Notes under the pieces: model-generated | The model's input: the letters and a program-made list of their open reading frames with translations, nothing else | Databases searched by the model: none | Told to the model about the DNA's origin: nothing | Origin: Chloroflexota bacterium | Lineage (GTDB): Bacteria > Chloroflexota > Dehalococcoidia > GIF9 > UBA5629 | Assembly (NCBI GenBank): GCA_016865855.1 | Contig: VGNX01000002.1 | Span: 81,574 to 145,573 of the forward strand | Reading direction: 5' to 3' | DNA: 64,000 bases | Made by a program: the position numbers and the translations under genes | In this document: positions 1-64,000 of the stretch, piece after piece | Layout of the letters: every line of letters begins with the position of its first letter | Position numbering within the stretch: position 1 is the stretch's first letter

Positions 1-1
1 A

Positions 2-250
2 TGCAACCCTGACAGGTCAGTAGCCATCGTGTCCTTTACCGTTGCCGGCAGGCATGTCTCGGAGATCGGGCTGAGGCTTGACGAAGAACATGGCGTCTTG
101 ACACGCGTTGGGTTGCACTGCGCTCCAGCAGCACACAAGACAATCGGTTCATTTCCCGAAGGGACTATACGGCTGGCGCCCGGTGTCTTTACAACCAGAG
201 ATGATATTCATACAGCGATACGGGCGATAGAGAAGGTGGTCCGGTCATGA
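2..250 (+). CDS. Cysteine desulfurase family protein, C-terminal part (cut by window start)
   Basis: The reading frame is open to the left edge, so only the last 82 codons are visible; the GTG at 29 is internal. The piece carries the RVGLHCAP motif, in which the Cys is the sulfur-accepting residue of NifS/SufS-like pyridoxal-phosphate enzymes, followed by the GSFPEGTIRLAPG and TTRDDI segments typical of the C-terminal end of this family (selenocysteine lyase/cysteine desulfurase type). These enzymes take sulfur (or selenium) from cysteine (or selenocysteine) as a persulfide. The stop overlaps the next gene's start in an ATGA junction, so the two are translationally coupled. The DUF3343 neighbour suggests a sulfur or selenium transfer role. 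The PLP-binding half lies outside the window. Confidence 0.85.
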   Translation, partial: CNPDRSVAIVSFTVAGRHVSEIGLRLDEEHGVLTRVGLHCAPAAHKTIGSFPEGTIRLAPGVFTTRDDIHTAIRAIEKVVRS

Positions 251-465
251 CACACGGTGTAGTCCTTTTTCATACAACATCAGCAGCTATGCGTGCTGAG
301 AAGGTACTGATGAAAGCAGGGTATGCTATCAAGCTCATCCCAACCCCACGTGAATTTTCCAGTGACTGTGGCATTGCGCTCCGCTTCGATTGGAATCAGC
401 ATGATCAAGTCAAATCCTTGCTGGATGCGGCGCATGTGGAGATTGACGCCATACGCCAGATGTAA
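247..465 (+). CDS. DUF3343 (putative Se/S carrier-like) protein
   Basis: A 72-residue protein beginning MTHGVVLFHTTSAAMRAEKVL, with a central TPREFSSDCGIALRF segment. This matches the small DUF3343 family, whose members have a conserved Cys in a (S/C)xxCGxAxxF context (here Cys 41) and are described as putative Se/S carriers. It overlaps the desulfurase gene by four bases (ATGA), consistent with accepting persulfide or selenide from it. The molecular function is not proven for the family. The 186 bases between this stop and the convergent rpsI stop hold no convincing gene; GCCTA-TAAT-TAGGC near 575 is a weak hairpin only. Confidence 0.75.
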   Translation: MTHGVVLFHTTSAAMRAEKVLMKAGYAIKLIPTPREFSSDCGIALRFDWNQHDQVKSLLDAAHVEIDAIRQM

Positions 466-651
466 TACGGAACCTCGCCCGAGTCATTTTGATGGGCAAG
501 CTGGCAATCGGCAAGCCAACAACGATGGCAACGTCCATTCAATCCATGCTCAACTGCGATGTAGTCGGCCTATAATTAGGCTAATTTGCATTAGAAGAAG
601 AGCGAGCCAACAGTCTAGAGTATCTTACTGATTTCCGTCAGCTCGGAAGCT

Positions 652-1050
652 TTACCGCTTGGTATATTGAGGGGCTTTGCGGGCGCGCTTGAGTCCGTAT
701 TTCTTGCGCTCTTTGATGCGGGCATCACGGGTTAGCAGCCCTTCCTGACGCAGGAGAGGTTTGAACTGCTCGTTAGCTTCAACCAGGGCTCGAGCAATGC
801 CATGTCGAATAGCCCCAGCTTGCCCAGTGAGACCACCACCGGTCACCTTGATCTCAACATTGAACTTCCCCACAGTATCAGTCGCCACGAATGGGTGTTC
901 AATAAGGCGGCGATGCTCGAGGCGAGGGAAAAGCTCCTGGTAGGGCTTACCATTGACAATAATCTCCCCCCTGCCTCCAGAGAACAGCTTCACTTGCGCT
1001 ATGGCGCATTTGCGCTTGCCTGTGCCGCGGTCATAAGTCTGAGTAGTCAC
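652..1050 (-). CDS. rpsI: 30S ribosomal protein uS9
   Basis: A 132-residue uS9 with the usual [15 protein letters not shown] start and a very basic C-terminal tail ending YTKR, which in known ribosomes reaches the P-site tRNA. It is the last gene of the long leftward ribosomal superoperon. Its start overlaps the end of rplM by four bases, the conserved rplM-rpsI pair. Full length for the family, with no odd features. No strong intrinsic terminator is visible just downstream. Confidence 0.97.
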
Positions 1051-1496
1051 GAGATTTCACTCCCTTTTGCAGTTGCTTTTGTACCAGCGACCTGTGCCTG
1101 GTGGGGATGGCTATCGCCGGCATAAACCTTTAGCTTTTTAAACATGGCTCTACCCAACCGGTTATGCGGCAACATACCTTTAACCGCATGCTCAATCACT
1201 CTGGTAGGGTGAGCAGCCAGCATCTTTTCGAAAGTCTCAGCTTTCATGCCGCCAGGGTAGCCTGAATGATGATAGTAGGTTTTCTGCTTGGCTTTCTTCC
1301 CGGTAACTCTAACCTTGGCGGCGTTGAGCACAATGACATAGTCGCCGGTATCTAGATACGGAACGTATGTCGGCTTATGCTTACCCATGAGCAAGCTTGC
1401 TATCTGAGTGGCAAGCCTGCCTAAAGTCTTCCCAGAAGCATCAATAACATGCCACTGGTGTTCGACATCTTTAGCTTTAGTTGAATATGTCTTCAT
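1047..1496 (-). CDS. rplM: 50S ribosomal protein uL13
   Basis: A 149-residue uL13, recognised by [19 protein letters not shown] near the N terminus and by the [19 protein letters not shown] segment. It binds 23S rRNA early in 50S assembly. It overlaps truA by four bases (ATGA type) at its start and rpsI by four at its end, so truA-rplM-rpsI form a translationally coupled set at the distal end of the superoperon. Length and motifs are normal. Confidence 0.97.
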
Positions 1497-2269
1497 GTTG
1501 CCAGCTCCAGATTGCCGGGGTAATTAACTTTAGTAAGACAAAGACCACAAGCCGGAGCGGTCGGCCCGGCCAGGACCAGCGTCTTTGTCTCCATAATCTG
1601 ATGAAATTCCTCAAGCCCTACTTTACCCAGTCCTACCCTTATTAGCAAGCCTACAGTATTGCGAACCTGATGAGTCAGAAAAGAATTGGCAGTCATACGG
1701 AAAGTGGCCAGGTCATCCTTCTTTGCCACCCTGGCTTCATAGACAGTACGCACCGTGCTTCTTAGCTTACCTAAAGCGGTGGCAAAGGAGGCGAAGTCGT
1801 GTTCACCTTCAAGAAATTTACATGCCTTATTCATAGCTTTAATATTCAACTTCTTGGGCACAAAATAAGCAAAACCCTCGAACAGAGGCGACCGAGTTGA
1901 ACTATTCAAAATGTAATAATCATATTCTCGACTCACAGCATCACGCCTAACATTAAAATCCATATTCACTTTGCAAGCGCCCTTAACCGCAATGTCCCTC
2001 GGCAGATAGTAATTTAAGGCTCTAACAAATGTCTGTGGAGGCAAGGCAGACTTAGTCCGGAAGCTAACTACCTGGCCTCTGGCATGTACGCCAGTGTCAG
2101 TCCGGCTGGCAGCAATTACACGGCTGCTTTCTCCGGTAAGCCTCCGTATGGCCCGTTCCAGTTCAGCCTGAATTGTGGGCAGGTTAGCCTGCCACTGGAA
2201 GCCATAATAATTTCTGCCGTCATACTCCACAACCAAAACGATCTTGTTAAAACTGTTAAAGAGCTTCAC
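1493..2269 (-). CDS. truA: tRNA pseudouridine(38-40) synthase
   Basis: A 258-residue TruA enzyme, which makes pseudouridine at positions 38, 39 and 40 in the tRNA anticodon stem-loop. The catalytic Asp is residue 58 in the [14 protein letters not shown] motif. The N-terminal [17 protein letters not shown] and the later [19 protein letters not shown] are also family hallmarks. It lies between rplQ (15 bases upstream) and rplM (4-base overlap), the common position of truA in Firmicutes and Chloroflexota ribosomal clusters. Regulation presumably follows the superoperon. Confidence 0.95.
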
Positions 2270-2284
2270 TAATACAGCGTCTTG

Positions 2285-2638
2285 TTATTCTACCATCTCA
2301 ACCTGGGCTAGCCGCGCTCCATCACCGACCCGCCGTCCCAATTTGACTAGTCGTGTATAACCCCCGGGACGTTCCGCATACCTGGGCGCGAGCTCGTTAA
2401 ATATCTTGTCAACGAGCTTCTTGTCAGTAACAAAAGCCAAAGCCCGACGCCGAGAAGCCAGGCTGCCTTCCTTCCCCAGAGTAATCATCTTCTCGGCTAG
2501 GCCCCGAATCTCCTTTGCCTTAGCCTCGGTGGTGACAATTTTTTCGTATTTAACCAAATCAGACACCAAGTTGCGGTACAAAGCCCAACGGTGCGCTGTA
2601 GGCCTGCTCAGTTTTCGTCCGGCTATACGATGTCTCAA
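2285..2638 (-). CDS. rplQ: 50S ribosomal protein bL17
   Basis: A 117-residue bL17 beginning [20 protein letters not shown], the usual signature, with ITTLGKEG-like and [15 protein letters not shown] segments. It sits at the polypeptide exit side of the 50S subunit. It overlaps rpoA by four bases, keeping the near-universal rpoA-rplQ order of the alpha operon. Length is normal. Confidence 0.97.
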
Positions 2639-3660
2639 TCCGTAATCTTCCCTTCAATGCTTTCAGCGCTTTCGTCTTTTTCAGAAGCCAAAGCTCTTGA
2701 TACCCTCTTCTTTTCCTTTTTCTCCTTAGCCTCGGGAATGAAAGGCAGGTCAAGCCGCTTAAGAGCTGCCTCGACTTCTTCCCTAGATTTGGCTCCGAAG
2801 CCGGCTAAGCCACATAGACCGTCTAGACCTCTTTCCAGAATCTGACCCAAAGTGGTAACACCACCTCTTCTTAAGCTGCTATAGGTATGTGTGGATAAAT
2901 TCAACTGGTCTAGAGGCATCAGGTATTGCTCTGGTGGAATCAGCCGCTGCCATGCCACTTCGGCTCCCTCCGGTGTAATGGCTCTGGCCAGTTCACGGAA
3001 GCAACCAAACTGCTCTATCAGGATAGATGCGCTCTGACTAACTGCCTCTATCGGAGATACGGAGCCATCAGTCCAAACTTCCAGGATAAGTTTCTCCTGG
3101 TTACTCCCCTCTCTAAGGCTGCTAGGCTCAACCAAGAAATTGACCTTACGAACCGGGGTGAAAATAGCATCTATGGGAATCGTCCCAATGGGCAGGCTAT
3201 CGCTGGAACTGGCTGGCACATAGCCTCTACCTATCTCGACGTTAAACTCGATACTGAGCTTAGCCTTTGGAGAGTCCAGAGTAGCCAGATAAAGCTCGGG
3301 GTTAACGATTTCGAAATCTGCCGATGGCTTAATGTCACCAGCACAGACTTGCCCTTCTCCCCCGACCTCCAGTCTCATCTTCCCAGAACGCTGGGCAAGA
3401 TGACGAAGGCGTATTCCCTTGACGTTAAGCAGGAAATCTATTGCATCCTCCTTAACGTGAGGGATTGTTGAGAATTCATGCTGGACACCCTCAATCATGA
3501 CCCAGGTTATTGCAGCACCGGGTAAAGAGCTGAGAAGCACCCGGCGCAGGCTGTTACCTAATGTAACTCCAAAACCCTTCTCTACAGGTTCGGCACTAAA
3601 ACGACCATAGATTTCAGTGCCTTCGACACATTCTACCTTTGGTAGTGCTAAGCCAGCCAA
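2635..3660 (-). CDS. rpoA: DNA-directed RNA polymerase alpha subunit
   Basis: A 341-residue alpha subunit. The N-terminal dimerisation domain (about residues 1-235) shows [18 protein letters not shown]. After a linker, the alpha-CTD (about 245-310) has the helix-hairpin-helix stretch ending [18 protein letters not shown], which contacts UP elements and activators. A 30-residue charged tail rich in Lys then Glu/Asp/Ser follows the CTD, slightly longer than usual. It lies between rpsD and rplQ as in the standard alpha operon and overlaps rplQ by four bases. Confidence 0.97.
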
Positions 3661-3669
3661 GAAGCCTCC

Positions 3670-4302
3670 TTAACGGGAATAATATTCAACGATAGCTTTT
3701 TCATCAAACTTAACTTCAATATCCTCACCTGTTGGCAGGTTAACGATTCGACCGGCCAGTTTTTCTTTATCCAGAGCCAGCCAGCCGGGAACGGTCCTGC
3801 CCTCAATTTCTTGAACGAGCGCTTTGTAATATTCAGTTTTGGTACTACTTTCTCGCCAGGCAATAGCATCACCGGGCTTCACCAGACAGGAGGGGATATC
3901 CGTCTTGCGGCCGTTTAAGAGAAAGTGACCATGGCGTACCAGTTGTCTGGCTTGAGAGCGGGAGCTGGCAAAGCCTAAACGGTAAACCACATTGTCTAAC
4001 CGTCTCTCTAGCAAAATTAAGAGGTTCTCGCCAGTTATGCCGGGAAGCCTTTTCGCCTCAGCAAAGAATTTGCGGAATTGTCGTTCCAAAAGTCCGTAAC
4101 TATAGCGAGCCTTCTGCTTCTCCTGCAACTGAAGCCCACGGTCAGACTTCTTTGCGCGCCGCTTTCTGATACCAGTATACCCAGGGGGAACATCCCTGCG
4201 CTCCACAGCGCACTTGGAGGTAAAGCACCTATCCCCCTTAAGCATTAATTTGTCGCCAACACGACGACATAAACGACAATTAGCCTGTGTATACCGTCCC
4301 AT
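3670..4302 (-). CDS. rpsD: 30S ribosomal protein uS4, zinc-binding type
   Basis: A 210-residue uS4. The N terminus keeps four Cys at residues 9, 12, 26 and 31 (CRLC ... CFTSKC), so this is the zinc-binding form rather than the Cys-free paralogue. The S4 RNA-binding domain is visible at RLDNVVYRLGFASSRSQARQ and the following HGHFLLNGRKTDIPS. It nucleates 30S body assembly and in some bacteria represses the alpha operon translationally. It lies two bases after the rpsK stop and nine before rpoA. Confidence 0.97.
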   Translation of the reverse strand: MGRYTQANCRLCRRVGDKLMLKGDRCFTSKCAVERRDVPPGYTGIRKRRAKKSDRGLQLQEKQKARYSYGLLERQFRKFFAEAKRLPGITGENLLILLERRLDNVVYRLGFASSRSQARQLVRHGHFLLNGRKTDIPSCLVKPGDAIAWRESSTKTEYYKALVQEIEGRTVPGWLALDKEKLAGRIVNLPTGEDIEVKFDEKAIVEYYSR

Positions 4303-4304
4303 TT

Positions 4305-4697
4305 CTACACTCGCCTTCTCTTACGAGGCCGGCAACCATTGTGCGGAACAGGAGTTACGTCCTTAATCCCAGTAACCAAAATCCCTGAAGCCTGGATGGC
4401 TCGAATCGCTGCCTCGCGACCGCTGCCGGGACCTCGGATATATACCTCGACCTGACGCAAACCATGTTCCTTAGCTTTTTGAGCAGCGCCCTGCGCCGCC
4501 AATTGAGCTGCATAGGGCGTACCTTTTCGAGACCCTTTGAACCCAGCTGTGCCGGGACTTCCCCAGGCGATAACATTGCCTTTCTGGTCAGTAAGAGTAA
4601 TAATTGTATTATTAAAGGTAGATTGGATGTAAGCTTTACCTTCAGCAATATGCTTGCGCTCTCGCCTTCTTACCCCGGTTTTCTTTTTCTTAGGCAT
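4305..4697 (-). CDS. rpsK: 30S ribosomal protein uS11
   Basis: A 130-residue uS11 with the diagnostic [36 protein letters not shown] and [18 protein letters not shown] terminus. It forms part of the 30S platform near the mRNA exit. Its place between rpsM and rpsD is the standard alpha-operon order. No unusual features. Confidence 0.97.
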
Positions 4698-4714
4698 ATC
4701 CTTCCATCACTCCT

Positions 4715-5104
4715 TTACTTCTTAGTCGTTCCACGCCTCTGTCCGCGGCCAGCCACTGTCTTGCGAAGACCACGCTTGGTCCGAGCATTAGTTCGTGTCC
4801 GCTGCCCTCGAACCGGCAATCCGCGACGATGCCTTAGACCTCGATAACTGCCGATTTCAATAAGCCGCTTAATATTAAGATTAACTTCCTTCCGAAGTCC
4901 GCCTTCTACTTTATATTCTTTATCGATAACCTCGCGAATACGGCTAACCTCCTGCTCGCTAAGGTCCTTTACCTTAGTATCAGGGTTTACACCACTGGAA
5001 GACAAAATCCGACGGCTTGAAGCAGGGCCGATGCCATAGATATACTGTAAAGAAATCTCAACCCTTTTATCTTTTGGAATGTCCACACCAGCGATACGTG
5101 CCAT
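4715..5104 (-). CDS. rpsM: 30S ribosomal protein uS13
   Basis: A 129-residue uS13 starting [19 protein letters not shown] and containing [14 protein letters not shown] and [20 protein letters not shown]. It sits in the 30S head and contacts the 50S subunit and P-site tRNA. It opens the alpha operon block directly after rpmJ (17 bases), with an AGGAGTGATGAG-type leader. Normal length. Confidence 0.97.
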
Positions 5105-5121
5105 ATCTCATCACTCCTACG

Positions 5122-5235
5122 TTATCCTTGGCGCTGCTTATGCTTGGGGTTCTGACAAATAACCCGAACCACTCCACGGCGCCTGATAATCTTGCATTTA
5201 TCGCACCGACGCTTAACAGAAGACCGCACTTTCAT
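5122..5235 (-). CDS. rpmJ: 50S ribosomal protein bL36, zinc-binding type
   Basis: A 37-codon gene in the gap between infA and rpsM. It begins [20 protein letters not shown], and the rest supplies a third Cys (VICQNPKH) and a His, completing the C-C-C-H zinc ribbon of the C+ form of bL36. It is a small 50S protein near the peptidyl transferase side. Position infA-rpmJ-rpsM is standard. Too short for most ORF callers but clear by sequence and context. Confidence 0.95.
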
Positions 5236-5314
5236 AATTAACTACCTTAAATCGCAAAAACCTTATAATAATAAACCTTGTCGGCATTTATGTCAAAATG
5301 TAAATTGCCCATGA

Positions 5315-5533
5315 CTACTTAAACCGATAAGTGATTCTCCCCCGCTTCAAATCGTAAGGCGAAAGCTCCACTAGCACTTTGTCTGCTTGCAAAATCCTAA
5401 TATAATGCTTCCTCATTTTACCCGAAATATGAGCTAAAACCTCATGCCCGTTAGCCAATTCCACGCGAAATGTAGCATTAGGTAAAGATTCAATCACTGT
5501 GCCTTCAACCTCTATTGCTTCTTTCTTAGGCAT
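5315..5533 (-). CDS. infA: Translation initiation factor IF-1
   Basis: A 72-residue single OB-fold protein: [20 protein letters not shown], then [19 protein letters not shown] and ending [10 protein letters not shown]-1 occupies the A site during initiation and cooperates with IF-2 and IF-3. It follows map by 12 bases and is followed by rpmJ, the usual spc-to-alpha operon junction. Family-typical length. Confidence 0.97.
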
Positions 5534-5545
5534 ACTACACTTCTA

Positions 5546-6292
5546 TTATAGTAGAGTCAGTACCTCCGCTTCACCCTGGCTAATAGCGATAGTATGCTCA
5601 AAATGAGCTGAAATGCTGCCATCTGCAGTGAGCACTGTCCATCTGTTCTCAGCAACCCGTGTCCGCCAGTCTCCAGCAGTCACCATCGGCTCCACCGCCA
5701 AAGTCATGCCTTTTCGCAAAAGAGGGCCTTCGCCAGGCGAGCCAAAGTTTGGCACTGAAGGGTCTTCATGCAAGTCTCTACCTACTCCATGCCCGGAATA
5801 CTCCCGAACCACAGAAAATCCCCTTGTCTCAACGTAGTTCTGAATAGCTGATGAAACATCTCCTAGGTGGGCACCATTACGTGCTGCCCTTATTCCAACC
5901 ATCAACGCGGCTTCGGTAACCGATAAGAGTTCCTGAGCTTTAGGGCTAATTCCACCTACCCCAACTGTTATGGCCCCATCACCATGGAAGCCATCAACGA
6001 TCGCCCCAAAGTCCAAAGAGACTACATCACCTTCATCCAATCGCCGCTCTCCGGGAATACCATGGACAATCTCATCATTCACCGAAACGCATAGATGTGC
6101 CGGGAAGCCTCGATAACCTTTGAATGAAGCCTTAGCTCCATATTTCTTCAGTTCACTTGCAGCCACTGAGTCCAGCTGACTGGTCTTAATCCCTGGCTTT
6201 ATTTCTTCCCTCAACCTTTGTAAAACAGCCGCTACGATTTTTCCAGCTTGTCGCATAATAGCCACTTCCTGTGATGACTTTATCACAGTCAT
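5546..6292 (-). CDS. map: Methionine aminopeptidase, type I
   Basis: A 248-residue enzyme that removes the initiator methionine from nascent proteins. The pita-bread fold metal ligands are all visible: two Asp in VSLDFGAIVDGFHGDGAI, His in GHGVGRDLHEDP, Glu in LAVEPMV and Glu in AHFEHTI. There is no N-terminal zinc-finger or SH3-binding extension, so it is a type Ia enzyme. The start codon overlaps the adk stop by four bases, so the two are coupled within the spc operon. Confidence 0.96.
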   Translation of the reverse strand: MTVIKSSQEVAIMRQAGKIVAAVLQRLREEIKPGIKTSQLDSVAASELKKYGAKASFKGYRGFPAHLCVSVNDEIVHGIPGERRLDEGDVVSLDFGAIVDGFHGDGAITVGVGGISPKAQELLSVTEAALMVGIRAARNGAHLGDVSSAIQNYVETRGFSVVREYSGHGVGRDLHEDPSVPNFGSPGEGPLLRKGMTLAVEPMVTAGDWRTRVAENRWTVLTADGSISAHFEHTIAISQGEAEVLTLL

Positions 6293-6951
6293 TTGGTTTT
6301 CACCAGCTTGAGCCCGAGAGCATTAATTATCTTCTCGGATACCTCCTCTATGCCGAGCTTACCATCCACTGCAACGAGTTTCCCCTCTGCCTTATAGTAA
6401 TCCAAGACAGGCGTAGTCTGAGCAAAATAGACTTTCAATCGTTCTTTTACCGTCTCCTCAGTATCGTCAGAGCGCTGATATAACTCACCACCACATTTAT
6501 CACATATGTTGCGAACTTTTGGTGGTGAAGTCACCTCATGGTAAGGTGTCTGACACTTGCGGCATATCCAACGCCCACTAAGACGCTTTAATAGTTCCTT
6601 CTCAGGCGCCTCGATGTATATTGCTTTATCTATAGCCTCCCCACGACTGGTCAACATTCTGTCAAGCGCCCTAGCTTGCTCAATAGTCCGAGGAAAGCCA
6701 TCGAAAACACACCCTGATTTACAATCAGGCTCATTGAGCCGCTCCGAGATTAGCTGAATTGTTACTTCATCAGGAACCAGAGCACCTTTATCCATATAAG
6801 CTTTTACCGATTTCTCTAGCTTGGTTCCTTTATCCACCGCCTGTCTAAAAAGGTCGCCCGAAGCTATATGAGCTAATCCCAATTTTCGTGAAATTATAGC
6901 TGCCTGAGTCCCTTTACCTGCCCCTGGAGCACCGAGAAAAACTAAAAACAT
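6289..6951 (-). CDS. adk: Adenylate kinase, long form with zinc lid
   Basis: A 220-residue enzyme that interconverts ATP + AMP and 2 ADP. The P-loop is GAPGAGKGTQ (residues 7-16) and DGFPRT (84-89) marks the AMP/NMP region. The lid domain carries four Cys at 130, 133, 150 and 153 (CRKC ... CDKC), the zinc-binding lid common in Gram-positive and Chloroflexota enzymes. It lies between secY (12 bases) and map (4-base overlap), the standard secY-adk-map order. Confidence 0.97.
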   Translation of the reverse strand: MFLVFLGAPGAGKGTQAAIISRKLGLAHIASGDLFRQAVDKGTKLEKSVKAYMDKGALVPDEVTIQLISERLNEPDCKSGCVFDGFPRTIEQARALDRMLTSRGEAIDKAIYIEAPEKELLKRLSGRWICRKCQTPYHEVTSPPKVRNICDKCGGELYQRSDDTEETVKERLKVYFAQTTPVLDYYKAEGKLVAVDGKLGIEEVSEKIINALGLKLVKTK

Positions 6952-6963
6952 TCGTGTATCTCC

Positions 6964-8280
6964 CTACTTCAGGAAACCTTCATAGCGGCGCATTGTCAAC
7001 TGTGCCTCTATTTGTTTCATGGTATCCAAAGCTACACCCACAACGATGAGCATGCCGAAGCTAGATAAAGTTAGCACAGCAACATTCGTTATTTCCTGAA
7101 CGAGGAACGGCATCACCGCCACAAAAGCCAGAAAGAGGGCTCCACCCCAGGTTATGCGGTTAATGACCTTGTTGAGGTAATCGGTGGTGGGTTTCCCAGG
7201 GCGGACACCGGGGACAAAGCCTCCTTGACGCTGCAATGTTTGCGCTAAGTTCATCTGTTCAAATATAATCATGGTATAGAAAAAGGCAAAAGCTACTACC
7301 ATCAAGAAATAAAGCCCCCAGTAAAACAAACCCACGGGGAGAGGTGCATCAGGGCTAAACCACGCCATAATCTTGCTGGCAAAGTTTGGATCCTGCCCCT
7401 GTGGGCTGGCAAAATAACTGGCTATTGTTCCCGGGAAAATCATCAGCGCCATAGCAAAGATGAGTGGTATCATCCCGGCAGTGTTCACCCGAAGGGGAAT
7501 ATGCGTCGAACCTGTTTGGCGATACATGCGAGCACCACGGAAGGCAGTCCGTGCATATTGGACCGGAATGCGGCGATGTCCTTCAGTAAATACGACTATA
7601 AGCGCCATCATGGCCAGACCAATAATAAGAAAGGCGATGAGACCGCCAATGTTCTCCCTAGCTATCATGCCACGACCTATCATCTCCGGCAAACTAGCCA
7701 CAATGCCACCAAAGATTATTATTGATACACCATTTCCAATACCTCGCTCAGTGATAAGCTCACCAAGCCAGACAAGAAAGATAGTCCCGGCTGTCAGCGA
7801 CAGTATTATAGCTATGGTAGGCAATGCTGCCGCTTGACCAATCGCGCCCTGGCTGCGCAGCAGTGCCAGCTGAGCATAACCCTGAAGAGCAGCTAAAGGT
7901 ACAGTTAGCCAGTGGGTAAACTGATTAATCCTACGCCTGCCAGCTTCCCCCTCTTGAGATAAAGCCCGAAGGCGTGGAATAACTGGGACCAGCAATTGCA
8001 TAACGATGGAAGCGGTTATATAGGGATAAACTCCCATAGCCGCTACGCTGAAGTTCCTCATAGCCCCACCAGTAAACAGGTCAAGCATGCCCAGAAGTTG
8101 GTTCCGCTCAAAAAGTTGCTGCAACGCAGCTAGATCCACACCAGGCATGGGAACATGAGCTATAAAGCGAAAAATTACCAGCATACCTACAGTGAAAAGA
8201 AGACGCCGTCTCAGGTCTGGAAGAGAAAAGGCATCGAACAATGCTTGAATAAGACGTGGTCTCCCGCTTACCTGCTGCAT
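6964..8280 (-). CDS. secY: Protein translocase channel subunit SecY
   Basis: A 438-residue, highly hydrophobic protein with about ten membrane segments, forming the SecYEG pore. Family motifs include the N-terminal RLLFTVGMLVIFRFIAHVPM, the plug region around GGAMRNFSVAAMGVYPYITA, and GIGNGVSIIIFGGIV. The cytoplasmic loop FVPGVRPGKPTTDYL contacts SecA and the ribosome. It begins two bases after the rplO stop. Normal length and position in the spc operon. Confidence 0.97.
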   Translation of the reverse strand: MQQVSGRPRLIQALFDAFSLPDLRRRLLFTVGMLVIFRFIAHVPMPGVDLAALQQLFERNQLLGMLDLFTGGAMRNFSVAAMGVYPYITASIVMQLLVPVIPRLRALSQEGEAGRRRINQFTHWLTVPLAALQGYAQLALLRSQGAIGQAAALPTIAIILSLTAGTIFLVWLGELITERGIGNGVSIIIFGGIVASLPEMIGRGMIARENIGGLIAFLIIGLAMMALIVVFTEGHRRIPVQYARTAFRGARMYRQTGSTHIPLRVNTAGMIPLIFAMALMIFPGTIASYFASPQGQDPNFASKIMAWFSPDAPLPVGLFYWGLYFLMVVAFAFFYTMIIFEQMNLAQTLQRQGGFVPGVRPGKPTTDYLNKVINRITWGGALFLAFVAVMPFLVQEITNVAVLTLSSFGMLIVVGVALDTMKQIEAQLTMRRYEGFLK

Positions 8281-8282
8281 TT

Positions 8283-8726
8283 TTAAATTCCCTCCACTTT
8301 CCCACCAGCGGCAACGATCTTCTTTTCAGCAGCGGGAGAGAATTTGTTAGCCTTTACAACGAGCGGACGATCAATGTCACCGTCGCCGAGAATCTTAACT
8401 GGATGCTTAAAAGACTTAATCAGCCCAACTTCAAGTAACTCTTTTGGAGTAATCTCAGCACTAGGAGAAAACACTTTCAGATCGCCCACATTAACGATGC
8501 TGTAGTCAGTTTTAAAAATATTAACGAAACCACGTTTCCGAGGCAAACGCTTAATTAAGGGTAGTTGCCCTCCCTCAAAACCGAGGCGAACTCCACCCCC
8601 AGAACGAGATTTCTGCCCTTTACAGCCTCGTCCTGAATAACTGCCATGCCCGCTGCCATCGCCACGCCCCACGCGTTTTCTCTTGTGCTTGGCACCTGCC
8701 GGAGGTTTTAAATTATGCTGCTGCAT
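8283..8726 (-). CDS. rplO: 50S ribosomal protein uL15
   Basis: A 147-residue uL15: Gly/Arg/Lys-rich N terminus ([20 protein letters not shown]), then [19 protein letters not shown], and a C-terminal domain ending [13 protein letters not shown]. It overlaps the rpmD stop by 14 bases, so translation of the pair is likely coupled. It precedes secY directly, as in most spc operons. Confidence 0.97.
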
Positions 8727-8907
8727 CGGTAATCACTTCCACTTTAACTAAATGATTGACTTTAGCTATCATACCTCTAACGGGAGGAGAATCTTCATGC
8801 TCTACCGTTTCATGAAGGCGATGAAAGCCTAAAGCTTTCAAGGTTCGTCTTTGCTTCTTGGCATAGCCAATATCGCTCTTTATCCATTTGATACGCAGTT
8901 TAGCCAC
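8713..8907 (-). CDS. rpmD: 50S ribosomal protein uL30, GTG start
   Basis: A 64-residue uL30 ([20 protein letters not shown], then [20 protein letters not shown]). The frame extends further upstream into rpsE, but the start is placed at the GTG at 8907 because an AAGGAGG lies nine bases before it and because uL30 proteins normally start at this point and have about 60 residues. This GTG overlaps the rpsE stop in the sequence GTGGCTAA. The downstream end overlaps rplO by 14 bases. Confidence 0.92.
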
Positions 8908-9442
8908 TCGACTTGGCCTCCTTAATCTCAAACTCAGCTTTGCGCCTTGCTACGGCCTCCTCAGGCTTCTCAAGGCTAGCTAAAGCCAACACAGTCGCTC
9001 TGACTACATTAACAGGATTAGAGCTACCTATAGACTTGCTAAGGACATCCTTTATACCTGCAGCTTCAAGCACTGAGCGAACACTGCTGCCAGCGATGAC
9101 TCCAGTTCCAGGCGACGCCGGTTTAAGCAAGACCTTCGCCGCTCCTGACTTAACCAGAACCTCGTGCGGTATAGTAGTCCCTGACATAATTACCTTGTAA
9201 AGCCCCTTCCGTGCAATGACACCAGCCTTACGAATTGCTTCCGGTACCTCCTTGGCCTTACCTAAGCCAACACCCACGTGTCCATTGCCATCACCAACAA
9301 CTACTAGAGCCCTAAAACGAAGACGCTTACCACCTTTGACAACCTTAGTTACCCGGTTAAGTGACACTAGCTTCTCGCTAAGGTCAAGCTCGCTAGCATC
9401 AACTTTGGTTCTCTCTTCAATTAGCTTCTTAATCGCTTTCAT
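8900..9442 (-). CDS. rpsE: 30S ribosomal protein uS5
   Basis: A 180-residue uS5. The double-stranded-RNA-binding-like N-terminal domain reads [20 protein letters not shown] then [20 protein letters not shown], and the C-terminal domain has [17 protein letters not shown] and [19 protein letters not shown]. It contributes to decoding fidelity at the mRNA entry. It follows rplR by nine bases. Length is usual. Confidence 0.97.
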
Positions 9443-9451
9443 CTATAAACC

Positions 9452-9820
9452 TCAAAAGTCTAGGCCAGCTTTCCTGGCAGCTTCCGCCAAAGCTTTAACT
9501 CGTCCATGATACTTATAGCCGCCCCTGTCAAAAGCTATCTGTTTAATCCCCTTATTCAAGGTACGCTGAGCCACAAGGGAGCCAACCAGCTCAGCGCTTT
9601 CCGTTTTTCTCTTTCCTGTGATTTTGTCCCTTATCTCTGCGTCCAAACTGCTCGCCGAAACCAGAGTATGCCCCGAAGAATCATCTACAACCTGAGCATA
9701 AATATGGTTCAAGCTGCGAAAAACGCAAAGCCTCGGCCTCGTCGCTGTACCGCTTACTTTGGCTCTAACCCGAACGTGACGTCGCTTTCGCGCTAACCTT
9801 GTATCTGTTCTAACCGCCAA
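9452..9820 (-). CDS. rplR: 50S ribosomal protein uL18
   Basis: A 122-residue uL18, a 5S rRNA-binding protein. Visible segments are [20 protein letters not shown] and the C-terminal [20 protein letters not shown] with the final KAGLDF, all typical. It sits between rplF (3 bases) and rpsE (9 bases). Confidence 0.97.
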
Positions 9821-9823
9821 TTT

Positions 9824-10375
9824 TTATCCTTTCAGTGTTGCCTTGCCCGCTTTGCCCGGTTTGAGACGGAGTCTCTCACCGGCATACTTGACACCCTTGC
9901 CTTTGTAGGAGTCTGCAGGCCGTATAGCTCTAATTTGAGCCGCTGTCTCACCCACAAGCTCCTTATCAATACCAGTAATCCGGATGCGGTTTGTCCCTTC
10001 CACCACAATTTCTATGCCAGCTGATGGGGAAAAATCTACCGGATGGCTGAACCCAATTTGCAGCGATAGTTTATTGCCGGCTTTCTGCGCCCGGTAACCA
10101 ACACCACTCAGCTCTACAACCTTTTCAAAACCTTTAGTAACGCCCTCAACCATGTTAGCCAAAAGGCTACGAGTCAATCCGTGTAAAGCACGATGATTTC
10201 TATTATCAGTAGGTCGCGCCACTATAAGGTTTCCATCTTTCAACGTAATTGAGATATCAGGGTGAAATGAGCGCGATAATTTACCCTTACCTCCCTCCAC
10301 AGTCACTTCATTGCCCTTAATATTAACTTTGACACCTTGAGGCACAGGTATAGGCAACAATCCTATTCGAGACAT
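9824..10375 (-). CDS. rplF: 50S ribosomal protein uL6
   Basis: A 183-residue uL6 with its two repeated domains. It begins MSRIGLLPIPVPQGVKV and ends with the conserved YKGKGVKYAGERLRLKPGKA near the sarcin-ricin loop contact. It lies between rpsH (22 bases) and rplR. Normal. Confidence 0.97.
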   Translation of the reverse strand: MSRIGLLPIPVPQGVKVNIKGNEVTVEGGKGKLSRSFHPDISITLKDGNLIVARPTDNRNHRALHGLTRSLLANMVEGVTKGFEKVVELSGVGYRAQKAGNKLSLQIGFSHPVDFSPSAGIEIVVEGTNRIRITGIDKELVGETAAQIRAIRPADSYKGKGVKYAGERLRLKPGKAGKATLKG

Positions 10376-10397
10376 AGACTCGCCTCCGAAAGTCTAC

Positions 10398-10790
10398 TTA
10401 CCAAACATAACATAACATTTCACCACCGAAATTTCGGCGCCATGCTTCTTGCCCGGTCATGAGTCCTTTGGATGTGGACAAAATAGCAACACCAAGCCCA
10501 CCGTAGACACGAGGAATTTCCTTACGGCCAGCATATAGTCTAAGACCTGGCTTGCTAACCCTCTCCAAACCGGCAATGGCAGGACGTCCGTTTATATACT
10601 TTAAGGATATCTTAATCACTCGTTGTGGCTTACCCTTGAGAACAGTATAATCAGTTATAAAGCCCTCTTCTTTGAGTATTTTGGCGATAGAGAGCTTAAT
10701 CCTGGACGCTGGCATGAGCACACTATCATGGTGCACCATGATTGCGTTGCGAATTCGAGTTAACATATCAGCGATGGGGTCAGTTACCAT
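10398..10790 (-). CDS. rpsH: 30S ribosomal protein uS8
   Basis: A 130-residue uS8 starting [13 protein letters not shown], with the C-terminal [20 protein letters not shown] and the final GGEMLCYVW. It binds helix 21 of 16S rRNA and in E. coli autoregulates the spc operon through rplE mRNA; whether that applies here is not visible. It follows rpsN by 25 bases. Confidence 0.97.
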
Positions 10791-10815
10791 GGACTTATGC
10801 CTCCAGCACTTTCAA

Positions 10816-11001
10816 TCACCAGCTTGATTTTCTCACTCCAGGAATTTCACCTTTTAAAGCCAGCTGTCGAAAGCAAATACGACACAGACCAAATTTGCGT
10901 ATATAGGCACGGGGCCTACCACACAACTTGCATCGATTCCGATGCTGCACCCTATACTTTGGAGGGCGCTTCGATTTCAGCACTTTAGATAACTTTGCCA
11001 T
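10816..11001 (-). CDS. rpsZ: 30S ribosomal protein uS14, type Z
   Basis: A 61-residue zinc-ribbon uS14 (C+ form): CKLCGRP ... [17 protein letters not shown] gives the CxxC-CxxC pair. This is the short form of Gram-positive bacteria, Chloroflexota and archaea rather than the 100-residue Zn-free form. It lies between rplE (12 bases) and rpsH (25 bases), its standard location. Symbols rpsN and rpsZ are both in use for it. Confidence 0.96.
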
Positions 11002-11013
11002 TTTATCGAGAAC

Positions 11014-11556
11014 TTAACTCCTTCTAAAAGGCATACCTAGAGACTCGAGTAAACTCCTGCCTTCCTCATTGCTAGTTGCAGTAGTAACGATGATTATTTC
11101 AAATCCCCGCAGCTTATCCACCTTATCATAATCAATCTCAGGGAAAACTACCTGCTCCTTAATTCCTAAGGTATAGTTGCCCTCACCATCAAATGAATCG
11201 CGGGATATTCCTTGAAAATCCCTGATCCGTGCCAAAACAACACTAACGAGCTTATCAAAGAAGTCGTACATTCGCCTGCCCCGCAATGTCACCATCATAC
11301 CGATAGGCATGCCGGCTCTGAGTTTAAAAGCGGCGATAGACTTTTTAGCTCGTGTCATTACTGGATGCTGCCCCGAAATAGCCACCAAATCCTTCTCAGC
11401 TCCTTCTAAAGCCTTAGGGTTTTGTATCGCTTCGCCCAAACCGATATTTAGCACGACTTTATTAAGCCTCGGCACTTGCATCACATTCTTATACCCGAAC
11501 TTACGCATTAGTTCAGGCACTACTTCTTTCTCATACTTTTCCTTCAACCGTGACAT
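11014..11556 (-). CDS. rplE: 50S ribosomal protein uL5
   Basis: A 180-residue uL5 that binds 5S rRNA. It shows [39 protein letters not shown] and the C-terminal [20 protein letters not shown] ending SLGMPFRR. It follows rplX by 20 bases. Normal length and order. Confidence 0.97.
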
Positions 11557-11576
11557 CCTTAAAATGCACCTTTCAA

Positions 11577-11888
11577 TTAATCGATCACTTCATGACAGGA
11601 GCGACAAATTCGCGCTTTTCTACCATCACCAAGAAAATGGGAGCCAACCCGAGCTGGCTTGTTACATTTATTGCAAATTAACATGACATTTGATATATCG
11701 AGCGGTGCTTCTAGCTCAATTATGCCAGCCTGCCTGGCTGCGCCGCGAGCTCGGGAATGGCGCTTAATCATATTAACACCTTCGACTATCAACTTGTCGT
11801 TCCTAGGTAAAGCCTTTCGTACCTTACCCTTCTTCCCCCTGTCTTTGCCGGCGATAACGAGAACCGTATCATTCTTTCTAATCTTCAT
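11577..11888 (-). CDS. rplX: 50S ribosomal protein uL24 with C-terminal Cys pairs
   Basis: A 103-residue uL24 with the KOW motif around [15 protein letters not shown], then [11 protein letters not shown]. The C-terminal third contains two CxxC pairs (CNKCNKP and CRSCHEVID), a zinc-ribbon-like element seen in a subset of bacterial uL24 proteins. It starts one base after the rplN stop and acts as an assembly initiator at the exit tunnel. Confidence 0.96.
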
Positions 11889-11889
11889 T

Positions 11890-12258
11890 TCATAGAACCT
11901 CAGGAGCCAACGATATTATCTTCATAAAATTCTTGTCTCGGAGCTCTCTAGCTACCGGACCAAAAATGCGAGTGCCTCTAGGGTTGTTTTTATCATCCAA
12001 GATAACCGCGGCATTGTCATCAAATCTAATATAAGAGCCATCCGGGCGATGATGCTGTTTAGCTATGCGTACAACCACCGCCCGAACTACCTCGCCCTTT
12101 TTTACAACACCGCCAGGTATGGCTCGCTTTACTGCCCCGACAACAACATCACCAACAGTGGCATATCTTCTCCGCGTGCCACCGGGCACGTTGATGCACA
12201 TAATCTGCCGAGCTCCAGTATTATCTGCTACCTTAAGTCTAGTATAAGGCTGAATCAT
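11890..12258 (-). CDS. rplN: 50S ribosomal protein uL14
   Basis: A 122-residue uL14: [20 protein letters not shown], then [20 protein letters not shown] and [20 protein letters not shown]. It forms intersubunit bridges. It follows rpsQ by 15 bases and precedes rplX by one base. Normal. Confidence 0.97.
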
Positions 12259-12273
12259 TATTCCTTATCTCTT

Positions 12274-12555
12274 TTAAATTATCTCAGCAGGCTCGACCTC
12301 AACTACTTCTTTTCTGCTTATTACCTCCGCCACCCGCCAGCGCTTTTCCTTAGACAAAGGGCGAGTCTCAATAATCTTCACTACATCACCGACCTTACAG
12401 GCATTAGCCTCATCATGGGCCTTGAATTTAGAAGTATGTCTGACCACCTTCTTGTAAAGAGGATGACGCCCTAAACTCTCCACCAACACCACCACCGTTT
12501 TATCCATCTTATCGCTTATTACCATGCCGGTTCTGGTTTTTCGTTTCGCTTTCAT
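12274..12555 (-). CDS. rpsQ: 30S ribosomal protein uS17
   Basis: A 93-residue uS17 with an OB fold: [36 protein letters not shown] and [20 protein letters not shown]. It binds the 5' domain of 16S rRNA. It starts three bases after rpmC, in the standard rplP-rpmC-rpsQ order. Confidence 0.97.
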
Positions 12556-12558
12556 AAA

Positions 12559-12756
12559 CTATCCTATGCCAAGCTCCCTCTGTCTTATTACGGTCTCAAT
12601 TCTGGCGATTCTTTTCTTGACTTTGGGCAACTCACGGTGATTAGCCAACTGTCGAGTAGCCAGGCGAAATCGTAAGTTAAAAAGCTCCTGGCGAGCTTCC
12701 CCAAACCGCTTCAATAATTCCGCGTCGCCAAGAGAACGAATCTCATCGATTTTCAA
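12559..12756 (-). CDS. rpmC: 50S ribosomal protein uL29
   Basis: A 65-residue, mostly helical uL29: [19 protein letters not shown], then [19 protein letters not shown] and the arginine-rich end. It lies at the exit tunnel, where SRP and trigger factor dock. Its ATG overlaps the rplP stop by four bases. Normal. Confidence 0.97.
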
Positions 12757-13184
12757 CTTTTCGCCTCTTCCTTAACCGTTTCTTTTACTACAAACCTAGC
12801 AGTAATAGGTAGCTTATAAGAAGCCAAATGTAATGCCTCACGAGCCACATTTTCTTTTATGCCACCTATCTCAAATAGCATTCTTCCTGGTCTGACTACA
12901 GCTACCCAGTGGTCTGGAGAACCTTTTCCGCTGCCCATCCTCGTCTCCGCTGGCTTTTTGGTTACCGGCTTATCCGGAAAGACGCGAATCCACATCTGAC
13001 CACCACGGCGTAGATAACGAACTATGACACGGCGAGCAGCTTCAATCTGCCTAGCTGTTATCCATGCCGCTTCCTGAGCCTGCAACCCGAACTCACCAAA
13101 GACAATAGTGCTTCCGGCTTGCGCCTTGCCTCTTAATTGCCCTCGATGAACTTTACGATACTTCACTCGCTTCGGCTGTAACAC
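12753..13184 (-). CDS. rplP: 50S ribosomal protein uL16
   Basis: A 143-residue uL16: [59 protein letters not shown] and [20 protein letters not shown]. It lies by the A-site tRNA elbow. The gene overlaps rpsC by 32 bases at its start, more than its neighbours do, and rpmC by four bases at its end. Confidence 0.97.
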
Positions 13185-13824
13185 TTTCTCTCCTTATTTC
13201 AGGGTAAACACGACCTTTGTAAATCCAGACTTTAACGCCGATGTGACCCAGCGTAGTGCGAGCTTCAGCAAAACCATAATCGATATCGGCACAAAGTGTA
13301 TGTAACGGTAACTGGCCCTGGAGGGTAGTTTCACGACGAGCAATTTCGACGCCGCCTAACCTTCCAGCACAGCTTATCTTCACTCCTTTGGCACCAGCCT
13401 GCATTGTCCGAAAAGCTGCTTGTTTCATTGCTCTCCTGAAAGCCATCCGACGTTCAAGCTGGTCAGCCACATTCCTGGCTACCAAACGAGCCTCAAGCTC
13501 AGGCTGTTCGACCTCTTTAATAGATAGTCGCACTCTCTTACCACAGATTCCCTCTAAATGTGACCTCAACTCCTCAGCACGTTGTCCTCCCCTACCAATA
13601 ACAATACCAGGGCGCGAAGAATACAAATTTACCAGAATTTCATTACCCTGGTGGTCAATTTCCGCCCTGGCAACGCCACCTTCAGCACACTTTTCTTGAA
13701 TAGCCTGGCGCAACTTCAAATCCTCATGCAGGAACTCAGTATAATGCTTCTCATCATACCACTTAGACTGCCAGCCACGAATGATACCGATTCTGAAACC
13801 GTAAGGATGCACTTTATGTCCCAC
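13153..13824 (-). CDS. rpsC: 30S ribosomal protein uS3, GTG start
   Basis: A 223-residue uS3 ([19 protein letters not shown]-domain GXXG in [13 protein letters not shown]). The frame continues upstream, but the start is placed at the GTG at 13824: an AGGAGG lies nine bases before it, and uS3 proteins canonically begin MGHKVHP. The GTG lies inside the last codons of rplV (11-base overlap). The gene overlaps rplP by 32 bases at its end. It forms part of the mRNA entry helicase site. Confidence 0.94.
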
Positions 13825-14164
13825 TTTGCTCTTCCTCCTCGGCAACAAAAACACTGATATGAGTGCAACGCTTCAAAATAGGAGCCACTCGTCCTCTAGC
13901 CTGCGGCCGGAATCTTTTAAAAGTATGCCCCTCATTGGCGAAAATATCGGCTATCTTAAGCTCGGCAGGTTCCATCTGGAAATTATTTTCAGCATTTGCT
14001 GCCGCCGATTTAATTGCCTTAGCCACAGCCCTAGCTGCCGGCGTCGGCACGAACTTAAGAATAGTCAAAGCCTCATCAACTTTTCTGCCCCGCACCATAT
14101 CTACAACCAACTTAGCTTTCCGAGGCGAAACACGAACATCTTTAGATACCGCTGCTACTTTCAT
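13814..14164 (-). CDS. rplV: 50S ribosomal protein uL22
   Basis: A 116-residue uL22: VRVSPRKAKLVVDMVRGRKV at the N terminus, a tunnel-lining hairpin around GHTFKRFRPQARGRVAPILK, and an unusual acidic tail EEEEQSGT. It lies between rpsS (3 bases) and rpsC (11-base overlap). Otherwise normal. Confidence 0.97.
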   Translation of the reverse strand: MKVAAVSKDVRVSPRKAKLVVDMVRGRKVDEALTILKFVPTPAARAVAKAIKSAAANAENNFQMEPAELKIADIFANEGHTFKRFRPQARGRVAPILKRCTHISVFVAEEEEQSGT

Positions 14165-14167
14165 TTC

Positions 14168-14464
14168 CTACAAACTACTCTTTCTTGCTTGAACAGTCAC
14201 CTGCGCCTTACTAACGTGCCCGCGAAATGTCCGGGTCGCAGCGAATTCTCCCAGCTTATGCCCCACCATATTCTCAGTGATAAAGATGGGCACATGGCGC
14301 CGACCATCGTGCACCCCAATGGTATGACCTATCATTTGAGGTAGGACAGTAGAGGCACGAGACCATGTCTTTAGCACTACCTTTTCCCCAGAGCGATTAA
14401 GCGCCTCTATCTTTTTAAGTAACTTAGCCTCGCAATAAGGACCTTTTTTGGATGAGCGTGACAT
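14168..14464 (-). CDS. rpsS: 30S ribosomal protein uS19
   Basis: A 98-residue uS19: [19 protein letters not shown], the central [20 protein letters not shown] and [20 protein letters not shown]. It pairs with uS13 in the 30S head. It lies between rplB (27 bases) and rplV. Normal length. Confidence 0.97.
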
Positions 14465-14491
14465 TCTATCCCTGCCTTTTCAACTACCTTT

Positions 14492-15313
14492 CTATTTCCG
14501 ACGCTTGACAATCAATCTATCTGAAGCCTTGTTCCGGCGCGTCTTCGGACCCAAAGCCGGCTTGCCCCATGGTGTTTTTGGCGCCATCCCCCGAGGAGCT
14601 TTGCCTTCACCACCACCATGGGGATGGTCACGTGGTGTCATAGCTGAACCACGAACTTGAGGGCGCCGTCCAAGCAATCTTGTGCGTCCAGCCTTGCCCA
14701 ACTTTACACCTTGATGTTCAACATTGCTTACTTGCCCCACGGTAGCCAGGCAATCGCTCAAAAAACGCCGTAGCTCTCCAGAAGGCAAGCGAACAAGTGA
14801 ATATCTGCCCTCTTTACCTAATAGCTGCGCCGCTGTACCAGCACTACGCACTATCTGCCCGCCTTTTCCAGGTTCAAATTCAAGATTATGAATCAAAGTA
14901 CCATCCGGAATCGAACCTAACGGCAAAGCATTACCGGGCTTTATCTCCGCACCCTCTCCCGTCATTATGACATCACCCACGTTGAGCCCCAGGGGGGCCA
15001 GAATGTAACGCTTCTCTCCATCCGCATAATGAATGAGAGCAATACGAGCTGAGCGATTGGGGTCATATTCTATAGCAGCCACCTTACCCTGGATACCAAG
15101 TTTATCTCGCTTAAAATCAATTATGCGCAATCTGCGCTTAGCACCGCCACCCCGATGCCGCACACTTACCACACCCCTATTGTTACGCCCTGCCCTTTTC
15201 CTAAGCGGCAGCAACAGAGACTTCTCGGGAACCGCCTTGGTTATCTCCTCAAAAGAGGCGCTAACCATGCCCCGCCTGCCCGGTGATGTTGGGCGATAGG
15301 TTTTTAATGCCAA
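14492..15313 (-). CDS. rplB: 50S ribosomal protein uL2
   Basis: A 273-residue uL2: [40 protein letters not shown], and the [19 protein letters not shown] segment whose His is the conserved residue near the peptidyl transferase centre. Needed for subunit joining. Upstream, instead of the usual direct junction with rplW, there is a 132-base gap that holds the small bS22-like gene described separately. Confidence 0.97.
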
Positions 15314-15332
15314 AGCTTACCTCCCCCTAATT

Positions 15333-15428
15333 CTAGGGATGTCTCCTTTGCCATCGGGTCTTTCTAAGGAGTTTGCGATGCTTATGCTTCGCCATTTTTT
15401 TCTTCCGTTTCTTTATTACTGAGCCCAA
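15333..15428 (-). CDS. bS22 / AURKAIP1-COX24-domain-like ribosomal mini-protein, TTG start
   Basis: A 31-residue, extremely basic peptide hidden between rplW and rplB. With a TTG start it reads (M)GSVIKKRKKKM then AKHKHRKLLRKTR and ends WQRRHP. The pattern GSVIKKRxKxM-x-KxKHRKLLRxTRxQRR matches, as I recall it, the actinobacterial 30S protein bS22 and the AURKAIP1/COX24 domain of mitochondrial small-subunit proteins. An AGAGG lies seven bases before the TTG, and the gene fits exactly between its neighbours (17 bases after rplW, 19 before rplB). The TTG choice rests on the SD and the family's conserved MGSVIKKR start; an internal ATG at codon 12 would remove the conserved head. No ribosome localisation can be proven from sequence. 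Confidence 0.8.
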   Translation of the reverse strand: MGSVIKKRKKKMAKHKHRKLLRKTRWQRRHP

Positions 15429-15445
15429 TTCTATTCCTCTATTCT

Positions 15446-15730
15446 TTAAACTCCTTCGAAGAACTCTATTTTCTGGCCTGGTTCCAAGGTAACAACTGCT
15501 TTCTTCCAAGACGGAGTTAATACATACCGTCTGCCTATTCTTCTCATCTTCCCTGGAACACTCATTACATTAACCTTAACCACATTGACCTTAAACGCTG
15601 CTTGCACAGCTTCCTTAATTTGGCGTTTATTGGCCTCCTTCGCCACCTCAAAGGCATACCTGTTCTGTTCTTTCAACAGCGTGGCCTTTTCAGTGATTAA
15701 AGGCCGTCTTACTACCTCATAAAGATGCAT
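15446..15730 (-). CDS. rplW: 50S ribosomal protein uL23
   Basis: A 94-residue uL23: YEVVRRPLITEKATLLKEQN, FEVAKEANKRQIKEAVQAAF and VNVMSVPGKMRRIGRR. It forms the exit-tunnel docking site for trigger factor and SRP. It follows rplD by 18 bases; downstream lies the bS22-like gene rather than rplB. Confidence 0.97.
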   Translation of the reverse strand: MHLYEVVRRPLITEKATLLKEQNRYAFEVAKEANKRQIKEAVQAAFKVNVVKVNVMSVPGKMRRIGRRYVLTPSWKKAVVTLEPGQKIEFFEGV

Positions 15731-15748
15731 ATCTACTAAACTCTTGAT

Positions 15749-16420
15749 TTAATTGACACTACCCACTGCCTCTGGGACCGACTTTTCGCCCCATAACTCT
15801 TCCACTTTCCGCACTGCGTCCACGGTCATTACTAAGTCTTTAAAAGAAAGTAAATCAGCCACGTTAAGCAAAGGCGCCGGCATTGTCTTAACGCCTAGTA
15901 AATTGCGCGCCGACTTAACCAAATTAGCCTCAGCTTCAGCGGTAGCGATGATGACAGAATCACCGATCCTCAAGGCTATCAACATATCCAGTATTGCCTT
16001 AGTTTTCGGGCCGTCAAGCTCAAGTTTGTCAACAACCTTCAGCTCTCCACTACTTGCTTTACCAGAAAGAACGCACCTCAAAGCCAAACGCCGCATCTTC
16101 TTGGGCATATCTTGCCGATAGCTTCGAGGATGCGGCCCAAATGCCACTCCACCTCCCCGGAGGAGAGGTGACCTAACATCACCGCGACGTGCCCGACCAG
16201 TATGCTTTTGAGCAAAAAGTTTCCTGCCGCTGCCACTAACCTCGCCTCTTCTCTTAGTATCAGCAGTCCCCAGGCGACGATTAGCTAAGTGCCTGACTAA
16301 CGCTTGATGCACCACGGCCTCATTAAAGGGCACAGCAAAAACATCGTCCCTTATTTCGATTTGCCCGGTTACTTTACCCTTCAAATTATGAATCTGAACT
16401 TGCACTCTGCTTACCCCCAC
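15749..16420 (-). CDS. rplD: 50S ribosomal protein uL4
   Basis: A 223-residue uL4: RRGEVSGSGRKLFAQKHTGR and ARRGDVRSPLLRGGGVAFGP in the tunnel loop, then the Rossmann-like C-terminal half. The frame has a GTG start at 16420, overlapping rplC by 35 bases; an alternative GTG at 16405 (VQVQIHNLKG) would give a start nearer the family norm. The sequence does not decide between them, as both have G-rich but imperfect SD regions. In E. coli uL4 autoregulates the S10 operon; no such leader is visible here. Confidence 0.95.
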   Translation of the reverse strand: MGVSRVQVQIHNLKGKVTGQIEIRDDVFAVPFNEAVVHQALVRHLANRRLGTADTKRRGEVSGSGRKLFAQKHTGRARRGDVRSPLLRGGGVAFGPHPRSYRQDMPKKMRRLALRCVLSGKASSGELKVVDKLELDGPKTKAILDMLIALRIGDSVIIATAEAEANLVKSARNLLGVKTMPAPLLNVADLLSFKDLVMTVDAVRKVEELWGEKSVPEAVGSVN

Positions 16421-17027
16421 CAGCTTTCTTGATGAGCAACAATCCCTTTTTAGAACCGGGCACCGCCCCCTTCACCAGCAACAAGTGACGAGCCGAATCG
16501 ACATCGAGCACTTTAAGATTGCGCTCGGTTACTCGCCTGTCCCCCATGTGCCCGGCCATACGCGTTCCTTTTAATACCCGCCCCGGAGATGTGGTGGCGC
16601 CAATCGAGCCAGGCGCTCGATGACGATCGGACTGTCCGTGGGTCTTAGGGCCACCAGCAAAATGATGGCGTTTGACTACACCGGCAAAACCTTTACCCTT
16701 TGATATACCGGTGACATCAAGCAAATCTCCCGGCTTAAACATATCCACATCAACTTTCTGTCCCACTTGAACAGAGTTGACATCCTCCACGCTAAACTCA
16801 CGGAGATGTTTGAATTGACCTATCTCCTTAAGGTGGCCTTTTTGCGGAGAGTTAAGCCGCTTGGCTTCCCCGAAGCCAAGCTGAACAGCATTATAACCAT
16901 CCTTAGCCTCGGTCTTTACTTGAATAACAAAGCAAGGACCTACTTCAATAGCTGTCACTACCACCTCTCCATCATCATGGAAAAGTTGTGTCATACCTAT
17001 TTTTCTACCAATCATGCCCTGAATCAT
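16386..17027 (-). CDS. rplC: 50S ribosomal protein uL3
   Basis: A 213-residue uL3: MIQGMIGRKIGMTQLFHDDG, GKGFAGVVKRHHFAGGPKTH then GQSDRHRAPGSIG, including the Gln that PrmB methylates in other bacteria, and VLKGTRMAGHMGDRRVTERN. An early 23S assembly protein. It follows rpsJ by eight bases and overlaps rplD. Confidence 0.97.
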   Translation of the reverse strand: MIQGMIGRKIGMTQLFHDDGEVVVTAIEVGPCFVIQVKTEAKDGYNAVQLGFGEAKRLNSPQKGHLKEIGQFKHLREFSVEDVNSVQVGQKVDVDMFKPGDLLDVTGISKGKGFAGVVKRHHFAGGPKTHGQSDRHRAPGSIGATTSPGRVLKGTRMAGHMGDRRVTERNLKVLDVDSARHLLLVKGAVPGSKKGLLLIKKAGGGKQSASSDS

Positions 17028-17035
17028 TTTTCTGG

Positions 17036-17344
17036 CTACAATCTAATATCTATCTCCACCCCGGAGGGCAGTTGAAGTTGAGTCAACGCATCTATAGTTT
17101 TAGAGGTTGGGCCCAAGATATCAATAAGGCGCTTGTGCGTACGAATCTCGAATTGTTCTCGCGAATCTTTATCAATAAAGGGAGAGCGAATAACACAAAA
17201 CTTCTCGATTTGAGTAGGCAGGGGCACCGGCCCGGCAACCACAGCGCCAGTGCGCTCTGCAGTCTCCACAATTTGTTCCACCGACTGGTCAACTAGCCTG
17301 TGGTCAAACCCTCTAATTTTGATTCGAATTTTTTGCTTCGGCAT
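17036..17344 (-). CDS. rpsJ: 30S ribosomal protein uS10
   Basis: A 102-residue uS10 (NusE): [40 protein letters not shown] and [20 protein letters not shown]. Besides its ribosomal role, uS10 links NusG to transcribing polymerase. It directly abuts the fusA stop with no gap; tuf, often found between fusA and rpsJ, is absent. Confidence 0.97.
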
Positions 17345-19423
17345 TTATCTACCTCTAACCTTAACCTCTATCTGCCCCGCCAGACCGGCTGGTAACTCTC
17401 TATAGCAATGAAACTCCAGGGAATGGGTTGCCCTGCCCTGACTTAAAGACCTAAGGATAGTAGCATAACCGAAAATCTCAGCTAGAGGAACAAGAGCACG
17501 AACAACACAGGTTTCACCGTGCGTCTCAATGCCCTCAACGTGTCCCCTCCTTGAATTCAAATCGCCGATGACGTCGCCCAAGAACTGGGCTGGCATCACT
17601 ACTTCCAATTTCATAATCGGCTCGAGGAGTATGGGATTGGCCTTGCTAACACCACCCTTCAAAGCTATCGAACCTGCCATCTTGAAAGCCAGGTCAGAGG
17701 AATCCACTTCGTGGAAACTACCATCAAACAGAGTCGCTTTGATATCTACTATTGGATAGCCTGCCACCACACCACTTTCCAGAGCCTCCCTGACCCCAGC
17801 TTCGACTGCCGGAACATACTCCTTTGGTATGTCTCCACCTCGAACCTGGTCAACAAACCTAAAGCCGCTACCTCGCTCTCCAGGCTCAAGCTTAATCCAG
17901 ACATGACCATATTGTCCTCGACCACCAAACTGATGGATAAATCTACCTTCTATTTCTACCGGTATAGTAATGGTCTCTTTATAGGCTACCTGCGGCTTGC
18001 CAACTCTCACCGTCACATTAAACTCGCGAAGCATACGGTCTATTAAAACCTCTAGATGTAATTCGCCCATCCCGGAAATAAGGGTTTGTCCGGTTTCCTG
18101 GTCAGTACGTACTTTAAAAGTGGGGTCCTCTTCGGAAAGCTTGTTCATGGCTTCACCCAGCTTATCTTGGTCCGCCTTGCTCTTAGGTTCTACAACCATC
18201 GACAGCACCGGCTCAGGGAAGCGGATAGCTTCGAGAAGTACTGGTCGAGTTGGGTCACACAACGTGTCCCCGGTGAAGGTATCTTTGAGGCCTAAAGTAG
18301 CGGCAATGCTACCGGTATCGGTCTCTTCAATCTCTTCACGGCGATTGGCATGCATAAGAATCAACCTGCCGAGACGCTCCTTGCGTCCTTTGCTGGAGTT
18401 GAGGACCTGCATTCCCGCTTTAACTTTGCCTGAGTAAACCCGAAAATAAACCAGCCTACCCATAAAGGGGTCAGCCACTACCTTAAAAGCCAAAGCCGAA
18501 AATGGAGCTTCATCGCTCACCTGCCGAACATCCACCTCACCAGTTTTCAAGTCAATAACCTGAACCGGAGGTATGTCCAAAGGAGAAGGAAGATAATCCA
18601 CAACGGCATCGAGCAGGAGTTGAACTCCTTTATTCCGCAAAGCAGTACCGCAAAGCACGGGCACTATCCGATTAGCCAAAGTTAATCTTCTTATGGCAGC
18701 CTTAATCTGACCGCTTTGAATTTCTCCACCTTCGATATAAAGTAACATCAATTGATCATCATTCTCAGCTAATCTTTCAATCAATGACTGTCTATGCTTA
18801 GCTATCTCCTCCCTCTCTTCCTCTGGAACAGGCGATTCCACAGGCGGAACGCTCACGTCATCAGAGAACAACCAAGCTTTGCTGTCAACTAAGTCTATTA
18901 CACCCTTAAACTGACTTTCCCTGCCCCAGGGCAACTGCACTGGTATAGCTTTAGTTCGCAGCCGCTCCTCAATCATATTCACAGTGTGATGAAAATCGGC
19001 ACCAACCCTATCCATCTTATTGATAAAGCAGATTCTCGGAACGCCATATCTATCCGCCTGCCGCCATACTGTCTCCGACTGGGCTTCCACCCCGGCCACA
19101 GCATCGAGCACCACCACCCCACCATCCAGTACCCGAAGGCTGCGCTCGACTTCAGCAGTAAAATCGACATGCCCCGGCGTGTCAATGATATTTATGCGGT
19201 GTTCCTGCCAGTGACAAGTCGTAGCTGCAGCGGTGATAGTAATCCCGCGTTCCCGCTCCTGTTCCATCCAATCCATCACCGCCGTCCCTTCATCCACCGC
19301 ACCAACCTTGTAGGTGCGGCCTGTATAAAACAAAATCCTCTCAGTAACAGTTGTCTTGCCAGCATCAATGTGGGCAATGATGCCTATGTTCCGCACCTTG
19401 TCTAAAGGAAAAGTCCGGGTCAT
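17345..19423 (-). CDS. fusA: Elongation factor G
   Basis: A 692-residue translocase GTPase. All G motifs are visible: AHIDAGKTT (G1), [11 protein letters not shown] (G2), DTPGHVDF (G3), NKMDRVGAD (G4) and GTALRNKG (G5); the C-terminal domains include [15 protein letters not shown] and [17 protein letters not shown]. The start chosen is the ATG at 19423 ([15 protein letters not shown]): it has AGGA nine bases upstream and gives the typical family length. An in-frame ATG at 19489, overlapping the rpsG stop as ATGGTAA, would add 22 residues without a good SD but could act by translational coupling. Confidence 0.96.
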
Positions 19424-19482
19424 GACATTGTTTCCTATACCAACCGCTTTTTTGGGCTGTTGGGACTTAATTCCTGCTGTAG

Positions 19483-19953
19483 TTACCATCGATAATGAGC
19501 AAAAGCTTTATTTGCCTCGGCCATCTTATGAGTATCTTGACGCTTCTTGATAGTTGCCCCCTGCCCTTGAGAGGCATCTACAATCTCCGCCGCCAATTTC
19601 TCCGCCATAGATTTACCACTACGGGCTTTAGCATAGCTGATCAGCCAGCGCATAGCCAGAGATAGCCCGCGTGTGGTTTCAACCTCAACTGGCACCTGGT
19701 AAGTAGCGCCACCGACACGCCGAGATTTTACTTGAAGTGCGGGAGTAGCATTTTTAAGTGCTTGGTCAAGAACCGCCAGAGGTTCTGTACTTAATTGCTT
19801 ATTAACCAAATCCATAGCATCATAAACAATCCGCTCGGCTGTGGCCTTCCTCCCACCCAACATTATTTTTTTGATGAGTATAGCCACAGTAACATTTCCG
19901 TATTTTGGGTCAGGAGGTGTTTGTCTTTTCGGTACTCTAGTTCGCCTTGGCAT
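19483..19953 (-). CDS. rpsG: 30S ribosomal protein uS7
   Basis: A 156-residue uS7: [60 protein letters not shown] and [20 protein letters not shown], ending AFAHYRW. It nucleates the 30S head and in E. coli represses the str operon. It lies directly after rpsL with no spacer. Confidence 0.97.
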
Positions 19954-20391
19954 TTATTCCTCCCCCGCAACCCTGACTGTTTTGCCTCGCTTAGCCCCAT
20001 ATTTGCTACGCCCTTGCTGGCGATTCTCCACGCCGGCAGTATCCAGAGCACCCCGAATAATATGGTATCGAACTCCGGGCAAATCCTTCACCCTGCCACC
20101 ACGGATAAGCACCACAGAGTGCTCCTGCAAATTATGGCCTTCGCCAGGTATATAAGCGGTGACTTCAATACCGTTGGTCAACCGCACGCGGGCGATTTTG
20201 CGCAAGGCAGAGTTGGGCTTCTTAGGGGTCATAGTTTTGACCTGAATGCAAACCCCGCGCTTCTGCGGCGAGTTCTGACCTCGCCGAACTACGTTCTTCA
20301 GGGCATTGTAAGTAATACCTAGCGCTCGAGCTTTGGTTCGCTTACTAAGCTTCCGCCGCCCTTTTCGAACTAATTGATTGACTGTCGGCAT
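19954..20391 (-). CDS. rpsL: 30S ribosomal protein uS12
   Basis: A 145-residue uS12, first gene of the superoperon. [16 protein letters not shown] contains the decoding-site Lys/Asn region, where streptomycin-resistance changes occur in other species, and [20 protein letters not shown] contains the Asp that RimO methylthiolates. MTPKK is unchanged from the common sequence, so nothing suggests a resistance allele. A leader of about 140 bases separates it from the promoter at 20539-20568. Confidence 0.97.
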
Positions 20392-20532
20392 TTCACTTAT
20401 TCCTTCTTCTAAACAATTAAAAAGCCACCTAGTTGTCTACCGGTCTACTTCCCGAATCAGGTTTGCGTCCCGGTTCAACCAGCCGGCTTACTCAGGTCTT
20501 CCAAACCCAGACTAATAGCTAGTAGACGCTAA
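20392..20532 (-). promoter_or_regulatory. Transcribed leader of the ribosomal superoperon
   Basis: About 140 bases lie between the predicted transcription start (near 20532) and the rpsL ATG. They contain no ORF but are rich in short complementary blocks, for example CCGG at 20472-20475 (in CCCGGTTC) facing CCGG at 20482-20485 across a short loop. An A/G-rich AGAAGAAGGAATAAG stretch precedes the rpsL start as its SD. The length suggests room for attenuation or protein-binding autoregulation, but no known leader motif was recognised. Confidence 0.35.
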
Positions 20533-20538
20533 AAAAGC

Positions 20539-20568
20539 ACTATAGCACAAGCATATAACAAATGTCAA
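20539..20568 (-). promoter_or_regulatory. Sigma70-type promoter of the ribosomal superoperon
   Basis: On the minus strand, a perfect -35 TTGACA (20563-20568) is followed after 18 bases by TATAGT (20539-20544), a one-mismatch -10. It is the only consensus-like promoter upstream of rpsL, and with no gap of more than about 110 bases between the following genes it probably drives the whole 20-kb superoperon, with possible internal promoters not excluded. Confidence 0.75.
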
Positions 20569-20594
20569 CAAGTTGATGTGCGAAACTCCTGCGA

Positions 20595-20753
20595 ATGCAG
20601 TCGCACGGCTTCTACAGCCGGATACTTGATGAGTCCGAGAAGCTCTAATTAGAGCATTCCTGGGGCATCGAAGGCTTGGACGAGGAGATCGCCATCCTGA
20701 GGGTCCTCACCGAAATCGCCGTCCTCTTATTAGGTTTGGCCCCTGTGATATAA
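20595..20753 (+). pseudogene. Decayed ORF fragment (phage/mobile-type hypothetical)
   Basis: Reading from ATG 20595 gives MQSHGFYSRILDESEKL, then TAA, then in the same frame LEHSWGIEGLDEEIAILRVL and a hydrophobic end at 20753. The HGFYSRxLxxxE...LxxxxGIxxLDxEIAxLR pattern resembles small hypothetical proteins found beside phage and mobile genes in Chloroflexota (from memory, not tested). The in-frame stop and missing N-terminal part suggest a remnant at the left edge of the accessory island. The rest of 20570-20891 holds only a TATAAT at 20749-20754, without a convincing -35, which might serve the next gene. Confidence 0.35.
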
Positions 20754-20891
20754 TAGAATTGAATATGTGTATAGTAACTAGGCCGTAGGGTACGAGGCAA
20801 AATGTTGCCAGGACTTTCTATCAACACATTATGTTACGAGGCCATACAGCGCAAATACCGCAATGCTGTGGTCGGATTCATTCGGTAGCGT

Positions 20892-23129
20892 ATGGCAAGC
20901 GCTTTCCCTAGCGATAGCGAAGAGAGAATAAAGCATCTGTTCAAGGAAGAAGAATGGGTTGATATCGTAGAAAACGCCAACATGCGTCGATGTACCGGTG
21001 AGATCGAAACACCTATAAAAGATATCTTCGATTACCTTGGCGTCAACCATTTCTATAATATCTTCGATAAGTACTACGATTTGCTTTTTCAAACGACGGG
21101 TTTATCATCTGATCAAGCCAAAGAAGAAAAGAAGGTAGTCCTGACTTGGACAAAATCAGTAAGGAATGTCAGAGATCCACTATCACATCCAGCCGAACAA
21201 GATATTTCTTGGCTTGATGCAATTGTTGTAATTGACTGTGCCCGACGGGTGGTTGCAAAATTTGACCGAGATATAGCTCTTGAAATACAACAAATCATCC
21301 AACAGTTGGACCTACGCTTTGCCAAAATAGATAGCCTTGATGAGCCTTCGCTGCGACCTCTTCAAGACTCTTTACCGCCCGCGGAATCGATAGCCGTTGA
21401 CTTTATAGGGAGACAAAAGGAACTCACCGCACTATCTGGATGGTTCACAAACCCAGAAACTAGACTCTAGATTCTAGCAGGTGATGGAGGCAAGGGCAAA
21501 ACAGCGATCGCACACAAGTTTGGACTAGATGTAAAGAATCACGCACCAAGACCATATGAAATCGTACTATGGCTGAGTGCCAAACGAAGAAAATTTGTTG
21601 AAGGCACGATTACTTACATAGACACTCCTGATTTTACTAATCTCGAAACTGCGATTAACAAGTTATTATTCGGTTATGGGTTCACCAATGATATCAGCAA
21701 ACCATTAACCGAGAAGAAACCCATCGTTCTAGAATTACTATCAGAACTGCCAGCTCTTGTGATCGTAGATGATATCGATTCGCTGGAAGGCCAAGATGAG
21801 GCGGCAATATCATTCTTTGTGTCCGATGTGTCAAAAACCCCCTCCAAAATACTATTCACATCAAGACGCTCACTTTTTGGCTACGCCCCTAATACAACCC
21901 AGGTTAATGGTTTCAACCGCGAAGACGGAATCGATTTTATCAAATCACGCATAGCCCTTTTTGGGCTCAGACCCAAGGACTTCGCAGAGCCTCACTTTGA
22001 TGCAATTATCAGGGTAACCGATGGCTCTCCACTATACATAGAGGAGTTACTCCGTTTTTGCTGTGTTGGCGTTGGGCTGAAAGAAGCAATGGCAACATGG
22101 GAAAAAGAAGGTGGCGATCTCGCACGTCAATTCGCCCTAAAGCGAGAGTTTGATATGTTAAGCCCTAACGCCAAGCAAGTCCTGTTGGCGTTCTGCCTAA
22201 ATAAGGGGCCATCAACTTTGGACGATGCAGAGGTGATAACCGGGCTAAGCAAAACAGCGGTCCAAGGAGTGCTCGGCGAACTGCAGCGGCTATTTCTCAT
22301 ACCACGACCTACAATTGTAAAAGGGATACCGCGCTTTGATATAAATATAAATACGCGGTCCCTTGTTCTCAACGTCATGTCTCAAACCGACGTATTCAAT
22401 AAGATACAATCCAACGTTAAGAGATTATCGGGCGAACTGCGAATCTCTGGCGAACGACGGCTAGAGGTGACGGAGTACCTAAAGCAGGGGGCAATACTCA
22501 CCAAATTGGAACGCTTTGCAGATGCAGAAGGTGTGCTTCAGAACGGGCTTCGCAAGTACCCTGATGACCCAGACATTCTTGCTCAGCTGGGCAGAACATA
22601 CGCCCGTTGGAAACCTATACCACGAATAGCCGAGGCAAAAGCTCACTTTAGAAGAGCCGCGGAGCTCAAGTGCTCTCAGGAAGACATGTATTATCATTGG
22701 TGGGGGCTGGAGTGCAAAGACTCGGAGTGGAGCAGCGCAGCCCTAGCGGCCGAAAGTGCAGCAAAATTATTCCCAAATAATTGGAAATTCAAATTCTACG
22801 CTGGATATGCTTGCAGCAGGCTCGGGAGACAGCTAAAACTGCAGTTCGCAAGCGACCGGGCTAGATACCAATTACGGAAAGCCGACAAACTTCTCACTGA
22901 GGCCTTGGCCTTAATCAATCTCGAGGACTTGGATTTGTCTGAATACCATCTACATGGGGACATACTCAGATGTTTGGTTCTGAACTGCGAGGCGCAGGGA
23001 CATGTCAAAGATATGGCCCGCTTCCTCACACAGTGGCAGAAAGAACACCCAGATGATAGCGATAGAATTCAGGAGTGCAGTCGACTCATCAGGAAATACC
23101 CCGACTTAGATCGTCAATTGCTTCAATAG
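20892..23129 (+). pseudogene. HEPN (Swt1-like)-STAND ATPase-TPR protein, interrupted by one in-frame TAG
   Basis: One continuous frame of about 745 codons is broken only by TAG at 21468-21470 (codon 193). The N-terminal helical domain (about 1-150) resembles Swt1-like HEPN domains and keeps the R-x4-H ribonuclease motif (R94-DPLS-H99). FIGRQKEL (171-178) opens a STAND/NB-ARC NTPase: Walker A AGDGGKGKT (196-204), Walker B LVIVDDID (about 289-296) and a sensor FTSRRS. A winged-helix-like segment (LSPNAKQVLLAFCL) and a C-terminal TPR-like helical repeat region (about 500-745) follow. This is the plan of NLR-like anti-phage effectors. The stop sits directly before Walker A, where relatives have, as I recall, a Trp (RLW-LAG), so a single TGG-to-TAG change would explain it. 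The part after the stop has no start codon before Walker A (GTG 21759 is after it), so it should be inactive unless read through. Alternatives are a sequencing error or suppression. Confidence 0.8.
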
Positions 23130-23283
23130 TGCAACAAATGTGAATCAAAAACTGACCTATCACTCAATCATCGCAATGCAATCTGGGGCACTAGAGATGG
23201 TTAAGCTGGGGCAGCCTGAGAGAATGTGTAGTTATGTACATGGAATTCCTTGAGTGAAATAGCGAAAAAAAACCAAGCGTTTT

Positions 23284-23691
23284 TCACCGATATTGCTCAA
23301 CCGTAATTCGTTTACTAAGAAGCTCTTTGATAAATGATGTGAGTTCTAGCCGTTCTTTCTCCTCCAAGCCTTTCTCAAGCTCCTCAATGAGACGTTCTGA
23401 TAGCCCCTCTGGATTTATAACTAACGTAAGTGGCAAAAGGATGAGCTGAGGCCAATGTGCTCTTCTCAGAACATCCTCGGGTGGAACACGGTACAATTGA
23501 GCCATCTTTATCAATATTGAGTCGTCAGGCTTTGTCCTACCAGTCTCGTAATTATCGAGTTGCTGCCGATCTTTAAACCCAAGTTCCCTTGCAGCTGCAG
23601 CTGTACCAAGCTTGGTTTTTTGTCCCCGCAACTCTGTAAGGTAAGCACCAAATGGTGTCCGCTTCCGCTGCGGATTCCTCTTAGGACTCAT
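23284..23691 (-). CDS. XRE-family helix-turn-helix regulator
   Basis: A 135-residue protein with an N-terminal HTH (about residues 13-75): FGAYLTELRGQKTKLG, AAARELGF, RQQLDNYETGRTKPDD, LIKMAQLYRVPPEDVLRRA. The C-terminal half is a charged helix (LIEELEKGLEEKERLEL), probably for dimerisation. The ATG at 23691 is chosen because AGAGG lies five bases upstream; a TTG at 23715 is in frame without an SD. It is divergent from the unknown gene at 23983, with two TTGAC-GTCAA palindromes overlapping the two promoters, so it is likely an autorepressor. The target beyond this region is unknown. Confidence 0.8.
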   Translation of the reverse strand: MSPKRNPQRKRTPFGAYLTELRGQKTKLGTAAAARELGFKDRQQLDNYETGRTKPDDSILIKMAQLYRVPPEDVLRRAHWPQLILLPLTLVINPEGLSERLIEELEKGLEEKERLELTSFIKELLSKRITVEQYR

Positions 23692-23717
23692 GATGACCTC
23701 TACACAATCGGACAATT

Positions 23718-23747
23718 ATGTTAACACCACGTTGACACTATTGTCAA
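23718..23747 (-). promoter_or_regulatory. Promoter and palindromic operator of the XRE regulator gene
   Basis: On the minus strand, -35 TTGACA (23742-23747) and -10 TAACAT (23718-23723) are 18 bases apart. The -35 lies within the perfect inverted repeat TTGACA-CTAT-TGTCAA (23732-23747), a plausible operator for the XRE protein itself. Confidence 0.6.
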
Positions 23748-23787
23748 TCCCAAGAAGCAAATTTATGCTGTTAGACAGGGTGAGTGT

Positions 23788-23816
23788 TTGACATTTAGTC
23801 AATTCTATGTTAACAT
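23788..23816 (+). promoter_or_regulatory. Divergent promoter and second operator
   Basis: On the plus strand, -35 TTGACA (23788-23793) and -10 TAACAT (23811-23816) are 17 bases apart. TTGAC-ATTTA-GTCAA (23788-23802) is a near copy of the operator 40 bases away, placed in the same relation to its promoter. TATGTTAACA also occurs at both promoters. This mirror arrangement suggests joint repression of both transcripts. Confidence 0.6.
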
Positions 23817-23872
23817 ATTAATGAGGATTGGCAGAGTTCGGGTTTGACACCTGCATGAAACGAGGTTAAGAT

Positions 23873-23935
23873 ATGAGTCTACAAACCCAACCTAGCCACT
23901 CAAGGGGACTGATGGGTAACCGTTATCGTCTCTAG
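23873..23935 (+). CDS. Possible 20-residue leader peptide
   Basis: An ATG with a GAGG seven bases upstream opens a 20-codon frame (MSLQTQPSHSRGLMGNRYRL) that ends in TAG. It lies on the transcript from the 23788 promoter, between that promoter and the unknown gene at 23983. No family is recognised, and such short frames arise by chance; the SD and position are the only support. Confidence 0.25.
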   Translation: MSLQTQPSHSRGLMGNRYRL

Positions 23936-23982
23936 GATTTGAAGATTGAGGTCAACAGGGATTGTACACTGAGGTACTTGTA

Positions 23983-24438
23983 ATGTTAAAAAGTGAGCAA
24001 GTAGATAAAGAGATTAAGTTATCAGGTGGGAGCAAAGAGCGCTATCCGATTGACCGGATTGACATACTCTTAGCTGCAATGCGTATTTTCTCTAAAGAAG
24101 GAAGAGATGAAGTAAGCTTTTCTGAATTTCAGGAGAGTATCGCAGAGTTCCAGCGAGAATTTCCCTCGTTGGGTTATGCCTTTGCGGAGCGATTCCTTCT
24201 TTCTTTAGATTTACTTACCGACTTAAGCAACTTGGATTACCGAGGTTATATACGTGATTATCATTGCCGGCTTGATGCTTTACTGCCTAAGAGATTTCTT
24301 TCTTTGACTGCCTTAGGGCGAGGCCAAGGTAATAAGGTATTGCAAACGCTCACAGACGATGTAGTGGATAGTCTTACAAGAGCAGTGAAAATCTCAATAA
24401 AAAATTACAATGAGAGATGGCGTTTGTGGGCTAGGTAA
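23983..24438 (+). CDS. Unrecognised protein, divergent from XRE regulator
   Basis: A 151-residue, predicted mostly helical cytoplasmic protein (MLKSEQVDKEIKLSGGSKER start; later DRIDILLAAMRIFSKEG and FAERFLLSLDLLTDLSNLDY). No domain is recognised. The start is put at ATG 23983, which has GAGGT seven to eight bases upstream; a TTG at 23962 is also in frame. It has neither signal peptide nor membrane segment. It is transcribed from the operator-bearing promoter at 23788 and converges with the dCTP-deaminase-fold gene, overlapping it by eight bases at the stop codons. The context (XRE, broken STAND gene, membrane deaminase-fold protein) suggests a defence or mobile-element role; that is inference. 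Confidence 0.65.
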   Translation: MLKSEQVDKEIKLSGGSKERYPIDRIDILLAAMRIFSKEGRDEVSFSEFQESIAEFQREFPSLGYAFAERFLLSLDLLTDLSNLDYRGYIRDYHCRLDALLPKRFLSLTALGRGQGNKVLQTLTDDVVDSLTRAVKISIKNYNERWRLWAR

Positions 24439-25327
24439 ATAGGTAAATCAAGAGCCCTACGACTCCACCTATTATAGCTGCAGCGATAGTACCACAGATT
24501 GTTAGTACACCTATAGTGAGGTTCCGAGTCCATTTGGTCTGTTCGTTATATTGATCGACCAACTTATCGAATGCTACCTTTGTTGCTGCAGACGTTGCCA
24601 GAGTTACTATGTCCGATGAGACTTCTTTCTCTATCCAATTACCAATTTCCCTCTGTGTCAGAAGGAACATGCCGCGAACTACATCCCAAGGCCAGCCATA
24701 CAAATCAACTATTTTTTCCATATCATCCTTATCGACCTTCTCTGGTAACAGGAGAGTTTGCTGTCTAGCGTGTGTAAATTTGATGCTGCCGATTTTAGTT
24801 CTTCCTAAGAAGTGGACTTTATCCCGCGTGAGTACTGTCTCTGCTTCTGAGGTCTGCATAAAGTAGCATGTGCAAAATTCCTCTCCATAATCAAGAGCGA
24901 CAGGATTTTTTGCTAGGTTTGTAAAGCCTATGAGTAATTTGCCGTACCAAGTGGGATCTATTCTAGTTGCAGATAGAGAGGTGCCTTCACAAATCCATCT
25001 AGCTCTGGGAACAATCATTGCTAATACATCTTTAGGTAAGCATATGTATTCCTTGGAGAGAATCAAAACTGTTTCACTAGGACCAATATCGATGTGTTGT
25101 CCTTCTGTAAGCGGTTGGACGACGTGTGGGTTCCTCAATGAGACGTATTCTTCACCCACAGACAGGTCATAGCAACAGGGTCCTAAAGCATAGGTTTCAA
25201 ATGGGTCAATCACAATTCTGTTCCCTATTTTGGCCCATGCACCCTCTTTCCACCACTCTTTTGCTTGCTCTGCCTTTTGGTGATCTTGAATTATGCGGTC
25301 TTTTAAGGCTTTATCCGCTAGAATCAT
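24431..25327 (-). CDS. dCTP deaminase/dUTPase-fold protein with C-terminal membrane anchor, active site altered
   Basis: A 298-residue protein. MILADKALKDRI, then VIDPFETYALGPCCYDLSVG, KEYICLPKDVLAMIVPR and SATRIDPTWYGKLLIGFTNL align with dCTP deaminase (Dcd) from its first residues. However, the Dcd RSSxGR motif reads RARWICEG, the catalytic Glu of the xLEF segment is Gly (LLIGFTN), and the GQLxF Gln is replaced (EEFCTCYF). Deamination is therefore unlikely, although nucleotide binding may persist. An extra WWKEGAWAKIG insert lies near residue 25. After a helical linker (about 205-265), the end is one hydrophobic segment (IGVLTICGTIAAAIIGGVVG plus LLIYLF), a tail anchor. The ATG at 25327 has GGAG six bases upstream; TTG 25345 is also in frame. 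A role as a membrane-tethered nucleotide sensor in defence is a hypothesis. Confidence 0.75.
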   Translation of the reverse strand: MILADKALKDRIIQDHQKAEQAKEWWKEGAWAKIGNRIVIDPFETYALGPCCYDLSVGEEYVSLRNPHVVQPLTEGQHIDIGPSETVLILSKEYICLPKDVLAMIVPRARWICEGTSLSATRIDPTWYGKLLIGFTNLAKNPVALDYGEEFCTCYFMQTSEAETVLTRDKVHFLGRTKIGSIKFTHARQQTLLLPEKVDKDDMEKIVDLYGWPWDVVRGMFLLTQREIGNWIEKEVSSDIVTLATSAATKVAFDKLVDQYNEQTKWTRNLTIGVLTICGTIAAAIIGGVVGLLIYLFT

Positions 25328-25449
25328 AATTAGCTCCGCCTTCAAGCACTAAATATCTAGATGCCTCCGCAGCGAGTGATCAGAATCCTACGAACAATTG
25401 TAATAGAGTATAAGCGAACTTGCAAGCAATAGTTGGGTTTCGGGAGAAA

Positions 25450-26370
25450 CTACTTTGATTCGTCGAGCAGAAGTCTGGCGATTGCTTTCATTTCCTCGGT
25501 GGCTTTTGAGTTAATGAGGGTAGTGCCTTCGAAGCCAGCTTCGCTGAGTTCGGGGTCGAAGGAAATTGCGCCGAGGATCCTGACGTCCTTCTTATCCAGC
25601 TCCTCAGTCATCCGCTGCCTCGTTTTCTCCGATGGGACTTTATTGAGGATTGCCCTGACCCTGCTTATGCCCATACCCTCAGCCATGTACGTTATCCTCT
25701 CTGCAATCGCCATGGACTCGAAGGAGGGCTCGACTACTATCAGCACTGTGTCCACGTTCCGCTCCACACCCCTGCCAAAGCTCTCAATGCCCGCCTCAAT
25801 GTCTATGAGCACAAGCTCTTTGTCCTGCACAGCAAGCTTTCCTACAAGGTCTCCAGCTATATTTGCCATGGAGCAGGCGCAGCCCTGGAAGGGATCCTCG
25901 ATCTTGCCCACCATGAGGAACTTGAAGCCATCACCACCGAGCATGTATTCAGAGGGGATGTCCGCAACCGTTATTCGGTCTGGCGTGAGCCATTTGGCAG
26001 TTACTTCTTTCTTGCCTGAAGGTAGCCTGCTCAGTACCGTCATCAACGCCTTGGGCTGTTTATCAAAGCCGAACATGCGGTAGAGCCCAGGGTTCGACTC
26101 ATCAGTGTCCAAAACAAGCACGCTGTAGCCCGCTTCTCTCAAGGCATTTGCCAGCAGAGTGACGACTGTGCTCTTCCCCACACCACCCTTGCCGCAGACG
26201 GCTATTTTCCCGATGGTGCTGCTCTTGAGAGCGTGAGATTTCAAATAGGCTCTGATTTTCTTAGAAGCTTCGACCATCTCGTCCTTGGTCTTGGCATAAC
26301 ACATGCCGCAGTCGATGCAGTCGTCATCCTCGTAGAAAGCCGCCCCCATGGGGCAGTGGAACAGGCCCAT
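25450..26370 (-). CDS. cooC: CooC-type nickel-insertion ATPase (CODH maturation) with N-terminal Cys motif
   Basis: A 306-residue MinD/ParA-family ATPase. The deviant Walker A is CGKGGVGKST (about residues 59-68); LVLDTDESNPGL and LVLIDIEAGIESFGRG carry the switch and Walker B Asp. A CxC motif (FQGCACSMAN, about residues 165-172) corresponds to the metal-binding pair of CooC, the ATPase that helps load Ni into the CODH C-cluster. A 45-residue N-terminal extension has CxxCxxC (CIDCGMC), a half-ferredoxin motif absent from the simplest CooC proteins. SD GGAG lies eight bases before the ATG. It is 15 bases downstream of the Fe-S gene at 26386-27483, so the two form an operon. The CODH itself is 28 kb away, and a different client cannot be excluded. 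Confidence 0.8.
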   Translation of the reverse strand: MGLFHCPMGAAFYEDDDCIDCGMCYAKTKDEMVEASKKIRAYLKSHALKSSTIGKIAVCGKGGVGKSTVVTLLANALREAGYSVLVLDTDESNPGLYRMFGFDKQPKALMTVLSRLPSGKKEVTAKWLTPDRITVADIPSEYMLGGDGFKFLMVGKIEDPFQGCACSMANIAGDLVGKLAVQDKELVLIDIEAGIESFGRGVERNVDTVLIVVEPSFESMAIAERITYMAEGMGISRVRAILNKVPSEKTRQRMTEELDKKDVRILGAISFDPELSEAGFEGTTLINSKATEEMKAIARLLLDESK

Positions 26371-26385
26371 CCAAGATTCTCCACG

Positions 26386-27483
26386 TTAGTATATGGTTAC
26401 GCTCTCAGGAACATGCTCGGGCGGCCGTACCAGCTTCATCGTCCTAGCTCCAGACGGGCAGGAGATTACACAGCAGCCACAGCCCCGGCAGATCTCCGGG
26501 TCAACATATGCCCGCTCGCCACCGACTTCGGGATAGTGCTTCATGGAGATAGCTCCGAACTGGCACCTTTCCACACAGGTGCCGCAGGCTTGGCACTGCT
26601 CCGGATGGGCTTCAGCGACGAAGCGGCTCTTGGCTGCGATCTTAATTGCCATGCAGCAGCAGTAGTGGCAGTTGCAGACCAACTGGTTGACTTCTCTCTG
26701 GTTTACCGTAGCGTTGACTGTGGGATACTGGTCTAGTTTATCCAGAACTTCGAGTGCCTGCTCATACGTGATTTTCCTGCCGGCTCCGCGGTCGAGGTTA
26801 TACTGGGCAGTGCGGCCAAGCGTTATGCACGACTCTACAGGGACACCACACCATCTGTCCGTGTGAGACCTCTTGCAGCCACAATGAAGCAAAACCATGA
26901 GGTCTTGCGCCTTCAAGATAGCCCTTATGTCTTCGAAGGGCTGGACGCCGGAAATATTCTCTACCGATTTCCACCTGGGCAAGACTCTGAACTCGCTGTG
27001 TGGGCTCAGGTTTTCGGGCTTGGGCTGGTTCATTGGTCCCTCCATGACACCCCAGAGGTCGAAGTAGCTCCTGCCAAGTTGCTTATCGAACCTAGGGTTA
27101 CCCAGCGCTGCATCGTGAAGTTGTATGAAAGTGCGAGCCATGGAAGGCCCCTTTTTAGTGGGGAAAAGAAGGCCTTTTTCATAAAGCTCCCTTACATGCT
27201 TGTCTACCACCTTCTTATCCATGTTTAGCTTCTTAGCAAATTCCTCCGATACTTCCAGTGACCTGCCGGCTGATTCTACACGGTACAGGTCCGGCAGAGC
27301 AGCTACTATCTTTGCCTCCTCCAGGTTCGCTAGCTTGGAAAGTATCCTCTGCATGTGCTCCGAGTCACCAGCCCCAATTTTAGCCGCTAGCTCCTTGTAA
27401 ATAGGGGCAATCTCTCCCTTCTCCGCATTAACCCTTGCCTCCAACTCCTTATAGATCTGCTCGGCATCAGTTTTCTTACTCAT
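26386..27483 (-). CDS. Winged-helix/4Fe-4S dicluster protein
   Basis: A 365-residue protein. The first ~120 residues look like a helical lead plus a winged helix (AALPDLYRVESAGRSLEVSE, then KHVRELYEKGLLFPTKKGP). A Cys-rich middle follows (LLHCGCKRSHTDRWCGVPVE; then VCNCHYCCCM). The end has two ferredoxin motifs (CQACGTCVERCQFGAISM; CRGCGCCVISCPSGARTM) for two [4Fe-4S] clusters. The Cys-rich middle and double ferredoxin also occur in the divergent gene at 27787 (CACRRS, CNCDYPDC), so the two are distant paralogues. It is followed by cooC in an operon. Probably a redox partner or corrinoid/CODH reactivase-like protein; no specific function is recognised. AAGGAG lies 11 bases before the ATG. Confidence 0.75.
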   Translation of the reverse strand: MSKKTDAEQIYKELEARVNAEKGEIAPIYKELAAKIGAGDSEHMQRILSKLANLEEAKIVAALPDLYRVESAGRSLEVSEEFAKKLNMDKKVVDKHVRELYEKGLLFPTKKGPSMARTFIQLHDAALGNPRFDKQLGRSYFDLWGVMEGPMNQPKPENLSPHSEFRVLPRWKSVENISGVQPFEDIRAILKAQDLMVLLHCGCKRSHTDRWCGVPVESCITLGRTAQYNLDRGAGRKITYEQALEVLDKLDQYPTVNATVNQREVNQLVCNCHYCCCMAIKIAAKSRFVAEAHPEQCQACGTCVERCQFGAISMKHYPEVGGERAYVDPEICRGCGCCVISCPSGARTMKLVRPPEHVPESVTIY

Positions 27484-27555
27484 GGGTTCCGTTGCTCCTT
27501 TCCTCTCGAATACGGGGATTCACCTTGTTTTTGGTGGAGATTGCGATTCACCACA

Positions 27556-27584
27556 AGCATACCTTATGCCTGCGTTTATTTCAA
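27556..27584 (-). promoter_or_regulatory. Promoter of the Fe-S protein-cooC operon
   Basis: On the minus strand, TTGAAA (27579-27584) and TATGCT (27556-27561) are separated by 17 bases. They lie about 75 bases before the start at 27483, inside the 303-base divergent intergenic region. The remainder of that region shows two GATTCACC direct repeats (27513-27520 and 27545-27552) between this promoter and the gene. Confidence 0.55.
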
Positions 27585-27664
27585 GTGTTAGGCAGTTTCT
27601 GTGCCCAGGCACCACTGCTAAACTGAACACCGTTCCAAACCTACCATAAAAAGTACCGCCAAAG

Positions 27665-27694
27665 TTGACATTTTCGGCTGACCTAATTTAGACT
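27665..27694 (+). promoter_or_regulatory. Promoter of the rightward Fe-S operon
   Basis: TTGACA (27665-27670), 18-base spacer, TAGACT (27689-27694). It faces away from the leftward promoter about 80 bases off and lies about 90 bases before the start at 27787. The -35 is perfect and the -10 matches four of six positions. Confidence 0.5.
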
Positions 27695-27786
27695 ATCACA
27701 CATAGCAGACGACACCCCTGCTAAAGTGACGCCAAAAAACAATCCTTCTACCTGCTACGAGGTTTCAAACAAGGAGGCTAAGAAGC

Positions 27787-28623
27787 ATGTGTATATGGTG
27801 CGAGCGTTATGCCGATGGCTACCAGAGATGGTACTTCAATCCAGCAAACTACGCCAGAAAGCTTTACAAAATCAGGAGGGAGGAGACAGAGGCCCTAGGA
27901 GCCGAGGCTAACCCACAGGCGGCTGGAGGAATGGCTTTGCTCACCCGGGGCTTTCTGGAAGCTTTAGACAGAAATGACCATGAGGCCGTTGCCAAGATGA
28001 AGCACGATGTGGAGCAAATTGCCTGGACCACCCACTTCGGGCAAGTTGTTCCCCTCGAGGACATACTGAAGGTCATAGACATGATATACCCCATCGCCCT
28101 TATGACCTGTGCCTGCCGGCGCTCCATGTTGGGCATCCCCGATGAAGAGAATTTTACCTGTATGGGCATGGGGCCGGGAATGTATAAATGGGAGAGATGG
28201 CCAGATACCTATCGCGGTGGGATCCAATTCCTCACCCCCGATGAAGCCAAGGATATTGTCACCAAGCTGAACAAGAGGGGCTTGGTGCAGACATTGTTCA
28301 CCTTCGGCACTCCATATCTCGCCGGGATTTGCAACTGTGACTATCCTGACTGCAGTGCCATAAGAACCACGATTGACTATGGCATACACTTCTTGTGGAA
28401 AGGACACCATGTGGCCCGAGTTGACAACGAACTCTGTAACGGCTGCGCTTCATGCATCCACCGCTGCCAGTTCAAGGCTCTGAGCTTCTCCGCGACCCAG
28501 AACAAGGCTTATATTGACCTGTTTCAGTGCTTTGGCTGTGGACTCTGCGTCTCAGAGTGCCCCCAGGATGCCATCACCATGGTGGAACGGGCCAGCTTCC
28601 CCGCCCTGGCCAAAGTTTGGTGA
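27787..28623 (+). CDS. 4Fe-4S dicluster protein, paralogue of the divergent gene
   Basis: A 278-residue cytoplasmic protein. It starts MCIWCERYADGYQRWYF, has a Cys-rich middle (LMTCACRRSM; FTCMGMGPGM; GICNCDYPDC) and ends with two ferredoxin motifs (CNGCASCIHRCQFKALSF; CFGCGLCVSECPQDAITM). The order CxCRxS - CNC - two [4Fe-4S] sites repeats that of the 26386-27483 product, without its winged-helix part. AAGGAGG lies nine bases before the ATG. It heads a rightward cluster with a ferredoxin (24 bases downstream) and two further genes. Function is not recognised; an electron-transfer or metallocofactor role is likely from the clusters. Confidence 0.75.
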   Translation: MCIWCERYADGYQRWYFNPANYARKLYKIRREETEALGAEANPQAAGGMALLTRGFLEALDRNDHEAVAKMKHDVEQIAWTTHFGQVVPLEDILKVIDMIYPIALMTCACRRSMLGIPDEENFTCMGMGPGMYKWERWPDTYRGGIQFLTPDEAKDIVTKLNKRGLVQTLFTFGTPYLAGICNCDYPDCSAIRTTIDYGIHFLWKGHHVARVDNELCNGCASCIHRCQFKALSFSATQNKAYIDLFQCFGCGLCVSECPQDAITMVERASFPALAKVW

Positions 28624-28647
28624 AGATTTTACAGAGAGGGATGAGAA

Positions 28648-28884
28648 ATGCTGCCAACTATCACCGTAAATAACAAAAAATGCACTGACCCACTATCCTG
28701 CCGCAAGTGCCTGCTTATCTGCCCGACCCATGTCTTGGGCCTCGGCACCAAGGTAGGCCCCAAGAAGCACCAGGAAATAGACCCGAGCCAGTTCATTGTG
28801 GCCGGTGTCCGCTTTGAAAAATGCACCGGCTGCATGGATTGTGTTAACGTGTGCCCCAAGAGTGCCATCCAAGTGAGCTTCTAA
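28648..28884 (+). CDS. Ferredoxin-like 4Fe-4S protein
   Basis: A 78-residue protein with two Cys groups. CTDPLSCRKCLLICP is a widened first motif with three extra residues between the first two Cys, and CTGCMDCVNVCPKSAIQV is a classical second one. It may carry two [4Fe-4S] clusters, the first with altered geometry. It lies 24 bases after the 27787 gene and 16 before the 28901 gene, within one operon, and is probably the electron carrier for that set. Confidence 0.8.
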   Translation: MLPTITVNNKKCTDPLSCRKCLLICPTHVLGLGTKVGPKKHQEIDPSQFIVAGVRFEKCTGCMDCVNVCPKSAIQVSF

Positions 28885-28900
28885 CGGAGGTATTAAAGAA

Positions 28901-29482
28901 ATGACCACGGGTTGGAAATATGGCAAGCCAATGAAGGAAAATTTGATGGCCCTGGAAGAGCCAGGGAAAGTCCTGCCCTTCGACGCTGATAAAGGGCTGG
29001 TACAGGACATCACCTCAAAATTCGATTTAGGGTCAGTGGCCAAAAACCTTCAGGGCAAGGATGAAAAGGAGGCATATAAGGCGCTTGAAGAGCTGGGCAA
29101 GAAGGTGATGAAGCTCACCATTGAGCTGGCCAACACCAAATACCTGGATCGCACCGGGGAGATGGTGGAGAAGGTAGCTAAACAGACGGGCATATTTTTC
29201 CCCCATCGCTTGGGAAGATATCTGGAGCTATCCATATTCGGCCTTAGACCCTCTGACCGCTGGAACATATCCAAGGCTACCACCAAGGAGCTGGTGCTTC
29301 AGGTCTCTGCCTGTGCGGTGTACAAGGCGCTTGAGGATGCTGGCATAAAGGGACTTCCTTGCCAGGGATTCTGCTTTGCCAGCTTTATTGCTGCTGCAGA
29401 AAAGACCGGCGACCGCATAAATACCGAGATGCCGAAGACACTGCCTCAGGATGGTATGTGTGAGTTTCACATCTCAGTGTAG
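28901..29482 (+). CDS. Unknown protein, possibly ATC hydrolase-like
   Basis: A 193-residue soluble protein, mainly helical, with a C-terminal Cys cluster (GLPCQGFCFASF and the end DGMCEFHISV). The GDxxCxFxF-like ending recalls the L-2-amino-thiazoline-4-carboxylate hydrolase-like family, but this is a weak resemblance from memory. It has no Fe-S motif. It follows the ferredoxin gene by 16 bases with a CGGAGG SD, and precedes the 29520 gene by 37 bases. What can be said firmly is only that it belongs to this Fe-S operon. Confidence 0.55.
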   Translation: MTTGWKYGKPMKENLMALEEPGKVLPFDADKGLVQDITSKFDLGSVAKNLQGKDEKEAYKALEELGKKVMKLTIELANTKYLDRTGEMVEKVAKQTGIFFPHRLGRYLELSIFGLRPSDRWNISKATTKELVLQVSACAVYKALEDAGIKGLPCQGFCFASFIAAAEKTGDRINTEMPKTLPQDGMCEFHISV

Positions 29483-29519
29483 CCAAGCTCACGCTTAATG
29501 GTAACTTGGGAGGCTGCAG

Positions 29520-29804
29520 ATGCGCGTTTATCTCCCGCTAAGCGACTCCGCTGGCTTTGGGTTCTTTAGCTCTAGAAGCTTCAGAGCTCATTACCCACAG
29601 ATTACCGAAGTTCTTGAGGAATGGTATGACCGCAGCGCTGAGAACTGTGACCTCTTCGTGAACATCAGCGAGGTAGATAAGTATAGCGTAACCTGCACCG
29701 TGTGCCGTCATTTCGACAGCGGAGGCTGTGGCTCCACAGACCTTAAGGGCCCAAGCATAATCAAGCTTCTCCAAAACGCCTACAAGCATGACAGTTTAGA
29801 TTAG
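29520..29804 (+). CDS. Small Cys-containing protein of unknown function
   Basis: A 94-residue protein (MRVYLPLSDSAGFGFFSSRS) with a central CDLFVNISEVDKYSVTCTVC and CGSTDL; four Cys in all. No family recognised. GGGAGG lies six bases before the ATG, so translation is well supported. It is the last gene of the rightward Fe-S operon. The 221 bases between it and gyrB hold AT-rich sequence with a possible -10 TAAAAT at 29884-29889 but no clear -35. Confidence 0.6.
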   Translation: MRVYLPLSDSAGFGFFSSRSFRAHYPQITEVLEEWYDRSAENCDLFVNISEVDKYSVTCTVCRHFDSGGCGSTDLKGPSIIKLLQNAYKHDSLD

Positions 29805-30025
29805 GCTAACTCAAATCACCCATATCGCCAGCTAAGCCAGCAAGACAACCATCCTGAGCTTTAAGTTCCCGAGAAGATGTGATAAAATTAGTGTAATGCA
29901 ATCTCTTGTGCAATTTCGTTTTGCAGGCACTAAATGTAGTATTGGTAAGTTATTCTTAATTCCCCGCTATACCTATTCCAGAATTACTTGTGGAATATTT
30001 TCGTTCTAGTTAGTATTCAGTAGTC

Positions 30026-31945
30026 ATGCCGCAGCAAGCCAACAACAATACATTCGAAGACTACACTGCAGAGGATATCCGTATTCTGGATGGCCTAGAG
30101 GCGGTGCGACGCCGCCCGGGCATGTACATTGGCAGCACCGATGAACACGGGCTGCACCATCTGGTCTATGAGATAGTCTATAACAGCATAGACGAGGCAA
30201 TGGCTGGCTACTGCGACCAATGCGAGATAATAATTCACAAGGATAACGCAGTAACAGTCAAAGATAACGGCCGAGGTATACCGGTGGAAATCCACCCGGC
30301 AACCAATACCTCAGCCCTCGAAGCAGTTATGACCCGGCTCCACGCTGGAGCTAAATTCGGCGGCCGCACCTACACAGTGTCCAGCGGGTTACACGGTGTT
30401 GGTGCTTCAGTAGTAAATGCCCTGTCTTCCTGGCTCAATGCCGAGGTCAAACGCCAGGGTAAGATCTACCGCCAGAAATATGAACGTGGCACTCCTACCT
30501 GCGATCTGGAAGCCATCGGCGATACCGAAAAAACGGGAACTACCATCACTTTCCTGGCTGACACCGAAATCTTCAGTGAGATTAATTACGATTTCGATAC
30601 AATCCGCCAGCGCCTCAAAGAACTAGCTTTTTTGAACAAGAACCTGGAAATAAGCTTCAAAGATGAGAGAACTGACCAAGAGGCAACATTCCTCTTTGAA
30701 GGTGGCATAGCTAGCCTTGTCAGCCGGTTCAATAAAAACCGGCAAGTCCTCCATCGTCAGCCCGTCTACATATCCGGCACAATAAACAGCACCATTGTAG
30801 AAGTAGCCCTGCAATACAACGATGGCTTTACCGAATCTACGCTTAGCTTTGCCAACTGCGTCAATACAATAGACGGAGGCAGCCATCTTACCGGGTTCCG
30901 CTCAGCGCTAACCCGTGTCCTCAATGACTATGCTCGAAAGAACAAGCTGTTAAAGGATTCCGACCCCAATCTGATAGGTGATGACGTTCGTGACGGGCTG
31001 ACATCCGTCATCAGTGTCAAGCTTGTTGAACCCCAGTTTGAAGGGCAAACCAAAGCCAAATTAGGTAATCCTGAAATAAAAACACAGGTCGAAGCCGTAG
31101 TAGCTGATGGCCTTTCGCTGTATCTGGAGCAGCACCCCGATGACGCAAAATCAATCATAGATAAGTGCCTAATCTCGGCTAAAGCTAGAGAGGCAGCTCG
31201 AAAGGCTCGCGACCTTATCTTCAAGAAAAGCAGCTTAGAAGCAGGTACTCTGCCTGGAAAGTTAGCCGGCTGCTCAGAGACCGACCCTCGCGAGTGTGAA
31301 CTTTTCATGGTTGAAGGTGACTCTGCCGGGGGTTCAGCTAAGCAGGGTCGGGACCGCCGTTTCCAAGCCATTTTACCGCTGCGAGGTAAAATCCTTAATG
31401 TGGAAAAGGCTCCTAAAGATAAGATCCTGGACCATGAAGAAATCCGGGCCATTATAACCGCAGTAGGAGCCGGCATCGGTGACCAGCTCGACTTTTCCAG
31501 ACTACGCTACCACCGCATAATCATTATGACTGATGCCGATGTCGATGGCTCCCACATTCGAACACTGCTGCTTACCTTCTTCTACCGCAACATGACAGAG
31601 CTCATCAGCCAGGGTCACCTTTTCATCGCTCAGCCGCCTCTATACCGCATTCAAGCGGGTAAGCAACTATTCTGGATTTACTCAGAGAAAGAAAAGGATG
31701 CCAAGCTTAAGGAGTTCAAAGGCAGTAAATTGGAAATCCAGCGCTACAAGGGATTAGGAGAAATGAGCCCCGAGCAGCTATGGGAAACTACTATGAACCC
31801 GGCATCGCGAACTCTGCTCAAGGTGGAAATCGAAGACGCCATAGCGGCCGACAGGGTATTTCATATGCTTATGGGCAGTGAAGTCCCACCCCGAAAATCC
31901 TTCATCCAGGCCCATGCCAGAAGCGTCAGAAACCTGGATATTTAG
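30026..31945 (+). CDS. gyrB: DNA gyrase subunit B
   Basis: A 639-residue type IIA topoisomerase ATPase subunit. GHKL motifs are NSIDEAMAG, DNGRGIP and GLHGVGASVVNAL; the TOPRIM domain has EGDSAGGSAKQGRDR and DADVDGSHIRTLLLTFF; the C-terminal KGLGEMSPEQLWETTMNP and RVFHMLMGSEVPPRKSFI complete it. Length is typical for Gram-positive and Chloroflexota forms, which lack the E. coli insert. It lies near dnaA and the candidate origin but converges with nadD (11 bases between stops). Confidence 0.97.
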   Translation: MPQQANNNTFEDYTAEDIRILDGLEAVRRRPGMYIGSTDEHGLHHLVYEIVYNSIDEAMAGYCDQCEIIIHKDNAVTVKDNGRGIPVEIHPATNTSALEAVMTRLHAGAKFGGRTYTVSSGLHGVGASVVNALSSWLNAEVKRQGKIYRQKYERGTPTCDLEAIGDTEKTGTTITFLADTEIFSEINYDFDTIRQRLKELAFLNKNLEISFKDERTDQEATFLFEGGIASLVSRFNKNRQVLHRQPVYISGTINSTIVEVALQYNDGFTESTLSFANCVNTIDGGSHLTGFRSALTRVLNDYARKNKLLKDSDPNLIGDDVRDGLTSVISVKLVEPQFEGQTKAKLGNPEIKTQVEAVVADGLSLYLEQHPDDAKSIIDKCLISAKAREAARKARDLIFKKSSLEAGTLPGKLAGCSETDPRECELFMVEGDSAGGSAKQGRDRRFQAILPLRGKILNVEKAPKDKILDHEEIRAIITAVGAGIGDQLDFSRLRYHRIIIMTDADVDGSHIRTLLLTFFYRNMTELISQGHLFIAQPPLYRIQAGKQLFWIYSEKEKDAKLKEFKGSKLEIQRYKGLGEMSPEQLWETTMNPASRTLLKVEIEDAIAADRVFHMLMGSEVPPRKSFIQAHARSVRNLDI

Positions 31946-31956
31946 CCTGTCAGATT

Positions 31957-32565
31957 TTATTTCCGTTGCCGGTATAGCTTCTGTTCTTTTATATAACTCT
32001 CCACCTCATCAGGCACAAGGCCGTGAATAGATAACCCCTGAGCTACTCTCTTTCGTATGTCCGAAGAACTGATGTCAACTGGCGGTATATCGAGCCATAT
32101 CACACTCTGAGTTACTCCAGGAACCGACGCTTCCAGGGTCTTTAAGTCTGGGCGGCTGAAACCCGGTCTGGTAACCGCCACCAACTTACAGAGCTGAAAC
32201 AATTTGGCCGGCTCCTTCCATTGAGGAAGCTCAGCTAGGCTGTCCCAGCCTAATATGAAGAAAATTTTCGTTTCAGCACCCAGTCGCTGCTGTAAAGTAG
32301 TCATGGTTTCAACACTGTATGAAGGCCAAGGGCGATACGCCATAATGGTCGAGAGCTCAAAATAGGGGTTATTAGCAATCGCCAGCTTCACCATCTCCAC
32401 ACGGTGAATTGCTGAAGCGATGCTCCTCTCTGCCTTAAACCACGGCTGCGAATCAAGAACAAAGATAACTTTGGCAAGCCTGAGCTTTAGCCTAGCTTCT
32501 TCAGCTATAATGAGATGCCCCGAATGAATGGGGTCAAAAGTGCCGCCTAATACACCTATATCCAT
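31957..32565 (-). CDS. nadD: Nicotinate-nucleotide adenylyltransferase
   Basis: A 202-residue nucleotidyltransferase that makes deamido-NAD from nicotinate mononucleotide and ATP. The GGTFDPIHSGHLIIAEEA motif (HxGH-type) and C-terminal ISSSDIRKRVAQG are both present, as is FILGWDSLAELPQWK. It overlaps the upstream obg gene by ten bases; the obg-nadD pairing is common. Confidence 0.94.
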   Translation of the reverse strand: MDIGVLGGTFDPIHSGHLIIAEEARLKLRLAKVIFVLDSQPWFKAERSIASAIHRVEMVKLAIANNPYFELSTIMAYRPWPSYSVETMTTLQQRLGAETKIFFILGWDSLAELPQWKEPAKLFQLCKLVAVTRPGFSRPDLKTLEASVPGVTQSVIWLDIPPVDISSSDIRKRVAQGLSIHGLVPDEVESYIKEQKLYRQRK

Positions 32566-33623
32566 TTACCCCGCCTAACCTTGGGCTTAGGTCGAAAAAC
32601 AGCCATCGGCACCTCTGAGCCGGTGCCCTTCTCCTGAACCTCCTCCAAGATTTTAGCTATCTCTGATATAAGCTCAGACACACCTTGCTTGGTAATTGCT
32701 GATATAAAGAATGCCTTTATTCCCAGAGAGCTGAAGAGCTGCCTAATCTCCAGCAACCGAGCTTGAACCTCCGGCAAATCTACTTTGTTCACCACCACAA
32801 CCTGAGGCTTTTGAGCCATCTCTGGCTTATATAAAGCCAGCTCCCTGTTCAGGTTGTTCATATCATCAATTATAGATGGAGACCTACCATCGAGCACATG
32901 AAGCAAAACCCTAGTCCTCTCAGCATGGCGCAGGAATTCATGCCCCAGCCCCCTGCCCAGATGAGCACCATCCACAAGCCCGGGAATCTCCGCCAAAACA
33001 AATGCCTTCATCCCCACCTCAACCACACCCAGTGCTGGCTCACGGGTAGTGAAAGGGTAATCAGCTATTTTCGGCCTGGCTTTAGACACGGCTGCCAAAA
33101 GGGTGGATTTACCTACGTTGGGATAGCCTATAATACCCACATCGGCAATAAGTTTAAGATCAAGGACAATACGATGTTCTCCGCCAGGCTCACCCTTAGT
33201 AGCTATTTTGGGAGCCTGGTTCCTAGACGTAGCAAAATGGACATTTCCCAACCCGCCACTACCCCCTTTAGCCACCAGAACTTTTTGTCCTTGCTGACTC
33301 AAATCAGACAGCAGCACTTCTTGCTCATCTTCCTTAAGAAATACCATAGTTCCTAAAGGCACCTTGATTACAAGGTCATCACCCTTTGCACCGTGTTTCT
33401 TCTGCTTCCCTCCACTCCTCCCGGATACCGCCTTAAAACGCCTCTTACGTCGAAAGTAATCCAGGGTGGTAGCACTTCTATCAGCAGTAATATGAACACT
33501 TCCTCCATCACCTCCATCACCACCATCAGGACCACCAAGCGGTACGAACTTCTCATGACGGAAACTAACTACACCATCCCCACCATTACCACCTCCTACC
33601 ATAATTTCAACTCTATCCATCAA
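32556..33623 (-). CDS. obgE: GTPase Obg (short form)
   Basis: A 355-residue ribosome-associated GTPase. The Gly-rich Obg fold spans about residues 1-155 (GGGNGGDGVVSFRHEKFVPL, GGPDGGDGGDGG). The G domain has GYPNVGKST (G1), EIPGLVDGA (G3) and VVNKVDL (G4). No OCT domain follows the G domain, only a short basic tail (FRPKPKVRRGKWI). The product functions in late 50S assembly. Upstream lies the candidate replication origin. Confidence 0.95.
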   Translation of the reverse strand: MMDRVEIMVGGGNGGDGVVSFRHEKFVPLGGPDGGDGGDGGSVHITADRSATTLDYFRRKRRFKAVSGRSGGKQKKHGAKGDDLVIKVPLGTMVFLKEDEQEVLLSDLSQQGQKVLVAKGGSGGLGNVHFATSRNQAPKIATKGEPGGEHRIVLDLKLIADVGIIGYPNVGKSTLLAAVSKARPKIADYPFTTREPALGVVEVGMKAFVLAEIPGLVDGAHLGRGLGHEFLRHAERTRVLLHVLDGRSPSIIDDMNNLNRELALYKPEMAQKPQVVVVNKVDLPEVQARLLEIRQLFSSLGIKAFFISAITKQGVSELISEIAKILEEVQEKGTGSEVPMAVFRPKPKVRRGKWI

Positions 33624-33629
33624 ATTATA

Positions 33630-33841
33630 TCCTTGTTACTATAATTAATATAAGTATTTACTGTTAAGGTGAATAGTTAATAATAACTAATAAGTCAGGT
33701 TTATAAGTATATTGAACATATTATGAAGAGAATAGAATGATATTTCAATATAGGATGGTTTATGAACAAATTATGAACAAGTTATTAACAGGTGAGTGGG
33801 GTTGCGCACAATTTTAGGTGGGTTTCCCCATAAGTACTAAT
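33630..33841. other. Candidate replication origin (oriC)
   Basis: A 212-base, strongly AT-rich gene-free stretch between obg and dnaA. Three DnaA-box-like 9-mers stand in a row: TTATGAACA (33760-33768), TTATGAACA (33771-33779) and TTATTAACA (33782-33790), each exactly 11 bases from the next, so they lie on one face of the helix. To the left is a run of A/T-only blocks (TTAATAATAACTAATAAG and similar, about 33640-33720) suitable as an unwinding element. The neighbours dnaA, gyrB and gyrA support an origin. The boxes differ from TTATCCACA at positions 5 and 6, and the DnaA here has an altered recognition helix. Confidence 0.55.
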
Positions 33842-35191
33842 TTAGTTTCTGGTTGTTTTAGTTTTTAGCTGTTGTTGGAGCTCTTCGAGTGATTTCCCAA
33901 GCTGAGGATTAATCTTTATTTGATCAGCTATCATTTTAAAGCCGTAAAGTACGGTTCTATGCTTTCTACCTCCTAGCAGTTTACCGATTTCAGCTAAGCC
34001 ACAATGGTTCTGCTCGCGTAACAGGTACATGGTGACCTGACGAGCTAAAGCCGTTTTCTTATCTCGCCGTTTGCCTTTTAATGTTTCAAGGTCGATGCCA
34101 TAATAGTCAGCTACAGTGGTCATTATTAGCTTAAGTATGGCTTCTTGCTTACTGTCTTTTGGCATTATGTCTGCCAGTGCCTGCGTGGTTAAGTGCATAT
34201 CTAGCTTTGTGCCGCTCAGCCTTGAGTAGGTGAGCACTCTATTTAAGGCGCCTTCTAATTCCCGAATATTGTGCTGAAACTGCGTTGCTAGAAACCGCAG
34301 GACTTCCGTTGGAATTGGCATGTTTAGCTGCTTCGCCTTAACTTTGAGGATGGCTAGGCGTGTTTCCAAATCTGGTAGTCCCAAATCAGCAACAAGCCCC
34401 CATTCAAGCCGGGATCTCAATTTCTTGGTGATTGAGGATATAGCTTTGGGAGGGCGATCGCATGTAACTACAATTTGGCAGTTATTTTCATAGAGGTCGT
34501 TGAAAATGTGTACCAGGCATTCTTGGGTCTGTGCTTTGCCACTTAGGAATTGGACATCATCGAGTAGCAAGAAGTCAGTGCTCCTGAACTTGCGGTGAAA
34601 GTCATCAATCCTATTGTTCTTGAGGGCGGTTATAAACTGGTTGGTAAACTGCTCAGCGCTAGCTACAAGTATGTTAAGACCTTTAGCCTTGACTATGTGT
34701 CCTATGGCATGCAGTAGATGTGTTTTGCCTGTGCCGGTGTCACCATAAATGAAAAGCGGATTGTATCTACGTCCGGGCTCTTCAGAAATCTCTAAAGCTG
34801 ATGCGTAAGCTAACCGGTTGTATTCACCGACTACGAAGGTATCAAAAGTGTACTTTGGATTGAGCCTTGCTGCTGCCGTTGGCTCCTTCAGCTTCGAGCT
34901 TGTCCCACCGTCAGCTTGGTAGGCGGGGTTTAGGTGGATACCTGGACTGGTGGGCCGAATTGCAAATTGGACGTCAACGGTCTTGCCAGTAATACCGGTT
35001 AAAGTCCTCTTGATTAAGGAATAGAGGCGACTTCTTAACCATTCAGCGATGAAGACGTTAGGAACACCGATAACAAAGACATCTTCTTTATAACTTATAC
35101 CGGTGGTATCCTTAAGCCAAGTATCATAGTTTGGCTTGTTAACTTGAAGTTGGAGTTCTCCCAGAGCTGCTTCCCAGATTTTTTGTGGCAA
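33842..35191 (-). CDS. dnaA: Chromosomal replication initiator DnaA, divergent box-recognition helix
   Basis: A 449-residue initiator. The AAA+ part has FIYGDTGTGKTHLLHAIGH (Walker A) and FLLLDDVQFLSGKAQTQE (Walker B); domain III also shows LRSRLEWGLVADLGLPDLET. The DNA-binding signature in domain IV reads GGRKHRTVLYGFKMI where E. coli has GGRDHTTVLHACRKI: the Asp and first Thr that contact bases are Lys and Arg. The start is a TTG (35191) with AGGA four bases upstream. It is divergent from fmt. The adjacent AT-rich region is the candidate oriC. Confidence 0.96.
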   Translation of the reverse strand: MPQKIWEAALGELQLQVNKPNYDTWLKDTTGISYKEDVFVIGVPNVFIAEWLRSRLYSLIKRTLTGITGKTVDVQFAIRPTSPGIHLNPAYQADGGTSSKLKEPTAAARLNPKYTFDTFVVGEYNRLAYASALEISEEPGRRYNPLFIYGDTGTGKTHLLHAIGHIVKAKGLNILVASAEQFTNQFITALKNNRIDDFHRKFRSTDFLLLDDVQFLSGKAQTQECLVHIFNDLYENNCQIVVTCDRPPKAISSITKKLRSRLEWGLVADLGLPDLETRLAILKVKAKQLNMPIPTEVLRFLATQFQHNIRELEGALNRVLTYSRLSGTKLDMHLTTQALADIMPKDSKQEAILKLIMTTVADYYGIDLETLKGKRRDKKTALARQVTMYLLREQNHCGLAEIGKLLGGRKHRTVLYGFKMIADQIKINPQLGKSLEELQQQLKTKTTRN

Positions 35192-35309
35192 TTTATCCTG
35201 CCGCTAGAAAAAAATAATCCCCTATCCCGGTGAAAAAACCTTTCAAAATTAATAATTGAGTGATAGACTGAAAGGAATGAACCAGAACTACCCCACAAAC
35301 CTACTTTTA

Positions 35310-35341
35310 ATAGAGTAGCACGGCGTTCTCTTGGGGTGTCA
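35310..35341 (-). promoter_or_regulatory. Possible dnaA promoter
   Basis: On the minus strand, TTGACA in CCCTTGACACCCC lies 19 bases before an extended -10-like TGCTACTCT. The spacing is longer than optimal, so confidence is limited. It would give a leader of about 115 bases that contains no TTATGAACA-type box. Confidence 0.35.
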
Positions 35342-35350
35342 AGGGGGTTT

Positions 35351-35378
35351 TTGACATAATGGAGAAAGTTGGTAAAAT
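35351..35378 (+). promoter_or_regulatory. fmt promoter, predicting a leaderless mRNA
   Basis: TTGACA (35351-35356), 16-base spacer, TAAAAT (35373-35378). The GTG start of fmt is at 35385, seven bases after the -10, which is where transcription would begin. No SD lies before the GTG. Confidence 0.6.
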
Positions 35379-35384
35379 TTATTT

Positions 35385-36329
35385 GTGACAACTCGCATCA
35401 TTTTTATGGGGACTCCGGAGTTTGCTGTTCCCAGTTTGGCGGCGTTACTTCATAGCTCTTACCAGGTAGTCGCTGTATATACTCAACCTGATAAGAAGGC
35501 CGGCCGGGGGCAGAGCGTTGCTTTCTCTCCTGTAAAGCAACTGGCGTTATCTCAGGAGCTTGAGGTGGTTCAGCCAGATAGCTTGAAAGTCGCTGGCACA
35601 GTTGAGAAGTTGGCTAGTTTTGCTCCTGACCTGATGGTGGTGGCAGCTTTTAGGCAGATTCTGCCGCCGGAGATATTGGCTTTACCAAAGTTTGGTTGCC
35701 TTAATGTTCATCCCTCTCTTCTCCCTCGATATCGAGGTGCCTCACCGATAGCCACGGCCATTTTACAAGGGGATGAAATTACGGGGGTCACCATTATGTT
35801 GCTGGACGTTGGTTTGGATAGCGGCCCTATTTTGAGCCAGAGGGAAGTTTCCATATCTGCTGATGATACTACTGGTTCACTCGCCGTTAAGCTAGCTCAA
35901 GCCGGGGCACAATTGCTTATGGAGACATTGCCCTTGTGGATTGATGGGCGAATTCAGGCACAGCCTCAGGAGGAAAGCCGGGCCAGTTATAGTAAAGTCA
36001 TAATTAAAGGCGATGGGGAGATGGACTGGCGACTTCCAGCTCTAGACTTATGGCGACGAGTCAGAGCCTTTGACCCCTGGCCGGGCTGCTACGCCTGGTG
36101 GCACGGTAAGCGGTTGAAGCTTGGTAAGGTCGTGCCGCTGTATGGCGAGAAGTCTGGAGAACCTGGTAAGGTGATAGCCTTGTCTCCGCCAGCGCCGGCG
36201 ACAGTTGGAGTTGAAACTGGAGATGGAGTTCTAGGGCTGCTCAGGGTTCAATTGGAGGGAAAGAATGAAATGTCGGCAGAGGAGTTTGTGCGAGGACAAC
36301 GGGATTTCATTGGCAGCAGTCTGTTTTGA
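35385..36329 (+). CDS. fmt: Methionyl-tRNA formyltransferase
   Basis: A 314-residue enzyme that formylates initiator Met-tRNA using 10-formyl-tetrahydrofolate. Motifs: IIFMGTPEFAVPSLAALL, HPSLLPRYRGASPIATAILQ (the catalytic His and Asn region, with CLNVHPSLLP) and GVTIMLLDVGLDSGPILS. The C-terminal OB-like domain includes VRAFDPWPGCYAWWHGKRLK. It starts at GTG 35385 with no SD but with a promoter placed so that the transcript would start at or next to the GTG. The Zn-peptidase gene follows after 55 bases. Confidence 0.95.
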   Translation: MTTRIIFMGTPEFAVPSLAALLHSSYQVVAVYTQPDKKAGRGQSVAFSPVKQLALSQELEVVQPDSLKVAGTVEKLASFAPDLMVVAAFRQILPPEILALPKFGCLNVHPSLLPRYRGASPIATAILQGDEITGVTIMLLDVGLDSGPILSQREVSISADDTTGSLAVKLAQAGAQLLMETLPLWIDGRIQAQPQEESRASYSKVIIKGDGEMDWRLPALDLWRRVRAFDPWPGCYAWWHGKRLKLGKVVPLYGEKSGEPGKVIALSPPAPATVGVETGDGVLGLLRVQLEGKNEMSAEEFVRGQRDFIGSSLF

Positions 36330-36384
36330 CTTTAATTTCTGTTTTGGCTAAAATTATAACTTACGTAAGGAGGGATGTAGGAAG

Positions 36385-37095
36385 ATGTTTTTCTTTGACC
36401 CGATGTGGTTTCTCATTATGCTGCCACCCTTCATTTTCATGATTTACGCCCAGGTAAAGGTGAATTCAGCCTTCAAAAAGTATTCCAAGGTAGCTAATTC
36501 TCAACACGTCACTGGTGTTGAGGCAGCGGAAATTCTGCTACGGGCTAATGGCGTGAATAATGTCAGAGTTGAGGGAGTAAAAGGGAGGCTGGGTGACCAT
36601 TATGACCCTAGCAAAAAGGTGTTACGCCTGTCTCCAGCAGTAGCTAATACCCCGTCTGTGGCTGCGTTGGGCATTGTTGCCCATGAGGTGGGGCATGCCG
36701 TTCAAGACCGGGTCGGCTATGCCTTTCTCAGGTTTCGCACCTCGCTAGTGCCGGCGGCTAGCTTGGGCAGTAATCTCGGCTTCATCTTTGTGATTCTAGG
36801 CTTCATTATCTATTTATTTAGCAGGGATAGTGAATTTGCCCCTATGGTTGTCCTGGCAGGCATTATTCTGTTTGCCATGGCCGTGCTCTTCAGCCTGGTT
36901 ACTTTGCCAGTGGAGTATAATGCTAGCAGCCGGGCGCGGCAGATGCTGCGAAGCACCGGGATGGTGTCGACTCAGGAATACAATGGTGCCAGCGCTGTTC
37001 TATCTGCTGCTGCCCTGACCTATGTGGCGGCTATGCTCCAGGCAGTAGCTCAGCTTTTCTACTTTGTGTTAATGTTCATGGGCATGCGAAGGTAG
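36385..37095 (+). CDS. Membrane zinc metallopeptidase (YugP/PF04298 type)
   Basis: A 236-residue membrane protein with HEVGHAVQ as the HExxH zinc site (about residues 103-107), an N-terminal membrane segment (MWFLIMLPPFIFMIYAQV), two central ones (SNLGFIFVILGFIIYLF; MVVLAGIILFAMAVLFSLV) and one at the C terminus (MLQAVAQLFYFVLMFMGM). LPVEYNASSRARQML is the conserved segment with the third ligand region. Family members are uncharacterised proteases. An intrinsic terminator follows at 37122. Confidence 0.88.
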   Translation: MFFFDPMWFLIMLPPFIFMIYAQVKVNSAFKKYSKVANSQHVTGVEAAEILLRANGVNNVRVEGVKGRLGDHYDPSKKVLRLSPAVANTPSVAALGIVAHEVGHAVQDRVGYAFLRFRTSLVPAASLGSNLGFIFVILGFIIYLFSRDSEFAPMVVLAGIILFAMAVLFSLVTLPVEYNASSRARQMLRSTGMVSTQEYNGASAVLSAAALTYVAAMLQAVAQLFYFVLMFMGMRR

Positions 37096-37121
37096 GGACT
37101 CTTTCTCTTTGCTTGTGCCAG

Positions 37122-37160
37122 CCCCCTGAGGAGGGAAGCCTTTCAGGGGGTTTATTATTT
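37122..37160 (+). terminator. Intrinsic terminator after the Zn-peptidase gene
   Basis: CCCCCTGA (37122-37129) pairs perfectly with TCAGGGGG (37143-37150) around a 13-base loop, followed by TTTATTATTT. It ends the fmt-peptidase transcript. Confidence 0.85.
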
Positions 37161-37167
37161 GTGGAAG

Positions 37168-37197
37168 TTGCTAATTGAGAACTGTCCTGACTATAAT
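37168..37197 (+). promoter_or_regulatory. mazG promoter
   Basis: TTGCTA (37168-37173), 18-base spacer, perfect TATAAT (37192-37197). It lies just after the terminator and about 20 bases before the mazG start. Confidence 0.6.
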
Positions 37198-37217
37198 TCT
37201 CTCTAAATAGGCTGACT

Positions 37218-38015
37218 TTGTGTGGAGTTTATATTTTGCCTGACGAAGCAGGTCCAGGCGGCTTTGCTAAGTTGCGGCAGATTATTGCCAAGTTGCATAG
37301 TCCGGAAGGTTGTCCCTGGGACAGGAAGCAGACCCACACCTCGTTAAAACCGTACTTGATTGAAGAGTGCTACGAGGTTTTGCAGGCAGTGGAGGAGGGG
37401 ACTCCGCAGAAGCTCTGCGAGGAGCTGGGCGACCTTCTGCTTCAGATTATGCTTCATGCCCAAATCGCCGCCGAGGCTGGACAATTTGACATCGATGGTG
37501 TCGTCCGAGGCATTAGCAGCAAGCTGATTCATCGTCATCCCCATGTCTTTGGTGGTCACGAAGTAAAAGATGCTGGAGAGGTGGAAATAAACTGGGAAGC
37601 TTTGAAGCGAGAGGAGCGGCAGGAAGGCGAATCGCTTCTATCTGGCGTACCTGAGCAGATGCCAGCTCTGGCCTATAGCCAGTCGATTCAGCGACGAGTG
37701 GCAGGGGTTGGCTTTGACTGGGAAGAGGTGGAAGGAATTATAGATAAGCTGGCTGAGGAGGTGGCAGAGCTCAAACAAGCCTCTAACCAGCAGGAAAGAG
37801 CCAAGGAGTTTGGCGATTTGCTTTTTACTTTAGCCAACATTGCTCGCAGGTTAGAAGTGGATTCAGAGATGGCGCTTCGCTCGGCTAACCAGCGTTTTTG
37901 CCGTCGTTTCGCTTATATGGAAGAAGCTTGTTGCAATCGCGGTGTCAGCTTTGGCAGCTTATCTTTCGATGAGCAAAATGCCTTATGGGAAGAGGCCAAG
38001 CGCAAGATAAAATAA
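37218..38015 (+). CDS. mazG: Nucleoside triphosphate pyrophosphohydrolase MazG
   Basis: A 265-residue house-cleaning enzyme that hydrolyses NTPs to NMP and PPi. Two MazG domains are visible: one with [20 protein letters not shown] and [12 protein letters not shown]...[17 protein letters not shown], the second with EEVAELKQ...[15 protein letters not shown], each carrying the ExxE...ExxD metal ligands. The start is a TTG at 37218 with a weak AGG before it; a TTG at 37236 (MPDEAGPGG) is also possible. tRNA-Pro follows convergently. Confidence 0.93.
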
Positions 38016-38017
38016 AC

Positions 38018-38094
38018 TGGTCGGGGCGAGAGGGTTCGAACCTCCGACCTCAGCGTCCCGAACGCTGCGCGCTACCAGGCTGCGCTACGCCCCG
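38018..38094 (-). tRNA. tRNA-Pro (anticodon CGG)
   Basis: On the minus strand a full cloverleaf folds: acceptor CGGGGCG with CGCCCCG plus discriminator A, D-loop AGCCTGGTAG, anticodon stem CAGCG/CGCTG around loop TTCGGGA (anticodon CGG, reads CCG), and T-arm with GGTTCGAACC. A CCA end is encoded (TGG at 38018-38020 on the plus strand). Unlinked to other tRNAs in this window. Confidence 0.96.
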
Positions 38095-38158
38095 ACATCA
38101 CTTATTATAAGCGGCTTTAACTTCTGGGGCAAGAATTGTAAACTATGGGTGTCTATTC

Positions 38159-38207
38159 TGTCACCCTGAACGAAGTGAAGGGTCTAGATTCTTCGCTCAG
38201 AATGACA
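38159..38207. repeat. REP-like palindromic repeat, TGTCAcCCTGA family
   Basis: TGTCACCCTGAACGAAGTGA...TTCGCTCAGAATGACA: the two ends are inverted copies of the TGTCA(C/T)(C/T)CTGAG(C)GAAG module. Lies between tRNA-Pro and the PGM-like gene. Other members are at 41025, 46414, 52083, 52297, 54421 and 61298. Confidence 0.75.
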
Positions 38208-38244
38208 TGTTAATATTTAGTGAACGACTCTGAAACTGGGGCAA

Positions 38245-39432
38245 ATGAAGTATTGCGTTCTTATAATTGATGGTGCTGCCGGCTGGGCACTGCCAGAGCG
38301 TGGTGGTAAGACTTGCCTTGAGTTGGCCCATATCCCAAATCTGGATGCTATGGCACGGGAAGGGTTTGTTGGTCTGGTTCGCACTGTGCCGCAGGGGATG
38401 GAGCCAAGCAGCGCCTGCGCCTGTATGTCGGTGCTTGGCTATGACCCAAAGGTCTATTACCGGGGAAGGAGCGCTATTGAGGCTAAGAGTATGGGCATTC
38501 CTATCGCTGATGACGAGGTCGTTTTCCGGTGCAATTTAGTCGCCGTTCGTGACGGCAAGATGTGGAGCTATAGCTCGGGACACATCAGCACTGACGAAGC
38601 CCATACCCTTATCGCTACTCTAAATGAGAGACTTGGCAGCGACGAAATACATTTCTATCCCGGCGTTCGATATCGGCATATATGCAAGATAAAGGGGCGG
38701 GAGGACACACTTCTGGCTACCTGCACTCCACCGCATGACATCCCGGACAAGCCCATCGCTGAGTTTCTCCCCCAAGGCCCCGGGAGTGACCTTTTACGAC
38801 AGCTTATGGCGAGTTCTGAGGCGGTGCTTAAGAAGCATCCGGTGAATATAGAACGATGGGCTCGAGGTGATATACCGGCGACGATGGTCTGGCTATTCTG
38901 GGGCAGCGGCAGAATACCTGAGATGCCGTCCTTTAAGCAAGTCTATGGGCTTGAAGCCGCTATGAATTCTGGCGTCGACCTTCTCCGGGGCTTGGCCCGA
39001 ATGGCGGAGATGGAAGTACTGGATATTTCAGGCGTCACTGATGGCTTGGATAATGATTACGCTGCCCAAGCGGCTGGGGCTTTGAAGGCGCTGGAGAAGT
39101 ATGAGCTGGTTGCCATCCACATTGAAGCACCGGATGAGGCGGCTCATGCTGGTTCGATTGATGATAAGGTAGAGGCCATCCAGAGAGTGGATAAGGAGGT
39201 TGTCAGCCGGATACGCTCCTGGAATCCGGAGGCACTTCGAGTTTTAGTCTTGCCTGACCATCCAACACCGATAAAAATTCAAACTCATACTGATGAGCCG
39301 GTTCCATTTGTGCTCTGGGGCCCTGGATTTGCGTCTAACGGGGCAAAAAGGTTCACCGAGGCGGAGGCTAAAAGCGCTGGCATTTTTATTGAAGACGGGT
39401 GTAATATTATGACTAAACTGACACGTGTATAG
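38245..39432 (+). CDS. Archaeal-type iPGM family protein; probable homoserine kinase
   Basis: A 395-residue protein of the alkaline-phosphatase-like superfamily, group of archaeal cofactor-independent phosphoglycerate mutases (apgM). The metal-binding Asp in VLIIDGAAGW (residue 9), the Ser nucleophile region PSSACACMSVLGYDP (altered from the usual GSDxAN), YYRGRSAIEAKSMGI, and ligands in EAPDEAAHAGSIDDKVEAIQ and VLPDHPTPIKIQTHT are visible. A bacterial subgroup of this family is described as proposed homoserine kinase (TIGR02535, as I recall). The immediate neighbour aspartate kinase, 48 bases downstream in the same direction, supports that role in threonine synthesis; glycolytic mutase activity remains the alternative. 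Confidence 0.8.
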   Translation: MKYCVLIIDGAAGWALPERGGKTCLELAHIPNLDAMAREGFVGLVRTVPQGMEPSSACACMSVLGYDPKVYYRGRSAIEAKSMGIPIADDEVVFRCNLVAVRDGKMWSYSSGHISTDEAHTLIATLNERLGSDEIHFYPGVRYRHICKIKGREDTLLATCTPPHDIPDKPIAEFLPQGPGSDLLRQLMASSEAVLKKHPVNIERWARGDIPATMVWLFWGSGRIPEMPSFKQVYGLEAAMNSGVDLLRGLARMAEMEVLDISGVTDGLDNDYAAQAAGALKALEKYELVAIHIEAPDEAAHAGSIDDKVEAIQRVDKEVVSRIRSWNPEALRVLVLPDHPTPIKIQTHTDEPVPFVLWGPGFASNGAKRFTEAEAKSAGIFIEDGCNIMTKLTRV

Positions 39433-39480
39433 GCAAGTGGAAACCGCTTTCCAGATGGTTTAGAATAGGCAGGAGAAGAA

Positions 39481-40704
39481 ATGGCACTAATAGTCCAGAA
39501 GTATGGTGGTAGCTCGGTGGCTGATGCCGAGAAGATTAAGAATGCGGCTCGGCGCATAGTTGAAACCAAGGAGAAAGGTAACGAGGTAGTTGTGGTTGTC
39601 TCAGCTATGGGTGATACTACTGATGAACTTATTCAGCTAGCCAAGCAAGTCAATCCTAAGCCTCAGGAACGGGAGCTTGATGTCTTATTGTCCACTGGCG
39701 AGATAGTTTCCAGTACTCTCTTGGCTATGGCCTTGCACAACTTAGGCTATAAGGCGGTGAGTTTGAGTGGTTCTCAGGCAGGCATTGAGACTGATACTAC
39801 CTACAGCAAGGCTCGCATTCTGCATGTTGAACCCAAACGACTTGTTGAAGAGCTGGAGAAAGGCAATGTTGTTATTGTAGCTGGGTTTCAGGGGATAACT
39901 AAGGATATGGACATTACTACCTTGGGTCGAGGTGGCTCGGATACCACGGCGGTAGCTTTGGCGGCTGCGCTAAAGGCTCAGATATGTCAGATCTACACAG
40001 ATGTTGAAGGTGTGTTTACTGCTGACCCTCGCCTTGTGCCTGAAGCCCGAAAGCTGAAGGAAATCGGCTATGAGGAAATGCTGGAACTGGCGACCTTGGG
40101 TGCCAAAGTGATGCACCCTCGGTCGGTGGAGTTGGGCCAAGTTTACAATATGCCAATACTGGTGGCTTCCAGCTTCAGTGATAAGTCTGGTACTATTATT
40201 CATGGAGGGATTTCGATGGAAGTAAGAAACAAAGTGCGGGGTATTGCTCATGACCTTAATGTGGCTAAGGTTACTGTGGTCGGTGTTCCTGACCGGCCGG
40301 GGATAGCTTCAGCAATCTTTGAACCACTAACTAAAGCAAATATAAGCGTAGATACTATCGTTCAAAATGCCAGTATTGACAATATTACTGACTTAACCTT
40401 TACCGTGGCTAGAGGTGATTTAGATAAAGCAATGTCTCTGGTAGAACCGGTGGCTAAGTCTATCGGGGCTAAGAAATGTGTCAGCGATTCGACTCTAGCC
40501 AAGGTTAGTGTTGTTGGCACCGGGATGGTGAATACGCCGGGCTATGCGGCTAATATGTTTCGGGCTCTTTACGAACAGGGCATCAATATCCAGCTAATTA
40601 CCACTTCTGAAATAAGAATAACCTGTATTATTGGTGAGGATAGGGTAAAGGACGCCGTTAAGGCGCTACATAAGGCTTTTGAACTAGAGCGAGACGTGAT
40701 TTAA
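39481..40704 (+). CDS. lysC: Aspartate kinase
   Basis: A 407-residue kinase, first step of the Lys/Met/Thr pathway. [55 protein letters not shown] and [13 protein letters not shown] define the catalytic domain (about 1-245). Two ACT domains follow (about 262-330 with [16 protein letters not shown], and 340-405 with [16 protein letters not shown]), so feedback inhibition by lysine and/or threonine is expected. AGGAGAAG precedes the ATG. It pairs with the proposed homoserine kinase gene. Confidence 0.96.
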
Positions 40705-40706
40705 CG

Positions 40707-40925
40707 CTACACAGCGACAACTTCTTTTATACCGGATATTTCTTGTTTCAGTATCCGCTCGATGCCGTTCTTCAGGGTCATGGTTGACATTGGGCAACCA
40801 GCGCAGGCCCCCTTAAGTCTCAGGCTGACTATGCCTTCTTTAACGTCAACTAATTCTACATCTCCCCCGTCGGCTTGAAGACTCGGTCTGATGTTGTTTA
40901 AGACTTCTTCTACTTTGGCTCTCAC
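40707..40925 (-). CDS. NifU C-terminal-domain protein (Fe-S scaffold/carrier)
   Basis: A 72-residue stand-alone NifU/Nfu domain: NNIRPSLQADGGDVELVDVK and LKGACAGCPMSTMTLKNGIE with the CxxC that holds a bridging [4Fe-4S] or persulfide. The GTG at 40925 is chosen because AGGGAG lies 5-6 bases upstream and it gives the usual length; an ATG at 40976 would add 17 residues without an SD. It converges with lysC, two bases between stops. Probably delivers clusters to the many Fe-S enzymes here. Confidence 0.88.
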   Translation of the reverse strand: MRAKVEEVLNNIRPSLQADGGDVELVDVKEGIVSLRLKGACAGCPMSTMTLKNGIERILKQEISGIKEVVAV

Positions 40926-41024
40926 AAGTTCTCCCTCTTGCTTTCGCTCATATTCACTGTGGTAGTAAGCTAACATAATCAGCCTGTTTTGTCAAAATAA
41001 TTGTTGGGAGAGTGTTTATTAACC

Positions 41025-41086
41025 TGTCACTCTGAGCGAAGCGAAGAGTCTGGGAAATTTCTTCGCCCGTAGGGCTCAGAATGACA
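41025..41086. repeat. REP-like palindromic repeat
   Basis: TGTCACTCTGAGCGAAGCGA ... CTTCGCCCGTAGGGCTCAGA then ATGACA. Same family as 38159-38207, with a slightly longer centre. Lies in the divergent gap before the TPR gene. Confidence 0.75.
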
Positions 41087-41212
41087 AAAAGAATTGCTAA
41101 ACGATCTCTTGTTGGTTCAGCTTGAGATACTTGACATTGTCCGCTTTTTTTGCCACAGTGACTGCGGTAAAATAATAAGGTTATACTGAAGAGGTAACAC
41201 AGGGGGTAAGGA

Positions 41213-42049
41213 ATGCCCGACCGTGAAGAAGATAAGGCTAGATTGAGACGAAAAGCGAGTCAAGAAGCTATTTCCTTGGCTATGCAGAGTCGGTGGCAGG
41301 AAGCAGTAACTGTCAATCAGAGCATACTAGAACTTTTCCCCACCGATATTGATGCCTACAACCGGTTAGGTAGAGCATTTATGGAATTGGGCGAATTTGC
41401 CAAAGCCAAAGAGGCCTACAGTCGAGGTTTAGAGCTTGACCCAAATAATGCTATCGCCCAGAAGAACCTCCAGCGGCTGTGTTTATTGCCGGATTCCAAG
41501 GTTAAAGTAAAAGAGGAACGCCGTGAGGTCGCCCCAGACCTTTTCATCGGCGAAATGGGAAAAGCTGGGGTGGTAAATCTCCAAAACCTGGCACCTGGAG
41601 AGGTATTAGCCAGGATGGCTACCGGTAACCAAGTTGATTTGAAGGTGATGGGGCAACGGCTTATCATAGAAAACGAGCAAGGAGAATACCTTGGGCTAGT
41701 TGAGCCACCTCATGGTTTTCGCCTAGCTAGATTGATAGAGGGTGGCAATAAGTACACTGCGGCTATCGTTAATATTGATAATGATACTGCAAGGGTAATC
41801 ATTCGGGAGGTATTTCAGCACCCAAACCAAATTGGGCGACCTTCTTTTCCAGTTAGGGCTGTCGAAGGTTTTCAACCTCATGTTAAAGATACGCTGCTTA
41901 GACACGAGGCTGTGGGAGAGGAAGCCTTGGAGGAGGGGGAGGAAGTCGAACTAGAAGAGGGTGAACTCATACCCGAAGGCTTCTCCATATTTGAGGGAGT
42001 GCCCCCTGATGAGGAAACGATGATAGAAGAAGAGTTCACGGAGGAGTAG
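41213..42049 (+). CDS. TPR protein with acidic C terminus
   Basis: A 278-residue soluble protein. TPR units occupy about residues 12-90 (AMQSRWQEAVTVNQSILELF, AYNRLGRAFMELGEFAKAKE, AYSRGLELDPNNAIAQKNLQ). The middle (about 100-210) has a beta-rich segment NLAPGEVLARMATGNQVDLK and VNIDNDTARVIIREVF, of unrecognised family. The end is very acidic (EEGEEVELEEGELIPEG). AGGGGGTAAGG precedes the ATG. It lies 43 bases upstream of gyrA and is probably cotranscribed. Function unknown. Confidence 0.75.
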   Translation: MPDREEDKARLRRKASQEAISLAMQSRWQEAVTVNQSILELFPTDIDAYNRLGRAFMELGEFAKAKEAYSRGLELDPNNAIAQKNLQRLCLLPDSKVKVKEERREVAPDLFIGEMGKAGVVNLQNLAPGEVLARMATGNQVDLKVMGQRLIIENEQGEYLGLVEPPHGFRLARLIEGGNKYTAAIVNIDNDTARVIIREVFQHPNQIGRPSFPVRAVEGFQPHVKDTLLRHEAVGEEALEEGEEVELEEGELIPEGFSIFEGVPPDEETMIEEEFTEE

Positions 42050-42092
42050 TTAATTGCCTCTGAAGCGAGCGAATCTTTCAGGAGATGACTAA

Positions 42093-44552
42093 ATGGAAGT
42101 TGGAGTAGTCAAGCCAGTTATCATTGAAGAGGAGATGAAGAGCTCCTACCTTGACTATGCTATGAGCGTCATAGTTTCTCGAGCCCTGCCCGATGTGCGC
42201 GATGGTTTGAAGCCGGTACATCGGCGCATTCTCTATGCTATGGATGGGCTGGGTCTTCGTCATACCAGTTCCCATAAAAAGAGCGCTCGCATAGTCGGTG
42301 AGGTTCTTGGTAAGTATCATCCTCACGGAGATGCCCCGGTATATGAAGCTATGGTCAGAATGGCGCAAGATTTTTCTATGAGGTATAGGCTTGTTGATGG
42401 GCAGGGCAATTTTGGCAGTATGGATGATGACCCACCAGCAGCTATGCGTTATACCGAAGCTCGCCTGGCGAAAATTGCCGAGGAAATGCTGGTTGATATT
42501 GATAAAGGTACCGTTGATTTCATGCCTAATTTCGATGATAGTTTAAAGGAGCCAACGGTTTTACCAGCCAGATTACCTAATCTGCTGGTGAATGGCTCAT
42601 CGGGTATTGCTGTCGGTATGGCTACCAATATCCCACCTCATAACTTAAGTGAGGTATGCGGTGCTATTAGCCATCTTGTAGATAACCCTGAGGCTGATGT
42701 AGATGATTTGATGAAGATTGTAAAGGGCCCTGATTTTCCCACCGGAGGCATTATTCTGGGTCGGGAGGGTATTAAGAGCGCTTATGCCAATGGACAAGGC
42801 AAGGTTGTGATTCGAGCTAAGGTCACTGAGGAAAGCCTTAAAGGCGGACGTCATCAGTTGGTCATAACCGAGCTTCCTTATCAAACTAATAAAGCTGCTT
42901 TGGTGGAGAGAATAGCTGAACTGGCCAGAGAGAGAAGGATCGAGGGGATAAGTGAGGTTCGTGATGAATCGGACCGCCACGGTATGAGGGTAGTTATAGG
43001 GCTGAGAAAGGATGCTCAACCTATCAAGGTGTCCAACAATCTCTACAAGTATACATCTATGCAATCGTCTTTCTTTATTAACATGCTGGCTCTGGTTGAT
43101 AGGCAGCCTCGGGTTATTAATCTTAAGGAAGCCTTGGCTTGCTACATAGATTTTCGTCGGGAGGTTATTACTCGCCGTTCCCAGTTTGACCTCCAGAAGG
43201 CGAAAGACCGGGCCCATATCCTGGAAGGCTTCAGAATTGCCCTTGACCGCCTGGATGAGGTTATTCAGACCATCCGAAAGGCGGAGACCGCCGATTCAGC
43301 TCGAACCAACTTGATGAATAATTTCGGCCTGTCTCAAGTTCAGGCGCAGGCGATTCTTGATATGCAGCTACGTCGGTTGGCACGGCTGGAGCAGAAGAAA
43401 ATAGTCGATGAGTATAGCGAGGTGGTTAAGAACATCGCTTATCTTGAAGACCTTTTGGCAAATCCGAAGAAAATACTCTTCCTGATTCAGCAGGATGTCA
43501 CGGAGCTCAAGAAAGGGCATGGTGACGGTCGCCGTACTTCGATTAAGCGGGAGGAGGCTGAGGAGTTTCAGGACGAGGACCTTATCCCCCATCAGGATGT
43601 AGTGATTACGCTGAGCGAACAGGGGTACATAAAGAGAATACCGGCTACAACTTATCATAAGCAGCATAGAGGAGGTCGAGGTAAAACCGGGATGGTGACT
43701 CGGGAAACTGATATGGTAAAGCACCTCGTGGTAGCAGACACTCACGATAACTTGCTACTGTTTACCAATAGGGGTAAAGTTTACCGGCTTAGATGCTATG
43801 ACATCCCTCAGGATTTGTCGCGAGCGACGAAAGGGACAGCGATGGCGAATTTATTGTCCGTTGACCCCAAGGAGCAGATAACCGCTTTGGTGGTGGTAAA
43901 GGACTTTACCCCTGGCGTGTTTATGGTTATGGCCACTTCAAGAGGGATAGTTAAGAAGACCAGCTTTGATAATTTCGCTTCGGTCAGAAGCAGCGGGCTT
44001 ATTGCTATGAAACTTCGTGGTGATGAAGAGTTGGTCGCAGCTGAGGTGGTGACCCAAAAAGATGAAGTCATTTTAGTAACTCAAAACGGGCAAGGTATCA
44101 GGTTTGCTGTAAAGGGCTTGCGAGCTGCCTCTCGGACTAGTGGCGGCGTGCATGGCATCAGGCTCAGCCCTGGTGACCACCTGGTGGCGATGGGCACCGT
44201 CTTTCGGGAGGCTCACCTGCTTACGGTTACGGAAAATGGCTTCGGCAAGCGTAGCCGTGTGCGGAACTTCCCTCTCTACTCTCGGGGTGGCAAGGGGGTA
44301 ATCGCTCATCGGGTTAATGAAAAAACGGGCAAGGTTATTGCAGCTAAGCTCGTCCCGCCAAATCAGCACGTTATTATTATTTCAGCTAAGGGTATCGTCA
44401 TCCGTATCCCTGTTGATGAAGAGGTTTCGCTTCAAGGCAGAGCTACCCAAGGGGTACATTTGAAGAGACTTGAACAGGATGACAGTGTAGCCTCAATTGC
44501 CTATGTCCATCAGGGAGATGATAGGGGAGGCGACAAGGCTACGGCTGAGTAG
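42093..44552 (+). CDS. gyrA: DNA gyrase subunit A
   Basis: An 819-residue breakage-reunion subunit. The active-site Tyr is residue 120 ([11 protein letters not shown]), and [19 protein letters not shown] is conserved. The C-terminal pinwheel begins about residue 510, with a GyrA-box-like HRGGRGK. In the quinolone-resistance-determining region ([17 protein letters not shown]), the residue equal to E. coli Ser83 is Ala81 and that equal to Asp87 is Glu85. GAGATGACTAA precedes the start. MarC follows after 24 bases. Confidence 0.97.
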
Positions 44553-44576
44553 GGGCGTCTTTCCTATCTGAAAGCT

Positions 44577-45182
44577 ATGGAAAAAGTGCTACAAATTCTG
44601 CAAGAATTTGGCTTGACCTTCGTTCCCCTCTTCGTGGCTATGGATGCCATTGGTGTCTTGCCCATTTTGCTTCCCCTGACACAGGATATGAAGGCCAACG
44701 AGCGTAGACGAGTAGTACGCCTGGCCGTAATTACTGCCTTGGTATTAGGCTTGGGTTTTGTCGTCATTGGCAAGGGCATTTTCCTCTTTTTGGGTATTGA
44801 AGTTTCTGACTTTCTGGTCGCCGGCGGGCTCATCCTCTTTCTCTTGGCCGCCAAAGATTTAATCACTGGCAAGATGATGGAGGCTCAAGCTTCGGTTGGA
44901 GCCGATATGCTGGGTGTCGTCCCCATAGGCACTCCGCTTGTTGTTGGGCCGGCGGTACTTACCACCCTGCTGATACTTATTGACCAGTACTCCATCATTA
45001 TAGTGCTAGTTTCTTTCACACTGAATCTGGCCATAGCCTGGCTCCTTTTTGCCCAGGCTAACCGGGTGGTGGCTTTTCTGGGGCAGGGAGGGGTCAGAGC
45101 AACATCGAAGATAGTTAGTCTCTTTTTGGCAGCTATCGCTATAAAAATGATTCGCCAGGGCATCTTACAGGTTTTGGGATGA
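44577..45182 (+). CDS. MarC-family membrane protein
   Basis: A 201-residue protein with six hydrophobic segments (for example FVPLFVAMDAIGVLPILLPL; VSDFLVAGGLILFLLAAKDL; VVPIGTPLVVGPAVLTTLLI), the fold and length of the MarC/UPF0056 family. FVAMDAIGVLPI and PLVVGPAVLTTL are the two repeated motifs of that family. The function of MarC proteins is not established; an antibiotic-resistance role was withdrawn. Same direction as gyrA and probably cotranscribed. Confidence 0.9.
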   Translation: MEKVLQILQEFGLTFVPLFVAMDAIGVLPILLPLTQDMKANERRRVVRLAVITALVLGLGFVVIGKGIFLFLGIEVSDFLVAGGLILFLLAAKDLITGKMMEAQASVGADMLGVVPIGTPLVVGPAVLTTLLILIDQYSIIIVLVSFTLNLAIAWLLFAQANRVVAFLGQGGVRATSKIVSLFLAAIAIKMIRQGILQVLG

Positions 45183-45213
45183 CGCTCAAATGTGAAGCTG
45201 AGTAGACAGATAG

Positions 45214-45903
45214 GTGAAACTCATCTTTATTCACGGTGCTGGCAATACAGGCTTGGTCTGGCATTATCAAACTAGACATTTCGCCGATTCTGAAGCTATC
45301 AGCCTGCTCGGCCATCCTGAAGGCAAGCCTTGCACCAGCATTGAGGACTATGCCGAATGGCTTCATAAATATGTTCTGGGTAAAGGTTATTCAGAGCCTG
45401 TCCTGGCTGGGCATTCTATGGGCGGTGCCGTCGCTCAGATGTATGCTCTGAACTATCCACAGGATGTTAAAGGCCTTATTCTCATCGGCACCGGAGCCAG
45501 ACTAAGGGTGAGGCCTGATTTTTTAAGTCTGCTGGAAGCAGGCATTGAAGCTCCAGCTACCTGGCTCAAGAATTTAGTTGAACCTTTCTATAGCCGGGTA
45601 GACCCTGCCGTAAAGGAGAAGGTGATTAAGAAAGTGGCTGAGGTAGGCGCTGCTGTACAACTGAATGATTTTAGGTGCTGTGACAAGTTCGACATCATGG
45701 ACAGAGTTCACCAGATTACAGCCCCCACACTGGTTATTTGTGGCACTGATGACGACATGACGCCGGTCAAGTTTTCTCAGTATTTGGCTAATAAAATTGC
45801 TGTCGCCAAGCTGGTTGTTATTGAGAGCGGCTCCCACTTCGTTTTCATGGAAAAGCCCGAGGAGGTGAACCGGGCTATTGAGGAGTTTTTGCGCGGGCTT
45901 TAG
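45214..45903 (+). CDS. Alpha/beta hydrolase
   Basis: A 229-residue alpha/beta-hydrolase. The oxyanion segment is FIHGAGNTGLVW, the nucleophile elbow is AGHSMGGAV (Ser about residue 69), the Asp lies in CGTDDDMTPV (about 183) and the His in ESGSHFVFME (about 209). Substrate cannot be predicted; the small lid region suggests an esterase or lactonase type. Starts with GTG and a weak AGATAGG SD, 31 bases after marC. Confidence 0.85.
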   Translation: MKLIFIHGAGNTGLVWHYQTRHFADSEAISLLGHPEGKPCTSIEDYAEWLHKYVLGKGYSEPVLAGHSMGGAVAQMYALNYPQDVKGLILIGTGARLRVRPDFLSLLEAGIEAPATWLKNLVEPFYSRVDPAVKEKVIKKVAEVGAAVQLNDFRCCDKFDIMDRVHQITAPTLVICGTDDDMTPVKFSQYLANKIAVAKLVVIESGSHFVFMEKPEEVNRAIEEFLRGL

Positions 45904-45956
45904 AATCCTGCTTTAGCTTGTTGGAGATTTCAGAATAGGGCAGGGAACCAATTTCT

Positions 45957-46412
45957 ATGCGAGTAGGTGTGCTTTCTGATACCCATATTCATCTGGCGGA
46001 AGAAATTCCTCTGGAGGTCGTCAAGGCGTTCTCAAGGGTGGATTTAATACTTCACGCTGGTGATTTCGTTGGTTTACAAGTCCTTGAAGGGCTGAAGCAG
46101 CTGGGTGAGGTTAAAGCGGTCTACGGCAACGTGGATTCGATGAAGCTCAGAGGTTTGCTGCCAGAGAAGGAGCTTTTGGTGGCCGGAGGCAAGAAAATCG
46201 GGATTACCCATGGGTGGGGTGGTCCGGAAGGTATAGAGCGCAGGGTGAGAGGGCTGTTCAACGACGTGGATATCATCATATACGGACATAGTCACCGGGC
46301 CAAGATTGAGCGAATCGGTGACGTTCTCTTTTTTAACCCCGGGCCGGGATACCAGTCCTTTGGCATCCTGACAATTGAAGAGGATGTCAAAGGAGAGATA
46401 GTAAAACTTTAG
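45957..46412 (+). CDS. YfcE/MJ0936-type metallophosphoesterase
   Basis: A 151-residue calcineurin-like phosphoesterase of the small YfcE group. Metal ligands are seen in LSDTHIH, LHAGDFV, VYGNVDS, ITHGWGG and IYGHSHRA. Family members are phosphodiesterases with broad or unknown natural substrates. AGGGCAGGGAA precedes the ATG. Part of a run of plus-strand genes from gyrA. Confidence 0.9.
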   Translation: MRVGVLSDTHIHLAEEIPLEVVKAFSRVDLILHAGDFVGLQVLEGLKQLGEVKAVYGNVDSMKLRGLLPEKELLVAGGKKIGITHGWGGPEGIERRVRGLFNDVDIIIYGHSHRAKIERIGDVLFFNPGPGYQSFGILTIEEDVKGEIVKL

Positions 46413-46413
46413 C

Positions 46414-46494
46414 TGTCACCCTGAGCGGCAGCGAAGGGTCTACAGATTCTTCGCTTCGCTCAGAATGACAGAGGGCGAAAGGCTCAGAATGACA
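46414..46494. repeat. REP-like palindromic repeat with extra half unit
   Basis: TGTCACCCTGAGCGGCAGCG ... TTCGCTTCGCTCAGAATGAC forms one complete unit ending near 46470, followed by a second GGCTCAGAATGACA half unit ending at 46494. Same family as at 38159. Confidence 0.75.
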
Positions 46495-46548
46495 GTTGGT
46501 ATTGACAAACAATCTTTTAATAAAGGTCTAATGACGTAGGAGCAGGAG

Positions 46549-47346
46549 ATGACCAAACCGTGGCATGAGCTTGAAGCGCTAGACAAGCCGGAAATTTTGC
46601 AGTTTATCTTTTACCCTCGAAAAGACTTCTTTGAAATATTGGCAGCAGCTAACGTCATTGCTGACACCATTCCCGTTGACGAGGTCGTTTCCGTTTCCTA
46701 TTGCTTTTATTTCAGCGACAAGAAGCACCCCAATATCCTGTTCTTTCATGGTAACGGCGAGACAGCCAGCGATTATGAGCCCATTGGCTCCGTCTATAAT
46801 CAAATCGGGGTGAATCTATTTGTGGCTGATTACAGAGGCTATGGCAGGAGTGGAGGCAGGCCCACGCTCACAAGCATGATAGAGGATGCTCACCCGATAT
46901 TTGAGGGCTTTAAGCGGGTGCTGAAAGAGAGAGGGTTTTCAGGAAACCTCTTTATCATGGGACGCTCATTGGGGAGTGCTTCTGCTGTAGAGCTTGCCAA
47001 CCATTACCAGAGTCAGCTCAGCGGCCTTATTATAGAAAGCGGCTTTGCCAATGTGTTCAACTTATTTGCCTATTTAGGCTTTCCGCTCGAAGCTCTCGGT
47101 ATCCCTGTGCCGGAGACGCCTTCCAGCCTTGACCTTATCCGGAAGATTTCTCTTCCCACTTTAGTCATGCACGGCGAGTATGACCAGATTGTGCCTGTTG
47201 AAGAAGGCAAGGCGCTTTATGATGGTATCGGTGCCAAGGACAAACGACTGCTCATAATCCCCGGGGTTGACCACAACACCATTTTCCTGGGCGGCATGGA
47301 GCAATACCTTCAGGTGCTGAGGGATTTCGTTTCGGCGCATAGCTAA
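46549..47346 (+). CDS. Alpha/beta hydrolase, BEM46/YqkD-like
   Basis: A 265-residue hydrolase: FFHGNGETASDYEPIG (oxyanion region), DYRGYGRSGGRPT, nucleophile MGRSLGSASA (Ser about residue 144), LIIESGFANVF, Asp in HGEYDQIVPV and His in GVDHNTIFLG. No signal peptide is seen, unlike many relatives. GGAGCAGGAG precedes the ATG. Substrate unknown. Converges with rplY, 16 bases between stops. Confidence 0.87.
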   Translation: MTKPWHELEALDKPEILQFIFYPRKDFFEILAAANVIADTIPVDEVVSVSYCFYFSDKKHPNILFFHGNGETASDYEPIGSVYNQIGVNLFVADYRGYGRSGGRPTLTSMIEDAHPIFEGFKRVLKERGFSGNLFIMGRSLGSASAVELANHYQSQLSGLIIESGFANVFNLFAYLGFPLEALGIPVPETPSSLDLIRKISLPTLVMHGEYDQIVPVEEGKALYDGIGAKDKRLLIIPGVDHNTIFLGGMEQYLQVLRDFVSAHS

Positions 47347-47362
47347 GGCCGCGGTGTGGCAG

Positions 47363-48028
47363 TTATTCCTCTTTGCTAGGCTCGGCCTTAGTTTCTGCGG
47401 CTTCTTCCGCTTCTTCCGCAACCTCTTCCGCAACCGCGGCTTCTACCGGTACTTCCTCGACCTCTTTGCGAGCCTCGATTACTTTGACCGCCATCTGTTC
47501 TGGGTCGCTGAGCAGCGTAATTCCGTGGCCAAGAGGTATGTCTTTGATATGGATCGCCTGGTTGGTCTCTTCAAGGTGTGACACGTCAACCTCGAGGCTG
47601 TGTGGCAAATCATCGGGCAAAGCTTCAATATGCAGCGAATCAATCAGGTGGAGTATGGAGCTGTTCTTGACTTTCTTCAGCACCGGCGCCTCCCCGACAA
47701 ATACCAGGGGAACGTCCACCTTTATCTTTTGGGTCATCTTGACCTGGTAGAAGTCCACGTGAAGCAGGTCATCGGTTAGAGGGTTCTTCTGAACTTCTCG
47801 GACCAGAACCCTTAACGGGTTTTTTGAATCGCCAATCTTCAGGGAGATAAGGTCGGTCATTCCCGCATGGGCCAGCAAATGCTTCAGGCTTTTGGCGTCA
47901 ACATTGATGGCAGTGGAGTCGACTCCGTGTCCATAGATGTTGGCCGGAACGATACCTTCGCGGCGTAGAAATCTTACTTTCTTGCCTGTAACTTCCCGCT
48001 TGGAAACCTCAAGTTCAAGTCGTTTCAT
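47363..48028 (-). CDS. rplY: 50S ribosomal protein bL25, CTC/long form
   Basis: A 221-residue two-domain bL25 (general stress protein Ctc form). The N-terminal 5S rRNA-binding domain runs to about residue 95 (REVTGKKVRFLRREGIVPAN, YGHGVDSTAINVDAK, VLVREVQKNPLTDDLLHVDF); the C-terminal beta domain follows; the last 30 residues are a low-complexity Glu/Ala/Val tail (EEVPVEAAVAEEVAEEAEEA). It is a single gene outside the ribosomal cluster, as usual. Confidence 0.94.
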   Translation of the reverse strand: MKRLELEVSKREVTGKKVRFLRREGIVPANIYGHGVDSTAINVDAKSLKHLLAHAGMTDLISLKIGDSKNPLRVLVREVQKNPLTDDLLHVDFYQVKMTQKIKVDVPLVFVGEAPVLKKVKNSSILHLIDSLHIEALPDDLPHSLEVDVSHLEETNQAIHIKDIPLGHGITLLSDPEQMAVKVIEARKEVEEVPVEAAVAEEVAEEAEEAAETKAEPSKEE

Positions 48029-48082
48029 CTTATTACCTCTTCAATAATAAATGCGAATATACAGAGAGCGTTGATAACCTAA

Positions 48083-48149
48083 ATGTAGTTGCGCCCCTTT
48101 AGGGTCGCCCTTCATGGGGTTTGGCGAGGTTAAAGCCTCGCAACTACAT
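48083..48149. repeat. TGTAG...CTACA palindromic repeat with nested hairpins
   Basis: ATGTAGTTGCG and CGCAACTACAT form a perfect 11-base terminal inverted repeat. Inside are CCCTTTAGGG and GCGAGGTTAAAGCCTCGC hairpins. The same plan occurs at 61467-61520. Lies upstream of rplY and downstream of acs. Confidence 0.75.
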
Positions 48150-48222
48150 TATGTTTCATAGTCAGAACAATCAAGGTTAGTCGTTTTCGAGGCAGAAGTC
48201 AAATTTTTGGTGTGCGGTGTTT

Positions 48223-50145
48223 TTACACCTTTTTCTGAAGCTCTTCGTAGGCTTTCTTGACTTCCTCTATTGAGGCCTCATCTTCGATGGTGGTCAAATC
48301 GCCGAGCTTGGTGCCGCTGGCTACTGCTTTGAGCACCCGCCTCATTATTTTGCCACTCCTTGTCTTGGGCAATTTGGTGATAAAGTAGATTTCATCAGGA
48401 GTGACTACAGGCCCCAACGTCTTGCGTATATGCTGCTTTATCTTGTTCTTGAGTTCCTGAGAGGGTTCTACTCCTTGCTTGAGTGTAGCGAAGATAACCA
48501 CGCTTTCACCCTTAACCTCGTCTGGCCTGCTGGCTACAGCAGCCTCAACTACAGCGTCGTGAGATACAACAGCATCTTCTATCTCTATTGTGCCGATTCT
48601 GTGTCCAGCTATTTTAAGGACTTCATCGGCTCTGCCCAGCAACCAGTAGTAGCCATCTTTGTCCTTGATGGCATAGTCGCCGGTGTAAAATATTCCAGGG
48701 AATTTAGACCAGTAGGTCTCCTGGTACCTTTGCGGGTCTCCGTGAATGCCCATAAGCATCCCCGGCCACGGTGATTTTATAACCAGATAGCCTTTCTCTC
48801 CGGCTGGCACTGATTTACCGCTTTCATCAATTATATCAGCATTGACCCCGGGCAGGGGGAAGGTTGCTGAACCAGGCTTGAGAGGTACCAGTTCTATGCC
48901 TGGGGTTGGCGATATCATAGTGCCGCCGGTTTCAGTTTGCCACCAAGTGTCCACTATAGGGCATCTTTCGCCGCCGATAACCTTGTAATACCACTCCCAG
49001 GCTTCGGGGTTGATAGCTTCTCCAACGCTGCCCAGTAGCTCCAAGCTGCTCAGGTCGTGTTTTTTGACCACATCTTCGCCATATTTCATCAGCATCCTGA
49101 TGCCGGTAGGCGAGGTATAGAATATAGAAACTCCATATTTCTCTACGATGTCCCACCATCTATCTACCGAGGGGTAGTCAGGAGCTCCTTCGTAGATGAC
49201 TATGGCAGCGCCATGGCACAAGGGGCCATAGACTATGGAGCTGTGCCCGGTGACCCAGCCAACATCAGCAGTGCACCAGTAAACAGATTCCTCCTTTACA
49301 TTAAAGACCCATTCGTAGCCGGAATTAGTGAAGACAAGATAGCCGCCGGTGCTGTGGACAATACCCTTAGGCTTTCCGGTAGTACCTGAAGTATAGAGGA
49401 TGTAAAGGGGATGGGTGGCCTCAACGGGTTCAGCGGGCACGAAGGAGGCAGCATCGTCAAGTAATTCGTGAAGCCAGAAATCTCGCCCTGGCTTCATATT
49501 CGCGGCTATACCTGCCCTTCTAGCCACCACCACCTTTTCAATCGAGGGCGATAGGCTTACGGCTTCATCGCTGATGTTCTTCAGTTCCAGGTGTTTACCT
49601 CTTCTGAAGCCGGCATCTGCGGTGACCAGAACTTTGGCCTGTATATCGTTAATCCTATCGGCCAGAGCCTGGGCACTGAAGCCCGAGAATACCACAGTAT
49701 GAGGAGCTCCGATTCTAGCGCAGGCTAACATGAATATAGGCAACTCGGGAATCATTGGTAGATATAGGGCGACCGTATCCCCTTTGTTGACACCTAAATT
49801 TTTGAGGACTGAAGCGAATTTATTGACCCACCTATAAAGGGTAGAATAGCTTAGGATCTGGCTATCGCCCAGCTCACCTTCCCAGTATATGGCAACCTTG
49901 CTCCTTCGCCAGGTCCTAACATGCCGGTCCACGCATTGATAGCTGGCGTTCAGTTTGCCGCCGGCAAACCAGCGGGCGAAGGGTGGTTCCCACTCAAGGA
50001 CGGTGTCCCAGGTCTTGAACCAGTCCAGCTTGCGAGCCTCCTCAGCCCAAAAACGTTGCGGGTCTTGTATTGACCGGTTATACATATCCATATATTTCTT
50101 GAATGGCCAGTATACCGCTTCAGAAGGCAAAGATGTGCTTACCAT
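48223..50145 (-). CDS. acsA: Acetyl-CoA synthetase (AMP-forming)
   Basis: A 640-residue adenylate-forming enzyme that makes acetyl-CoA from acetate, ATP and CoA. LYILYTSGTTGKPKGIVHST is the P-loop, TWWQTETGG the A5 motif, YYWLLGRADEVLKIAGHRIG the hinge and A8 motif, and KLPKTRSGKIMRR carries the Lys whose acetylation switches the enzyme off in other species. Trp in DTWWQTETG fits a short acyl pocket (acetate or propionate). It links acetate to the acetyl-CoA made by the ACDS complex. 21 bases downstream of the radical SAM gene's... opposite neighbour; both are minus strand, so an operon is possible. Confidence 0.93.
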   Translation of the reverse strand: MVSTSLPSEAVYWPFKKYMDMYNRSIQDPQRFWAEEARKLDWFKTWDTVLEWEPPFARWFAGGKLNASYQCVDRHVRTWRRSKVAIYWEGELGDSQILSYSTLYRWVNKFASVLKNLGVNKGDTVALYLPMIPELPIFMLACARIGAPHTVVFSGFSAQALADRINDIQAKVLVTADAGFRRGKHLELKNISDEAVSLSPSIEKVVVARRAGIAANMKPGRDFWLHELLDDAASFVPAEPVEATHPLYILYTSGTTGKPKGIVHSTGGYLVFTNSGYEWVFNVKEESVYWCTADVGWVTGHSSIVYGPLCHGAAIVIYEGAPDYPSVDRWWDIVEKYGVSIFYTSPTGIRMLMKYGEDVVKKHDLSSLELLGSVGEAINPEAWEWYYKVIGGERCPIVDTWWQTETGGTMISPTPGIELVPLKPGSATFPLPGVNADIIDESGKSVPAGEKGYLVIKSPWPGMLMGIHGDPQRYQETYWSKFPGIFYTGDYAIKDKDGYYWLLGRADEVLKIAGHRIGTIEIEDAVVSHDAVVEAAVASRPDEVKGESVVIFATLKQGVEPSQELKNKIKQHIRKTLGPVVTPDEIYFITKLPKTRSGKIMRRVLKAVASGTKLGDLTTIEDEASIEEVKKAYEELQKKV

Positions 50146-50166
50146 AGCTCCCCTCCTTATGTATTA

Positions 50167-52008
50167 TTATATCAATTTGACGGTTGCCTTGAATTTTTGC
50201 TGGCAGTTCGGATGCCGTTGCTGGAGTCCGCAGGCATTGCACGGCCCATAGCGGCAGTCAGGGGTCTCCTTACCTTGCCACATGTCCTGATATTCCTTCT
50301 TGAGAAAGTTTGGGGTTACTCCAGTATCAACATGCTGCCAGGGTAATGCTTCGTCCAGGGGTCGTTCTCTGTTAGCGTAGAAGCTAGGGTCAAGTCCGCT
50401 TTCGTGGAAGGCACGTAGCCAGTTGTCGTAGTTAAAACATTCATGCCAGGCATCAAACCTGTTGCCCAGTTCCCAGGCCTTGTGGATAACATTTCCGAGC
50501 CTACGGTCACCTCGGGACAAGACTGCTTCAAGCTGGCTGGTTTTAGTGTCCTGCCATGAAAGGTGGGCTCCAGCCCGGCGTAAGCCTTGTTTGAGCAGCT
50601 CATGTTTTTGGATTAGCTGCTCTTCTGAGTCCTGGGCTAGCCATTGGCAAGGGGTGTGGGGCTTGGGAACAAAGGTGGCTACACTGACTCTAAGCCTCGG
50701 TGAGTTGCTTCTGGTCTTCCTGCCTAGCTGGCAGGTTTTGGTTACCAGGTCGACCATGCCCTTTATGTCGTCAATGGTCTCGGTGGGCAGGCCGACCATG
50801 AAATATAGTTTGAGGTTCAGCCAGCCTTTTTCGAAGGCGGCGGCGAAAGTGCCAAGCATCGCCTCTTCGGAGATACTTTTGTTTATGACGTGTCTCAGCC
50901 TTTCGGTCCCAGCTTCAGGGGCAAAGGTGAGTGTGGTCTTGCGTCGGTAGGGTAGCGACTCTATTAACTCTATCGACGATGCATCGAGGCGAAGGCTGGG
51001 CAAGGACAGGATAAGATTATCTTGGTAATATTTGCGGGACAGCTGACCGATTAACCCGCTTATGTTAGGGTAATCTCCGGTGCTTAGAGAAACCAGGGAT
51101 ACTTCGTTATATCCACAGTTGCTTACGAGCGCTGCCACGGCCTCGATTGCTTCTGGCTCGGGGAGTTCACGAACTGGCCGATAAATCATTCCGGCCTGGC
51201 AGAAGCGACAGCCTCGACTGCACCCCCGCTGGATTTCGACTGCGCCGCGGTCGTGAACTACTTTGATGTAAGGTACTACTGGCTTGGTAACGGGCCGCGG
51301 TAGTCTGGCTACTATCTGGCGCTCGATCGGTAGTCTGGCTTGGGGCACTTTTGGCGTAATGCTAGCGAAGCTGCCATCTTTGTGGTAGGTCACCTCATAT
51401 AAACTGGGTACATACACACCAGGAAGAGCTGAGGCTTCTCGTAACAGTTGCTTCTTATTGTCCTTGTAAGCCCGGAGGACTTCTAGTAATTTCAATATCG
51501 CCTCTTCAGCCTCACCGATGACAAATAGGTCTATAAAATCAGCCATTGGCTCCGGGTTAAGCGCGCAGCTGCCTCCAGCTATTATCAGAGGGTGCGAATC
51601 GTTCCGCTGATGACTGAACAGTGGAATTTTGGCCAGGTCGAGCATATTTAATACATTGGTGTAGGTAAGTTCATAGCCCAAGGAAAAGCCGATGATGTCG
51701 AAACCTGCCAGAGGGTGTTTGGTCTCCAGGCTGAACAGTGGGATGTTATGCTGTCGCAGCAGCGCCTCCATGTCCATCCAGGGAGCATAGACTCTCTCAG
51801 CGAGGACATCAGGCTGGTCATTGAATATTTTATAAAGTATGGGCAGTGCCAGATTGGACATACCCACTTCGTATACGTCGGGGAAAGCTAGAGCAATTCG
51901 GATTGGAGTCGCCTGCCAATCTTTAACCAGGCTATTCCATTCGCCCCCGGTGTAGCGAGCCGGCTTAGAGGCCTGGTGAAGAATGTCATCGAAAGCGTTC
52001 ATTTTCAT
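50167..52008 (-). CDS. B12-binding/radical SAM protein (TIGR03960-like)
   Basis: A 613-residue protein. The N-terminal part (about 1-200) has a B12-binding-like Rossmann region (FPDVYEVGMSNLALPILYKI, FSLGYELTYTNVLNMLDLAK). The radical SAM site is QRGCSRGCRFCQAG (CxxxCxxC, about residues 260-267), with LSTGDYPNISGL and YFMVGLPTETIDDIKGMVDL following. The C-terminal end has a Cys-rich CRYGPCNACGLQQRHPNC. This matches a widespread uncharacterised family; in many genomes it is fused to or beside a DUF2344 protein, absent here. The gene is preceded by a repeat-rich gap. Confidence 0.88.
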   Translation of the reverse strand: MKMNAFDDILHQASKPARYTGGEWNSLVKDWQATPIRIALAFPDVYEVGMSNLALPILYKIFNDQPDVLAERVYAPWMDMEALLRQHNIPLFSLETKHPLAGFDIIGFSLGYELTYTNVLNMLDLAKIPLFSHQRNDSHPLIIAGGSCALNPEPMADFIDLFVIGEAEEAILKLLEVLRAYKDNKKQLLREASALPGVYVPSLYEVTYHKDGSFASITPKVPQARLPIERQIVARLPRPVTKPVVPYIKVVHDRGAVEIQRGCSRGCRFCQAGMIYRPVRELPEPEAIEAVAALVSNCGYNEVSLVSLSTGDYPNISGLIGQLSRKYYQDNLILSLPSLRLDASSIELIESLPYRRKTTLTFAPEAGTERLRHVINKSISEEAMLGTFAAAFEKGWLNLKLYFMVGLPTETIDDIKGMVDLVTKTCQLGRKTRSNSPRLRVSVATFVPKPHTPCQWLAQDSEEQLIQKHELLKQGLRRAGAHLSWQDTKTSQLEAVLSRGDRRLGNVIHKAWELGNRFDAWHECFNYDNWLRAFHESGLDPSFYANRERPLDEALPWQHVDTGVTPNFLKKEYQDMWQGKETPDCRYGPCNACGLQQRHPNCQQKFKATVKLI

Positions 52009-52082
52009 TAACCTAGTTAGTCAATTATAGCTTTCAGCCTCTGTAGCTTTCAATTGTGTAGCTGCGGGGCTAGAGCCTCCTA

Positions 52083-52226
52083 TGTCATTGCGAGTCCTTC
52101 GCCACATGTCATTCTGAGCGTAGCGAAGAATCCTATATAGCTCAGGATAAACTCCGCTTGGCAATCTCTTACAGGGACTTTGCCACTCCCCGAGATTGCT
52201 TCGTCGCCCTACTCCTCGCAATGACA
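52083..52226. repeat. Composite REP-like repeat (TCATTGCGAG type)
   Basis: TGTCATTGCGAG at the left end and CTCGCAATGACA at the right form the outer inverted repeat. Nested within are a CATTCTGAGCGTAGCGAAGA unit and paired GGCAATCTC / CGAGATTGC segments. A clear composite of the two TGTCA families. Confidence 0.75.
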
Positions 52227-52296
52227 CCTGAATTCGTGGCTTTATACAAGCAAATGTAGGGACAGGTCTTCAGATCTGTCCGAAGCTCTCGTTCTG

Positions 52297-52435
52297 TGTC
52301 ATCCTGAGTGCAGCGAAGAATCTACCATTGCCTCTTCGTGGCGCTTCCCATTAAGTGAGATTCTTCCTTCACTTCGTTCAGGACTCGCTCCGCTCCCTCA
52401 GAATGACATGGGGGAAAGGCTCCCTCAAAATGACA
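52297..52435. repeat. Composite REP-like repeat (TCATCCTGAG type)
   Basis: TGTCATCCTGAGTGCAGCGA, then AATCTACC, then AGATTCTTCCTTCACTTCGT, CTCAGAATGACA and a second CTCAAAATGACA at the end. Just left of it, GGACAG/CTGTCC (about 52260-52280) forms another hairpin. The gap 52009-52591 holds only repeats and the acsE promoter; no gene is supported there. Confidence 0.7.
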
Positions 52436-52519
52436 GGTAACATGTAGTAGCGTCCCTGAATGGGCGCCGCTCCTCATTTCCATAAGTTGATTTTTCCCTT
52501 TAATTAGGTACAAATGCTG

Positions 52520-52548
52520 TTGACGCTTATATGATGAGATGCTACAAT
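52520..52548 (+). promoter_or_regulatory. Promoter of acsE and the ACDS cluster
   Basis: TTGACG (52520-52525), 17-base spacer ending TGC, then TACAAT (52543-52548), giving an extended -10. It lies 43 bases before the acsE start. Confidence 0.75.
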
Positions 52549-52591
52549 ATTGCGTTGGTTTGGCCTAATCAGCATAGAAGGGGGGCACATA

Positions 52592-53470
52592 ATGATTTTA
52601 ATTGGCGAAAGTATTCACATCATCTCCAAGGAAGTCAACGATGCTGTAAAGAACCGAGATCTTAAGGTGATTCGGGACCTTGCCAAAGTCCAGGCTGATG
52701 CCGGGGCTGATTACATAGACTTAAATCTCGGCCCGGCGAAAAGAGATCCGGAAGAGGTAACCCAGTGGCTGGTCAATACAATTCAAGGAGTCACCGATTT
52801 ACCTATATCCGTGGACACCTTGAATCCCATAGCCATGGAGGCTGGCCTCAAAGTCTGCAAGAAAAGACCTTTGCTTAATTCTTCCTCAGGGAGAACCGAC
52901 AGCAAGGAGCGCATGCTGCCACTGGCCAAGAAATACAATACCGATGTGGTCATCTCGGTGCTGACCGACAAAGGTTGTCCTCCAGATATTGATTCCAGGA
53001 CAGAAAGCATCATGGAGACGGTTGCCCTGGCTAACGAGCTCGGTATCCCCAACGAAGATATCTGGGTTGACCCCATCATCTTGCCGGTCAGCGCTGACCA
53101 GAAACAGGTAGCTGAAGCTTTAGAGTTTATAAAGATATTGCAGGATCTCTTACCCGGCGTTAAATCTACGGTGGGGTTGTCAAACGTGTCCAACGGTACA
53201 CCTGAGGAACTAAGGGGCATACTAAATCGCACCTACATGGTGATGCTGGGCAGATGTGGACTGTACTCGGCAATTGCCGATACCTTGGACAAGGAACTCG
53301 TAAGTTTGAATAAAGGCGAACTACCTAACATCGTTGCCCTTATTTACAAGGCGATGGATGGAGAGGCTATAAATATGTCTTCTTTGCCGCAAAAAGAGCA
53401 GGATTACGTGAAAACCACCAAAGTGCTCATGGCGGAGACGCTTTATTCTCATGCCTGGCTTGAGAGCTAG
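52592..53470 (+). CDS. acsE: Methyltetrahydrofolate:corrinoid iron-sulfur protein methyltransferase
   Basis: A 292-residue pterin-binding TIM-barrel enzyme that passes the methyl group of methyl-H4folate to the cobalt of CdhD/CdhE. Visible: MILIGESIHIISKEVNDAV, ADAGADYIDLNLGPAKRDPE, PISVDTLNP, LLNSSSGRTDSKERMLPLAK and VGLSNVSNG, matching the folate and corrinoid sites of the AcsE family. The ATG at 52592 is chosen for its AAGGGGGG SD; a longer frame from 52550 overlaps the promoter region. The bacterial-type enzyme is notable beside an archaeal-type ACDS, which in methanogens uses tetrahydro(sarcina)pterin. Confidence 0.92.
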   Translation: MILIGESIHIISKEVNDAVKNRDLKVIRDLAKVQADAGADYIDLNLGPAKRDPEEVTQWLVNTIQGVTDLPISVDTLNPIAMEAGLKVCKKRPLLNSSSGRTDSKERMLPLAKKYNTDVVISVLTDKGCPPDIDSRTESIMETVALANELGIPNEDIWVDPIILPVSADQKQVAEALEFIKILQDLLPGVKSTVGLSNVSNGTPEELRGILNRTYMVMLGRCGLYSAIADTLDKELVSLNKGELPNIVALIYKAMDGEAINMSSLPQKEQDYVKTTKVLMAETLYSHAWLES

Positions 53471-53493
53471 AATTCTTGGTAAAGGAGTGAACG

Positions 53494-54399
53494 ATGGAAT
53501 ACAAAGCACCCGTGGAGACCTATTCAGGAAAGGTAGCGGAGGTGGTGATTGGAAAGGGAGAAAAAGCTATGAAGATTGGGGGGGAGAGTGTTCTCCCCTT
53601 TCATTTTTTTGAGGGAACAATTCAGAACCGACCGCGACTGGCTTTAGAAGCTTTTGATACTGAGCCGCAGGGTTGGAGTGAATGGGAGCTTAAGCCTTAT
53701 AAAGACATTGCTTCAGACCCGGTGGCCTGGGCTAAGAAGTGCCTGGAACTTGGTGCTGACCTGGTCTGTCTCCGTCTGGTGAGCACTGACCCGGCGGGAA
53801 AGAATGCTCCGGCTGACAAGGCTGCTGGCGTGGTTAAACAGGTAGCATCGGCCATAAAGTCGCCGCTCATCGTCTACGGCTCAGGAGATGGGACAAAGGA
53901 TATCGAGGTTTTGACCAAGGTAGCTGAAGCCTGCGCGGGAGAAAATCTCCTCCTGGGTCCGGTGGCGAAGGAAAACTATGAGCCGATAAGCAAGGCAGCT
54001 CTAGACCACGGGCATTGCATAATAGCGCAGAGCCCACTGGATATAAACCTGGAGAAAGAGTTGAATGTGAAGCTTTTGAAGTCCTTCCCACGTGAGCGGA
54101 TAGTTATTGACCCGCTTAGCTCAGCTTTGGGTTATGGCATGGAGTACAGCTTCACCATAACGGAGAGAACTAAACACATTGGCGTTATGTTCGGAGACAA
54201 CACCATGCAGATGCCAATTATAGCCGACCTGGGCAGCGAGTGTGCCAGAACTAAACAGGCGAAGGGAAACGAGAAGCAGGGGCTAGTATGGGAAAGCATT
54301 ACCGCCCTCAGCCTGCTTCTAGCTGGAGCCAATATCTTGGTATTGAGGCTTCCTGAAAGCCTTAAGCTGATGAGAGAGGTAATCGAGGGAAAGACATGA
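53494..54399 (+). CDS. cdhD: ACDS delta subunit (small corrinoid/Fe-S protein subunit)
   Basis: A 301-residue TIM-barrel subunit that with the gamma subunit holds the corrinoid. Family segments: EVVIGKGEKAMKIGGESVLP, the FEGTIQNRPRLALEAFDTEP block, WAKKCLELGADLVCLRLVST, and SSALGYGMEYSFTITERTKH. GGAGTGAACG precedes the ATG. Length is near bacterial AcsD and shorter than many archaeal CdhD proteins. It follows acsE by 23 bases in one operon; a repeat and a second promoter separate it from cdhA. Confidence 0.92.
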   Translation: MEYKAPVETYSGKVAEVVIGKGEKAMKIGGESVLPFHFFEGTIQNRPRLALEAFDTEPQGWSEWELKPYKDIASDPVAWAKKCLELGADLVCLRLVSTDPAGKNAPADKAAGVVKQVASAIKSPLIVYGSGDGTKDIEVLTKVAEACAGENLLLGPVAKENYEPISKAALDHGHCIIAQSPLDINLEKELNVKLLKSFPRERIVIDPLSSALGYGMEYSFTITERTKHIGVMFGDNTMQMPIIADLGSECARTKQAKGNEKQGLVWESITALSLLLAGANILVLRLPESLKLMREVIEGKT

Positions 54400-54420
54400 G
54401 ATCGTTGAGTAACTTCTCCC

Positions 54421-54485
54421 CGTCATTGCGAGCGAAGCGTGGCAATCTCTGGGATTGCTTCGGGCTTAACGCCCTCGCAATGACA
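54421..54485. repeat. REP-like palindromic repeat (GTCATTGCGAG type)
   Basis: CGTCATTGCGAGCGAAGCG ... CTCGCAATGACA with GGCAATCTC/GGGATTGC inside. It lies between cdhD and the cdhA promoter and could act as a terminator or mRNA processing hairpin. Confidence 0.75.
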
Positions 54486-54509
54486 GACAAACACTGGTAA
54501 AATATAGTA

Positions 54510-54538
54510 TTGATAATTATTCCTAATAATGGTATAAT
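54510..54538 (+). promoter_or_regulatory. Strong cdhA promoter with palindrome in spacer
   Basis: TTGATA (54510-54515), 17-base spacer, perfect TATAAT (54533-54538). The spacer contains ATTATT-CCT-AATAAT (54516-54530), a perfect inverted repeat around a 3-base centre, a candidate operator (metal- or redox-responsive regulators bind such AT palindromes). The cdhA SD AAGGAGG follows. Confidence 0.75.
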
Positions 54539-54577
54539 TTGAATTAGCAATAAGTCTTTAAGAAGGAGGAAATTATA

Positions 54578-56884
54578 ATGGTGGTAGTTACGAAGAAGAA
54601 TTTGCGCAAAGACCAGGTTAACGAGATTATTCGAGCGGAGGATAAATGGGAACCTGTGGGGCATACGCCGATGCCTGAACTCCCTGATTTGAGAAACTGG
54701 GATATGAGGCTGCTCAAGACCTATAAACCGTTTTATGCTCCTATGTGTGATTTGTGTTGCTTCTGCACTTACGGCAAATGCGACCTTACCGGGGATAAGA
54801 GGGGCGCTTGCGGCATCGATATTTCAGCTCAGCAGGCTAGGATTGTCCTGTTAGCTTGTTGCATGGGCACAGCGGCCCATGGTGGACATGCTCGCCATGT
54901 CCTTCACTATCTTATTGAGAAACATGGCAAGGATTATAAAATTAATCTTGGCGACCAGATACTGGTGGAAGCTCCGCACTGCAGGTTGGTCTTGGGGTTG
55001 AAGCCGGAGACACTGGGAGACCTGGAGAAAGCTGTTGAGTATGTGGAGAACCAGCTCATCCACTGCATCTCAGCGCTTCATACCGGCCAGGAGGGCTCGG
55101 CTCTGGATTATGAGTCGAAAGCCCTTCACATTTCGATGTTAGACCATGTCGCCTTGGAAGCTGCCGATATTGCTGAGATAGTAGGTTTCGGCTATCCAAC
55201 ATCTGTGGCTGACACTCCCTTGGTTGACCTGGGTTGGGGAGCGGTAGACAGGACGAAGCCAGTTATCCTCTTGATTGGCCATAACCCGGTTACAGCTATT
55301 CCGATTGTTGATTATCTGAATGCGAATGGTCTGCAGGATAAGGTGGAGGTCGCCGGCATTTGCTGTACTGCTCAGGAAGTGGTGAGGTATAGCAGCAGAG
55401 CTAAGGTTGTTGGTCCGCTTTCCCGCCAGCTTTTCTTCATCAGGTGCGGCATTGCCGATGTTATCGTCACCGATGAACAGTGTGTCAGGTGTGACACGCC
55501 TGGAGAGGCCGCCAAAATGGGCACGGCGTTGATTGCCACTAATGATAAAATCTGCTACGGGCTTGATGATGTGAGCAAGAGGGAAGCAGATGAAATAGTC
55601 AAAGAGATGGTGAACGGCGGGAAGCAGACTCTAATATTTGACCCAGAGAAAGCTGCCGAAGTAGCGGTCAGAGTAGCTATGGAGCTGGCGCCGAAGAGGA
55701 ATAAGGTGCTGGTCAAGCCCGAAGAGGTGCCGGACTTGGCTAAAGACCATCGGCTATGCAATATGTGCAGTCAGGTGTGCCCCAATTTGCTGCCAGTTGG
55801 CGACGCCATCGAAGCAGCCAAGAATGGCAACCTCCAGCCGCTAACCGAAGTATTCAATAAATGCATCGGCTGCGGCAAATGTGACCAAGAGTGCCCTCGC
55901 CATGTGCCCATAATCAAGATGATGCAGGCCGCGGCCAGCTGGGAAACGTGGAAGATGAGGGTGGGGCGAGGACCGATTATGGACGTAGAGATAAGAAAGG
56001 TAGGGGCGCCAATAGTTTTAGGCACTATACCCGGGATAATCGCCATTGTCGGCTGCTCCAACTTTCCTGAAGAGATCACTGAAGTAGCTGAAATCGCTGA
56101 GGAGTTTGCCAAGAGGAAATATATTGTGGTGCTTAGTGGCTGTTCGGCTATGGTGGCCGGGATGAAGAAAGACAAGGAAGGCAAGACGCTATATGAGAAA
56201 TATCCACCTAATTTTGATGCCGGCGGCGTGCTCAACGTCGGTTCTTGCGTGGCCAACTCCCACATCACCGGCGCTGCCATTAAGGTGGCCAACATCTTCG
56301 CCACGCTACCTCTGAGGGGCAATTATGAGGTCATTGCTGACTACATCTTGAACCGCGTTGGCGCCTGTGGTCTTGCCTGGGGAGCTTATTCTCAGAAGGC
56401 GGCTTCAATTGCCACGGGCTGCAACCGGTTGGGAATACCGGTGGTTTTAGGTCCTCATTCCTCCAAGTACCGAAGGCTGTACATCAGCCGCAAGGAAGAG
56501 GACGACTGGACAGTGATGGATGGTAGAGAAAGGAAGCTGGTAAATACTGAAGAGCCATCACCTGAACACCTGATTACCGTGGTAGAGTCCAAAGAGAGGG
56601 CGATGGTCACCATGGCTAAGTTGTGCATCAGGAAGAATGATACTGCTCAGGGGCGCCAGCTGAAGCTCACCCATTATATTGCCCTGCATAAGCAATATCT
56701 GGGAACCCTGCCAGATGACCTTCACCTATTCGTTAGAAAGGCTTCGGATATACCCATCTTCTTTAAGAAAGAAGTAATGGCCTATCTGGAGAAAGTGGGC
56801 TGGAAGGAGAAGCCAGTTTTGACTCTACCCACCTTGATCGGGACTTATCCATCAGAGGTGCCTATAGAGGCGGTTGTTCACTAG
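54578..56884 (+). CDS. cdhA: ACDS alpha subunit, archaeal-type Ni-Fe CO dehydrogenase
   Basis: A 768-residue CODH that interconverts CO2 and CO at the Ni-Fe C-cluster. The N-terminal MCDLCCFCTYGKCDL holds the B/D cluster Cys, followed by AAHGGHARHVLHYLIEKHG. Unlike CooS and AcsA, it has an inserted double ferredoxin region at about residues 392-440 (CNMCSQVCPN; CIGCGKCDQECP), the hallmark of archaeal CdhA. C-cluster Cys/His candidates are in GICCTAQEVV, VGSCVANSHI and VGACGLAWGAYSQ. AAGGAGG precedes the ATG. It is followed by a DUF166 gene then cdhB, the epsilon subunit, which fits the archaeal alpha2-epsilon2 module. Confidence 0.93.
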   Translation: MVVVTKKNLRKDQVNEIIRAEDKWEPVGHTPMPELPDLRNWDMRLLKTYKPFYAPMCDLCCFCTYGKCDLTGDKRGACGIDISAQQARIVLLACCMGTAAHGGHARHVLHYLIEKHGKDYKINLGDQILVEAPHCRLVLGLKPETLGDLEKAVEYVENQLIHCISALHTGQEGSALDYESKALHISMLDHVALEAADIAEIVGFGYPTSVADTPLVDLGWGAVDRTKPVILLIGHNPVTAIPIVDYLNANGLQDKVEVAGICCTAQEVVRYSSRAKVVGPLSRQLFFIRCGIADVIVTDEQCVRCDTPGEAAKMGTALIATNDKICYGLDDVSKREADEIVKEMVNGGKQTLIFDPEKAAEVAVRVAMELAPKRNKVLVKPEEVPDLAKDHRLCNMCSQVCPNLLPVGDAIEAAKNGNLQPLTEVFNKCIGCGKCDQECPRHVPIIKMMQAAASWETWKMRVGRGPIMDVEIRKVGAPIVLGTIPGIIAIVGCSNFPEEITEVAEIAEEFAKRKYIVVLSGCSAMVAGMKKDKEGKTLYEKYPPNFDAGGVLNVGSCVANSHITGAAIKVANIFATLPLRGNYEVIADYILNRVGACGLAWGAYSQKAASIATGCNRLGIPVVLGPHSSKYRRLYISRKEEDDWTVMDGRERKLVNTEEPSPEHLITVVESKERAMVTMAKLCIRKNDTAQGRQLKLTHYIALHKQYLGTLPDDLHLFVRKASDIPIFFKKEVMAYLEKVGWKEKPVLTLPTLIGTYPSEVPIEAVVH

Positions 56885-56912
56885 GAGAAGAACCTAAAGT
56901 TAAGAGAGCTGC

Positions 56913-57611
56913 ATGCGTATTCTGGTAGCTATACAAGGCCATTATGGCCAGAGAATTGCGGACAATATCCGGCAGCATTGTCCGGCTGACTGGAAGGTTT
57001 ATTCTTACACCTTCCCGCAGGACTTGCCAGCCATAATCGATGACGCTAATGAGTTTCTGCCTAAAGAGTTGCCGGCGGCCGATTTACTGATATCTCTCGG
57101 TGAGCACTCCGGGGTGGCTCAGATGATTCCCGACATGGTGAAGAAGAGTGGTGCCACAGCGGTGATCACACCAGCGGATAACCGTGTCTGGCTGCCACCC
57201 GGCTTAGCCAAGCAGATTAAGCGGAAGCTGGAATCTATGGGTGTGGACATGGTCTATCCGGTTCCCTTCTGTACCTTGGCAGAAAAAGATAGCCAAAACC
57301 CACATATCAGAGAATTTGCTAAGTATTTTGGTAGACCGGAAGTAGACATAGAGCTTGATAAAGATAGAATAAGGCGGGTTGCAGTTATCAGGGGGGCCCC
57401 TTGTGGCTGCAGTCCATACGTGGCTGATGGTTTGGTTGGTGTCTGGGAACGGGATGCTGTGGAGAAAGCCGGGCTTCTGCATCACCAGTACCCGTGTCTG
57501 GCAACAATGGTAATGGATCAGGAATTTGAAGATACCTTGATGCACCGTGCTGGACTTATGACTAAACTGGCAGTAGAGAAAGCTATTAAGGATGTAAAGG
57601 TAGCCAAGTAA
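56913..57611 (+). CDS. DUF166 domain protein inside the ACDS operon
   Basis: A 232-residue protein starting MRILVAIQGHYGQRIADNIR, with ADLLISLGEHSGVAQMIPDM, TPADNRVWLPPGLAKQI and RGAPCGCSPYVADGLVG. It matches DUF166, a family of mostly archaeal proteins of unknown role. The CGC motif and the conserved Cys in PVPFCTLAE and YPCLATMVM suggest metal or Fe-S binding. It lies 28 bases after cdhA and 13 before cdhB, in the middle of the complex genes, so a maturation or assembly role is likely. No function is proven. Confidence 0.8.
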   Translation: MRILVAIQGHYGQRIADNIRQHCPADWKVYSYTFPQDLPAIIDDANEFLPKELPAADLLISLGEHSGVAQMIPDMVKKSGATAVITPADNRVWLPPGLAKQIKRKLESMGVDMVYPVPFCTLAEKDSQNPHIREFAKYFGRPEVDIELDKDRIRRVAVIRGAPCGCSPYVADGLVGVWERDAVEKAGLLHHQYPCLATMVMDQEFEDTLMHRAGLMTKLAVEKAIKDVKVAK

Positions 57612-57624
57612 GGAGGTTTGTGTT

Positions 57625-58179
57625 ATGACAACGACTTTACCCTATCATCGAGTTAATGTGTTGACCGGGACCAAGGCAGCTAGGCTTATTGAAGATCCTA
57701 GCGAGTATGCTCACCTGATCAAACGGGCTAATAGGCCTCTCCTGGTGCTTGGGCCCAGGACTCTTACCATGTCTTTAGGTGGGAGGCTTCTCATGGAGTA
57801 TGCTGTGGACATAGCCAAGACACTTGATATTCCGATATGCGCCACTGCTCATACCAAGAAGAAGCTACTTGAGCTGGGCGTTGAGCCGGCCAGCAGCTAT
57901 GACATAATAGAGATTCTCAATCATCTCAAAGACCCGGCATGGAAAGGGGTCAAGAAGGAAGGCAATCACGATTTGGTGATGTTTCTAGGGTTCAGGACTG
58001 ACCTTGGTGAGCAAGGTCTGTCGACCTTGAAACATTACGCCCCGCACCTTAAGACTATGACCTTGTGCAAATACTACTATCCGCATGCCAGTTATTCCCT
58101 TCCAAATTACAGAAAAGACGAGCAATGGAAGGAATTTTTAGATAACCTAATAACTAATTTAAAGAGTAAGGAGGCATAA
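57625..58179 (+). CDS. cdhB: ACDS epsilon subunit
   Basis: A 184-residue subunit of the archaeal-type CODH component, with a DHS-like nucleotide-binding fold: KRANRPLLVLGPRTLTMSLG, ICATAHTKKKLLELGVEP and HDLVMFLGFRTDLGEQGLST. In archaea CdhB forms a tight complex with CdhA and may bind FAD or mediate electron entry. AGGAGG lies in front of the ATG. Bacterial acetogens lack this subunit, so its presence is direct evidence for archaeal-type architecture. Confidence 0.9.
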   Translation: MTTTLPYHRVNVLTGTKAARLIEDPSEYAHLIKRANRPLLVLGPRTLTMSLGGRLLMEYAVDIAKTLDIPICATAHTKKKLLELGVEPASSYDIIEILNHLKDPAWKGVKKEGNHDLVMFLGFRTDLGEQGLSTLKHYAPHLKTMTLCKYYYPHASYSLPNYRKDEQWKEFLDNLITNLKSKEA

Positions 58180-58183
58180 CAAA

Positions 58184-59410
58184 ATGGCAGGAGTTTTCCC
58201 AGTAGACGTTGGCCCGCAATACGAGGGCGAAGTAATCAGAAAAGGCGACATGTATGTCGAGTTCGGCGGCCCCAGTATAAAAAACAAATTTGAGTTGGTC
58301 ACGCTGAAGGGTCTTGATGAGGTCGAGAACGAGAAGATAGAGATCATCGGCCCGGACATCAAAGACCTGAAAGAAGGGGGTAGTTTTCCCCTGGGTATGA
58401 TGATCGATGTTGCCGGCGCCAAGTTAGAGAAAGACATGGAGCCGGTCTTCGAGAGAAGGATACACCTATATGCTAACTACATAGAGGGCCTGTATCACAT
58501 GAACCAGAGAGACGAAATCTGGGTCAGGCTCAGCAAGGATTCCGTCTCTAAGGGGCTTAACTCTTTTGAAGCGATTGGCCAGATACTGATGTTCCTCTAT
58601 ACATCGGAATTAGATGTCATCGAGAAGATTTCCATCACCTTTGTTACCGATGAAAAGAAGGTTGAGGAGCTTCTAGCCAATGCCCGCGAGGTCTATAAGG
58701 CCAGGGATGAGAGAGCCAGGGGCTTGAAAGAAGACGATGTTCAGGAGTTTTATAGCTGTGCCCTGTGTCAGAGCTTTGCCCCGACCCACATCTGCATCGC
58801 CACCCCGGAGAGAATTGCTAATTGTGGAGCTATAAGCTGGTTCGATGGCAGAGCCGCTTACAAGCTTGACCCAGAGGGTCCGGTGCAGGAGGTGAAGAAG
58901 GGCGAATGTTTGGACCCAATAAGAGGCGAGTACAGCGGCTGCAATGAGCTGGGGGCGGTGAAATCCATGGGGACTTACAACCGGGTTTTCCTCCACAGCG
59001 CGTTTGAACATCCACATACCTCCTGCGGTTGCTTTCAGGCGATTTGGTTCTACATCCCTGAAGTTGATGCCTTTGGTCTCGTCCATCGCGATTTCGCAGG
59101 CAATACTGTAGTCGGTGTACCGTTCTCCACTATGGCTGCCGATACCAGCGGCGGCCGGCAGGTAGAGGGCTTTTTGGGCCTGGCACTGGAGTATTTGAGG
59201 TCGCCTAAGTTCCTATATGCTGATGGCGGCTTAAGGCGTTTGGTGTGGATGCCAAAGGAGATAAAAGAGAGATACAAGGAGGCTATACCTGCCAACCTGT
59301 ACGATAAGATTGCTACGGAGGAAGACGTCAAGAACATTGACGAACTGGTAGCGTTTTTGGATAAGGTAGGACATCCATGGGTGAAGGGTGAAGTGGAACT
59401 TCCTGTATAA
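58184..59410 (+). CDS. cdhC: ACDS beta subunit, acetyl-CoA synthase (short archaeal type)
   Basis: A 408-residue acetyl-CoA synthase that joins methyl, CO and CoA at the Ni-Ni-[4Fe-4S] A-cluster. The four cluster Cys are seen in CALCQSFAPTHIC and the NC 10 residues on, with spacings 3, 9 and 10 equal to the Moorella enzyme; the distal-Ni CGC motif is in HTSCGCFQ (about residue 282). The N-terminal CODH-binding domain of bacterial AcsB is missing, as in archaeal CdhC. AAGGAGG precedes the ATG, four bases after cdhB. Confidence 0.94.
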   Translation: MAGVFPVDVGPQYEGEVIRKGDMYVEFGGPSIKNKFELVTLKGLDEVENEKIEIIGPDIKDLKEGGSFPLGMMIDVAGAKLEKDMEPVFERRIHLYANYIEGLYHMNQRDEIWVRLSKDSVSKGLNSFEAIGQILMFLYTSELDVIEKISITFVTDEKKVEELLANAREVYKARDERARGLKEDDVQEFYSCALCQSFAPTHICIATPERIANCGAISWFDGRAAYKLDPEGPVQEVKKGECLDPIRGEYSGCNELGAVKSMGTYNRVFLHSAFEHPHTSCGCFQAIWFYIPEVDAFGLVHRDFAGNTVVGVPFSTMAADTSGGRQVEGFLGLALEYLRSPKFLYADGGLRRLVWMPKEIKERYKEAIPANLYDKIATEEDVKNIDELVAFLDKVGHPWVKGEVELPV

Positions 59411-59430
59411 AATGGACTAGGAGGATCGAT

Positions 59431-60798
59431 ATGCCGTTAAAAGGAACTGACGTTGTAAAGAGGCTTCCAGATGGAGGCAAGAAGAATTGCCGTGAGTGTG
59501 GCTTTCCCACCTGTTTTGCCTTTGCCATGAAGCTGGCTGCTAGAGGTGTCTCGCTTGATAAATGCCCCTACCTTCCGCCAGATGTTAAGGCTGAACTTGA
59601 AGAAGCCTTGGCACCGCCTATCAAGCTGGTAACCATAGGCTCTGGCAAAAATGCTCTTGAGATCGGCAATGAAGAGGTGATTTACCGGCATGAGAAGACT
59701 TTTGTTCATCAGCCGGGCATTGCCCTGCTTATCTCAGACAAGGAGTCTGATGCAAAGGTTGATGAGAAGATAAAGAAGATAAAAGAGCTGCAGTTCCCCT
59801 GGGTGGGGCTGACCTTAAAGACGAACGTTGTGGCGCTGCAGTTTGAGTCGGGTGATAAAGCTAAATTTGAGGTATTGGTAAAGGAGGTCTGTGAGGCCAC
59901 CGACCTGCCTATAGTGTTAATGTCCGAAGATGTTGATGTTCTGCTTTCAGCTCGAAAGATATGCGGTGACAGGCGGCCTCTGCTCTATCCGGTAACTAAA
60001 GACAACATCGATAAGGTGATTGCCGGTATTAAGGCCTCGCCGACGCCAGTGGTGGTGAGGGGTAACAGCGTGGAGGAGCTGATACCATTGACCACCAAGT
60101 TGAAGGATGCAGGCATCGAGGAGATCGTCTTAGACCCAATCGCCAAGAATATGCAGGAAGCCATCAGGGACCAGACGCTAATTCGACGGGCGGCTTTGAA
60201 GCAGAACTTCAGACCACTCGGTTATCCGACCATCGGATTTCCCTGCTTCATAGCTAAAGACGAAATCAGGCAGGTCCTTCTAGCTACCATGTTTGTGATT
60301 AAGTATCCTGGTATCATTGTCCTTTCTGACTTTGATGAACGCTCGCTATTGCCGTTGCTGGTCCAGAGGCTCAATATCTACACTGACCCGCGAATACCGA
60401 TGTCGGTGGAACAGAAGGTCTATGAGATAGGTGAGCCAACCGCGGAATCCCCGGTGCTGATTACCAGTAACTGGGCATTGACTTATTTTATTGTTGCTTC
60501 GGAAATCGAAGGTAGTAAAGTTCCGTCCTGGCTGTGTGTCAAGGACACTGAAGGGCTTGGTGTTCTTACTGGCTGGGCTGCCGGTAAGTTCTCTGGCGAC
60601 TCTATCGGACCATTCATCAAGAAGTCAGGTATTGAGGATAGAGTAAAGCACAGACGGCTGGTTATTCCGGGCAAGGTCGCCCGGATTAGAGGTGAGCTAG
60701 AAGAGGCGTTGCCGGGTTGGGAAATCATAGTTGGGCCCAGAGAAGCCAGCGAGATACCAGCCTACCTGCCGAGCCTCGTGAAGAAGTGGAAGAACTAA
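59431..60798 (+). CDS. cdhE: ACDS gamma subunit (large corrinoid/Fe-S protein subunit)
   Basis: A 455-residue protein. The N-terminal [4Fe-4S] site is CRECGFPTC with a further Cys in SLDKCPYLP (CxxCxxxxC-x16-C); the TIM barrel and the C-terminal corrinoid-binding domain (about 320-455, with ITSNWALTYFIVASEIEGSK and VLTGWAAGKFSGDSIGPFI) follow. The low-potential cluster reactivates Co(II) to Co(I). AGGAGG precedes the ATG. It overlaps the NuoE-like gene at its end, so the redox subunits are coupled to it. Confidence 0.93.
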   Translation: MPLKGTDVVKRLPDGGKKNCRECGFPTCFAFAMKLAARGVSLDKCPYLPPDVKAELEEALAPPIKLVTIGSGKNALEIGNEEVIYRHEKTFVHQPGIALLISDKESDAKVDEKIKKIKELQFPWVGLTLKTNVVALQFESGDKAKFEVLVKEVCEATDLPIVLMSEDVDVLLSARKICGDRRPLLYPVTKDNIDKVIAGIKASPTPVVVRGNSVEELIPLTTKLKDAGIEEIVLDPIAKNMQEAIRDQTLIRRAALKQNFRPLGYPTIGFPCFIAKDEIRQVLLATMFVIKYPGIIVLSDFDERSLLPLLVQRLNIYTDPRIPMSVEQKVYEIGEPTAESPVLITSNWALTYFIVASEIEGSKVPSWLCVKDTEGLGVLTGWAAGKFSGDSIGPFIKKSGIEDRVKHRRLVIPGKVARIRGELEEALPGWEIIVGPREASEIPAYLPSLVKKWKN

Positions 60799-61274
60799 AG
60801 CAGGAACTGGCAGACATCCTGAAACCGGATAAAAAAAATAGACGCCATCTAATCTCCCTTCTTCAGGAAGTTCAACAGAGGTCTGGTTATCTTTCAAAAG
60901 AGGCGATGCTAGCCATCGCTGAGTTCCTGGACATTCCAGGAAGCACGGTCTACGGCATCGTCACTTTTTATAATCAATTCCGTTTTACTCCGCTGGGCAA
61001 GCACCCGGTGAAAGTTTGTATGGGCACCGCCTGCCACTTGTCCGGCGGCAAGCTCGTCCTGGAGGCAATGGCCAGGGAACTGGACATCGAGGTTGGCGGC
61101 ATCACGTCTGACCACGGGTTCAGTCTGGATAGGGTAGCTTGCGTTGGTTGTTGTGCCTTAGCTCCGGTAGTTGTAATCGGCGATTCCGTTTACCCTAAGA
61201 TGACGCCCCCGAAGGTCGAGGAGGTGCTGGTGACCATTAAGCCGGTAAGCCAGGAGCAATCAGAAAAGCAGTAA
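60786..61274 (+). CDS. nuoE: NuoE-like [2Fe-2S] subunit
   Basis: A protein of about 162 residues with a thioredoxin-like [2Fe-2S] fold. Helical N-terminal part (LLQEVQQRSGYLSKEAMLAI), IPGSTVYGIVTFYNQFRF, then the cluster Cys in VCMGTACHLSGG and CVGCCALAPVVVI (CxxxxC ... CxxxC). The frame opens at TTG 60717, 82 bases inside cdhE; the GTG at 60786 (VEELKQELADIL) is preferred because it gives the family-typical length and a shorter overlap of 13 bases, though its SD (GAAGAA) is weak. It probably pairs with the NuoF-like protein 317 bases downstream to oxidise or reduce NAD(H). Confidence 0.88.
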   Translation: MEELKQELADILKPDKKNRRHLISLLQEVQQRSGYLSKEAMLAIAEFLDIPGSTVYGIVTFYNQFRFTPLGKHPVKVCMGTACHLSGGKLVLEAMARELDIEVGGITSDHGFSLDRVACVGCCALAPVVVIGDSVYPKMTPPKVEEVLVTIKPVSQEQSEKQ

Positions 61275-61297
61275 AGGGAATGTTTGGCAGCACCGTT

Positions 61298-61437
61298 TGT
61301 CATTGCGAGCCCTTCGTTTTGTGTCATTCTGAGCGAAGCGACCAGGGAATCTCACTCAGGGTAAACTCCGCGAAGCAATCTCATGCCTACTCACCCCCAA
61401 CCGAGATTGCCACGGTACTACATACCTCGCAATGACA
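61298..61437. repeat. Composite REP-like repeat (TCATTGCGAG/TCATTCTGAG)
   Basis: TGTCATTGCGAG at the left and CTCGCAATGACA at the right, with a TGTCATTCTGAGCGAAGCGA unit and GCAATCTC/GAGATTGC pair inside. Same composite plan as 52083-52226. Lies between the NuoE- and NuoF-like genes. Confidence 0.75.
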
Positions 61438-61466
61438 GAATAAAAGTAGCTGAGGTTGTCTTAAAA

Positions 61467-61575
61467 TGTAGCCCCGACCCTAAAGGGTCGGGTTCCCGAG
61501 GCTAAAGCCTCGGGGCTACATGTTGCCTCGGATAGATTGGAGCATCGGCTCCAATCGTGACCAGAGCGGATGCTC
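61467..61575. repeat. TGTAG...CTACA repeat followed by further hairpins
   Basis: TGTAGCCCCGA...CGGGGCTACA (61467-61520) encloses CCCGACCCTAAAGGGTCGGG and CGAGGCTAAAGCCTCG hairpins. Just downstream, GATTGGAGCATCGGCTCCAA then TC, and CAGAGCGGATGCTCT, form two more. The series fills the rest of the 317-base gap before the NuoF-like gene. Same family as 48083-48149. Confidence 0.75.
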
Positions 61576-61591
61576 TAGGTAGGGGTTACTT

Positions 61592-63493
61592 ATGACCTTT
61601 GAGGAAATTCAAAATCAGGCGAAATCAGACTGGAACTCCCTATATCATGGTGAAGTTCCCCATATCCTCGTCGGCACAGCTACTTGCGGCCGAGCTGCCG
61701 GGGCGTTGCCCGTTGTTGAAGCCTTTAACCGGGAACTGTCGAGGCGGAATGCTCAAGCTAAGGTGGGCGAGGTTGGCTGTATCGGGCTTTGCTCCCTTGA
61801 GCCTCTGGTCACCATAATCAGGCCGGGTTCCTTCACAGTCTGCTACAACAATGTAACTCCTCAGGTTGTGCCTACTCTTGTCGAAGGCTATGTCTTGAAT
61901 GACGACCCTTGCCTTGATCTAGCTTTGGGCACGGTCGAAGGTGGTGAGGGTGAGGCAGTTTATATTCCTGAGCTGCCCAGATTTGAGCACGAATATCGTT
62001 TGCTTCTGCGTAATTGCGGGTACATTGACCCGGCGAATATAAACCATTATATCTCCAACGGTGGCTACAGCAGCCTGGTTAAGGCGCTGCAGATGGAGCC
62101 TGCTGACATAATCGAGGAGATAAAAAAGTCTGGCCTAAGAGGGCGGGGTGGTGCTGGCTTCCCTACCGGCAGAAAGTGGGAGCAGTGCCGGGAAGCATCT
62201 GGCCAGCCTAAATATATAATCTGTAATGCTGATGAGGGAGACCCTGGAGCTTTTATGGACCGCGTGGTCTTGGAGAGCGACCCGCAGCAAGTTATAGAAG
62301 GCATGACTATTGCGGCCTATGCTGTCGGTGCCCACGATGGGTTTATATACATTCGGGCTGAATATCCTCTGGCTATCGAGCGTTTGAAGGTTGCCCTGGA
62401 GCAGGCAAAGAATCTGGGGCTGTTAGGCGATGATATTCTGGGCAGTGGTTTCAGCTTTGATATAGAGATAGTCGAGGGGGCTGGTGCCTTCGTCTCCGGT
62501 GAGTCAACTGCTTTAATGTATGCCATTGAAGGGAGACGGAGCATGCCCAGAGCCCGGCCGCCTCATTCGGTGAAGGCTGGTTTATGGGGCAAGCCTACGG
62601 TTCTGAACAATGTCAAGACTTATGCCTACATTCCCCTGATACTTGAGCGTGGAGCGGATTGGTTTTCCGGCCTCGGAACAGAAGGCAGCAAGGGCACAGC
62701 AGTGTTCGCTCTGGCCGGTAAAATGGTTAACACCGGGCTGGCGGAGGTAGCTATGGGTACAACGCTGCACGAGCTGGTATTCGATATCGGCGGTGGCATG
62801 AGGAGCGGAAAAAAGTTCAAGGCGGTGCAGATAGGCGGGCCTTCCGGTGGCTGCTTGCCGGAAAGCATGCTGCGTACCCCGGTAGATTTCGATTCGCTGC
62901 GCCAAGCCGGAGCAATCATGGGCTCCGGTGGCGTCATTGCCATGGATGAGGACAACTGCATGGTTGATACCGCCAAGTTCTTTCTTGATTTCATACAGAA
63001 AGAGTCCTGCGGCAAATGTTCCACTTGTCGAATTGGCACCAGGCAGATGCTGGATATACTGGAGGACATCACTGTCGGCAAAGGCAAAATCAAAGATATG
63101 GATTTGCTGGTTGAACTAGGTAAGGACATAAGAGGTGGTTCATTGTGCGGCTTGGGCAGAACCGCACCCAATCCAGCCCTGACCACAATTCGCTATTTTC
63201 GAGACGAGTACGAGGCTCATATTGTGGAGAAGCGATGTCCGGCACTGGTATGTAAGGAGCTGATTGCCTATTATATTCTTCCTGAAAAGTGCGAACGTGG
63301 CTGCGAGCATTGCGTATTATCCTGCCCGGTTAAGGCAATCAGCAGCGATGCCAAAGGGATAAAGGTGATTGACCAGACCAAGTGCACCAAGTGCGGCAGT
63401 TGCCAGCTCGTCTGCCCACCGGAGTATAACGCCGTCATCCGCCTCTCCCCACCCAGTTTGGTGCCAGTTTCAGGTGCTAAGAAGCCTCGTTAA
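61592..63493 (+). CDS. nuoF: NuoF-like NADH-binding flavo-Fe-S subunit with added domains
   Basis: A 633-residue subunit of the NuoF/HydB/HndC type. An N-terminal thioredoxin-like [2Fe-2S] domain (GTATCGRAAGALPVVEAF; VGCIGLCSLEPLVTI) precedes the FMN/NADH core: GLRGRGGAGFPTGRKWEQC, NADEGDPGAFMDRVVLESDP, EGAGAFVSGESTALMYAIEG, SLBB domain, and the N3 cluster SCGKCSTCRIGTRQM plus GSLCGLGRTAPNP. A C-terminal double ferredoxin follows (CEHCVLSCPVKAISSD; CTKCGSCQLVCP). This four-part plan is that of bifurcating hydrogenase and formate dehydrogenase diaphorases. It follows the NuoE-like gene; no NuoG/HydA partner is seen before the window ends. Confidence 0.93.
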   Translation: MTFEEIQNQAKSDWNSLYHGEVPHILVGTATCGRAAGALPVVEAFNRELSRRNAQAKVGEVGCIGLCSLEPLVTIIRPGSFTVCYNNVTPQVVPTLVEGYVLNDDPCLDLALGTVEGGEGEAVYIPELPRFEHEYRLLLRNCGYIDPANINHYISNGGYSSLVKALQMEPADIIEEIKKSGLRGRGGAGFPTGRKWEQCREASGQPKYIICNADEGDPGAFMDRVVLESDPQQVIEGMTIAAYAVGAHDGFIYIRAEYPLAIERLKVALEQAKNLGLLGDDILGSGFSFDIEIVEGAGAFVSGESTALMYAIEGRRSMPRARPPHSVKAGLWGKPTVLNNVKTYAYIPLILERGADWFSGLGTEGSKGTAVFALAGKMVNTGLAEVAMGTTLHELVFDIGGGMRSGKKFKAVQIGGPSGGCLPESMLRTPVDFDSLRQAGAIMGSGGVIAMDEDNCMVDTAKFFLDFIQKESCGKCSTCRIGTRQMLDILEDITVGKGKIKDMDLLVELGKDIRGGSLCGLGRTAPNPALTTIRYFRDEYEAHIVEKRCPALVCKELIAYYILPEKCERGCEHCVLSCPVKAISSDAKGIKVIDQTKCTKCGSCQLVCPPEYNAVIRLSPPSLVPVSGAKKPR

Positions 63494-63521
63494 AATTCAA
63501 TCGGTTAAGAAGCTCTTTAGG

Positions 63522-63552
63522 TAGGGGATTGGTGGTTATCCCCTAGATTTCT
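63522..63552 (+). terminator. Hairpin after the NuoF-like gene
   Basis: TAGGGGAT (63522-63529) and ATCCCCTA (63538-63545) form an 8-base perfect stem with an 8-base loop, followed by GATTTCT. The weak T-tract makes termination likely but not certain. Confidence 0.5.
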
Positions 63553-63585
63553 AGATGGTGGCTGCCACCCTATTTACTATCGGTG

Positions 63586-63825
63586 CTAATTATTATATTT
63601 GGGTAGCTTGCCATCATGCCCTCTACGGTATTGTTTGAGGGCTTCTTGTTCCTGGTTCAAGGCTGTTTCGCGAGAAATAGCAGGCCCCTCGACTTGCATT
63701 CGGGTAAATTTCTTGTCTTGAGTATGTGCTGCTTCTCGCGTTTCCAGATCTTCGGTAATACCAATGTATACCTTTTTGCGTCCATTATATAGACTGTACA
63801 CATGGGTATCTCTTTTTGCACCCAT
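63586..63825 (-). CDS. Small GIY-YIG-domain protein
   Basis: A 79-residue minimal GIY-YIG fold: HVYSLYN in place of GIY, VYIGIT, then the Arg in LETREAAH, the metal-binding Glu in ALNQEQEAL and Asn in PKYNN. All catalytic positions (Tyr, Tyr, Arg, Glu, Asn) can be assigned, with only the first Gly/Ile changed. Such stand-alone domains are found in repair nucleases and mobile elements. It converges with the ACDS/Nuo operon. Whether it is an active nuclease is not known. Confidence 0.75.
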   Translation of the reverse strand: MGAKRDTHVYSLYNGRKKVYIGITEDLETREAAHTQDKKFTRMQVEGPAISRETALNQEQEALKQYRRGHDGKLPKYNN

Positions 63826-63914
63826 ACTTGAGCTCCCTATTTAATACTAGCCCCATCGGGGAGTCAATCGACCGGATACTGTAATATTTTGGTCGGTCGG
63901 GGTTGAAATTAGAA

Positions 63915-63977
63915 GAGAGACCTCGCAGAATCGTGGATGGCTTGTAAGAGCTAATCTTTAGATTAAGGAGGTCTCTC
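63915..63977 (+). promoter_or_regulatory. 5' leader hairpin that can hide the next gene's SD
   Basis: GAGAGACCTC (63915-63924) is perfectly complementary to GAGGTCTCTC (63968-63977), and the right arm contains the SD AAGGAGG. Between them TAATC-TTTA-GATTA folds as a second hairpin. Melting would be needed to translate the following gene. Confidence 0.45.
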
Positions 63978-63978
63978 A

Positions 63979-64000
63979 GTGGAAAGCATAGATGAGTTAG
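63979..64000 (+). CDS. Start of a gene cut by the window end
   Basis: A GTG at 63979 with an AAGGAGG seven bases before it opens MESIDEL..., which runs off the right edge. Only seven codons are visible, so no product is named. The upstream inverted repeat containing the SD is the kind of arrangement seen before some transposase genes, but a partner of the NuoEF-like proteins or anything else is possible. Confidence 0.6.

Follow-up and report, generated by a model that had tools for sequence, protein, structure and literature searches.

Some immune systems are suspected of reading the nucleotide pool, but the sensors identified so far are few. AvcD, an anti-phage dCTP deaminase, is zinc-dependent. 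Of the described proteins, VC0175/AvcD has been characterized as deoxycytidylate-deaminase-related (PMC12409362), and trimeric DCDs are zinc-independent (PMC12088426). Burroughs et al. (2015), as cited in PMC7159879, described conflict systems centered on nucleotides, in which SLATT 2TM proteins are the effectors and TIR also occurs. In the literature that we searched, there is no description of a transmembrane (TM)-anchored DCD; coverage was incomplete, so this is weak evidence of absence. Here, we describe such a protein, encoded in a 64,000-nucleotide stretch of DNA from a Chloroflexota bacterium (“the window”), together with the small gene that it overlaps. Judged from their sequences, the DCD-TM gene and its ~155-aa partner form a genuine, conserved pair, a variation on a known fold superfamily, and they probably constitute an undescribed two-gene system with a putative function. 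Our preferred reading, to which we give a probability of roughly 0.4, is that the pair is a membrane-tethered, deamination-incompetent nucleotide receptor with a dedicated partner, acquired horizontally and most likely serving as an anti-phage module.

The DCD-TM gene (24431..25327, minus strand) encodes 298 amino acids, beginning at an ATG codon with GGAG positioned 7–8 nt upstream. The protein comprises a DCD domain (residues ~36–163), a helical linker that includes YGWPWDVV (~210–217), and a TM segment (~272–296). It matches PF22769 in Pfam (E=2e-13; 51 bits versus a gathering cut-off of 27) and the “dCTP deaminase” family in PHROG (1e-16), while its score for TIGR02274 in NCBIfam (63.4 bits) falls under the equivalog cut-off of 92.8. 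The C-terminal residues, ~272–296, form a single strong hydrophobic segment (KD mean of 2.3); the basic residues of KWTRN ahead of this segment suggest that the protein is tail-anchored and that its domain lies in the cytoplasm. In an AlphaFold2 model built with four sequences, pLDDT is mostly 70–90 for residues 1–160, with low confidence in the C-terminal half. When the modeled DCD domain was compared to the PDB using Foldseek, the best TM-score, normalized to the target, was 0.79 (E=1e-13). Domain homology and a matching fold thus both make the protein a member of the DCD/dUTPase fold superfamily, and the earlier note, which had claimed this fold and a C-terminal TM segment and had suggested structure prediction as a check, was correct on both counts. 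Structurally, Thermococcus-type dUTPases match best, with dUMP bound in one case, and dCTP deaminases rank next; the same dUTPases are also the top PDB matches by sequence. Since the closest experimental structures belong to archaeal dUTPases, the protein should not be measured against “dCTP deaminase”.

The residues expected of a deaminase are replaced. The position of the catalytic Glu (E138 of E. coli, in LEFYN) is occupied by G134 (in LLIGFTN). Motif 2, RSSLAR in DCD, reads RARWIC (within PRARWICEG), such that R108 is retained and Ser is replaced by Ala. The Gln of the phosphate-binding motif (motif 4) is T153. The protein therefore falls outside TIGR02274 by its score, by the catalytic Glu (L-E-F/L-x-N), and by the RSSLxR form of motif 2; it also lacks the complete set of phosphate residues of trimeric dUTPases (the Arg-Ser of motif 2 and the Gln of motif 4), of which R108 alone is kept. 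By contrast with these substitutions, motif 3 of dUTPases (D-x-x-Y/W-x-G) is present as D124-P-T-W127-Y-G. By its residue pattern, the protein is predicted to be non-deaminating. Nucleotide binding is not assured, because the phosphate-binding Ser, Arg and Gln of motifs 2 and 4 are altered. The earlier note had described all three replacements as lost catalytic residues. Their absence stands; “loss” is less apt, since the absence is a feature of an entire clade and the nearest solved relatives are dUTPases, which lack that Glu.

Our search for homologues covered genomes and plasmids as well as phages and viral contigs. A full-length archaeal orthologue (L074:9663-10493+) is 39% identical across its whole length, in an alignment of 286 aa, and retains KARWIxEG, TRVDPTWFGK, YGxPWD, and the terminal TM segment, giving the consensus [RK]ARWIxEG, TR[IV]DPTW[YF]GK, YGxPWD for the two proteins; the search for homologues with the same fusion that the earlier note had recommended was thus successful. 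A planctomycete protein (L075) is a third member. The sister group comprises proteins from Methanoperedens (L021), an uncultured archaeon (L024), Desulfobacterales (L022), and Planctomycetota (L023), which have in common the motif PRFxxVxxG...KIDPTWYGK. Two C-terminal TM segments are found in each of L022 and L023; L021 is a shorter form that lacks the TM segment, and the L024 sequence is fragmentary, lying close to a contig end. In the phylogenetic tree, the window protein (P0001) groups with L074 (support 100/92), and the PTW[YF]G group as a whole (91/81) is separate from both housekeeping DCDs (100/98) and archaeal dUTPase-like proteins (99/98). The deaminase Glu is absent from every member of the clade, with A, G or P at that position; PTW[YF]G is invariant across phyla; and YGxP[WF]D occurs in 5/5 of the clade's TM-bearing proteins and in 0 of the other DCDs collected. 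The missing Glu is therefore an old clade trait rather than a sign of decay. We found no relatives of the clade among the viral contigs searched, and a tblastn search of phages with DCD-TM matched solely viral dUTPase/DCD-like genes. Elsewhere in the same order, one genome (G030) has two tandem DCD-domain ORFs (L086:3046-4103), only one of which carries the Glu.

These data bear on the possibility that the protein is an active membrane-anchored, dUTPase-like nucleotide hydrolase rather than a deaminase, functioning either as a pool enzyme or as a dNTP-depleting effector. Such an activity would fit with Thermococcus-type dUTPases being the best PDB matches in structure and sequence, and with the fact that D124, the Asp of motif 3, and W127, an aromatic residue, are invariant in the clade. 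However, the serines and the second Arg of motif 2 and the Gln of motif 4 are substituted, and the glycine-rich motif 5 of dUTPases is not seen, the C-terminus consisting instead of the linker and TM segment. We consider hydrolysis unlikely, but it is one of the two leading alternatives to our preferred reading, next to the toxin-antitoxin pair discussed below.

The partner gene (23962..24438, plus strand) encodes 158 amino acids, or 151 if, as is likely, the real start is the ATG at 23983. The two genes are convergent, with an 8-bp tail-to-tail overlap of their stop regions (24431..24438: TAG of the minus-strand gene, TAA of the plus-strand gene). The partner has no matches in Pfam, NCBIfam, or PADLOC, and its family is unrecognizable; an AlphaFold2 model of the partner alone has a pLDDT of 39. 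A homologue of the partner (26% identity, E=1e-17 in a single comparison) is convergent with the archaeal orthologue, L074, with an overlap of ~23 bp. A weaker homologue (17% identity) is convergent with L075, with an overlap of ~41 bp. A profile built from the three partners picks up a single strong copy per genome in these three. Elsewhere, including the genomes of the radical-SAM subclade and the sister species, the profile returns only noise (E of 0.009 or worse overall, and 0.026 or worse in the ten other genomes searched with it); partners were found neither on plasmids nor on viral contigs, and matches to phages (E of 0.04 or worse) were treated as noise. We found just three exact instances of this tail-to-tail overlapping arrangement with both genes homologous, of which the planctomycete case is weak. 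Nonetheless, a chance pairing is unlikely because homology, orientation, and overlap agree across three phyla and two domains of life. The earlier note had singled out the DCD-TM gene, with its neighbors, as the best candidate for an undescribed system; a conserved unit does exist, but its conserved partner is the gene at 23962-24438, which that note did not name. In the archaeon, short ORFs similar to a methyltransferase and to a ThaI-like endonuclease lie next to the two genes. At another locus (L080:1146-5409), where AAA and SMC-like genes are among the neighbors, a DCD-TM gene converges with a small gene that the partner profile does not match.

The pair could also resemble a toxin-antitoxin system, in which DCD-TM, or its TM segment, is a membrane toxin restrained by the ~155-aa protein or by the antisense overlap of the 3' ends. 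The small size, the sporadic distribution, and the tail-to-tail overlap kept in three genomes are as such a pair would have them. On the other hand, the partner is dissimilar to any known antitoxin, protein antitoxins are rarely convergent, and the overlap varies in length (8, 23, and 41 bp), making this an improbable explanation.

Looking beyond the clade, TM segments and the catalytic Glu appear to be mutually exclusive. Among 71 scorable homologues, 25 have a C-terminal TM segment, none of them with the Glu, and 32 have the Glu, none of them with a TM segment; the associated Fisher p-value of 1.6e-9 is only indicative, because a profile of the Glu-less clade was used to gather the set, and because sequences that are related do not count as independent observations. 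The earlier note had allowed for homologues that conserve the catalytic Glu at a shifted position; this was sought and is absent in the 25 TM homologues. The gene neighborhoods differ as well. The neighbors match 57 PADLOC families for one set of 78 proteins, mainly from TM-type loci, versus 2 for 74 proteins from Glu-type loci, a census that is a rough measure because one protein may match several families, that tallies families rather than proteins, and that contrasts accessory with housekeeping loci. For the wider class, this agrees with the clustering with defense genes on which the earlier note had proposed to judge its idea, and a purely housekeeping context, which that note had named as the opposite outcome, is not what we see.

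TM-type cousins on alphaproteobacterial plasmids adjoin genes for uracil-DNA glycosylase, MazG, HTH, ImmA/IrrE, and C1 peptidase proteins. The cassette comprises HTH, ImmA/IrrE-like, C1 peptidase, unknown, uracil-DNA glycosylase, MazG-like, DCD-like; it occurs at L108, L111, L112, and L113 and partially at L110 and L025, is not complete in every locus, and has a TM-bearing DCD-like protein at L108 and L110-L113. Other TM-type cousins neighbor SIR2-TPR (L082) or, at another locus, DUF4062, a family that a recent report identifies as an anti-phage NADase (PMC13174449). Within the sister group, L022:7872-14574 and L024:113-5099 share a cassette of DCD-like, radical SAM/SPASM, a conserved ~215-aa unknown, ThsB-type TIR, and SLATT_1 genes, and the DCD and radical SAM genes of this set also occur in L021 and L023; the cassette is possibly an undescribed defense system in its own right. 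The protein beside radical SAM in L022 and L023 had been read by eye as a uracil-DNA glycosylase, which profile comparison does not support, and matches of the radical-SAM neighbor to pVip were taken as superfamily similarity only.

In two further cousins, a two-TM DCD is followed directly by a dUTPase gene: on a Peribacillus plasmid (L026:6342-9395), where SIR2 is present, and in a Methanoperedens-phylum genome (L081:8532-9877), with a CARF-like gene nearby. dUTPases are common among phage proteins. Both points would suit a decoy or counter-defense sensor, whose fold mimics phage dUTPase/DCD and serves as a target for phage proteins to bind, or which monitors phage dUTPase, and which triggers a response at the membrane. 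However, the window locus lacks a dut neighbor and the interaction is purely conjectural, and we regard this as very unlikely.

The pair lies within an accessory insertion of ~4.9 kb (20572..25445), between rpsL and a CooC-like gene. A sister species of the same genus (G003) is collinear on both flanks and has ~160 bp in place of 20572-25445; since it lacks the segment, the pair was gained on, or lost with, the 4.9-kb segment. Gain is favored over loss because the module is rare in the order, the DCD-TM gene being found in 1/84 genomes (the source genome alone). There is no integrase among the ORFs of the island (20572-25445), neither a long terminal repeat nor a target-site duplication was seen at its ends, and no Rfam RNA was found in 19900-26400. 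The island also encodes an NLR/STAND-like protein with TPRs (20892..23129, plus strand) and an XRE-type HTH protein (23284..23715, minus strand). As the earlier note had said, the NLR-like gene is broken: one in-frame TAA, near 21468, lies just upstream of the P-loop, with the remainder open. That note had also treated the NLR-like and XRE genes as parts of the system; we rejected this, as neither has homologues beside other members of the module. The defense-like neighbors in the window are limited to such genes that are not conserved with the module. Although the NLR-like gene is visibly interrupted, it is hardly credible that DCD-TM is likewise a relic, i.e., a decayed ordinary DCD or dUTPase that retains the fold alone, given its intact ORF, the 39% identical archaeal protein with the same odd motifs, the invariance of PTW[YF]G across phyla, and the separate housekeeping DCD with Glu in the source genome (L018); in view of the cross-domain conservation of sequence and motifs, we rejected the idea of a pseudogene.

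The earlier note had suggested that the protein might be a sensor or effector, and our reading of it as a receptor or effector is likewise a hypothesis. For the membrane-tethered receptor with a dedicated partner, we envisage the following sequence of events: (i) a cytoplasmic trimer of the DCD domain would bind a pyrimidine (d)NTP, or a similar nucleotide that phage has altered; (ii) a change in ligand occupancy would pass via the helical linker (YGxPWD) to the C-terminal TM helices; (iii) these helices would provide the output, as membrane perturbation or scaffolding at the membrane; and (iv) the ~155-aa partner would be an inhibitor or second component of the DCD-TM protein. The gene context suggests a defense role, and the two genes would together be a horizontally acquired module, most likely directed against phages. 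More tentatively, there may be a widespread and hitherto undescribed class of membrane-anchored, Glu-less proteins of the dUTPase fold that act as nucleotide-pool receptors switching a membrane output in conflict systems of prokaryotes, with the window pair as one two-gene version common to bacteria and archaea. The fold-plus-TM design does recur across phyla beside uracil-DNA glycosylase, MazG, dUTPase, TIR, SLATT, and SIR2 genes. If the proposal is true, a trimeric nucleotide-binding fold with membrane helices would offer a simple means of coupling dNTP/uracil-nucleotide status to a membrane response.

Compared with SLATT/TIR conflict systems, there is a likeness in the combination of a nucleotide-related domain with a membrane output, and L022 and L024 of the sister subclade carry SLATT_1 and ThsB_TIR; the window gene differs in having no SLATT, TIR, or radical SAM gene adjoining it. 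With the anti-phage dCTP deaminases (AvcD and the set of Tal et al.), the common theme is deoxynucleotides in defense. These had been cited by the earlier note as precedent, and they do not serve as one: AvcD-type proteins belong to the cytidine-deaminase superfamily, have a different fold, and deplete dCTP, whereas the window protein has no such Pfam domain or PADLOC match. The dCTP deaminase Dcd (TIGR02274; E. coli 1xs1) has the same fold and overall domain order; relative to Dcd, the window protein has Glu138, Ser111, and Arg115 replaced, a sub-cut-off score, an added TM segment, and a separate clade in the tree. Finally, while Thermococcus-type trimeric dUTPases (PDB 8y1w, 9ln0, and 9ln3) differ in having RSSLAREG and the Gln intact and in being soluble proteins of ~155 aa with no TM segment, they share with the window protein the fold, the absence of the deaminase Glu, and the motif-3 Asp.
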